Part shown: one piece after another, positions 1 through 36,983 of the stretch
How the letters are laid out: each line of letters begins with the position of its first letter
How positions within the stretch are numbered: position 1 is the first letter of the stretch
Source of the DNA: an uncultured Pseudomonadota bacterium
GTDB lineage: Bacteria > Pseudomonadota > Gammaproteobacteria > Methylococcales > Methylomonadaceae
Length of the DNA stretch: 36,983 nucleotides
Reading direction: 5' to 3'
Assembly: GCA_903876445.1 (NCBI GenBank)
Contig: CAIQZX010000154.1
Coordinates: forward strand, 1-36,983
Notes under the pieces: model-generated
What the model saw: only the letters and a program-made list of their open reading frames with translations
The model's database searches: none
Told to the model about the DNA's origin: nothing
Position numbers and translations under genes: made by a program

Positions 1-3000
1 GAATATAACCCGTGAAATTCAACTCATCGGCGGCGATTTGGTCAAAACTTTCGGCGGCTTGCGTGACGTGTTTTGCCTGCAATTTTTTCAAATCGCGCCC
101 GTAATCCAGCAGTTGTCCATCGTCGTTAACAATCCGGAAATTCATTTTCAAATGGTCAATCAACCCGTCGAAACTCCACGCATTCAGCGGAATGGCTTCG
201 TCAGTCAATTTGCGTAATCGATAACCGAGCCATTCTTCCAACGCGCCTTTAAAATCGGGTTCGATTTCTAAACACTTTTTCACGGTTTCAGGCACGGGGA
301 CGAAATGTTTGCGAATGTTTTTCGGCAAGGCTTTGACCAGCGCGACGCATTTTTCTTCGAGCATTCCAGGCACGAGCCAATCAAACGGCGTTTGCGTAAT
401 TTGATTGAGTTGATGCACAGGAATAATTGCCGTCACGCCGTCTTCATCGTGTCCAGGTTCAAAACGGTATTGCAACGCAATCGTCAGTTTGCCGACTTTT
501 TTATGGTCTGGAAAATCCCACTCGTTGACATATTCCTCGCCTTTTTCGCGGGTTAAATCTTCTTTGGTTAAAAATAAAAATTGCTTATTTTCACGTTCCA
601 CTTTTTTGCGCCAAGTATCGAACGTCACGCCGCTCACAATTTCGGGCGGTAATTTATGGTCATAAAACGCATACAACCACTCTTCATCTTCGACCAAATC
701 GACGCGCCGACCTTTGTGTTGAATCATGCCAACTTCTTCGAGCAGTTTTTGATTCGCCACATAAAACGGCGCGTTGCTGTGATAATCGTGGTCAACGAGC
801 GCACTACGAATAAAAACCTCCCTCGCGGCTTTTGGGTCAACGTGGTCATACGGCAGTTTTCGTCCCGCTTGCAACGTCAAACCATGTAACAACGTGCGTG
901 AATAAACCATGCAACGCGCACTTTTTTTCTCCCAATGCGGGTCGTAATAATTGTGTTTAACCAGATGCGACGCGCATTCTTCAATCCATTCGGGTTCAAC
1001 TCGCGCCACGGTTCGCGCATAAACTTTGCTGGTTTCGACTTGTTCAGCGGCGACAATCCATTTCGGACGTAATTTGTGCAAACCCGAACCTGGGAAAATA
1101 AAAAACTTCAATCCGCGTCCGCCGAGATATTCGTATTGTTCATGTCGAAAACCGATGTTTGACAACAAACCCGTCAGCAACGCGCGATGAATTTGGTCAT
1201 AACTCGCGTCGTTTTCGTTCGGGTGCATTTTCAAATCGCCTTTCAATACCTGCAAAATTTGGCTGTGGTTGTCGTGCCATTCGCGCATTCGCATATACGA
1301 CAAATAATTATCGGTGCAGTATTTCCGCAATTTGTTATTTGAGAGCTTTTTTTGCTGTTCGCCAAACGTGTTCCACACATTGAGCAACGTCAAAAAATCG
1401 GATTCGGGATGTCGAAACGCAATATGTTTTGCGTCAGCTTGCTGCATTTTATCGGCAGGTTTTTCGCGCGGGTCTTGAATACTCAACGCCGCCACGATGA
1501 TGCTCACTTCTTTTAAACACACTTGTTCTTGCGCGGCAATGAGCATTCGCGCCAATTTTGGATCGGTCGGGAATTTCGCAAGTTGTTTGCCGATTTCAGT
1601 CAATTTGCCCGATTTGTCGAGCGCGTTCACTTCGAGCAACGACGTTTTGCCGTCGCGAATCATTTTGTCGTCGGGCGGTTCAAGAAATGGGAAATCGGCA
1701 ATATCGCCCAAATTTAACGCCGTCATTTGCAAAATCACGGCAGATAAATTTGTCCGCATGATTTCTGGTTCGGTAAATTCGGGACGTGCTTCGTAATCTT
1801 CGCGCGAATACAACCGAATACAAATCCCTTCGGCAACCCGTCCACAACGTCCCGCACGTTGATTTGCGCTCGATTGTGAAATGCGCTCGATTGGCAAACG
1901 TTGAATTTTACTTTTTGGACTGTAACGACTAATTCGCGCATGACCTGTATCAATTACGCCGCGAATGTTTGGCACAGTTAAAGACGTTTCGGCGACGTTC
2001 GTGGATAACACAATCCGAATTTTGCCGCCTTTTGGTTTAAAAACCCGCTCTTGTTCGCTCACGCTGAGTTTTGAATACAGCGGCAGAATTTCGTATTGAT
2101 TGGGATGGTGTTTTTTGAGTGATTCGGTGGTTTCGCGGATTTCATGTTCACCACTTAAAAAAATCAAAATATCGCCGCGCAAATCACGATACAACTCATC
2201 GACCGCATCTAAAATGGCATTTTGCAAATCATCGGTGGTTTCGTCTTCTTCCTCGTCATCTTTGATTTCAATCGGACGATAGCGCATTTCAACAGGATAC
2301 GTTCGCCCCGACACTTCAATAATTGGTGCATTTCCAAAATGCTCCGAAAAACGTTTTGTATCAATGGTTGCGGACGTAACAATCAGTTTTAAATCGGGAC
2401 GTTTTGGCAACAACCATTTCATGTAACCGAGCAGAAAATCGATGTTTAAACTGCGCTCATGTGCTTCGTCGATGATGATTGTGTCGTATTGGCTGAGAAA
2501 TGGATCGTTTTGTGATTCGGCAAGTAAAATCCCGTCGGTCATCAATTTGATGAGTGAATCAGCGTGCGTTTTATCATTGAAACGGATTTTATAACCGACG
2601 GATTTTCCCATCGGCTCGCCTAATTCTTCGGCAATTCGGTCGGCAACGGTTCGCGCGGCAATTCGACGGGGTTGCGTGTGACCTATGAAACCCGCCGCGC
2701 CGCGTCCAATTTCTAAACAAATTTTCGGTAATTGCGTAGTTTTGCCTGAACCCGTTTCGCCACACATAATCACAACTTGATTGTTTTTGATGAGTTCAGC
2801 GATGTCGTCTTTTTTGCCTGTGACGGGTAAATCAGGGAAATTTAAAACAGGAAAACTCGCACGGCGTTTTTCATAATTAGCGACTGATTTTTCAATGCGC
2901 CCACGCAATGCGTCAAAGGCAGACATCTCAGCTTTCTTATTACGACGTAATGAATCAAGCTGCCGTTTTAAAAGATGTCTGTCTTTAGCTAAACAGAATT

Positions 3001-3043
3001 GAAGTTGATTTGAAAATTGAGAAATTAAATCGAAGTTTGACAT
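1..3043 (-). CDS. hrpA: ATP-dependent RNA helicase HrpA (C-terminus outside window)
   Basis: A DEAH-box RNA helicase that unwinds RNA and acts on stalled ribosomes in the cytoplasm. I read an uninterrupted frame of 1014 codons from an ATG at 3043 to the window edge. Motifs in order: Walker A GETGSGKTTQ at about residue 95, a TQPRR segment, DEAH within IIIDEAHERSLNIDFLLGY, SATID, and motif VI QRAGRCGR. The downstream helicase-associated region also fits HrpA, for example ILQMTALNLGDIADFPF and SALSIQDPRE. E. coli HrpA is about 1300 residues, so roughly 300 C-terminal residues are missing only because the window ends. An in-frame ATG lies at 2925, but the upstream start gives a family-like N-terminal extension. 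The gene follows the sensory operon after 51 bases and may have its own promoter. Confidence 0.95.
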   Translation of the reverse strand, partial: MSNFDLISQFSNQLQFCLAKDRHLLKRQLDSLRRNKKAEMSAFDALRGRIEKSVANYEKRRASFPVLNFPDLPVTGKKDDIAELIKNNQVVIMCGETGSGKTTQLPKICLEIGRGAAGFIGHTQPRRIAARTVADRIAEELGEPMGKSVGYKIRFNDKTHADSLIKLMTDGILLAESQNDPFLSQYDTIIIDEAHERSLNIDFLLGYMKWLLPKRPDLKLIVTSATIDTKRFSEHFGNAPIIEVSGRTYPVEMRYRPIEIKDDEEEDETTDDLQNAILDAVDELYRDLRGDILIFLSGEHEIRETTESLKKHHPNQYEILPLYSKLSVSEQERVFKPKGGKIRIVLSTNVAETSLTVPNIRGVIDTGHARISRYSPKSKIQRLPIERISQSSANQRAGRCGRVAEGICIRLYSREDYEARPEFTEPEIMRTNLSAVILQMTALNLGDIADFPFLEPPDDKMIRDGKTSLLEVNALDKSGKLTEIGKQLAKFPTDPKLARMLIAAQEQVCLKEVSIIVAALSIQDPREKPADKMQQADAKHIAFRHPESDFLTLLNVWNTFGEQQKKLSNNKLRKYCTDNYLSYMRMREWHDNHSQILQVLKGDLKMHPNENDASYDQIHRALLTGLLSNIGFRHEQYEYLGGRGLKFFIFPGSGLHKLRPKWIVAAEQVETSKVYARTVARVEPEWIEECASHLVKHNYYDPHWEKKSARCMVYSRTLLHGLTLQAGRKLPYDHVDPKAAREVFIRSALVDHDYHSNAPFYVANQKLLEEVGMIQHKGRRVDLVEDEEWLYAFYDHKLPPEIVSGVTFDTWRKKVERENKQFLFLTKEDLTREKGEEYVNEWDFPDHKKVGKLTIALQYRFEPGHDEDGVTAIIPVHQLNQITQTPFDWLVPGMLEEKCVALVKALPKNIRKHFVPVPETVKKCLEIEPDFKGALEEWLGYRLRKLTDEAIPLNAWSFDGLIDHLKMNFRIVNDDGQLLDYGRDLKKLQAKHVTQAAESFDQIAADELNFTGYI

Positions 3044-3068
3044 CAAAAACGCCGTGAAAATAAAGATA

Positions 3069-3074
3069 ATTATA
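3069..3074 (-). promoter_or_regulatory. Possible -10 box for hrpA
   Basis: The minus strand reads TATAAT 25 bases upstream of the hrpA ATG. No convincing -35 box lies at 16-18 bases. A 7-bp inverted repeat (ATTAGAA, loop GCG, TTCTAAT, 3079-3095) sits just upstream and reaches the first base of the kinase stop codon; with no T-run after it, it is not a classical terminator. Confidence 0.35.
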
Positions 3075-3094
3075 CGGCATTAGAAGCGTTCTAA

Positions 3095-4618
3095 TTAAGG
3101 AAACAATAATTTAAAGGATGTTCCTTGTCCTAATTCAGATTGAACAATAACGTGTCCATCCGCTTTGTGAATAATACCGCTGACAACCGATAACCCTAAT
3201 CCGGTGCCTTCACCAACGCCTTTAGTGGTAAAGAAGGGTTCAAAAATGCGTGATAATTTTTCTGGGTTGATTCCATCGCCAGTATCCGCAATTTTTATTT
3301 CGACAAATTTACCGACGATTTGCTCTTGGCAGGCACTGCAAAATTGAGTCGAATAATCGCCATCGACATAAACACCTAATGTAATTATGCCTTTTCTTTT
3401 ATTCATGGCATCTCGTGCATTCACAAATAAATTTACAACAATTTGATATAAATCGGTTTCATCCAGCGTAATGTAAGTATTGTCTAATAGCTTGGCTTCT
3501 ATCGTAATCGTTGTCGGAATAATTTCATGTAACATCAATAAAATTTTACTTAATACATCTGACAATTCTAATGTTGAACAACTTTTAGGCGTATCATCTT
3601 GGCGACAATAAGTGAGCATTTTTTTAATTAAATCCGCCGCTCTACTTCCTGCAATATCAACTTGCTGAGAATTATGTAATAACTCCGTTTTGAGTTCACA
3701 ATCTGACAAATCTTCAGCTGCATATTTATTTAATTCGTTATAACCTAAAATACTCGCCAAAATGTTATTAAAATCGTGAGCAATACCCGCCGTTAAACGC
3801 CCGATACTTTCTAATTTCTGCAACTGGTTAAGCTGTTGCTGTAATGCCATTTGTTCACTTTCATTTAATTTACGTTTAGAAATATCACGCAAAAAAACAT
3901 AAAAATGATTATATTTTGGATAATAACTGATTAACACTTCGACAAACCATAGCGTACCATCTTTGCGTTGGTGCATCGATTCAAATACTTTGCTACTCAC
4001 AACTTTATTTAATGTACTAAGTTGATACATTAAATCGCCTTTGTGACCATTTGCTTCTAAATCCGAAACCAACATATTTAATAATTCTTTTTCGCTATAA
4101 CCCGATAAGCGGCAATAACATTCACTGACATCAATAAATCGTCCATTATTGTCTAAATGCCAAAAACCATCGGTGCTTTCTATAACAGAATTATATTGAA
4201 TTTTTTGCGATTGCAGTTCTAATTCCAGACGCTTTTTTTCTGTAATATCGAATCGAATGCCAATATAACCTCTAACTCGTCTATTTTCTTTATCTAAAAT
4301 CGGAAATATCGACGTATTTAACCAGCATAATTTACCTTCTTTTGTTCGATTGCAAATTTCACCGTGCCAATACTCGCCTTTAGAAATTGTTCCCCACATT
4401 TCTTTAAAAAATTCTTCTGGGTGAACATGAGAATTAAGTAACTGATGTGTTTTTCCAATCAATTCTTGTTCACTGAAACCGGAGCTGTGACAAAACTCGT
4501 CATTTACAAATGTAATAATCCCGTTCAAATCCGTTTTGCTAATAATTGCCGCTTCATTTAACGGGTAAAGCATATCAATGGGAAGTTCTTTGCTATATTC
4601 AGACATGATAAATTCCAT
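3095..4618 (-). CDS. PAS-PAS sensor histidine kinase
   Basis: A soluble two-component sensor kinase of 507 residues with no membrane segment. Two PAS domains come first (about 15-128 and 140-250). The first resembles the Aer/PAS_3 kind (IGKTHQLLNSHVHPEEFF, then a W-x-G-E-I-x-N-R segment), but the ligand cannot be told. A short coiled linker leads to the H-box IAHDFNNILASILGY with H281 as predicted phospho-acceptor. The ATPase domain has N box NLFVNARDAM, G1 DTGDGI, F box FEPFFTTK and G2 GTGLGL. A C-x-x-C pair (427-430) sits in the ATPase domain just before G1. It is the last gene of the sensory operon, 20 bases after the ParA-like gene. MSEYS at 4606 is an alternative start. Neither start has a strong ribosome site. 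Confidence 0.88.
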   Translation of the reverse strand: MEFIMSEYSKELPIDMLYPLNEAAIISKTDLNGIITFVNDEFCHSSGFSEQELIGKTHQLLNSHVHPEEFFKEMWGTISKGEYWHGEICNRTKEGKLCWLNTSIFPILDKENRRVRGYIGIRFDITEKKRLELELQSQKIQYNSVIESTDGFWHLDNNGRFIDVSECYCRLSGYSEKELLNMLVSDLEANGHKGDLMYQLSTLNKVVSSKVFESMHQRKDGTLWFVEVLISYYPKYNHFYVFLRDISKRKLNESEQMALQQQLNQLQKLESIGRLTAGIAHDFNNILASILGYNELNKYAAEDLSDCELKTELLHNSQQVDIAGSRAADLIKKMLTYCRQDDTPKSCSTLELSDVLSKILLMLHEIIPTTITIEAKLLDNTYITLDETDLYQIVVNLFVNARDAMNKRKGIITLGVYVDGDYSTQFCSACQEQIVGKFVEIKIADTGDGINPEKLSRIFEPFFTTKGVGEGTGLGLSVVSGIIHKADGHVIVQSELGQGTSFKLLFP

Positions 4619-4638
4619 AAAAGACTTGTTTAAAAAAC

Positions 4639-5409
4639 TTATTTTTTTATAAGTTGAATTAACGTCGATGTTAATTCGGCGAAATCTTCTGCTCCTCGGC
4701 TTTTCGGTGCATAAAACCGAACAGGCTTTCCAACAGCAAAGGCTTCTGCAAGTTTAATGTCCATGCGAATTCCATTTAACACCCGCAATGCGCCAAACTG
4801 TTTAGTAACTTGTTCTGTCACCTGTCGGTGTTGGCGAACGTTACTAGCTGTCATAACTGGCAAAAAGCCTAGAATTTTCAATTTAGTATTGTCTTTAGAA
4901 ATTACTTTAAATAATACTCGAACTAATTGACGCACACCCTCAAAGGATAAGGGATGCGGTATGTAAGGAACTAATACCCAATGGGCGGCGGATAACGCAT
5001 TCAATAATAAATTATCAAGTGATGGAGGTGTATCAATGATAATTAAATCGAATTGAGAGGTAATTGTTTCATCTGATAACGCACGCGCTAAACATTTTTC
5101 ATCATTTCCACTATTGTGATGCTGGAAATTTTGATTTGCAGGAAGAAGTGAAAGGTTGTCAATTTCCGTTTTGCAAATCGCGTCAACGAGACGAAAAGAC
5201 GGCGCATTAAAAATATCATGAACCGTCGCTTGTCCTGCTGCAATCTTCACTCCTAAACCTACCGCGCAATGCCCTTGTGAATCTAAATCTACAAGCAATA
5301 CACGTTCGCCAGCATTCACAAACTCAGCAGCAAGATTGACAGAAGTTGTCGTTTTTCCCGCTCCACCTTTTCGATTGGTAATAACTAAAACAGGAATAGA
5401 ACAGGTCAT
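4639..5409 (-). CDS. ParA/MinD-like ATPase of the chemosensory operon
   Basis: A deviant Walker-A ATPase of the ParA family, 256 residues. Seen in the sequence: KGGAGKTTTSVNLA near residue 14, A' motif LLVDLDSQGHC and Walker B LIIIDTPPSLD. A TAGGATT ribosome site lies just upstream of the ATG. The preceding response regulator stops 4 bases before this gene starts. No ParB gene or parS-like repeats are adjacent. ParA relatives within chemotaxis operons (ParC of Vibrio, PpfA of Rhodobacter) place or segregate chemosensory arrays, so array positioning is the most likely job. That role is inferred from context. A plasmid-partition origin is less likely, because the gene lies inside a packed operon. 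Confidence 0.85.
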   Translation of the reverse strand: MTCSIPVLVITNRKGGAGKTTTSVNLAAEFVNAGERVLLVDLDSQGHCAVGLGVKIAAGQATVHDIFNAPSFRLVDAICKTEIDNLSLLPANQNFQHHNSGNDEKCLARALSDETITSQFDLIIIDTPPSLDNLLLNALSAAHWVLVPYIPHPLSFEGVRQLVRVLFKVISKDNTKLKILGFLPVMTASNVRQHRQVTEQVTKQFGALRVLNGIRMDIKLAEAFAVGKPVRFYAPKSRGAEDFAELTSTLIQLIKK

Positions 5410-5413
5410 AATC

Positions 5414-5782
5414 CTACACTAACGCGAGTTGAATAGTTTCACGCAATTGCTCACGAGTGAACGGTTTTGACAAAATCCCCTTCACACCTAAAAGTTCAGC
5501 GGATTCTAAATTGAACTCAGCCGTAATTGCACGTCGTCCACCAGAAATAGCAATAATCGCTATTTTTGAATCGCGGCATAACAATTCGGTGATCACTTCA
5601 ATGCCATCTTTATTTGGCATAATAATGTCGGTAATAACAATATCAGGATGGAAATTATTAAAACAACGAATACCTTCCACACCATCATAAGCAGTTTGTA
5701 CTTCATGACCATCGCGCGTTAACATTTGTTTTAATAAATCACGCAATTGTTCTTCGTCATCAATCACTAAAATTTTCGCCAT
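5414..5782 (-). CDS. CheY-like single-domain response regulator
   Basis: A stand-alone receiver domain of 122 residues. The acidic pair is DD in VIDDE (residues 8-9), the predicted phospho-acceptor is D52 in ITDIIMP, and the conserved lysine is in LSKPF. No output domain follows. I chose MAKILV at 5782 over the ATG at 5794 because a GGAG site lies at good distance from the inner start and the protein then begins at the receiver's first strand. It sits between the membrane receptor and the ParA-like gene, so CheA or the operon's histidine kinase may phosphorylate it. Which one cannot be read from sequence. Confidence 0.87.
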   Translation of the reverse strand: MAKILVIDDEEQLRDLLKQMLTRDGHEVQTAYDGVEGIRCFNNFHPDIVITDIIMPNKDGIEVITELLCRDSKIAIIAISGGRRAITAEFNLESAELLGVKGILSKPFTREQLRETIQLALV

Positions 5783-5841
5783 AACCCGCTCCATAAATTC
5801 AAAACTAAAAATAGTAGTTCATTCTCACACAACAGACAACT

Positions 5842-7440
5842 TTAGAAAAGCTCAAATTGAGGTAAATTTTCATCGACGTGCATACTATTGCTGTGAGCAG
5901 CTTCCATATCAAGATAGTCAGAGAGTACATTATTCATTTGGCTAACAAAATCATCGGTAAGAAGCCCGCGCGTATTTGATAATTCTTGAATAAATCGTTC
6001 TAACAATTCATTTCGAGAATGCATTGTATATTTCATCCGCTCTATACGTTGTCTGACAATATCTTGGTATTGAATGCCGCCTAAAATTTCGGAGATGTCT
6101 TGCGACAATTTGATATTGTTTTGATTGATTACCATGAACAGTGTTTTGTAATACTGCTGCATATCCAAATGGTTTTGTTCCAACTTTTGGACTGATTCCA
6201 AGACGTTTGCAGCTTCATCCATTTCTACCATGACTTCTTCTAAGAATTTAAATTTTAAACCCTCTTGAATTGTTTTCCGTGCGTCATTTAAACCCGTTTC
6301 AATCATTTCCGCCGCGTGATTAGAATTAACCGCCAATTTACGCACTTCGTCCGCTACAATTTTAAATCCTAATCCTTTATCACCAGCGTGTGCGGCTTGA
6401 ATCGCGGCATTAACCGCTAAAATATCCGTTTGGAAGCTAATTTCTTTAATGCTATCAACCAAATAACCCAAACCCTCAATAACACCTGTTGCACCTTGAA
6501 GCTGAGATATATCAGAACGAATTTTTTGCGGAATTTCTTGAATAACGTGACCAATTCGCACGATAAAGTCTACGCTATCATTAACGCCGCCATTCATATC
6601 AGAAACAGTTGTAATCGTCGATGTAATGTAATTAACCAAATTATTTGCACTGTGATTCAACGTTTCCATCGATGACACTAAATCAAGCGCATTGTTATTC
6701 GTGTCGTATTCAATAACTTGGAATTGTTCGTAGATATTTTTATCCAGTTCTAAATTTATAGCTACAACCTGATCCAGTTGTCGTAAACTCACAGGGAACA
6801 AGGGTAATTCTTGCATCGATGCCAAACGATTTGATAAATCCAATACTTCTGGTTCCAAACGCAAAATCATCGCTTGCATTTCAGTGACTTGTTTCCGTAA
6901 TGTTTCGTCGATTCTATCGCTGATGTTGAAATAAGCTGTCATCGCATCAGATAAATTTTTGATAAGTGGCAACAAATCGTCTTGAATTTTTTGCAGCCGC
7001 TCATTTTCCTGATTATCTAAAGCAATGCTCAACGCTTGCATTTGATTTGTTAAGGTTATCGAACATTCCGTAAGCGATTTTGATAATTCACGAGTAAAAA
7101 TTTCAACTTCTTTTGCTAATGAGCTTGGATTAACGACAGAATCCGGCGATTCAATTTGAACCGCAATACATTGGAAAATATGATTTAACTTATCATGTGT
7201 TACATCAATTTTTTCTTCAAAATACTTGATGACAGTCAATCTAAATGAAAGTAAAAACCATTGTGAAGTTGACATAATTACCAGTGCCAAACCTAAAAAC
7301 ACCACGTTCAAATAATTGCTTGTTTGGAACGAAAGAAAAACGGCAATCACCATCAGCATCAATAACACGCCATTACTAATCAGTAAAATACGCCCTATTT
7401 CGCTTGTATAGCCAATGGAGTTTTTAAATTTGTTAATCAT
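5842..7440 (-). CDS. Membrane methyl-accepting chemotaxis protein with atypical tip
   Basis: A chemoreceptor of 532 residues. Two hydrophobic segments near the N-terminus (about 18-38 and 45-67) are separated by only a few residues, so there is almost no periplasmic domain. A long coiled-coil region follows. The signalling hairpin tip is at about 340-385 ([19 protein letters not shown] followed by a [15 protein letters not shown] segment). At Tsr trimer-contact positions E385 and R388 this protein has Q and H. The C-terminal part contains a [12 protein letters not shown] stretch seen in some receptor-like proteins; no NWETF-like tether was seen. It lies 3 bases after a CheY-like gene. Sensing is probably cytoplasmic or within the membrane. 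Confidence 0.85.
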
Positions 7441-7443
7441 AAA

Positions 7444-7818
7444 TTATGCACCAGGCAGAACTTGTTTAATGATTTTTAATAAATCTGTCCCTCCAACAGG
7501 TTTAACCAACCAGCCTGTCGCCCCAGCCGCTTTACCTTCGTCACGTTTTCCCTGTTGACTTTCTGTCGTCAAAGTTAAAATGGGCGTAAAACGAAAACCA
7601 GGTAAAGTACGAATTTTTTTAATCAATTCAATCCCGCCCATATTCGGCATATTGATGTCAGTGATAATTAAATCGGGTTTAAATCCTGATGTCAGTTTTG
7701 CCAATGCTTTTACACCATCATCGGCGGTTTCCACTTTGAATTTGTTCATTTCCAAATTTGTTTTTACGCTCATCAACATCGTTACAGAGTCGTCCACGAT
7801 TAAAATTGATTTTGGCAT
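7444..7818 (-). CDS. CheY-like single-domain response regulator
   Basis: A stand-alone receiver of 124 residues: acidic pair in LIVDDS (9-10), predicted phospho-acceptor D54 in ITDINMPNM, and lysine in WLVKPVGG. It closely resembles the divergently encoded regulator at 17937-18320 (shared TMLMS, DINMPNM and GATGWLVKP), so the two are paralogues. The ATG is preceded by AGGAG at 10 bases. A 181-base gap with a possible internal promoter separates it from the STAS gene upstream. This suggests that the genes from here to 3095 can be expressed apart from the front of the operon. Confidence 0.88.
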   Translation of the reverse strand: MPKSILIVDDSVTMLMSVKTNLEMNKFKVETADDGVKALAKLTSGFKPDLIITDINMPNMGGIELIKKIRTLPGFRFTPILTLTTESQQGKRDEGKAAGATGWLVKPVGGTDLLKIIKQVLPGA

Positions 7819-7924
7819 ATCCTTAAATCTCCTAAAATTTAAATTATTATTATCACTATTAGTTTATGTGTATTTTATGCGATTATTTTTAGTACACCAC
7901 ATTTTTCTGCTATAGAACTGGACA

Positions 7925-7953
7925 ATTTTACGTTTAACGAATGCTATTTTCAA
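7925..7953 (-). promoter_or_regulatory. Possible internal sigma-70 promoter
   Basis: In the 181-base gap 7819-7999 the minus strand reads TTGAAA, a 17-base spacer, then TAAAAT. A start near 7918 would give a leader of about 100 bases before the CheY-like gene at 7818. Nothing else was recognised in this gap. Confidence 0.4.
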
Positions 7954-7999
7954 AGGCAGAAACGCTAAAAAATCATGGCATAAAAGCACGTCATAACTG

Positions 8000-8236
8000 T
8001 TAATCCGCTAAGGCAACCTTTAACCATACGGCTAAATCGGCATCTTTCGGTTCAGCAACAATTGTCGGTTTCAGAGCCATTAAAACTTGCAAACTTGAAG
8101 CATGAATGTGAGTACATTCGGCAAAATTGACCTTACCTTTTGGATTTTTCAATAGCCATTCAAGCAAGGCTTCTGCCTCTTCAACGCTAATAAACTCACT
8201 AAATGTTGCTACTGATTTTTTATATTCGATTGCCAT
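8000..8236 (-). CDS. Small STAS-domain protein
   Basis: A 78-residue protein whose centre (VNFAECTHIHASSLQVLMAL) matches the strand-helix core of STAS domains, where anti-anti-sigma factors have an aspartate-serine pair. Here the aspartate position is alanine and the serines remain. It is shorter than the usual ~100-residue STAS domain. It begins 2 bases after the cheA stop and is surely co-transcribed with it. STAS proteins near CheA can be phosphorylated switches or adaptors; which applies here is unknown. The match is by pattern only, so the family call is moderate. Confidence 0.7.
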   Translation of the reverse strand: MAIEYKKSVATFSEFISVEEAEALLEWLLKNPKGKVNFAECTHIHASSLQVLMALKPTIVAEPKDADLAVWLKVALAD

Positions 8237-8238
8237 AA

Positions 8239-10956
8239 CTAAATCAACTCCCGTGGATTTAAAACCATTAACACAGAACCATCACCCAACAATGCTGCAC
8301 CGGAATAACTCGATAATCCGCCCAAAATTCCCGCCATTGGCTTGAGAATAATATCGACCGTTTCGCGGAATTCATCAACTAAAATACCGATATGTTCGCC
8401 ATGTACTCGCACAATTAACGTTGCAAATTCATCATCTTCATTGGGTAATTGCTCTACGCCACGCGCGAGTAATTGATTTAATGACAATAATGGCACAACT
8501 CGTCCGCGCAAAACGGTGGTTTGTTTGTGTTTAATTGTCCGGATTTGTGAACGTGGCACACGCACTGTTTCCACAACCATATCCATCGGCACACCGAAAA
8601 TTTGCTTATTCGATTCAATAATAATTACATTTGTGACAGCCATAGACAGCGGCAACGACAAATGAATGCGTGTGCCTTTTCCAACTTGGCTTTCAATACC
8701 GACCGTTCCATTTACTTTTTCTACAGCAGAACGTACAACATCCATGCCAACACCGCGACCAGATAAATCGGAAATTACTTCAACGGTCGAAAATCCGGCA
8801 GCAAAAATTAAATTGATGGCATCTTGATCGCTGATGCGCTCTAAAGTTGTTTCGTCAATTAACCCTTTTTCATACGCTTTATGTTTAATTATTTTTGGAT
8901 CGATACCTTTGCCATCGTCCATAATTTCAATTAAAACGCGATCTGATTCCTGTGTTGCTCGAATGGTTAATTTACCGGTCGCATTTTTGCCTGCAGCCAA
9001 ACGCACATCCGGTTGTTCTAAACCGTGATCTAAGCTATTTCTAACGATGTGTATCAATGGATCAGATAAGGCTTCAACAATGTTTTTATCGGCTTCGGTA
9101 CTTTCACCTTCTAAAACTAACTCGACTTCTTTGCCTAATTTACGCGAAATATCACGCACCATGCGTGGGAAGCGTTGAAAGATAAATGATACTGGCATCA
9201 TGCGTACTTGCATAATCGTATCTTGCATTTCTTCCGCAACACGATTGATAACCGCATATTGCGCTTTAATTTCTCGTGATAAATCTCGAACACCAAAAAC
9301 GGTTTCGGCACGATTAGCTAAATACGGTAAAGCATTTTTAGCGACGACCATTTCACCAATTAAATTCATAAGACGATCAATTTTATCTTGATCAACTTTT
9401 AATGTTTTTGGTACTACGGTAGAAACTTCATCAACGCGCCGTGCCGTTTTTGCTTCATTGTGAACAACATTTTCGTGGGCATCTTTATGATCACTTATCA
9501 GCGCATTCGGTGTAGATTCGGACGATGTGCTAATTTCTGAAAAATCAGTTTCAACTTCAATTTCAACATCTTGTTCGTTATTCGCTAATGATTCTTCTAA
9601 CCACGTCAGCAATGGTGTCGGCGAATTCTCTGCAAGCGCACGCTCCAATACATTGTCGATATTGCATTCACGATTTACAGCACGATAACAACCCATTAAC
9701 GTTGAAGCAATTGATTTTAAGCGACCCGCCGTCCATGAAAAACCGGATTTATGTGACAAACTTAAAATTTCGCGTTGAGCATTTACGACGACATAAAAAT
9801 TCTGCAATAGCTCATCGTCTTCTTCTGTTTTACGTACATTTACCGAAGTCGTAGCGTGTTCAACCTCTTTAGAGTCTGATCTTTCAACGTGTTCTGCCGG
9901 CGCTGACCAATCTGGAGCGGTTAATGTTTGTAACGATTTTAATAGCGCGTGTTGAGCCGTTTTATTATCGGGTTCATGTTCGAGTAAACGTAATACCCAA
10001 CGTAATACGGATGATGACCATAATTCTGGCGCAGATAATTCCAGCATGGTGTTGATGATCTGTGTCAGAACACTGATATTATTTTTGTTTAACAACGCTA
10101 ACGCATTATCGATAAAGTCAATATCAATAGCATGATCATCTTGATTTCCCGTTGGTCTAACGAACGCTAACGCGGGAATTTCGATACGCTTGATTTCATC
10201 TGGTACATAACGGAATAAATCATCTAATTCTTCAGAAGGTGCCGTAGTAAGCAATTGAAAGACAAGTTGATTACTGTATACGTCCATTTCCGCTAATATC
10301 GGCGCGGTATTATTTAAAATAATGTGCCGCCATAGCGTGTCCGGAACTTGACGCATTAAAAAGAGTGGGTCTTCCCCTTTAAAAAAGCAATCAGACTCTG
10401 GTTTATATTCAACCCAAAATGCGGTTTCGCCTTCGAGCGCATGAAGATACAATTCTTCAGCAACAGATTCTTCCAATTCAAAAATGGGTAATTCTGCTAA
10501 TAATGAATTTACTTCTGATTTTATTTCGGATGAAGTATGTAAATCTGAGTTTGAATCGGCATTTGATTCTGATACTACTAATAGACTTCGTAAAACTTGC
10601 GCGTGTTCCGCCGCAGGTACAGCATGATTTTTACTAATCTCACCTGTTGCTTCGATTTCGTCCATTAACATTCCAACAAAATCCATCGCATCCAATAACT
10701 GATCCGCGAGATCTTGTGAATAGCCGACCCGTCCATTTCGCACAGCATCCATCAAATCTTCACTTGCGTGTAACACGCGAGTCATTTCTGGAAATTCAAA
10801 TAATCCGCTGTTACCTTTTAAAGTATGAACGAAACGGAACAACTCCGTCATTAACGGCGTACTGTTTGGCTCGTCCTCCAATTGCATGAGCTTTTCACCA
10901 ATGCCTTGTAAAAAGTCACGCCCTTCAGACAAAAATTGTTCTAATAGATTATTCAT
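8239..10956 (-). CDS. cheA: Chemotaxis histidine kinase CheA
   Basis: The central kinase of the operon, 905 residues. The N-terminal Hpt domain carries phospho-accepting H44 in FVHTLKGNSG. A long region (about 130-520) follows, with no recognisable CheY-binding P2 domain but several helical acidic stretches, including EGETAFWVEYKP. Then come the dimerisation helices from VDQDKIDRLMNLIGE, the ATPase domain (N box HIVRNSLDHGLEQ near 635, G1 DDGKGID near 679, G2 GRGVGMDVV) and a C-terminal CheW-like domain ending in PRELI. E. coli CheA is about 654 residues, so this is markedly longer because of the middle part. Its ATG overlaps the stop of the upstream CheY-like gene (TAATG), which points to translational coupling. 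Confidence 0.95.
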   Translation of the reverse strand: MNNLLEQFLSEGRDFLQGIGEKLMQLEDEPNSTPLMTELFRFVHTLKGNSGLFEFPEMTRVLHASEDLMDAVRNGRVGYSQDLADQLLDAMDFVGMLMDEIEATGEISKNHAVPAAEHAQVLRSLLVVSESNADSNSDLHTSSEIKSEVNSLLAELPIFELEESVAEELYLHALEGETAFWVEYKPESDCFFKGEDPLFLMRQVPDTLWRHIILNNTAPILAEMDVYSNQLVFQLLTTAPSEELDDLFRYVPDEIKRIEIPALAFVRPTGNQDDHAIDIDFIDNALALLNKNNISVLTQIINTMLELSAPELWSSSVLRWVLRLLEHEPDNKTAQHALLKSLQTLTAPDWSAPAEHVERSDSKEVEHATTSVNVRKTEEDDELLQNFYVVVNAQREILSLSHKSGFSWTAGRLKSIASTLMGCYRAVNRECNIDNVLERALAENSPTPLLTWLEESLANNEQDVEIEVETDFSEISTSSESTPNALISDHKDAHENVVHNEAKTARRVDEVSTVVPKTLKVDQDKIDRLMNLIGEMVVAKNALPYLANRAETVFGVRDLSREIKAQYAVINRVAEEMQDTIMQVRMMPVSFIFQRFPRMVRDISRKLGKEVELVLEGESTEADKNIVEALSDPLIHIVRNSLDHGLEQPDVRLAAGKNATGKLTIRATQESDRVLIEIMDDGKGIDPKIIKHKAYEKGLIDETTLERISDQDAINLIFAAGFSTVEVISDLSGRGVGMDVVRSAVEKVNGTVGIESQVGKGTRIHLSLPLSMAVTNVIIIESNKQIFGVPMDMVVETVRVPRSQIRTIKHKQTTVLRGRVVPLLSLNQLLARGVEQLPNEDDEFATLIVRVHGEHIGILVDEFRETVDIILKPMAGILGGLSSYSGAALLGDGSVLMVLNPRELI

Positions 10957-11327
10957 TACGCGAGATCTCCGAGTAATAATCGTGTATAACTCAATAATTC
11001 ATGAGGTTTAATAGGTTTTGTTAAATATAAATTCGCACCGGCCGCATAACCTAAAGCACGGTCATTTGCCCCCGCTTCAGTTGTTACCATAATTGCCGGC
11101 GTTTGCGACAAATCTTCTTGGCGACGGAATTCTTTTAAAAATCCGTAACCATCTAATTTCGGCATATTGACATCAACAATATACAAATCATAGGGCTTCA
11201 CAAGTGCTTTTTCTAAGGCTTCGATGCCGTTGATGGCTTCATCGACTCGATAACCTGCTGTTTCTAAAATGTTACGATGATACATACGGACAGTTGCGGC
11301 ATCGTCAATGACGAGAATATGTTTCAT
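10956..11327 (-). CDS. CheY-like response regulator directly upstream of cheA
   Basis: A single receiver domain of 123 residues with acidic pair in LVIDDA, predicted phospho-acceptor D52 in IVDVNMPKLDG and lysine in LTKPIKP. Two consecutive ATGs (11330 and 11327) follow an AGGAGG site. The second has the more workable spacing, so it is chosen with low certainty. The Shine-Dalgarno overlaps the cheR stop codon, and this gene's own stop overlaps the cheA ATG, so cheR, this gene and cheA are translationally linked. It is the likeliest direct CheA phosphate acceptor by position alone. Confidence 0.87.
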   Translation of the reverse strand: MKHILVIDDAATVRMYHRNILETAGYRVDEAINGIEALEKALVKPYDLYIVDVNMPKLDGYGFLKEFRRQEDLSQTPAIMVTTEAGANDRALGYAAGANLYLTKPIKPHELLSYTRLLLGDLA

Positions 11328-11335
11328 CATTCCTC

Positions 11336-12166
11336 CTAAGGTTTTTGATAAACAATTGCATCGGGAAATTTACGCACCCGAAATAGCGAAGAAATACGAC
11401 TCATCGATTCAGAATGTCCTAGGCACACAAAACCATTTGGTTTCATCGCATCAAAAAACATTTCTGCCGCTTGCCGACGAGATACATCATCAAAATAAAT
11501 CAATAAATTACGGCAAAAAATAACATCTATATCACGAAAATGACGAACATCGGATGAATCCATGATATTAACGCGACTGAATTTCACCGCTTCACGCAAA
11601 TCATCACAAATTTGATAGGTTTCGTTATGATGATAAAAATACTTCGACAAAATCTTTTTCGGCAAATGCTGCACAGAACGTGCTGAATAACGTCCGCGCT
11701 CTGCCTGTTCAATAATTTTTGTGTCAATATCTGAAGACATAATTTCAACGTCCCATTTATCAATCCCTGACCAGTATTCCAATAAATAAATGGCTATCGA
11801 ATAAGGTTCTTCACCCGATGAAGAAGGTACAGACCAAATCCGAATTGGCGAATCATCTGTTTTGTGTTTGGTAATTTCGTCCAATAAAGAATTCACCAAA
11901 CATTGAAATTGATATTCTTCACGAAAAAAATACGTTTCATTTACGGTCATACAGTTAACTAATAACTGTAATTCATCCCCTGAGGCTTCAAAACGTAACA
12001 TATTGAAGTAAGTGCGAAAATTATCCGTATCCGTTGCTTCAATTCGCTCAATTAAACGTTTATCAACAAAATAACGTTTGGAATGATCAAACATCATTCC
12101 GGTTTTACGATAAAAGAATTCTTTAAATCGTAAAAAATCCCCTTCGCTAATCGTGGCAGTAGACAT
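11336..12166 (-). CDS. cheR: Chemoreceptor methyltransferase CheR
   Basis: Transfers methyl groups from S-adenosylmethionine to receptor glutamates. The 276-residue product has the CheR layout: an N-terminal helical domain (FLRFKEFFYRKTGMMF), then the SAM-binding domain with SSGEEPYSIAIYLLE and the late motif IFCRNLLIYFDD. It lacks the C-terminal pentapeptide-binding extras or TPR repeats of some relatives. The start MSTAT at 12166 is preferred over the ATG at 12187 because it follows the HEAT gene stop by 1 base and has GGGAG 9 bases upstream. It pairs with cheB in the same operon. Confidence 0.93.
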   Translation of the reverse strand: MSTATISEGDFLRFKEFFYRKTGMMFDHSKRYFVDKRLIERIEATDTDNFRTYFNMLRFEASGDELQLLVNCMTVNETYFFREEYQFQCLVNSLLDEITKHKTDDSPIRIWSVPSSSGEEPYSIAIYLLEYWSGIDKWDVEIMSSDIDTKIIEQAERGRYSARSVQHLPKKILSKYFYHHNETYQICDDLREAVKFSRVNIMDSSDVRHFRDIDVIFCRNLLIYFDDVSRRQAAEMFFDAMKPNGFVCLGHSESMSRISSLFRVRKFPDAIVYQKP

Positions 12167-12167
12167 A

Positions 12168-12806
12168 TTACTGCACTCCCTCTTCAATGCGTTTCAGCGT
12201 TAAATCCGCCGAAAAACAAATGTATGGCTCCTCGGCAAATCGGTTCTTTAATTCTTTAATTGCTGGAATAGCTTGCTCTGAACCAACTTCACTTAATAAA
12301 TCCAATGCTGTCGCACACACATTGATATGCGGGTCTTTTTCAATAACACTGATCAGCCATTTTTCAACATTGCTATGTCGCAAGGATTCCAAAATGTTTA
12401 CAGTAAAAATACGCACATCTGAATCGGCATCGTTTAATAGACTTTCAATAATTGATTCAACTTCATTTGGAACTTCTTTTAATACTTCAATTGCTTCGTT
12501 GCGTAATGCGGCATCTTCACTGCGTAAGCAATTTACTACGCCGGAAATTGCTATCTCTCCGCCTAAATGCGCTAATGCACTTAAAATCGCTGTTCGTACA
12601 CTGGCATCTGATTCAATTGATAGACGCGCCACTAATTCGGGACACGCTTCATGTGTATGCGCTAAATCGCGCACCGCCCAGCGTCGAGATGTCGGATTAT
12701 CGGAATCTAATTCGGCAATTAAACCGGCAAAATCACGCTTTACTTCACGGTGGTGTTCGTGGTCTACGGCATCAATTTCCGTAGCTGATTTTTTTATAAA
12801 TGCCAT
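12168..12806 (-). CDS. HEAT-repeat protein between cheB and cheR
   Basis: A 212-residue all-helical protein with about five degenerate HEAT repeats. Typical repeat cores are SRRWAVRDLAH, SVRTAILSALAHLG, ALRNEAIEVLKE and DVRIFTVNILESL, spaced about 30 residues apart. It has no signal peptide, membrane segment or catalytic motif. AGGAGA lies 7 bases before the ATG, and it starts 26 bases after the cheB stop. HEAT solenoids bind partner proteins, so this may be an adaptor or scaffold for CheR, CheB or the receptors. That role is inference from position only. Confidence 0.85.
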   Translation of the reverse strand: MAFIKKSATEIDAVDHEHHREVKRDFAGLIAELDSDNPTSRRWAVRDLAHTHEACPELVARLSIESDASVRTAILSALAHLGGEIAISGVVNCLRSEDAALRNEAIEVLKEVPNEVESIIESLLNDADSDVRIFTVNILESLRHSNVEKWLISVIEKDPHINVCATALDLLSEVGSEQAIPAIKELKNRFAEEPYICFSADLTLKRIEEGVQ

Positions 12807-12832
12807 TTTAATTTCTCCTAAATTTCAGTTAG

Positions 12833-13885
12833 TTATCTAACCCGTGATAATACTTGCTGTGTAATAAGATTGGCAGGCAAAACAACAGTCGCCCCATTTC
12901 GCGCAATCAATTCAGCAGGCATTCCAAAAATGACACAGGATTCTTGACTTTCTGCAATGGTGTACCCACCTCGTTTTCTAATTTCTGCGAAAGCATCTGC
13001 ACCGTCATAACCCATCCCTGTTAACATAACGGCAATTATTTTTGTTGGGTTATAGTGTTCCAACGCCGATCTGCCGAGTAACTCTACCGATGGATGCCAA
13101 ACAAATTCACTACTTTCTGGTTTCGGTATCACAGTAGCAACGCCTGAACGCCTTGTAATAACCATGTCCGCGCCACCTTTACCGATATAAATCACGCCGG
13201 CTTCTAACGGCATAGGACGACTTGCTTCAACAACTTGCAATTCACATAACGTATTTAAGCGATTTGCAAAAGGTGCCGTGAAACTTGCTGGCATGTGTTG
13301 CGCGACCAAAATAGGATGCGGAAAATTAGCAGGAAATAACGGTAATACTTCTTCCAATGTTCCTGGTCCACCTGTAGAGACACCGATAATTACAATGCCG
13401 TCACCAGGTGGACGAGGAGCAGGATGTACAAGCGGACGATTTGCAACGGCGGATTGTGCAGACGATGGAGTCGCAAGTCTCTTCGCTTTAACATTTGCTC
13501 TCACCGCTGCACGAACTTTTCGTACCAATTCTTTTTTTACGACATCTAGGGATAAAGAAACCGTGCCACCAGGTTTCGCAATGTAATCCACCGCGCCTAA
13601 TGCAAGAGCTTCAAATGTTGCTAACGCGCCCTGTTCAGTCAATGAGGATACCATGACGATAGGAACGGGACGTTGCGCCATCATGACGGATAATGCCGTT
13701 AATCCATCCATTTCTGGCATGTTAATATCCAATGTCACAACATCCGGTTGAAAACGTAAATTTTCTTCAACCGCATCCTTTCCATTACGCGCTAAACAAA
13801 TTTCAAAATCATCTTGTTCTGCAAATACTAAATTAAGTTGTCTCCGCATTAACGCCGAGTCATCAACAATAAGTAGTTTAATCAT
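12833..13885 (-). CDS. cheB: Receptor methylesterase CheB
   Basis: Removes receptor methyl groups and deamidates glutamines. The 350-residue product has an N-terminal receiver (DD in LIVDDS, D53 in TLDINMPEMDG, lysine in IAKPGG), a linker at about 120-165, then the esterase domain. Catalytic regions are visible: serine in GVSTGGPG, histidine in AQHMPASFTAPFA and aspartate in LTGMGYDGADA. It precedes the HEAT gene and cheR. The presence of both CheB and CheR shows that the array uses methylation-based adaptation. Confidence 0.95.
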   Translation of the reverse strand: MIKLLIVDDSALMRRQLNLVFAEQDDFEICLARNGKDAVEENLRFQPDVVTLDINMPEMDGLTALSVMMAQRPVPIVMVSSLTEQGALATFEALALGAVDYIAKPGGTVSLSLDVVKKELVRKVRAAVRANVKAKRLATPSSAQSAVANRPLVHPAPRPPGDGIVIIGVSTGGPGTLEEVLPLFPANFPHPILVAQHMPASFTAPFANRLNTLCELQVVEASRPMPLEAGVIYIGKGGADMVITRRSGVATVIPKPESSEFVWHPSVELLGRSALEHYNPTKIIAVMLTGMGYDGADAFAEIRKRGGYTIAESQESCVIFGMPAELIARNGATVVLPANLITQQVLSRVR

Positions 13886-13918
13886 TACCTAAATACCTTT
13901 TCTAACTGTGTTACTAAA

Positions 13919-15508
13919 TTATCCTGCAAATACTGCTAAACCTTCTCGATCCTTTGCTTCTAGCAAATTTGCAGGCTCAATAAGCAAAATCAACCGTTTT
14001 TGTTTTTCTAAGTTTGCTACACGAGCAATCAATTTCACTTGTTCAGTTGATAAGCCTGGTGCAGGTTCAATCGCCGATTTTGGAACTTTTAACACTTCAA
14101 CAACGGAATCAACAATAAAACCCGTGCGGACACCATCAAATAAAAACACCATAATGCGTTGTTGTTCACAGCGTTCTGTCGAAGGCAAGCCCAAACGACG
14201 ACGTTGGTCAATAACGGGTAAAACTGCTCCCCGTAAATTGATAACACCTTCAACAAATCCCGGTGCTTTAGGAACGTGTGTTAATTCATCTGGCACACGC
14301 ACAATTTCTTGTACGCTATCAATCGGCACGCCAAATTCTTCACGATCCAAACGGAACACGACCATTTGTTCATCATCTTCGATAATCGCTCTTTCTATAC
14401 CGTTACTCATAACATCATCCTGCATTTTTTCTACCGCGCTTAACGCATCACGCATCGCACTGTGTTGGAACATATTTTCAGCCGAAATAATAGATACCAA
14501 TCTTCTTCCATCATCCAATCGACAAATTTCTGTGATTTCAGACATATCACCATCGCGTGTTAGCATCGCAGGCATTGGATCAACACTGTTTTTTGATACG
14601 CGCAACACTTCATTTACGGCATCCATCACCACGCCTACCGACGCACCATTAACTGAAATGACAACAATACGGCTGTGGCTATCGGCTTCATGGAAAGGCA
14701 AGCCAAACATTCGACGCAAACTCACCAATGGCAGCATACGATTTCGCAACGTCATCACGCCTAAAACATGGGATTCAGAATGCGGAACATGAATAATTTG
14801 CTCTGGAATTTGAACAATTTCCTGCACATCGCTAATACTGATTGCATATTCTTGTCCAGCAACGGAAAAACTTACCAATTGCAATTCATCACTAAAGCCA
14901 TTTTCATTATCTTCGTCTTCTTTTTCTAAACGTGTTTGCATAGCATTATTATTGCTGCTTGCTAATTTAGAGATGTCTGTAAATTCGTTAGCAATCAGCT
15001 TGCCAAAATCCAACACCATTGTCATCGCGTAACCGCCGACATCTTTAATTAGCCCCGTCAACAAATCGGTGTCAACAGTACCGCTAATTGAACTTACATC
15101 TTCGATTTTGCTGACTTCTACACCAACAACGCTAGCAACACGATCTACGACAAAGCCCAGCGGCTGACCTAAATCAATGACAACCGCTCGAGTAGAATCG
15201 GTATATTCCTCTTCCGGAAAGCCAAAAATACGACGTAACGAAATAATCGGTAATACCTTGCCACGCAAATTCGCTAAACCTTCTAGCGTATCGGGTGCAA
15301 GTGGTACGCGCACCACAGAGGGTACGCGAATAATTTCTTGAACGGGTGCCATGTCAACGGCAAAAATTTCACCGCCGGCAATAAAAGTCACAAATTGCCG
15401 TATTCCCGACTCTTCTTCTGATTCAGGCGGCATCACATCGCCAACTGGCATTTGTAACACATCAGCATCAACATCCATTTGCTGTGTTTTAATAACTTCG
15501 TCAGTCAT
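13919..15508 (-). CDS. Triple CheW-domain coupling protein
   Basis: A 529-residue protein built of three CheW domains, at about 36-175, 208-348 and 380-518, joined by acidic linkers. Each repeats the CheW pattern VQEI(I/V)x(V/I)P ... HVP or RVP, then an LRG-like loop and LPxIxxRR. The NLRG receptor/kinase contact loop is intact in domains 1 and 3 (NLRGKVLP, NLRGAVLP) but is TLRNRMLP in domain 2. A GGGAGG site lies 6 bases before the ATG. E. coli CheW is a single domain of 167 residues, and no separate CheW gene is present here, so this protein probably couples receptors to CheA and may cross-link the array. It starts 33 bases after the double-tip receptor stop. Confidence 0.9.
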   Translation of the reverse strand: MTDEVIKTQQMDVDADVLQMPVGDVMPPESEEESGIRQFVTFIAGGEIFAVDMAPVQEIIRVPSVVRVPLAPDTLEGLANLRGKVLPIISLRRIFGFPEEEYTDSTRAVVIDLGQPLGFVVDRVASVVGVEVSKIEDVSSISGTVDTDLLTGLIKDVGGYAMTMVLDFGKLIANEFTDISKLASSNNNAMQTRLEKEDEDNENGFSDELQLVSFSVAGQEYAISISDVQEIVQIPEQIIHVPHSESHVLGVMTLRNRMLPLVSLRRMFGLPFHEADSHSRIVVISVNGASVGVVMDAVNEVLRVSKNSVDPMPAMLTRDGDMSEITEICRLDDGRRLVSIISAENMFQHSAMRDALSAVEKMQDDVMSNGIERAIIEDDEQMVVFRLDREEFGVPIDSVQEIVRVPDELTHVPKAPGFVEGVINLRGAVLPVIDQRRRLGLPSTERCEQQRIMVFLFDGVRTGFIVDSVVEVLKVPKSAIEPAPGLSTEQVKLIARVANLEKQKRLILLIEPANLLEAKDREGLAVFAG

Positions 15509-15541
15509 AACGACCTCCCTAAAAATTGATTACAAAAAGGT

Positions 15542-17461
15542 TTATGAACTTTGTAATTCATCAGCCAATGAAGCAATTTCTTCAATTGCAGCAGAAAGTT
15601 CTTCTGCGCCTTTTGATTGTTGGGTAGCTGCTGACGCGGCTTCTGTTGCGGCTTTTTCAGATTCTTGAGATGCAGCGGCGATTTGATTAACGCCAACTTG
15701 AACTTGACTTAATGCCGCTGTAATTTCATTCGATGCGGCAGAAATGTTTTGTGAAGCCTGTTCAACTTCATCAATATCAGATTCAATTTGTACTAAGCCT
15801 GATGTGGTTGCTTTTGATTTTTCAACTTCAGATTGTGCGCTTGTGACAATTTCTGCCAAATCTCTGCCGACGATAGCAATTTGGTCTTGAACCGCTTTAA
15901 CTAAATCTTTGATGCGATCTGCATTTTCAGCCGAATCATGCGCTAAATTACGAATGTCAGTTGCTACGACAACGAAACCTTTTCCGAATTCACCAGCGCG
16001 AGCCGCCTCAATCGAACCATTCACAGCAAGCATATTTGTTTGAATAGAGACTGTTGCAATCGCATCAACAATTTTATCAATCCGACGTGATAACAATTCT
16101 AAATCAGTAACTTGTTTGATGCTTTTTTGCGTGCTAGTCATTGATTCGTTAATGCCTGAAATAAGAGCATCAACCGCTTTTTTGTTAGTACCTAATAAGG
16201 TTTGCATTTCGCGCACGTTATCAACGTTTTTCGACCCTTTTTCTTGAGCGATAACTAACCCTTTTTGGATTTGATTGATTCCTGCTGCAGATTCTTCCGA
16301 AGCGGCAGCCGCAGCGCGTGCGCTATCACGAATTAAAGAAATTGCCGACGTAATTTGCACACTTGAACGGTTGATTTCTTGTACTGCTGCAGATAATTCT
16401 TCCGCTGATGCCGCAACTTCTTCAGCATTTTTAGTGATGTCTGTTGATGTTTTCAAATCTTCAGCAAGACCGGCTAATGCTTGAGCAAGTTGCTCACATT
16501 CAGCTAGCGCAGTGGCTTGTTCTGCAACAGTTTTAGAACCTTCTTCTGCGGCGGCCGCTTGACCTTCTGCTGCGTTTGCAATCGCTTCTGAACCTTGAAG
16601 AGCTTGAGCAGCAGCCGTAGCAGATTGTTGAGAACCTGTTGCAATATCTGAAATACCTTTAATGACTTCGGTAGTCAAAATACGAATTCTTTCTAACTGC
16701 TCACTAATAATGCGTCCGTTTTCAACTTCAGCTTCAACAGTTTTTGCTGAAGCGTTAATGCCATCAGCAATGGCTTTAACTTCTTTTTGAATTTGCCCAA
16801 CCAATTCTTGAATTTGTTTTGCACTTTTTTCAGAGGTTTCCGCTAATGTTCTGACTTCATCCGCCACAACCGCAAAACCTTTACCATGTTGTCCAGCCCG
16901 TGCTGCTTCAATCGCGGCATTTAACGCCAATAAATTGGTTTGGTCAGCAATTCGCGCCACGGCTTTCACTATGTCGCCAATTGTTGCCGCTTGCGCTTCT
17001 AATTCATTAACCATTTCAACCGAAACAGATTGTCTTTTTGCCGCTAATCCAACGTTATAAACTAACGATGAAACTTCTTTACTGACATTTACAATCGTAT
17101 TGCCAGCGTTTGAGCCTTTAGTTTGACTAACCATTGCGTTTTGCAATTGACGTTGAATTGAACCGATTACCAATCTTAATGCGGCTGTCGATTCTTCCGC
17201 TGCACCTGATGCTTCTTCTGCACCGGCTGCAATTTGATCTGTTGCGCGTTTCAATTCTTCAGCCGCTGATGCCGATTCATTTACACCTGCCGATAATTGC
17301 GCGACAGCCGCTGCAATACGTTCTGCCGCTTGTTGTTGCTTTGCAAAAGTACGCGCTTTTTTACGTTGCGCTTCGACATCATGAGCTGAAACACCACCAA
17401 GTGATGAACGACCTACATCTTTAGATGAAGAAGTAGTTATAGGTTTTTTAATAAGTGCCAT
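15542..17461 (-). CDS. Soluble chemoreceptor with two signalling tips
   Basis: A 639-residue, alanine/glutamate-rich coiled-coil chemoreceptor with no membrane segment. Two complete hairpin tips are visible: the first near 170-205 ([19 protein letters not shown]) and the second near 470-505 ([19 protein letters not shown]). Equivalent residues are exactly 300 apart, so the protein is a tandem of two receptor hairpins. Tip 1 is canonical; tip 2 has diverged (AVNGS for [15 protein letters not shown] for [10 protein letters not shown]). The start MALIKK at 17461 is the first ATG; a TTG lies 15 bases upstream. It is the first gene of the operon. The cytoplasmic location and double tip recall Vibrio cholerae DosM, a double-signalling-domain receptor that stabilises soluble arrays. 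Signal and ligand are unknown. Confidence 0.88.
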
Positions 17462-17570
17462 AAGAGTTACCTTCAATTTTAAAGTTGGAAAACGAAAAAC
17501 TATTTTTTAACGCGCTTGCTGTATCGACCAGGAAAATAAATAATTTAGGCTGACACAACGATTTTTTTAC

Positions 17571-17593
17571 GGCTGTATGATTTTTTTACAGCC
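17571..17593. repeat. Inverted repeat GGCTGTA / TACAGCC
   Basis: A 7-bp perfect inverted repeat with a 9-base loop. It overlaps a direct repeat GATTTTTTTAC (17560-17570 and 17579-17589). It lies about 110 bases upstream of the double-tip receptor start. It could be an operator. It lacks the trailing T-run of a terminator on either strand. Confidence 0.45.
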
Positions 17594-17704
17594 ATTTGAA
17601 TCTACACTTTTTTTGTAATTAAGGCAAAAATCGCCAGTGCAAAGTTGGCATATTTTTTATTTCAATATCCTTTGAACGGATATAAAAGCACAAATCGTTC
17701 CATA

Positions 17705-17767
17705 ATTTTCAATTTTCAATTTTCAATTTTCAATTTTTGATTTTTGATTTTTGATTTTTGATTTTTG
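17705..17767. repeat. Nine tandem AT-rich heptamers (4 x ATTTTCA, 5 x ATTTTTG)
   Basis: Four perfect copies of ATTTTCA run directly into five perfect copies of ATTTTTG without any interruption, giving 63 bases of 7-bp periodicity. It lies between the divergent receptor operon and the CheY-like gene, 169 bases before the latter's ATG. Tandem arrays like this can change copy number by slipped-strand mispairing and can alter promoter spacing. Confidence 0.95.
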
Positions 17768-17936
17768 ATTATTTACCGATATTATTTGTCGAAATAACCG
17801 AGTTATCGGATTCAAAAACAACCATTACTTGGTGGAAATGAATTAAACTCTGATTTTAAATATGCGCCTAAATTTTAGAGAGCAACCACTTTAAAAATAA
17901 AAATAAGATTAAAAATGGAAATAGAGGCGAAATAAA

Positions 17937-18320
17937 ATGGCAAAGAAAATTTTTTTAATAGACGATTCGCAAACAATGCTAATGAGTTTAAAAGGGCGTT
18001 TAACTCTTGCTGGATTTGAAATCTCAACGGCTGAAGACGGTATGCAAGCATTGGAAAAACTCAATGCAGGACTAAAACCAGACTTGATTATTGCAGACAT
18101 CAATATGCCAAACATGGATGGTATTGAATTTCTTAGAAATGCGCGTGAATTAGTCAATTGTCGATTTGTACCGATTTTGATGTTGACCGTATTAAATACT
18201 GCGCCAGAAAGGCGTGCAGAAGTGAAAAAAATAGGTGCTACTGGTTGGCTAGTAAAACCAATTAGTGATCGTGATTTGATTGATATGATTAAGTTAGTTT
18301 TGCCAAGCAGTCGCCTTTAA
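17937..18320 (+). CDS. CheY-like response regulator, divergent from the operon
   Basis: A single receiver domain of 127 residues with acidic pair in LIDDS, phospho-acceptor aspartate in IADINMPNMDG and lysine in WLVKPISD. No output domain. AGAGG lies 9 bases before the ATG. It is a paralogue of the regulator at 7444-7818 (shared TMLMS, DINMPNM, GATGWLVKP), but is transcribed away from the operon as a single gene ending at a hairpin. It is likely another acceptor for the operon's CheA or for the histidine kinases nearby. Confidence 0.9.
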   Translation: MAKKIFLIDDSQTMLMSLKGRLTLAGFEISTAEDGMQALEKLNAGLKPDLIIADINMPNMDGIEFLRNARELVNCRFVPILMLTVLNTAPERRAEVKKIGATGWLVKPISDRDLIDMIKLVLPSSRL

Positions 18321-18332
18321 TGACCGTGCAAA

Positions 18333-18368
18333 ATTTCCCATTCACAATTTTTGATTTGAATGGGAAAT
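18333..18368. terminator. Probable bidirectional terminator hairpin
   Basis: An 11-bp perfect stem (ATTTCCCATTC / GAATGGGAAAT) with a 14-base loop lies between the convergent ends of the CheY-like gene (18320) and prmB (18390). On the minus strand the stem is followed by a short T-run; on the plus strand there is none. Confidence 0.6.
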
Positions 18369-18389
18369 CCGACACAATCAAAATAAAAT

Positions 18390-19319
18390 TTAGTGTTGTT
18401 TTTTCAACGCCGTCACAAATGTATCGTGATAATGCGTGATTTGATCAGCAGTGAGTAAAAACACACCATCGCCACCACGTTCAAAGTTGAGCCAATAAAA
18501 TGGCACGTCGGGGAATAACGTTTGTAACGTTTCTGCGCTACTGCCAACTTCAACAATTAAAATCCCCTGCTCGCTGAGATACTCTTTCGCATTAGTTAAA
18601 ATCCGTAACACTAAATCTAATCCAGATTCACCACCTTTAAATGCCATATCCGGTTCAGCATGAAATTCGGGTGGTAAATTTTCCCATTCATTCAAACCGA
18701 CATACGGCGGATTGCTAATGATAATGTCGTATTTTGTCGGCGGTAATTTATTAAATAAATCCGAATAATAGGTGTTCACCATTTCGCCAAGTTCGTGTTT
18801 ATCGATATTGATTTCGGCAACTTCTAAGGCTTCGGGCGACAAATCAACCGCATCAACAATCGCGCTTGGAAACGCATACGCACAGGCAATCGCAATGCAG
18901 CCGCTTCCGGTACATAAATCTAAAATGTGTTCGACATTTTCTTCTTCAACCCACGGTTCAAAACGCTGCTCAATCAATTCAGCAACCGGTGAACGTGGAA
19001 TTAAAACACGTTCATCGACATAAAAAGGCAAGCCCATAAAAATGGATTCATTTGTTAAATACGCAGCGGGCAATCGCTCGTTAATACGACGCTGGATTAA
19101 ATCAAAAACCGCTTTGCGTTCATCGGATGTTAAAACGCAGTCGAAAAAACTGGCGGACAAATGATAAGGTTGATTAACCGCAAATAAAACTAGAGCCACC
19201 GCTTCATCTAAAGCGGTTGTTGTACCTTGTCCAAATGAGAGTTTTTCTGCTGTGAAACGACTCGATGCCCAACGCATATAGTCTCGGAGTGTTGTTAATG
19301 TGTTTAAAGTTTCGGTCAT
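18390..19319 (-). CDS. prmB: Ribosomal protein uL3 N5-glutamine methyltransferase PrmB
   Basis: A SAM-dependent methyltransferase that modifies a glutamine of ribosomal protein L3. The 309-residue product has an N-terminal helical domain, then IPRSPVAELIE (107-117), SAM motif LDLCTGSGCIAIA (133-145) and the catalytic NPPY tetrad (203-206) that binds the glutamine amide. PrmC is the close alternative. The N-terminal layout and IPRSP (PrmC usually reads IPRP at this place) favour PrmB. It starts 9 bases after the flavoprotein gene stop, so the two are co-transcribed. Confidence 0.88.
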   Translation of the reverse strand: MTETLNTLTTLRDYMRWASSRFTAEKLSFGQGTTTALDEAVALVLFAVNQPYHLSASFFDCVLTSDERKAVFDLIQRRINERLPAAYLTNESIFMGLPFYVDERVLIPRSPVAELIEQRFEPWVEEENVEHILDLCTGSGCIAIACAYAFPSAIVDAVDLSPEALEVAEINIDKHELGEMVNTYYSDLFNKLPPTKYDIIISNPPYVGLNEWENLPPEFHAEPDMAFKGGESGLDLVLRILTNAKEYLSEQGILIVEVGSSAETLQTLFPDVPFYWLNFERGGDGVFLLTADQITHYHDTFVTALKKQH

Positions 19320-19328
19320 AAAAAAATT

Positions 19329-20729
19329 TTAAGGTAAAAGTTGAAGTGGCAACATTTTGTCAGGATTTAATAAATTTTTTGGGTCAAATTGGCGTTTAAT
19401 TGCACGCATTAAATTGAGCGAATTGGCATCTAATTCACGGTCTACAAAATCCCGTTTTTCCAAACCTACGCCGTGTTCGCCCGATAATGTGCCATTCAAT
19501 TTTAGCACCAACGAAAAAATTTCATCTAAACAAGCGTGAGCTTTTCTGCTTTGAACAGGGTCGTCAGGGTCAAGCAATAAATTGACATGAATGTTGCCGT
19601 TACCGGCATGACCAAAATTGATAATAGGCAATTCATAGTGTTTTGATAATGTGTCTAAACCTGCAATTAACGCCGGAATTTCTGTCACAGGCACAACAAC
19701 ATCTTCGTTGATTTTTTTCGGGGCAACTTTTCGCAACGCTGGCGACAAGGCTTTGCGTGTATCCCAAAGTGCTTTGACTTCTGCAGCATTTTGCGCCAAA
19801 CGCATCGACATCAATCCGTTATTTGTGGCTGCTTGCATCACTTTTTCAGCCGCATAATCCAAGCCTTCCGCTTGCCCATCAACTTCAATCATTAACATTG
19901 CGCCCGCATTTTCAGGCAAATCGGTTTCGGTGTAATGGCGAATCATATTGATAGCATTACCGTCCATAAATTCTAACGCACACGGGACAACAGGTTGCGC
20001 CATCACAGCGGAAACCGCTTGCGCGGCATCTCCGACAGTTTTATAAATGGCGCGTAATGTTTTTTTCGCTTCCGGTAAAGGCGTTAATTTCAAGGTTGCT
20101 TCGGTAATAATCGCTAACGTGCCTTCTGAACCAATAATCAAGCGTGTTAAATCATAACCTACTACGCCTTTACTGGTATAGACACCGACGTTCATTTCTT
20201 CGCCTGCACCAGTTACAACGCGCAAGCCTAAGGTATTTTCACGCGGCGTGCCGTATTTCACGGCTTTCGGACCGGCGGAGTTATAGGCTAAATTGCCGCC
20301 CACGCTACAAAACGCCGCACTTGTTGGATCGGGTGACCAGAAAAAACCTGCATTTTTGACGTAATTCTGAACTTCTTGATTAGTAATGCCTGTTTGTACT
20401 TTTATGTAGCGATTATCGGGTGAAAAATCTAAGACTTGTTTCATCCGTTCCAACGACAAAACTAAACCGCCATGCAATGGCACAATCGCGCCAGTCGTTC
20501 CCGTTCCTCGACCACGAGCTGTAATCGTAATTTCAAATTCGTTACATAATTGCACCACTCTTAAAACTTGTTCGTGTGTTGTTGCGAAAACCACGACCTG
20601 CGGCAACGCATGACGGCGACTATTGTCATAACCATACGTCCAACATTCGTCAGCATCGGTTAAAATTTCTTGGGTAGAGAAAATAGTTTTTAAAAGAGTC
20701 AAAAATTCGGCGGGGATATTTTTTTGCAT
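19329..20729 (-). CDS. FAD-binding 2-hydroxyacid dehydrogenase, GlcD-like
   Basis: A 466-residue flavoprotein of the D-lactate/glycolate dehydrogenase family, which oxidises 2-hydroxy acids to 2-oxo acids. The N-terminal FAD-binding half contains ARGRGTGTTGAIVPLHGG, DPTSAAFCSVGGNLAYNSAG and IGSEGTLAIITEATLKL. The C-terminal half has FGHAGNGNIHVNLL and LSGEHGVGLEKRDF. No iron-sulfur cysteine motifs follow, so it is not a fused dehydrogenase with a ferredoxin part. No glcE or glcF gene is adjacent, which makes a stand-alone D-lactate or related dehydrogenase as likely as glycolate oxidase. The substrate cannot be told. It is upstream of prmB in one transcript. Confidence 0.85.
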   Translation of the reverse strand: MQKNIPAEFLTLLKTIFSTQEILTDADECWTYGYDNSRRHALPQVVVFATTHEQVLRVVQLCNEFEITITARGRGTGTTGAIVPLHGGLVLSLERMKQVLDFSPDNRYIKVQTGITNQEVQNYVKNAGFFWSPDPTSAAFCSVGGNLAYNSAGPKAVKYGTPRENTLGLRVVTGAGEEMNVGVYTSKGVVGYDLTRLIIGSEGTLAIITEATLKLTPLPEAKKTLRAIYKTVGDAAQAVSAVMAQPVVPCALEFMDGNAINMIRHYTETDLPENAGAMLMIEVDGQAEGLDYAAEKVMQAATNNGLMSMRLAQNAAEVKALWDTRKALSPALRKVAPKKINEDVVVPVTEIPALIAGLDTLSKHYELPIINFGHAGNGNIHVNLLLDPDDPVQSRKAHACLDEIFSLVLKLNGTLSGEHGVGLEKRDFVDRELDANSLNLMRAIKRQFDPKNLLNPDKMLPLQLLP

Positions 20730-20785
20730 GATTTTTAGGTTTTAAATGTAAAAACAAAAAGGTGGCGTAATTGAAATAAAAGAAA

Positions 20786-20802
20786 GGGCGAATAATTCGC
20801 CC
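20786..20802 (-). terminator. Rho-independent terminator after the min operon
   Basis: On the minus strand a GGGCGAA/TTCGCCC stem with a 3-base loop is followed by TTTCTTTTATTT. It lies 8 bases past the stop of the DolP-like gene, which closes the minCDE-lipoprotein transcript. Confidence 0.85.
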
Positions 20803-20810
20803 ATATAAAA

Positions 20811-21386
20811 TCAATCGATGTAATCAAAAACCGTCACAAGTTGTCGAATATCGGGTTCAAGTCGAACCACGTTAATCACAACTGTTCCTTCATCACGATG
20901 AACACGCCCCATTAAATAAACAGTGCTTTGTTCAACAACAATTTTAACTAATGATGAATCAAAATCCGGTAAATCATGAATTTGTTTTAAGGCTTGTCTG
21001 ATGTTTTGCGTAATGCGACGATCGTTTGCTCGAGATAAATTATCGCTAGGATAATCAACAATCAAATTGTCATGAACCATTTTGACATGTTTTACGACAC
21101 GCGCCATTTCAACGACTTTCATTTTGATTGCATCATTCATGGCTTCGCCCGTCAATAAAACAGCACCATTATAAACGTTCACATTTACATGCGCGAAACG
21201 ACGCATTTCGTCGTCGTCCCGTAAATTATCTTTAATGTCTACCGTAATATCCTTGTCCATTTCTGTCATGTCTACGGTGCGACGTTCGGCAAGGTTATGT
21301 GAGGCACGAAGATTTTTTTGCGTGCCGCAGCTCGATAAAATACCTAAAGTACAAAATAAAATGATAACTAATTTCACGTTTTTCAT
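20811..21386 (-). CDS. dolP: BON-domain outer-membrane lipoprotein, DolP-like
   Basis: A 191-residue lipoprotein with a signal peptide and lipobox LSSC (lipidated cysteine at about residue 20), then two BON domains (about 48-115 and 122-190). Shared features with E. coli DolP (YraP) are overall length, VNVYNGAVLLTG in the first BON domain and VEQSTVYLMGRV in the second. DolP supports outer-membrane integrity and gathers at the division site through anionic lipids. The residue after the cysteine is glycine, so outer-membrane sorting is expected. It starts 3 bases after the minE stop and shares the min terminator. In E. coli dolP is not in the min operon. Confidence 0.82.
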   Translation of the reverse strand: MKNVKLVIILFCTLGILSSCGTQKNLRASHNLAERRTVDMTEMDKDITVDIKDNLRDDDEMRRFAHVNVNVYNGAVLLTGEAMNDAIKMKVVEMARVVKHVKMVHDNLIVDYPSDNLSRANDRRITQNIRQALKQIHDLPDFDSSLVKIVVEQSTVYLMGRVHRDEGTVVINVVRLEPDIRQLVTVFDYID

Positions 21387-21389
21387 AAA

Positions 21390-21650
21390 TTAAAGCCGAT
21401 GTGCATCAGGCAATACAATGTTGAGTTCGAGTGTCTCGCGATTGTCGGTCTGTTCTAAATTTATTGTCATAGCATCTTTATTCACGTTGACATAACGCTG
21501 AATCACAGCCAGCAATTCTTTTTGTAATTCAGGTAAATAAGAAGGTTGATTGCCGGACGAGCGTTCGTAAGCCACTAAAATTTGTAGTCGCTCTTTAGCC
21601 AATGATGCAGAACTGGTTTTAGACGTTCTGAAATAGTCTAGTAGACTCAT
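21390..21650 (-). CDS. minE: Cell division topological factor MinE
   Basis: Stimulates the MinD ATPase and drives Min oscillation, which keeps the Z-ring at mid-cell. The 86-residue product has the typical length, with N-terminal membrane and MinD-binding segments (MSLLDYF, then SASLAKERLQILVAYER) and a C-terminal topological domain with LPELQKELLAVIQRYV. The start MSLLDYF at 21650 is chosen because it follows the minD stop by 1 base and gives the family N-terminus. Upstream in-frame codons overlap minD. Confidence 0.95.
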   Translation of the reverse strand: MSLLDYFRTSKTSSASLAKERLQILVAYERSSGNQPSYLPELQKELLAVIQRYVNVNKDAMTINLEQTDNRETLELNIVLPDAHRL

Positions 21651-21651
21651 T

Positions 21652-22461
21652 TTATCTACCTCCGAATAACTTCCTAAAGAAACCAGTCTTATCTTCAATA
21701 AAACGTTGTGGTTTATTTTCGCCTAAATAACGCGCCACAATGTCGGCATAGGCTTGTCCTGCATCGCTTTTTTCATCCAAAATAACGGGCGTTCCCGCAT
21801 TTGATGACGTTAAAACAGATTTCGACTCTGGAATAACACCGAGTAAATGTAACGATAAAATTTCTTGAACATCATTCAAACTTAACATCTCACCCGATTT
21901 CACCCGTTCAGGCGAATAACGCGATAACAACAAATACTCTTTAATTGGCTCTTCGCCACGTTCGGCACGACGTGATTTACTGGCTAAAATACCCAACATA
22001 CGATCCGAATCTCGCACCGAAGATACTTCTGGATTTGTAACAACAAAGGCATCGTCTGCAAAATACATTGCTAAATGTGCGCCTGTTTCAATGCCAGCCG
22101 GTGAATCACATACAATATATTTAAACTCCTTCGATAATTCTTCTAGGATTTTTTCCACACCATCTTGAGTAAGTGCGTCTTTGTTTCGCGTTTGCGACGC
22201 AGGTAAAATCGATAATAAATTACAGTTTTTGTCGCGAATTAGAGCTTGATTCAACGCGGCTTCACCGTTTATAACATTGATAATGTCATAAACAACCCGA
22301 CGTTCACAGCCCATAATTAAATCCAAATTCCGCAAACCTACGTCAAAATCAATCACAACGGTTTTATGACCTTTTTTTGCTAAACCCATAGAAATCGCTG
22401 CGCTGGTAGTAGTTTTACCTACACCACCTTTACCCGAAGTTACAACAATAATTCGTGCCAC
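21652..22461 (-). CDS. minD: Septum site-determining ATPase MinD
   Basis: A membrane-associated ATPase that recruits MinC and is cycled by MinE. The 269-residue product starts with MARIIVVTSGKGGVGKTTTSA, which contains the deviant Walker A. It continues with VVIDFDVGLRNLD and ends in a membrane-targeting amphipathic helix (TGFFRKLFGGR). The start codon is GTG, not ATG, with a strong GGAGG site 7 bases upstream. It lies between minC and minE as in other gammaproteobacteria. Confidence 0.97.
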   Translation of the reverse strand: MARIIVVTSGKGGVGKTTTSAAISMGLAKKGHKTVVIDFDVGLRNLDLIMGCERRVVYDIINVINGEAALNQALIRDKNCNLLSILPASQTRNKDALTQDGVEKILEELSKEFKYIVCDSPAGIETGAHLAMYFADDAFVVTNPEVSSVRDSDRMLGILASKSRRAERGEEPIKEYLLLSRYSPERVKSGEMLSLNDVQEILSLHLLGVIPESKSVLTSSNAGTPVILDEKSDAGQAYADIVARYLGENKPQRFIEDKTGFFRKLFGGR

Positions 22462-22493
22462 TTATATCCTCCAAAGAATTTTTTATTTGTTCG

Positions 22494-23228
22494 TTAAATG
22501 ATTGGTTTAACGACTAACGTGTTTTTTTGTAAATAAATTTGAACGGGTGTATTTGCAACTGCCCCGTGAATGTCGTCGCTGATTTTATAGTTTCCAGCAA
22601 TTGAAATGAGTTCGGCTTGCAAATCTGAACAAAAAATTCGGGCTTCTGTATTGCCCTGAACGCCTGCTAATGCTCGTCCGCGTAATGAGCCATAAACGTG
22701 AATGTTTCCTTCAGCTAAAATTTCTGCGCCCGCTCCAACCTGAGCCAAAATGATTAAATCTCCATGAGAATAAATACGTTGTCCGGAACGAATCGGTTTT
22801 GTAATTGTGACTGTTGTGGAATCATTTACAATAAAATCGTCATCTGTCGGCGCGGTTATGGGTTTTGTTTGTGAATCCGTTTTTGTTTCTCTTGATTCGC
22901 TAGTTGGCGCGGTATTTATTGGAATACTTAATTCGATTGCTTGGGCTTGTTGCGCGTCATTTCCGCTACGAATTCCAATCACAAATAAACCCGTTCTGCG
23001 AATCACCGTCACTAAATTTTCAAAATCTAAAATCAACTGTTTTTTGTTTACTTCACTCAAATCAACAACAACAGGTGAATGTCTAAAAAATTCGGGAGCA
23101 AGTTTCACTTTGTCATTTAGTAACTGCTCAATGAGTATCAAATCGTTACTCGCAAGGCTCAAAACTGGCACTGAAAAAGTGCTACTTTTAAATTCTACAG
23201 CAGGGAAAGAATGAGAGTTAATTGTCAT
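22494..23228 (-). CDS. minC: Septum formation inhibitor MinC
   Basis: Inhibits FtsZ assembly away from mid-cell. The 244-residue product has the N-terminal FtsZ-inhibiting domain ([11 protein letters not shown], then a [10 protein letters not shown] strand), a flexible linker with many T, S and E residues, and the C-terminal beta-helix domain starting at [13 protein letters not shown] with [16 protein letters not shown]. The start MTINSHSF at 23228 is preferred because it aligns with the E. coli N-terminus. An ATG at 23291 would add 21 residues unlike the family. Neither start has a clear ribosome site. Confidence 0.93.
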
Positions 23229-23302
23229 CGGTTGATTCAACAAGTTTATAGTAATGCCTTGAATTCTAACACCGCTACCGATAAAAATCATTTTTCTGTG
23301 CG

Positions 23303-23311
23303 TGCTATAAT
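23303..23311 (+). promoter_or_regulatory. Extended -10 promoter of rimO
   Basis: TGCTATAAT is a perfect extended -10 element (TG-N-TATAAT). It lies about 47 bases before the rimO ATG in the divergent gap with minC. No matching -35 box is seen, as is usual for extended -10 promoters. Confidence 0.6.
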
Positions 23312-23357
23312 TTCTAGTACAACACTTATTTTTTAATGATTTTTAACGGATTTTTTG

Positions 23358-24668
23358 ATGAGCGCACCACATATTGGTTTTATTAGTTTAGGTTGTCCTA
23401 AAGCATTGGTAGATAGCGAACGTATTTTGACCACCTTACGCACGGAAGGTTATGAAGTTTCGCCGACTTACGAAAACGCCGATTTAGTCGTCGTAAATAC
23501 TTGTGGTTTTATTGATGCGGCAGTTGAAGAATCACTCGATAGCATTGGCGAAGCGTTGGCAAAAAATGGCAAAGTGATTGTCACAGGATGTTTAGGTTCG
23601 CGCGAAGCTGAAATCCGCGCTCGTCATCCACAAGTTTTAAAAGTCACAGGCGCACACGCTTTTGATGAAGTGGTTGCCGCTGTTCACGAATATCTTCCCG
23701 CCCCACATCAACCCTTTTTAGATTTATTACCCCCACAAGGTATTAAACTTACGCCAGACCATTATGCGTATTTGAAAATTTCAGAAGGCTGCAATCATCG
23801 TTGCACGTTCTGCATTATTCCGTCGATGCGTGGTGATTTGGTGAGTCGTCCGATTGATGACGTTTTGCGTGAAGCTGAAAATTTAGCCAATGCAGGTGTA
23901 AAAGAATTGCTCGTTGTGTCGCAAGATACCAGCGCTTACGGGCTAGATTTGAAATACGCGCCACACGATTGGCGTGGTAAATCGTATCAAACCCGCTTTT
24001 ATGATTTAGCTGAAGCGTTGGGTGATTTGGGAATTTGGGTTCGTATGCACTATGTTTATCCGTATCCGCACGTTGATAATGTAATTCCGTTAATGGCAGA
24101 AGGAAAAATTTTGCCGTATTTGGATATTCCCTTTCAACATTCAAATTCGCGTATTTTGAAAGCGATGGCGCGTCCTGCTGCCAGCGAAAATAATTTAACG
24201 CGCATCAAAGCATGGCGCGAAGTCTGTCCTGATATTACGTTGCGAAGTACGTTTATCGTGGGTTTTCCTGGTGAAACTGAAAGTGAATTTGAAGAACTTT
24301 TAGATTTTTTAAGTGAAGCACAATTAGACCGTGTTGGCGCATTTGCTTATTCACCCGTAAAAGGCGCGGTAGCAAATAATTTACCGAATCCCGTTCCCGA
24401 AGAAGTAAAACAAGAACGTTTGGCGCGTTTCATGGCACATCAAGCTGAAATTAGCGCAGAACGTTTGCAACGTCGAATCGGTCGAGTCGAAACCGTTTTA
24501 ATTGATGAAGTCGTCGAAGAAGGTGCGGTAGCACGGAGTAAAGCCGATGCACCTGAAATTGATGGACAAGTTTTCATTGATGGCGCAACACATTTGAAAG
24601 TCGGTGATTTTGTTCAAGTCGAAATCGAAGACGCTGACGATTACGATATGTGGGCGCACTTGGTTTAA
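23358..24668 (+). CDS. rimO: Ribosomal protein uS12 methylthiotransferase RimO
   Basis: A radical-SAM enzyme with two Fe-S clusters that adds a methylthio group to an aspartate of ribosomal protein S12. The 436-residue product has an N-terminal UPF0004 domain with its three cysteines ([31 protein letters not shown]). Next is the radical-SAM CxxxCxxC in [18 protein letters not shown] and a C-terminal TRAM domain. [11 protein letters not shown] is typical of RimO, as against MiaB. ATG at 23358 is preferred to the TTG one codon earlier; GGA lies 8 bases upstream. Aas follows after 34 bases. Confidence 0.96.
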
Positions 24669-24702
24669 CAAACTTCGTTATTTACTTTTTTTTGAAATCG
24701 CC

Positions 24703-26850
24703 ATGTTAAAAAAATTATTGCGTTCACTTTTGAAATTGCTGTATCGGGTCGAAGTAATTGGTTTAGACAATTATTACAAAGCCGGAAATCGCGTGTTAAT
24801 CATTTCTAATCATTGTTCATTTTTAGACCCACCGTTGTTAGCGGCTTTTTTACCCGATGAAATTACGTTTGCGATTAACACGCATATTGCCCAGCAATGG
24901 TGGATGAAACCGTTTTTAAATTTGGCGACATTCTTTCCCGTCGATCCAACGCATCCAATGTCGTTGAAAAATCTGATTCATCATTTACAACACGACACAA
25001 AAACGTTGATTTTTCCTGAAGGACGAATCACGACAACGGGTTCGTTGATGAAAATTTATGATGGCACGGGAATGGTCGCCGATAAATCGGATGCCATGAT
25101 TTTACCGATTCAAATTACGGGCGCGAAATATACGCCGTTTTCAAAACTACGCGGCATTGTGCGGTTGCGTTGGTTTCCGAAAATCACGTTGACGATTCTG
25201 CCGCCGACTCATATTCACGCTCAAAAAGCATTGACTGGTAAAAATCGCCGTAAAAGTAACGGTCATATTTTGGCGGATTTAATGGCAGAAATGCAGTTTA
25301 ACACTAGCTCCACGCAGCAATCTATTTTCGCCAGTTTACTTGAAGCGCGAAAAATTCACGGTGGCAAACACATTGTTGCGGAAGATTTAGAGCGACAACC
25401 CTTAAATTACGATGCGCTGATTACGCGCACGTTGATTATTGGCGACGCGCTGAAAAAAATTACTCAACAAAATGAAAATGTTGGCGTGATGTTGCCGAAT
25501 TCGAGCAAAACGTTGTGTGTATTATTGGGTTTGCAACAGCAACAACGCACCCCCGCAATGTTAAATTTTTCAACCGGCGCAGCAGGTATGATTTCAGCGT
25601 GCAAAACGGCGCAAGTTAAAACTGTTTTAACATCACGAAAATTTGTGGAATTGGCAAAACTACAAAATGAAGTGGCATTATTAAATGCAGCGGTTGAATT
25701 AGTTTATTTAGAAGATTTGGCGCAAACAATTTCATTAACCGATAAATTGCGTGGTGCAATAGCGAGCAAAACCGCAACTTTTTGGCACAAAAATGACGTA
25801 AATCCTGACAGCGCGGCTGTGATTTTATTCACATCTGGTTCAGAAGGTACACCAAAAGGCGTTGTACTTTCGCACGCGAACATTTTGTCAAATCATCAAC
25901 AAGTTTCAGCGCGAATTGATTTTAATCCGAAAGATGTGATTTTGAATTTCTTGCCGATGTTTCATTCGTTTGGTTTTACGATTGGAACGCTTTTGCCAGT
26001 TTTGAACGGAATGAAAACGTTTTTTTATCCTACGCCGTTACATTTCTCGATTATTCCCGAAATGGCGTATGAAACAAATGCCACGATTATGTTTGGTACA
26101 AATACATTTTTATCTGCGTATGGAAAAAAAGCGCATCCTTATGATTTTCATAATTTACGTTATGTGGTGGCGGGTGCAGAAAAATTACAAGATACTACTC
26201 GCGCGTTATGGGCAGAAAAATTCGGGATTCGGATTTTAGAAGGTTATGGCGCGACTGAAACTGCGCCCGTCGCCGCTGTCAATACACCAATGGATTACAA
26301 AGTCGGAACGGTCGGGCGTTTATTACCGCACATTGAATACCGATTAGAAACTGTTGAAGGCATCGACGAGGGGGGACGGTTACACGTTAAAGGTGCGAAC
26401 ATTATGCTAGGTTATTTGTTAGCGGATAAAAATGGCGTGTTACAACCAACCGAATCACTTTATGGTAAAGGTTGGTATGACACAGGCGATATTGTTCATA
26501 TTGATGACGATGGTTTTTTAAGTATTCGCGGACGCTGCAAACGGTTTGCAAAAGTCGGCGGCGAAATGATTTCTCTGGCTTTCGTTGAGCAACTTGCGAT
26601 GAACGCTTGGGAAAAAGCCCAACACGCGGTTATCAGTTTGCCTGACGCAAAAAAAGGTGAACAAATTATTTTGATTACGACGCAAAAAGATGCGACATTA
26701 CACGAATTAAATCGTGTTTCCAAAGGCGTTACGGCAATTGCGTTGCCTAAGAAAATTTTGGTGATTGAAAAAATTCCTGTCATGGCGACAGGAAAAACGG
26801 ATTATGTGACGTTAGAAAGTGTTTTGAAAGTCAAAATAATATCCTTGTAA
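24703..26850 (+). CDS. aas: Acyltransferase / acyl-ACP synthetase Aas
   Basis: A bifunctional inner-membrane enzyme that re-acylates lysophosphatidylethanolamine with an acyl-ACP it makes itself. The 715-residue product is close to the 719 of E. coli Aas. The acyltransferase domain (about 1-210) has the HX4D motif in NHCSFLD and FPEGRITTTGSLMKIYDG. The AMP-forming domain (about 230-715) has FTSGSEGTPKGVV, a conserved LPMFHSFGFT stretch, LEGYGATETAPV and GWYDTGD. The start MLKKLL at 24703 matches the E. coli N-terminus; upstream in-frame codons overlap rimO. Probably co-transcribed with rimO. Confidence 0.94.
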   Translation: MLKKLLRSLLKLLYRVEVIGLDNYYKAGNRVLIISNHCSFLDPPLLAAFLPDEITFAINTHIAQQWWMKPFLNLATFFPVDPTHPMSLKNLIHHLQHDTKTLIFPEGRITTTGSLMKIYDGTGMVADKSDAMILPIQITGAKYTPFSKLRGIVRLRWFPKITLTILPPTHIHAQKALTGKNRRKSNGHILADLMAEMQFNTSSTQQSIFASLLEARKIHGGKHIVAEDLERQPLNYDALITRTLIIGDALKKITQQNENVGVMLPNSSKTLCVLLGLQQQQRTPAMLNFSTGAAGMISACKTAQVKTVLTSRKFVELAKLQNEVALLNAAVELVYLEDLAQTISLTDKLRGAIASKTATFWHKNDVNPDSAAVILFTSGSEGTPKGVVLSHANILSNHQQVSARIDFNPKDVILNFLPMFHSFGFTIGTLLPVLNGMKTFFYPTPLHFSIIPEMAYETNATIMFGTNTFLSAYGKKAHPYDFHNLRYVVAGAEKLQDTTRALWAEKFGIRILEGYGATETAPVAAVNTPMDYKVGTVGRLLPHIEYRLETVEGIDEGGRLHVKGANIMLGYLLADKNGVLQPTESLYGKGWYDTGDIVHIDDDGFLSIRGRCKRFAKVGGEMISLAFVEQLAMNAWEKAQHAVISLPDAKKGEQIILITTQKDATLHELNRVSKGVTAIALPKKILVIEKIPVMATGKTDYVTLESVLKVKIISL

Positions 26851-26873
26851 AATGGACAGAAAGTTATTCTTGC

Positions 26874-26905
26874 TTTTTTAATTTTTTAATTTTTTAATTT
26901 TTTAA
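26874..26905 (+). repeat. Four tandem octamers TTTTTTAA abutting a start codon
   Basis: Four perfect head-to-tail copies of TTTTTTAA end 2 bases before the ATG of the histidine kinase gene at 26908. They occupy the place where a ribosome site would normally be, and no Shine-Dalgarno sequence is visible. Confidence 0.95.
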
Positions 26906-26907
26906 TT

Positions 26908-28098
26908 ATGCAAAAAATAGTTGTTATTGAACAAAATCCAAACTTGAAATTATTAGGAAAACTGTTGAGCAAGGTTGAATTTACTTCTGTTGTTCTGTTT
27001 GATGATATAGCCGCCGCGCTAAATTGGTATTTAGAAAATCCTGTTGATTTAGTGTTAATTGGATGCTGTTTTCCAAAATCAGTTGCCTTTGATTTAATTA
27101 CGCAATTTGGTTGGACTTCAAATAATCACAATGTTCCGATTGTCATGTTGACATCAGCAAATGATGAGAATGCTAGAATTCACGCATTAGAGTTAGGTGT
27201 TACGGAATTTGTATCGGTTCCTGTCAATCAAACGATATTAGTTAATCGAATAAAAAATCTTATGCGAGCGTACAAAAACCAAAAAGATTATTTATTAGCT
27301 CAAGATCGGATTAACGAATTACAAAAATGTGAATTTGTGAATTGTTTGACAGCCGGAACAGCACATGAATTTAATAATATCTTGGGAATTATATTAGGTT
27401 CTAACGGTTTAAATGAGTTGTTTTTGGAGGATTTAGAGCAATTAAATCACGAACAGTTCAATCAAGATATTTTTTTTCAATTAACAGAAGGGCTTTCGTC
27501 TAATTCAAAAGCGATAAACGATGCTTCCTTAAAAGGAAAACAATTAGTAGATAGAATGCTGACTTATTGCAGACGGGAAGCGGCAGTTAAAAAATATCAA
27601 GAGCTTAATCTTATACAGTTTATCAACAATAATTTAGATTTTTTGCGTGAAGATTTGTCTCGAAATATCACTCTTAAAACAGATTTTAGTTCACCAAACC
27701 CAACAATTTATTTAAGAAATATCGATGAAATCCATTTGACCCAAATTTTTTTAAACTTATTTTCTAACGCGAAAGACGGATTAAATGGCGAAGAGGGTGA
27801 AATAGCGATTACTATCGATTATGAGAATGTCATTGCAATTAACTGTAGTTGTTGTGGTTTAAATTTCGACGGAGACTTTATCGTTATCCGCATAAGTGAT
27901 TCCGGCAATGGCATTGACGAAAAGATATTAAATCGAATTTTTGATCCATTTTTTACCACAAAAGAAGTTGGCTCCGGCACAGGATTAGGACTTTCTGTTA
28001 TAGCGGGACTTATACACAGAGCTGACGGCTACATCAAAGTTACGTCTCAACAAAAATGTAAAACAACTTTTTCTCTATTTTTCCCAATGTTACAATGA
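26908..28098 (+). CDS. Histidine kinase with degenerate N-terminal receiver
   Basis: A soluble 396-residue protein. Residues 1-120 have a receiver fold, but three key positions are lost: the acidic pair reads E8-Q9 (VVIEQNP), the phospho-acceptor position is G52 in LVLIGCCFP, and the conserved lysine is V104 in FVSVPVN. The kinase part is intact: H-box TAHEFNNILGII with H153, N box NLFSNAKDGL, G1 DSGNGI, F box FDPFFTTK and G2 GTGLGL. A C-x-x-C (313-316, with C315 also cysteine) sits before G1, as in the kinase at 3095. The kinase halves share wording (LTAG-A-H-FNN, MLTYCR, FFTTK-VG-GTGLGLSV), so the two are related. It is an orphan flanked by tandem repeats on both sides. Confidence 0.87.
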   Translation: MQKIVVIEQNPNLKLLGKLLSKVEFTSVVLFDDIAAALNWYLENPVDLVLIGCCFPKSVAFDLITQFGWTSNNHNVPIVMLTSANDENARIHALELGVTEFVSVPVNQTILVNRIKNLMRAYKNQKDYLLAQDRINELQKCEFVNCLTAGTAHEFNNILGIILGSNGLNELFLEDLEQLNHEQFNQDIFFQLTEGLSSNSKAINDASLKGKQLVDRMLTYCRREAAVKKYQELNLIQFINNNLDFLREDLSRNITLKTDFSSPNPTIYLRNIDEIHLTQIFLNLFSNAKDGLNGEEGEIAITIDYENVIAINCSCCGLNFDGDFIVIRISDSGNGIDEKILNRIFDPFFTTKEVGSGTGLGLSVIAGLIHRADGYIKVTSQQKCKTTFSLFFPMLQ

Positions 28099-28107
28099 AT
28101 GTTTAAT

Positions 28108-28127
28108 TTAACTTAACTTAACTTAAC
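28108..28127 (+). repeat. Four tandem pentamers TTAAC
   Basis: Four perfect copies of TTAAC lie 9 bases after the kinase stop and 68 bases before the next gene's ATG. A less perfect TTAAT copy precedes them. Confidence 0.9.
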
Positions 28128-28195
28128 AGGTGAGCCATTTATGGGAAGTGAAAACTCTAAAATATGTTGATACAACGGTTACAACGGTCGGACGC

Positions 28196-28597
28196 ATGAT
28201 GAATTTACAAATCCGCCATTATTTAATTTTTCTATTGGTGCTATTGCAATTTGTTGCGCCACTCATTCACGCGCATAAAAATAGTGTGACAAATTTTGGC
28301 ACGTCAATACATTTGCCTGAATTTGAGTACGTTAATACCTTACTTAAACACGCTCCCGAATTTATCGCGCCAACAAGCAATAGTGAAGAAATCATAGCCA
28401 TCAGTACGGGCATCAAAAATAAAATAAAACCACTTTTACAAACAGAAAATGGCATTTTTCTGCTGTTTTTGAGTGTATTTTTAATGGCAAAGAAACAGCC
28501 CGAATTACGCTGTTTCTCTTCACAAACCGAACCCATTCCAAACCGCTATTTTTTTAATATCGCCTCTCCTCGCGCCCCACCTTTTTTTCCATTTTAA
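28196..28597 (+). CDS. Small membrane/secreted protein upstream of metal efflux genes
   Basis: A 133-residue protein I cannot assign to a named family. A hydrophobic N-terminus (LIFLLVLLQFVAPLIHAHKN) could be a signal peptide cleaved near HAH or a membrane anchor. A second hydrophobic stretch (GIFLLFLSVFLMA) lies near residue 92. The end is proline-rich (SPRAPPFFPF). I recall similar short proteins with an LIHAH N-terminus and RAPP end next to RND metal-efflux genes, but could not check this. The ATG at 28196 is preferred to a GTG at 28130, since GGA lies just upstream and the hydrophobic segment then falls at the N-terminus. Confidence 0.65.
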   Translation: MMNLQIRHYLIFLLVLLQFVAPLIHAHKNSVTNFGTSIHLPEFEYVNTLLKHAPEFIAPTSNSEEIIAISTGIKNKIKPLLQTENGIFLLFLSVFLMAKKQPELRCFSSQTEPIPNRYFFNIASPRAPPFFPF

Positions 28598-28601
28598 TTC
28601 A

Positions 28602-28630
28602 TTATTCAGTCACGCAAATGCTGGTATGCT
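28602..28630 (+). promoter_or_regulatory. Possible promoter of the efflux operon
   Basis: TTATTC, a 17-base spacer, then TATGCT, with TG one base before the -10 (extended -10 form). It starts 5 bases after the small protein's stop and lies about 35 bases before the CzcC-like ATG. A weak CGCAAA/TTTGCG hairpin overlaps it. Confidence 0.4.
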
Positions 28631-28665
28631 TTGCGTTATTTTTAGAATAACCTAGTGGAAAACGC

Positions 28666-29916
28666 ATGTTTTTACCTTTTTTAATCCCGTTATTATTAAC
28701 CCCTATTTTCGCTCACGCTGAAAATTTCCCGCGCGTTGAACATCACGATCCGATGGTGATTGATTCTCAACTTTCCTTAGCAAAAGTTATTGATTTAACA
28801 CTCGAAAAATATCCGGATTCTCAATGGCTAGCGTCGTTAGAAAATGAAGCCGATGCACTTAAAAAACGTGGGAACAGCTGGTTTTCAGGATCTGCCCAAG
28901 CGTTTTATCGCTTTCAGGAAGCCAGCAGCCTACATTTACATTACAACGACGCAACGGTTCAAGTGCCGTTGTGGAATTTAGGACAACGTGATGCGGAAAA
29001 ACGGGTGGGCGAGAAAGCCCAAGTCGATAGTGCAATGCAAACCGTTGCTACAAAATGGCATGTAGCCGGTTTGATTCGCATGGCATTATGGGATATTACC
29101 TTACAAGAATTACGGCAAGTTCAAGCACAAACCGAATTAACAACGGCTGAACAATTGGCAAGCGATGTAAAACGTCGTGTGCAAGCGGGTGATTTAGCTG
29201 AAACAGATTCGCTTTTAGTTCAAACGGAAGTGTTAAAAAAACGTTCGGCTTTGACGCTTGCTGAAGCCGAAGTGATGCACGCTCGCAAACGTTACAGTTC
29301 CATCACGCAAGATTCAAAAGTGCCGGCAAATTTTCAAGAATCATTGACAAAACAGAAAGAAGTTGAACAATCACACCCCGCATTACAAGCCATTAACAGC
29401 CAAATCGAACGCAAGCAAGCAGAATTAGAAGCCTTGCAATTAGTGGGTTCTGGACAAACAAGTATTGTCGTTGGCATTAACAGCGATCGTTACACAGCAG
29501 GAAAAGGTGGCAAAGACATTAGTAATAATCTTGAAAGTGCAAATATCGGGATTAACGTTCCCTTTGGCGGCGAGTCACATCTCGCGCCACAAACCGCCGC
29601 ATTAAACGTTGAATTAAATAAATTACGCGCTCAACGTGACCAACTTTTTCGTGACCTTGAACAGAATCACCACGAAGCCGAACACAATTTACAAGTCAAC
29701 CAAGCAGAACTAACGATTTCAAATGAATTAAAAACGGTAGCGGAAAAACATTTAAAAATGATGCAACTGAGTTTTTCTGTCGGTGAAATTGATTTAATTG
29801 ATTTGTTAAAAATTCAATCTCAAACCCAACTTGCCGTTTTAACTGCAAAAGAACGCGCCGTTATCTTGCAACGCGATTTTGCACTTTATAATCAATCTGT
29901 CGGAGTTTTGCCATGA
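28666..29916 (+). CDS. czcC: Outer-membrane efflux protein, CzcC-like
   Basis: The outer-membrane factor of a tripartite heavy-metal efflux pump, TolC superfamily. The 416-residue product has a signal peptide (MFLPFLIPLLLTPIFAHA) with likely cleavage after AHA. The rest is mainly long amphipathic helices typical of the OEP domain, including QVQAQTELTTAEQLASDVKR and a late ALYNQSVGVLP end. No lipobox cysteine is seen. It overlaps the adaptor gene by 4 bases (ATGA), so the two are translationally coupled. Confidence 0.85.
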   Translation: MFLPFLIPLLLTPIFAHAENFPRVEHHDPMVIDSQLSLAKVIDLTLEKYPDSQWLASLENEADALKKRGNSWFSGSAQAFYRFQEASSLHLHYNDATVQVPLWNLGQRDAEKRVGEKAQVDSAMQTVATKWHVAGLIRMALWDITLQELRQVQAQTELTTAEQLASDVKRRVQAGDLAETDSLLVQTEVLKKRSALTLAEAEVMHARKRYSSITQDSKVPANFQESLTKQKEVEQSHPALQAINSQIERKQAELEALQLVGSGQTSIVVGINSDRYTAGKGGKDISNNLESANIGINVPFGGESHLAPQTAALNVELNKLRAQRDQLFRDLEQNHHEAEHNLQVNQAELTISNELKTVAEKHLKMMQLSFSVGEIDLIDLLKIQSQTQLAVLTAKERAVILQRDFALYNQSVGVLP

Positions 29917-30989
29917 GAAAATGTTTTGTATTTTTATTACTTTGCAGCGCGTTAAATTCCCCTCTTTTTGCGGCAGAACAAACTGTACAGTTATCGGCTG
30001 AACACATTGAAAACTTAGGTATTTTGCAAGGTAAACTTAAACCTATTTCACAAATTCCGGTTTTATTCGCTCCCGCGAATGTATTGATTCCACCGAATAA
30101 TGAATATGTCGTCAGCACCGCTCAAGCAGGCATCGTGAATCAACTCAATGCCGCTATCGGTGATGAAGTAAAAAAAGGCGATGTTTTGGCGCAAATTGAC
30201 AGTCCAAATTTATTGAGCTTGCACAGTAATTATCTAAAAGCGAGCAGCGCGTTACAGTTAGCAAGTTCCGCTTATCAACGTGACAAAGCCTTAGCAAAAG
30301 ACGGTATTATTGCCAATCGCCGCGTACAAGAAACAGAAAGTCAATTTAGTGCCGCGTCGCTGGATGTTCAAGAAGCAAAACGCTTGTTAGAAATTGCGGG
30401 CGGAAATGCGTCTGGGAAATTAGATAGTCATTTATCGATTCGATCACCGATTTCTGGCGTAGTAATTGAACGTATGGTTGTGGCGGGTTCTCGCATTGAT
30501 AATTTAACGCCCATTTATCGGGTGGCAAATTTACAAACGTTATGGCTCGAAATTGCGATACCGCAAGAACGAATTGGCGAAATAAAAATTGGGGATTCTG
30601 TTGCTATCGATAATACGCCTTTTAAAGCAGAAATCAGTTTGATTGGGCAAAGTGTTGTCGTAGAAAGTCAAACCATTCTTGCGCGAGCCGTGGTGAAAAA
30701 TGCACCTAAACAAATTCGTGCCGGTCAAAAATTAAACGTCCAAATCAGTCAAGTGAGCAAACAAAAAGTCTTTCAAGTTCCGAATACCGCGATTGCTCAA
30801 AATGACGGCAAAGCCTTTGTATTTGTCCGAAATGCTACGGGATTTATTGTCAAGCCCATCACTCAACTTGGTAAGAAAGACGAAGAATCTATTATTAGCG
30901 GCGATTTTTCAGGTGATGAAATTCTTGCGTTAAAAGGGGCTGCCGTTTTAAAAGCTAATTGGTTAGGTTTAGGGAGTGCCGAGGAATGA
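29913..30989 (+). CDS. czcB: Periplasmic adaptor protein, CzcB-like
   Basis: The membrane-fusion subunit that joins the inner-membrane pump to the outer-membrane channel. The 358-residue product has a signal peptide ending near LFAAEQ. Next come a lipoyl-like half-domain (GIVNQLNAAIGDEVKKGDVL), an alpha-helical hairpin (about 105-155), the second lipoyl half (RSPISGVVIERMV) and beta-barrel and membrane-proximal parts. No histidine-rich or CusF-like metal-binding extension is present. It overlaps the pump gene by 4 bases (ATGA). Confidence 0.87.
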   Translation: MRKCFVFLLLCSALNSPLFAAEQTVQLSAEHIENLGILQGKLKPISQIPVLFAPANVLIPPNNEYVVSTAQAGIVNQLNAAIGDEVKKGDVLAQIDSPNLLSLHSNYLKASSALQLASSAYQRDKALAKDGIIANRRVQETESQFSAASLDVQEAKRLLEIAGGNASGKLDSHLSIRSPISGVVIERMVVAGSRIDNLTPIYRVANLQTLWLEIAIPQERIGEIKIGDSVAIDNTPFKAEISLIGQSVVVESQTILARAVVKNAPKQIRAGQKLNVQISQVSKQKVFQVPNTAIAQNDGKAFVFVRNATGFIVKPITQLGKKDEESIISGDFSGDEILALKGAAVLKANWLGLGSAEE

Positions 30990-33900
30990 CAGGTTTAATT
31001 CGTTTTGCTCTGAGTCAGCGGTTATTGATGATGGTGTTTGTTACGCTACTTATTGGTGGCGGCTTTTATGCGTTTCAACATTTGCCGATTGATGCGTTTC
31101 CTGAAGTTTCGCCGACACAAGTTAAAATTATTGTCAAAGCCGCCGGCATGACACCTGAAGAAGTGGAAGCGCGTATTACTGCGCCGATTGAAGTCGAATT
31201 GCTCGGCATTCCTCATCAAAGTATGTTGCGGTCGAGAGCGCAATACGCTTTGACCGATATTACGATTGATTTCGAAGAAGGAACGGATATTTATTGGGCG
31301 CGACAACAAATTTCAGAACGCTTGAATGGTATTTGGACAAATTTACCCGCTGGTGTTGAAGGCGGGATTGCGCCAATGACTACACCATTGGGCGAAATGT
31401 TTATGTTTTCAATCGATGGTGGTGATTTAACGTTAATGCAACGGCGTGATTTACTCGATTGGGTGATTCGCCCTGCATTACGAACAGTTTCAGGTGTTGC
31501 AGATGTGAATGCGTTGGGGGGATTTGTACGCAGTTTTGAAGTTATTCCCGATAACATGGAAATGTCGGCGCGTGGCATTACGATTGCCGATTTGATTCAA
31601 GCCTTGGAAAGTAATAATCGTAACGACGGCGCGGGACGTTTAACCGAAGGGGAAGAAGCCTTAATTGTTCGTGCTGAAGGTCGAATTAAAACGTTAGATG
31701 ATGTTCGCAGCATTGTTGTCGATGGTAAAGGACATCCGCCGATTAGTGTGAATGATGTGGCGACGGTGCGAATTGGTTCTTTAACCCGTTATGGTGCTGT
31801 GAGTAAAAATGGTAATTCAGAAGCGGTTACAGGCATTGTATTAAGTTTGCGCGGTGCAAATGCTCGCGCTACGGTGGAAGGCATTGAAGCGAAATTAGCT
31901 GAAATCGCACCAAGTTTACCAAAAGGCGTGCATTTAGACGTTTTTTATAATCGCGGGCATTTGGTGAATAAAGCCGTTGAAACGGTTATTCATGCTCTCG
32001 GCGAAGCGATTATATTGGTGTTAATTTTACTGTTGTTATTTTTAGGCAATTTAAGAGCGGCAATTGTCGTGGCGATAGTTTTGCCATTATCTGCATTGTT
32101 CACCTTTATTTTAATGAACATTATGGGAATGTCTGCCAACTTAATGAGTTTGGGCGGTTTAGCGATTGCGATTGGAATGTTAGTTGATGCGGCAGTGGTA
32201 GTGGTTGAAAATTTAATTACCAATTTGGCGCACGTTAAAACCGCTCAACGTTTACCGCGTTTACACGTTATTTTTCGCGCCACCCAACAAGTTGCTAGTT
32301 CTGTCACCTCCGGCATTTTAATTATTATCATCGTGTTTTTGCCCTTGTTAACGCTGCAAGGATTGGAAGGGAAATTATTTACCCCCGTTGCCTTAACGAT
32401 TGTTTTTGCGTTAAGCGGCTCATTGATTTTATCGCTCACCGTTATTCCGGTCGTCTCTTCTTATTTAATGACGCAAGTGTCACACGAAGAACCGTGGTTG
32501 CCGCGAAAATTACAACAACTCTATCAACCTTCTTTAGCATGGTGTTTGGATAACAGTAAGAAAATCTTTTTTGTTGTCGGCGGAATGTTAGTTGTCACAA
32601 TGTTAATTTTTGGGCAAATCGGTAGCACCTTTATGCCAAACATGGATGAAGGCGACATTATTGTCCAAGTTGAAAAGTTACCATCGATTACGCTGAATCA
32701 ATCTATTTTGTTAGATGAGCAAATTCAAAAAAATCTGCTGAAAAACATTTCTGAAATTGAAACCATTGTTGGGCGAGTCGGTTCTGACGAACTCGGTTTA
32801 GATCCGATGGGATTTAATGATACGGATACGTTTTTAGTATTAAAGCCTAAAGAAGAATGGACAGTTTCTAGCAAAGAAGCCTTAATTGAAAAAATCCGTT
32901 CTGTAATGGCAGAAACACCGGGTTTAGCATTTAGTTTTACCCAACCGATTGAAATGCGGGTTTCTGAAATGTTGACCGGAACGCGCGGCGATGTTGCAGT
33001 AAAATTATTTGGTTCAGATTTGGCGATTCTTAATGAAAAAGCGATTGAGATTTCCGACGTTTTAAAACAAATTCACGGTTCAAGTGATGTTGTTGCTAAA
33101 CAAAATGACGGCATGAAATTTTTACAACTAACCATTGATAAAACCGCCGCAGGGCGTTTAGGTTTGGATAGCGACAGCATTGAAACGCTGTTACGCTCGG
33201 AAATCGAAGGGTTAAAATTAGGCGTAGTACAAGAAGGCATCCGCCGCACGCCGTTGATTTTACGCGGCGACAGCAAAACAGCGGATTTTGATAGTTTACA
33301 AATTTCGTTACCCAATAATGCCGGACGAGTTCCCGTTACGGAAATAGCGAAAATTGAACAAGTCGAAGGTGTTGTTGCCATTGGTCGGGAAAAAGGTCAA
33401 CGATTTACGGTGATTCGCAGCAACGTCGAAGGACGTGATTTGGTCGGTTTTGTTGATGAAGCGCGAAAAGCCGTTGCCGAAAAAGTAACATTACCAACCG
33501 GTTATACCGTCGAATTTGGCGGGCAATTTGAAAATCAACAACGTGCCGCAAAAACACTTTCTGTGGTGATTCCTATTTCGCTAGGATTGATTTTTTTATT
33601 ATTGTTCTCAACGTTTGGTTCTATCAAACAAGCGATTTTGGTTTTATCAAACATTCCACTTGCGATGATTGGCGGCGTGTTCGGACTTTGGATTTCAGGC
33701 GAATACTTATCTGTTCCGGCTTCGGTCGGTTTTATCGCGCTATTAGGGATTGCTGTTTTAAATGGTGTGGTTATGGTCAGTTATTTTAATCAATTATTAG
33801 CCACCGGCATGGACGTTGCGAAAGTTGTCATGATTGGTTCCTCGCGCCGATTACGTCCTGTTTTAATGACTGCAACGATTGCGGCATTCGGTTTAATTCC

Positions 33901-34048
33901 GTTGTTATTTGCCACAGGTCCCGGTTCTGAAATTCAACGTCCACTTGCCATTGTAGTGATTGGCGGTTTAGTTTCATCCACATTTTTAACCTTGTTTTTA
34001 TTGCCGATTTTATTTCGATTATTCGGACAAACAAAAATGAATGCGTAA
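30986..34048 (+). CDS. czcA: Heavy-metal RND efflux pump, CzcA-like
   Basis: The inner-membrane proton/metal antiporter of the pump, 1020 residues, with the RND layout: TM1, large periplasmic loop, TM2-TM6, second TM7 and loop, TM8-TM12. Recognisable family stretches are HLPIDAFPEVSPTQVKI and RSRAQYALTDITIDFEEGTDIYWARQ. The TM4 proton-relay motif reads AIGMLVDAAVVVVEN with D401 and E408. This form (A395 where CzcA has D402) is the CusA-like pattern, while cleft positions aligned by eye with the CusA methionine triad are V, D and E. Metal specificity is therefore open. A GAGG site precedes the ATG. Confidence 0.9.
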   Translation: MTGLIRFALSQRLLMMVFVTLLIGGGFYAFQHLPIDAFPEVSPTQVKIIVKAAGMTPEEVEARITAPIEVELLGIPHQSMLRSRAQYALTDITIDFEEGTDIYWARQQISERLNGIWTNLPAGVEGGIAPMTTPLGEMFMFSIDGGDLTLMQRRDLLDWVIRPALRTVSGVADVNALGGFVRSFEVIPDNMEMSARGITIADLIQALESNNRNDGAGRLTEGEEALIVRAEGRIKTLDDVRSIVVDGKGHPPISVNDVATVRIGSLTRYGAVSKNGNSEAVTGIVLSLRGANARATVEGIEAKLAEIAPSLPKGVHLDVFYNRGHLVNKAVETVIHALGEAIILVLILLLLFLGNLRAAIVVAIVLPLSALFTFILMNIMGMSANLMSLGGLAIAIGMLVDAAVVVVENLITNLAHVKTAQRLPRLHVIFRATQQVASSVTSGILIIIIVFLPLLTLQGLEGKLFTPVALTIVFALSGSLILSLTVIPVVSSYLMTQVSHEEPWLPRKLQQLYQPSLAWCLDNSKKIFFVVGGMLVVTMLIFGQIGSTFMPNMDEGDIIVQVEKLPSITLNQSILLDEQIQKNLLKNISEIETIVGRVGSDELGLDPMGFNDTDTFLVLKPKEEWTVSSKEALIEKIRSVMAETPGLAFSFTQPIEMRVSEMLTGTRGDVAVKLFGSDLAILNEKAIEISDVLKQIHGSSDVVAKQNDGMKFLQLTIDKTAAGRLGLDSDSIETLLRSEIEGLKLGVVQEGIRRTPLILRGDSKTADFDSLQISLPNNAGRVPVTEIAKIEQVEGVVAIGREKGQRFTVIRSNVEGRDLVGFVDEARKAVAEKVTLPTGYTVEFGGQFENQQRAAKTLSVVIPISLGLIFLLLFSTFGSIKQAILVLSNIPLAMIGGVFGLWISGEYLSVPASVGFIALLGIAVLNGVVMVSYFNQLLATGMDVAKVVMIGSSRRLRPVLMTATIAAFGLIPLLFATGPGSEIQRPLAIVVIGGLVSSTFLTLFLLPILFRLFGQTKMNA

Positions 34049-34071
34049 TTTTTAGAAGGCTCTTCTTAACC

Positions 34072-34374
34072 ATGCAAAAAGAATATGTCGTAACATTAAA
34101 CGTCCCGCCCGCATTGGAAGAAATGATGGTGGATTGTTTGCTAATACTGGAATTTGAACAAGGTTTCAGCAGCACACCGGTTTCTGCCCATCATCACGAA
34201 AACAAAGGGTTATCCATCGCCGAACAAGTCACCGGCAGACAGAAAAAAATCCGTTTTCAAATGTATATAAATGGCACAGATTTGGCTAGATTATTAGTAG
34301 ATTTACGCCGCCAATTTAAAGGCTCAGGCATTCAATACTGGGTGTCGCCGGTTTTAGAAAATGGGGAACTTTGA
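34072..34374 (+). CDS. DUF3240-like small protein of the efflux locus
   Basis: A 100-residue soluble protein without signal peptide, 23 bases after the pump gene and surely co-transcribed. Sequence and position fit the DUF3240 family, which commonly follows CzcA-type pumps. It has the look of a small alpha/beta PII-like fold: an N-terminal strand (KEYVVTLNVPP), an acidic helix, a histidine-rich turn (SAHHHEN) that could bind metal, and a late amphipathic helix. The function is not known. A role in sensing or regulating the pump is a guess from position. Confidence 0.75.
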   Translation: MQKEYVVTLNVPPALEEMMVDCLLILEFEQGFSSTPVSAHHHENKGLSIAEQVTGRQKKIRFQMYINGTDLARLLVDLRRQFKGSGIQYWVSPVLENGEL

Positions 34375-34383
34375 TTTACCAAC

Positions 34384-34409
34384 CCGCCAAAAATCCGGCA
34401 TTTTGGCGG
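34384..34409 (+). terminator. Hairpin after the efflux operon
   Basis: A 9-bp perfect stem CCGCCAAAA / TTTTGGCGG with an 8-base loop starts 10 bases past the DUF3240-like stop. It has no T-run after it apart from the T's in the stem, so termination may be partial or need Rho. Confidence 0.5.
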
Positions 34410-34522
34410 CAATGCTTCACCATCAAGGCTAAAAATATGCCGCCGCTTTTCGCGTGATTTACGATTTAGTTTGCTTTACAATGCTCAACAGTTGCCAAGT
34501 TAAAGGCAATTTAATTTTCCGT

Positions 34523-34538
34523 GTTGTAGAAATACAAC
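34523..34538. repeat. Short inverted repeat GTTGTA / TACAAC
   Basis: A 6-bp stem with a GAAA loop about 30 bases upstream of the predicted -35 box for the RTX gene. It may be an operator; nothing else supports this. Confidence 0.35.
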
Positions 34539-34568
34539 CTAATTGAACTGTTTAACATCAAAAAGTCA

Positions 34569-34597
34569 TTGCACTGGATTGTTAAATAAACTATATT
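34569..34597 (+). promoter_or_regulatory. Sigma-70-like promoter of the RTX gene
   Basis: TTGCAC, a 17-base spacer, then TATATT. A start near 34604 would give a leader of about 63 bases. This is the best-formed promoter in the window, which fits strong expression of a surface protein. Confidence 0.6.
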
Positions 34598-34666
34598 TTT
34601 TACAGATTGTTTTTAACGCTAAAGCTAAAAAGCAACAATTCTTCAACTTACACAGAGAGATTTCTC

Positions 34667-36983
34667 ATGACTCAACAAAATACAGGCTTAACCGCAATTA
34701 GCACATTATTAAATCCAGCTGGCGATAGTAATCCAGGAGCAGTAGGTAACGCAGCTGTTACTGCTGTTACAGATGCAACAAACGTTCTTCCTGCTCACAC
34801 CAGTAATGGAGCTATTATTCCTGTCGGAAGTGCAAGCACTCCTGTCGGTAACATATTTACTGCATTGTCAACACTAGCCCCTGCTGTTGCTGGTTCAACA
34901 GATTACGATAAAGCATTGACTTTACAAACCGGTACTAACGGGTTATCAAAACTATTCACTCCTGATAGAAATGCTGTTAACGCTCACTTTTCACCAGCGG
35001 CTGGTGCGTTAACCAATACAGTTATTGGAAGCGTTTTGACTCCAAACACAGCAACCGGTGAATTTAATCCAGCGGCTATTGCTACTACAGCTGCTGGTAA
35101 CTATTTCAATCCTTTATCATGGACTGGAACACTAAAATTAACAGGTACTCCATCATCTTTCACGTTAACCGACACAGCTGACGGTGGCAAAACCGTTACA
35201 TTAACTGAAAACATCGCAGGTTCGCCTTTTGCAAACGGTAATGGTGCGGTTAATCAAACGCTTACATTCAAAGGTGCCAACAATGACACGTTAGTTTCTA
35301 AATACGCGGTTGATTTGAAAAACGTTCCTGCAACAATTAACGCAAACAACACAGCTGGCGCATCACTTGATGTGCATAACGAAAATTACGCAGAGTCTTA
35401 TTCCAAATCAGCAGGTAAAGATTCTATTTCGTCTAACTACAGCACTGCTCAAACGCACAAATTTGTTGAATCAAATGGAAATCAAGCATTAAGAGACGCA
35501 TTTGCAGAAAATTATGCGTACAAAGATGCCGGTTTGACAATCAGCTCTTCTGTCAAAAGCGCACTTGGTGATGACAAAAACTTAAATGGTGCTGAACGCA
35601 TCGAAGTAAAAAATGCCGCTAACTATCATTATGCAACGACACCAACAACTGTAACCGGAGCGGGAACAGGAACAATTGATTATTCTGTAAGTGATAACAG
35701 AAATTTGGTTAGAACTGATGAACGCACATTCACAAACACGACTATTACAAATGTTGCGAAATATAGCGTAACGGATACATCTGTTGCGGGAAATACGTTA
35801 AAAGTTGTAGCAAGTGGCGTGATTACAGGTGTAACAAAAGATCATGATGCAACAAAGTTCACAGCAACGAATGCAACATTTACCGTTGATAACATCAACT
35901 ACTCGTTGAAAATTACGGACTTCACAACACAAAAAGCAGTAACTGGTGAAAACGTACTTAGCAATTTAGTAAGCAATAATATTCGTTTCAATGACGGTGC
36001 TGCGTTAACTACTAACATTAAAAATGTAACTCCAGCTACATTGGCATCTGCTAAATACTTCGTTGGAACAACATTCACTGGTACTGAGTTCGCTGAAACA
36101 ATCAAAATCAACAACGTTGCTGTTAAAGATGCCGCTGGAAAAGATACAGCAGTATTCGTTGGTGGAAACGTTAATGCTGGTGCAGGAGACGATATAATTA
36201 CTGGTAGCAAAGGCGATGACACAATTGATGGTGGTGCTGGTAAAGATTCTATTACCTTAACTGACGGAGGTAGTGATGAAGTTGTCAACTTTAAACTTGG
36301 TGAAGATTCATTAACTGTGCCGAAAGGAACTGGAATTACAAAAGTTTCTGTTGTATTTGCAGACGGAAATTCAGCAGATTACATCGTCAATGCAAATTCC
36401 GCAGCTGACATAGTTATTCCAGCCACTAAAGCAGACAAAACTTTGTTCAATAAAATGGATTTAGACGCATTAGCCGCTGATCCTAAGTCAGGTGTCGCCC
36501 AAGCCAACCCGTTTGATTTCTCAAAATCAACAGATGCGGTAACGACTGTTGTTGGTACAGCCGGTAACGATTCAATTCTTGGTGGTAGTGGCAGCGATTC
36601 GTTAAAAGGCGGAGATGGGATCGATACTATCATTGGTAACGCTGGGAATGACACCCTTGACGGGCAACAAGGTAACGATTCACTTGTCGGAAACGCAGGT
36701 AACGACTCTCTAATTGGCGGTCGTGGTGCAGATTTTGTTGACGGTGGTGAAGGTTTCGACACATACACTCCCGCCTCAAGCATCAATGCGACAGGAAGCG
36801 GCAAAGCCTTTGATGGTACAACTACTGTAGCGTCAAACATAGATTTTGAAAATGCAAATTCTGCTGGCACACAATTAACAGCTAAAGCGGGCGCAACTGT
36901 ACAAGGTACAGTTTCAGGTTTTGTTGTGAATTTAGGTGCAACGGATTTAGCATTAGCTGATATTACAAAAGCAACGACAGATA
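34667..36983 (+). CDS. RTX calcium-binding surface or secreted protein (C-terminus outside window)
   Basis: An open frame of 772 codons from the ATG to the window edge, with GAGAGA about 6 bases upstream. The protein is rich in T, N, A and G and has no cysteine in the part seen. No Sec signal peptide is present (MTQQNTGLTAISTLLNPAGD). Two RTX blocks bind calcium by GGxGxDxUx nonapeptides: a short one at about 506-530 (GAGDDIITGSKGDDTIDGG) and a longer one at about 630-700 (GTAGNDSILGGSGSDSLKGG onward). This points to type I secretion through a C-terminal signal not in the window. It could be an S-layer-like protein, an adhesin or another exoprotein. No catalytic motif is seen. No ABC transporter or HlyD gene is next to it on the left. 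Confidence 0.85.
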   Translation, partial: MTQQNTGLTAISTLLNPAGDSNPGAVGNAAVTAVTDATNVLPAHTSNGAIIPVGSASTPVGNIFTALSTLAPAVAGSTDYDKALTLQTGTNGLSKLFTPDRNAVNAHFSPAAGALTNTVIGSVLTPNTATGEFNPAAIATTAAGNYFNPLSWTGTLKLTGTPSSFTLTDTADGGKTVTLTENIAGSPFANGNGAVNQTLTFKGANNDTLVSKYAVDLKNVPATINANNTAGASLDVHNENYAESYSKSAGKDSISSNYSTAQTHKFVESNGNQALRDAFAENYAYKDAGLTISSSVKSALGDDKNLNGAERIEVKNAANYHYATTPTTVTGAGTGTIDYSVSDNRNLVRTDERTFTNTTITNVAKYSVTDTSVAGNTLKVVASGVITGVTKDHDATKFTATNATFTVDNINYSLKITDFTTQKAVTGENVLSNLVSNNIRFNDGAALTTNIKNVTPATLASAKYFVGTTFTGTEFAETIKINNVAVKDAAGKDTAVFVGGNVNAGAGDDIITGSKGDDTIDGGAGKDSITLTDGGSDEVVNFKLGEDSLTVPKGTGITKVSVVFADGNSADYIVNANSAADIVIPATKADKTLFNKMDLDALAADPKSGVAQANPFDFSKSTDAVTTVVGTAGNDSILGGSGSDSLKGGDGIDTIIGNAGNDTLDGQQGNDSLVGNAGNDSLIGGRGADFVDGGEGFDTYTPASSINATGSGKAFDGTTTVASNIDFENANSAGTQLTAKAGATVQGTVSGFVVNLGATDLALADITKATTD

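Follow-up and report, generated by a model that had tools for sequence, protein, structure and literature searches.

A DosM-type receptor with two conserved, unlike signalling tips in an F9 chemosensory cluster of a Methylomonadaceae bacterium, and the possible packing of its two hairpins

The window analyzed here is a stretch of 36,983 nucleotides from an uncultured Pseudomonadota bacterium (Gammaproteobacteria; Methylococcales; Methylomonadaceae), contig CAIQZX010000154.1 of assembly GCA_903876445.1. It carries a chemosensory gene cluster on its minus strand, in which the following features were identified, the basis of each being given in brackets.

15542-17461, minus strand: DosM-type double signalling domain receptor, 639 aa (ORF and start, two MCPsignal stretches, full-length homologues)
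17444-17461, minus strand: conserved N-terminal peptide MALIKK of the receptor, residues 1-6 (motif comparison of homologues)
16835-16954, minus strand: tip 1 of the receptor, canonical, residues 170-209 (sequence and alignment of homologues)
16433-16453, minus strand: central junction of the receptor, residues 337-343 (predicted helix break at 339-341, midpoint between the tips, spacing changes)
15935-16054, minus strand: tip 2 of the receptor, conserved variant, residues 470-509 (sequence and alignment of homologues)
13919-15508, minus strand: triple CheW (CheW3), with domains at about 14987-15397, 14462-14881 and 13955-14368 (Pfam)
12833-13885, minus strand: CheB with receiver (Pfam)
12168-12806, minus strand: HEAT-repeat protein of the cluster (Pfam)
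11336-12187, minus strand: CheR (Pfam)
10956-11330, minus strand: response regulator (Pfam)
8239-10956, minus strand: CheA with Hpt, dimerisation, ATPase and CheW-like domains (Pfam)
7444-7818, minus strand: response regulator (Pfam)
5842-7440, minus strand: short MCP-like protein with a partial MCPsignal match, profile positions 37-131 (ORF and Pfam)
5414-5794, minus strand: response regulator (Pfam)
4639-5409, minus strand: ParA-like ATPase, candidate array-positioning protein (domain match)

By Pfam, the full set of cheA, cheY, cheB and cheR is present in the cluster, and a gene for a PAS histidine kinase lies downstream of the ParA-like ATPase on the same strand. A ParA homologue encoded in che operons, PpfA, is reported to be required for partitioning the cytoplasmic clusters of R. 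sphaeroides (PMC2829493). The short MCP-like protein has a tip without the usual glutamate and arginine and an N-terminal hydrophobic stretch, the latter judged by eye; it is possibly a partner receptor of the array.

At 2.8 Mb in 223 contigs, the host genome also encodes FliM, a methane/ammonia monooxygenase subunit and two more CheA dimerisation domains, of which one is weak. It is thus a probable methanotroph that has flagellar genes and further chemosensory systems. It contains 19 MCPsignal matches, namely the two in the double-tip receptor, one in the short MCP-like protein, one on contig C188 and 15 others. Each of these 15 receptors has a single tip starting I[AS]FQTN, three of them being without a predicted membrane segment. 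The tip pattern fits neither the short MCP-like protein nor the one on C188. One receptor of this genome, of 825 residues and without a predicted membrane segment (locus L119, contig C16), possesses AGQHG in its tip like tip 1 of the double-tip receptor. Its contig also bears CheW and CheA matches, and the protein is a candidate co-receptor.

The receptor is encoded on the minus strand, its ORF opening with an ATG at 17461 and closing with a stop at 15542; on the plus strand the frame is interrupted by stops. A TTG at 17476 provides an alternative start; the ATG is favoured since homologues mostly open with M-A-[LI]-[VI]-K-K at that point. For family comparisons, 131 DosM rows of 33-75% identity were aligned. 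These rows are not independent, 106 being left at 97% identity and 85 at 90%, and the alignment omits L086 (split ORF), L088 (590 aa) and the partial L143, L144, L145 and L150. The N-terminal pattern M.[LI][VI][KR][KRT] occurs in 115 of the 131 rows (in L162 the annotated start lies later). In DosM the peptide MAL[IV]KK leads into a variable linker of low complexity and then into a basic helix, QRKKARTLAKQQQA; the peptide resembles a docking element sited at the receptor's tail end. A tie between this peptide and ParA was considered and is unsupported, as the peptide occurs in loci both with and without ParA.

In silico analysis with Pfam shows MCPsignal as the only match to the protein, in two stretches (127 and 108 bits; 2.3e-66 for the whole protein), with no sensory domain among the matches. 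No membrane segment rises above 1.7 in a 19-residue hydropathy window. Core tip matches lie at residues 176-185 and 476-485, with QTN at 174 and 474, giving an offset of 300. When the protein is compared with itself without gaps, the best offset is again 300 (25.7% identity, with 15.6% at the runner-up offset), and this peak indicates a gap-free internal duplication rather than chance. The original prediction, which was of a membrane-free protein bearing two full tips 300 residues apart, each flanked by arms of about 150 residues, is borne out in all of these points, including the self-alignment that it had proposed as a check.

Components of F9 chemosensory systems are described as having architectures found in no other class, namely two signalling domains in tandem in DosM and three CheW domains in CheW3; full F9 sets were counted in 64 of 2781 species (PMC9321776). 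In V. cholerae, DosM (VC1403) lies beside the concatenated triple CheW VC1402, with VC1397 as the CheA (PMC7534058), and the genes of its cluster I are listed as cheY1, cheA1, cheY2, cheR1, cheB1 and cheW. These tags and this list agree with the gene order of the relatives of the window. The V. cholerae protein is likewise soluble with two signalling domains, adjoins a triple CheW and has CheA in its cluster, a likeness drawn from its published description. The Che2 cluster of R. centenum has a tripartite CheW and an MCP (PMC2890560); this orthologous cluster has a known effect, governing flagella biosynthesis (PMC2890560, PMC6943060).

MiST counts one F9 pathway in Azospirillum sp. B510 (PMC6943060). 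A plasmid locus of this strain, the only triple-CheW locus fetched there, agrees in gene order and encodes a three-domain CheW and a double-tip receptor of 44% identity; we infer it to be the F9 locus counted by MiST. Across the genus, eight loci have the double tip, with a spacing of 300 in seven and 304 in B510. Their receptors are 44-46% identical to that of the window, their gene order matches as far as fetched, and a CheC-type gene lies upstream where this region was fetched.

At the level of the family, the receptor is almost certainly DosM, the scaffold of the F9 system, which would hold a cytoplasmic CheA/CheW3 baseplate and is without a sensing domain. Its resemblance to DosM, already suggested from the sequence, holds by the two MCPsignal stretches, the CheW3 neighbour and the F9 gene set. 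What the window carries is a full F9 cluster of ordinary type, whose mark, the combination of DosM with CheW3, is already published. The suggestion that the pairing may be new does not stand, as it is in print for VC1402/VC1403 of V. cholerae, for the F9 class and for Che2 of R. centenum (PMC7534058, PMC9321776, PMC2890560).

When 84,980 genomes were scanned for homologues, 306 stretches were confirmed. The best 80 of these 306, which were those analyzed, are 62-75% identical to DosM in the best segment, over nearly the whole length, and by record title include representatives of Methylococcaceae, Betaproteobacteria, Chromatiaceae, deltaproteobacterial lines and Acidobacteria, with none titled Vibrio among these 80. 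A triple CheW lies 3′ of the receptor on the same strand in 76 of the 80 loci and the other four are contig ends, so that the association with multi-CheW proteins, whose tabulation had been proposed, is found throughout wherever the contig continues. Among the loci with enough room, CheB is present in 70/72, the HEAT-repeat protein in 69/71, CheR in 68/70 and CheA in 63/64, while ParA was found in 16 of the 36 with 10 kb of room. The gene order common to related loci is DosM-CheW3-CheB-HEAT-CheR-RR-CheA-RR. This cluster is also present in Methylotuvimicrobium buryatense 5G (L037).

A strong DosM match (E up to 1e-100) is present in 9 of 398 genomes of the phylum, and a match with E up to 1e-90 in 30 of 301 genomes of the order, the host genome being counted in both. 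At the latter threshold, matches were found in 4 of 385 genomes of another class and 2 of 295 of another order, in samples centred on known carriers. The host genus has two DosM lineages, one 44-45% (L146-L149) and the other 72-74% (L132-L135, L138, L139, L141) identical to the DosM of the window, a pattern suggesting that F9 clusters were exchanged whole. Of the F9-type loci, 16 (L092, L093, L095-L097, L154-L164) sit on large plasmids, in Alphaproteobacteria and in Sphaerotilus, a location consistent with the horizontal transfer reported for the class. Locus L012 has DosM and CheW3 with no recognised CheB to CheA genes within 10 kb, and in L056 the HEAT and CheR genes are unrecognised; both are possibly partial F9 sets. 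Two further loci were set aside: that of Aeromonas (L091), a match to a single CheW only, has no bearing on the DosM pairing, and that of Deferribacter (L094) has none on DosM, its receptors matching over one hairpin.

The distance from tip to tip is 300 residues in 129 of the 131 aligned rows (104 of 106 at 97% identity). The exceptions are Novosphingobium L093 (299, with a one-residue deletion at 342) and Azospirillum B510 L154 (304, with a four-residue insertion at 337, seven other Azospirillum rows being without it). Both fall midway between the tips, the only such site in the rows examined. Ten further named DosM genes, added after the junction indels had been noticed, show no net change in spacing and speak neither for nor against. 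In L106, compensating gaps appear between 238 and 296 in one alignment and are absent from another, with a spacing of 300 in both. Glycine or proline occurs at the junction in 16 of 25 divergent rows, a frequency equalled or exceeded in 162 of the 507 other windows along the protein; being no commoner there than in many of these, it was dropped as a marker of a turn.

The two tips differ in the same manner throughout the family. Among 121 rows, the tip 1 residues L180, A182, E202 and V203 are found in 121, 121, 119 and 121 respectively, and the tip 2 residues V480, G482, D502 and I503 in 120, 121, 121 and 121. Conservation is equal in the two tips (window means of 0.97-0.98 in both). In the ten rows below 50% identity, the tip 1s are 73% alike and the tip 2s 61% alike, while the two tips within one protein are 45% alike. 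As each type of tip is more alike across proteins than the two are within one, duplication and specialisation would precede the spread of the family. All 92 rows compared keep a glutamate and an arginine in both tips, at 185/188 and at 485/488; in Tsr numbering these are the trimer-contact residues E385 and R388. The divergence of tip 2 had been described from the window alone (NGS for NAA, ATDIRN for ADEVRT); those letters are correct and, judged from the alignment, tip 2 is a fixed, conserved variant rather than the result of drift. Its departure from the canonical letters could also be read as that of a decaying pseudo-tip which has lost the binding of CheA and CheW. Such decay is very improbable for a tip that is as well conserved as tip 1 and has E485 and R488 in 92/92 rows.

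AlphaFold2 modelling of the full-length receptor with 43 sequences (the window and 42 loci) predicts helices at 26-338 and 342-638 with a sole break at 339-341 (mean pLDDT 87.9, pTM 0.60). The same break is predicted for residues 195-485 alone with 61 sequences (pTM 0.54). The full-length model matches the cytoplasmic domain of the T. maritima receptor (2ch7) over its whole hairpin, with a TM of 0.83-0.86 by target length over 298 columns at 24% identity; 2ch7 has one hairpin per chain. Since the predicted helix string is unbroken at the tips while the model matches the 2ch7 hairpin, the string is a poor guide to turns. A Foldseek search with the central segment returned antiparallel hairpins, including 2ch7_B (TM 0.52, rmsd 7.2 over 298 columns, 10% identity), SMC 5nnv_B (rmsd 5.7 over 231 columns), the MukB elbow and Rad50. 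These scores are modest, with no TM above 0.58 by query length among the 50 rows listed, 0.32 in the top row and many rmsd values above 20. A straight helix of 291 residues should not match a hairpin over its full length, and the predicted fold-back of the central segment is thus read from the Foldseek scores. The AlphaFold2 runs are of single chains, in which couplings between chains may be satisfied in cis.

Covariation between the hairpins was assessed in 120 rows (about 47 effective sequences), for pairs at equal distance from the tips, against a null simulated on the same tree with the same column profiles and no coupling. Mutual information places the bands within and between hairpins above all 60 simulations; the flanking diagonals show a slight rise, a level attained in 1 of 60 simulations, and the flanking antidiagonals show none. 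Regularised inverse-covariance scores (150 simulations) are 0.194 within hairpins (z 9.2), 0.222 for C1-N2 (z 7.3) and 0.204 for N1-C2 (z 6.8) between hairpins, and 0.178 for the parallel arms N1-N2 and C1-C2 (z 7.9). The controls give 0.082 for non-contact offsets in the same helix (z 2.6) and -0.005 for pairs 15-40 residues out of layer, and the same-helix signal peaks at offsets 1, 3, 4 and 7, as expected. In 100 bootstraps the same-helix non-contact score was exceeded by C1-N2 in 100%, N1-C2 in 100% and the parallel arms in 98%.

With the 102 closer rows, the scores are 0.114 within hairpins, 0.133 for C1-N2, 0.150 for N1-C2 and 0.076 for the parallel arms, the background in this set being 0.061. 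When the data are split at random into two halves, the parallel-arm score is barely over background (0.160 vs 0.134; 0.061 vs 0.043). Pairs of core residues show no enrichment over surface pairs in this covariation. The null treats sites as independent, and constraints shared from outside could also contribute to the excess over it. As C1-N2 and N1-C2 are non-equivalent in the duplication, concerted evolution of the two halves provides no explanation.

These results bear on the arrangement that had been proposed from the window alone, a long rod with a tip at each end, taken here as a parallel extended rod in which two chains lie in register and place the tip 1 pair and the tip 2 pair in different, unlike baseplates. 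The difference between the tips, which is consistent across the family, agrees with it, as does the report of V. cholerae DosM as an extended rod that carries a signalling domain at each end (PMC7534058). A rod of this kind is nevertheless distinctly unlikely. No contact between hairpin 1 and hairpin 2 is expected in it, yet their covariation equals the level within hairpins; a helix break and hairpin are predicted at its midpoint, and a four-residue insertion has been accepted exactly there. A parallel rod with two different ends accounts for neither the junction evidence nor the covariation, so that of the original prediction the unlike tips stand and the rod is weakened.

The covariation itself fits a folding back of the chain and an antiparallel dimer alike, and as a property of aligned sequences it does not separate cis from trans. 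In the antiparallel case the extended dimer would span both baseplates, hairpin 1 lying on hairpin 2 of the other chain, with both ends alike, which is compatible with the covariation, the conserved tip difference and the published spanning rod. A turn at 339-341 would be unnecessary in such a dimer, and the single-chain AlphaFold2 model folds the central segment back, as judged from its Foldseek matches; we regard this arrangement as rather unlikely.

Together, the helix break, the junction indels, the central hairpin matches and the inter-hairpin covariation favour the packing of hairpin 1 on hairpin 2. The two hairpins of DosM probably pack on each other in this way, each unit showing one tip 1 and one tip 2. 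For the step beyond this, that the chain turns back at 339-341, forms a natural single-chain receptor dimer and brings its two tips to the same baseplate, the chances appear about even. The account as a whole, with packed hairpins and most likely a single-chain dimer, is given a probability of roughly 0.55. Folding in cis explains why the helix breaks at 339-341, why the indels lie where they do and why the arms must be equal. The original prediction had regarded a fold-back into one four-helix hairpin with a buried tip as telling against it; the model comes close to such a fold-back, and burial is not required, as the tips would lie side by side as in an ordinary dimer.

In a folded DosM, the fixed tip difference would represent a division of labour between a subunit at the trimer axis and a subunit facing CheA/CheW, and the invariant spacing of 300 would keep both tips level within one baseplate. 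Two folded layers would meet tail to tail, giving a sandwich with two baseplates. Judging from the gene set, input may come from other receptors and output may pass from CheA to the response regulators of the cluster. In this full form, a single-chain dimer in place of a spanning rod, with its tips fixed for the axis and the periphery of the trimer and its layers stacked tail to tail, the proposal is tentative and falls somewhat short of an even chance.

The distance between baseplates was estimated with standard values for the helix rise and the arm length of Tar. The calculation, 2 x 148 residues x 0.148 nm minus an offset that was set from the 31 nm Tar sandwich (PMC3964821), comes to roughly 36 nm whether a rod spans the baseplates or two layers are stacked, compared with the 35 nm reported for V. 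cholerae, and baseplate spacing was therefore set aside as a means of telling the two apart.

Engineered single-chain Tsr~Tsr receptors are reported to signal, the two subunits of a dimer sitting at different places in the trimer, and tandem soluble MCPs have already been likened to such receptors (PMC4692393). The idea of a natural single-chain dimer is therefore not new, and the addition made here is the sequence evidence on DosM. Like DosM, Tsr~Tsr has two signalling hairpins per chain acting as one dimer; it differs in being artificial and membrane-bound, in its equal subunits and in needing a linker of at least 22 residues for near-normal function. Counting against the folded form, linkers of 9 residues or fewer locked the kinase on, though the linker there must pass the HAMP domain (PMC4692393). 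In the covered parts of the literature, including PMC7184735, PMC11940527, PMC9178275 and PMC6479200, no discussion of hairpin-to-hairpin packing or of tip asymmetry in DosM was found.

The packing of hairpin 1 on hairpin 2, which the sequence evidence favours, disagrees with the published rod model of V. cholerae DosM, where a homology model extended across both baseplates was fitted into a subtomogram average (PMC7534058). The gene of the window is itself one more member of a described class. What its family exposes is a conflict between the likening of tandem soluble receptors to single-chain dimers (PMC4692393) and the description of DosM as rods joining two baseplates (PMC7534058), and the tip difference, the single site of length change and the hairpin covariation provide sequence-level grounds for choosing between the two models. 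Should the folded form be true, the published model of the F9 array must change. One chain would then separate two receptor roles which are not mutable apart in homodimers, and subunit roles that are common to both halves of the E. coli homodimer would be split by sequence in the DosM family.
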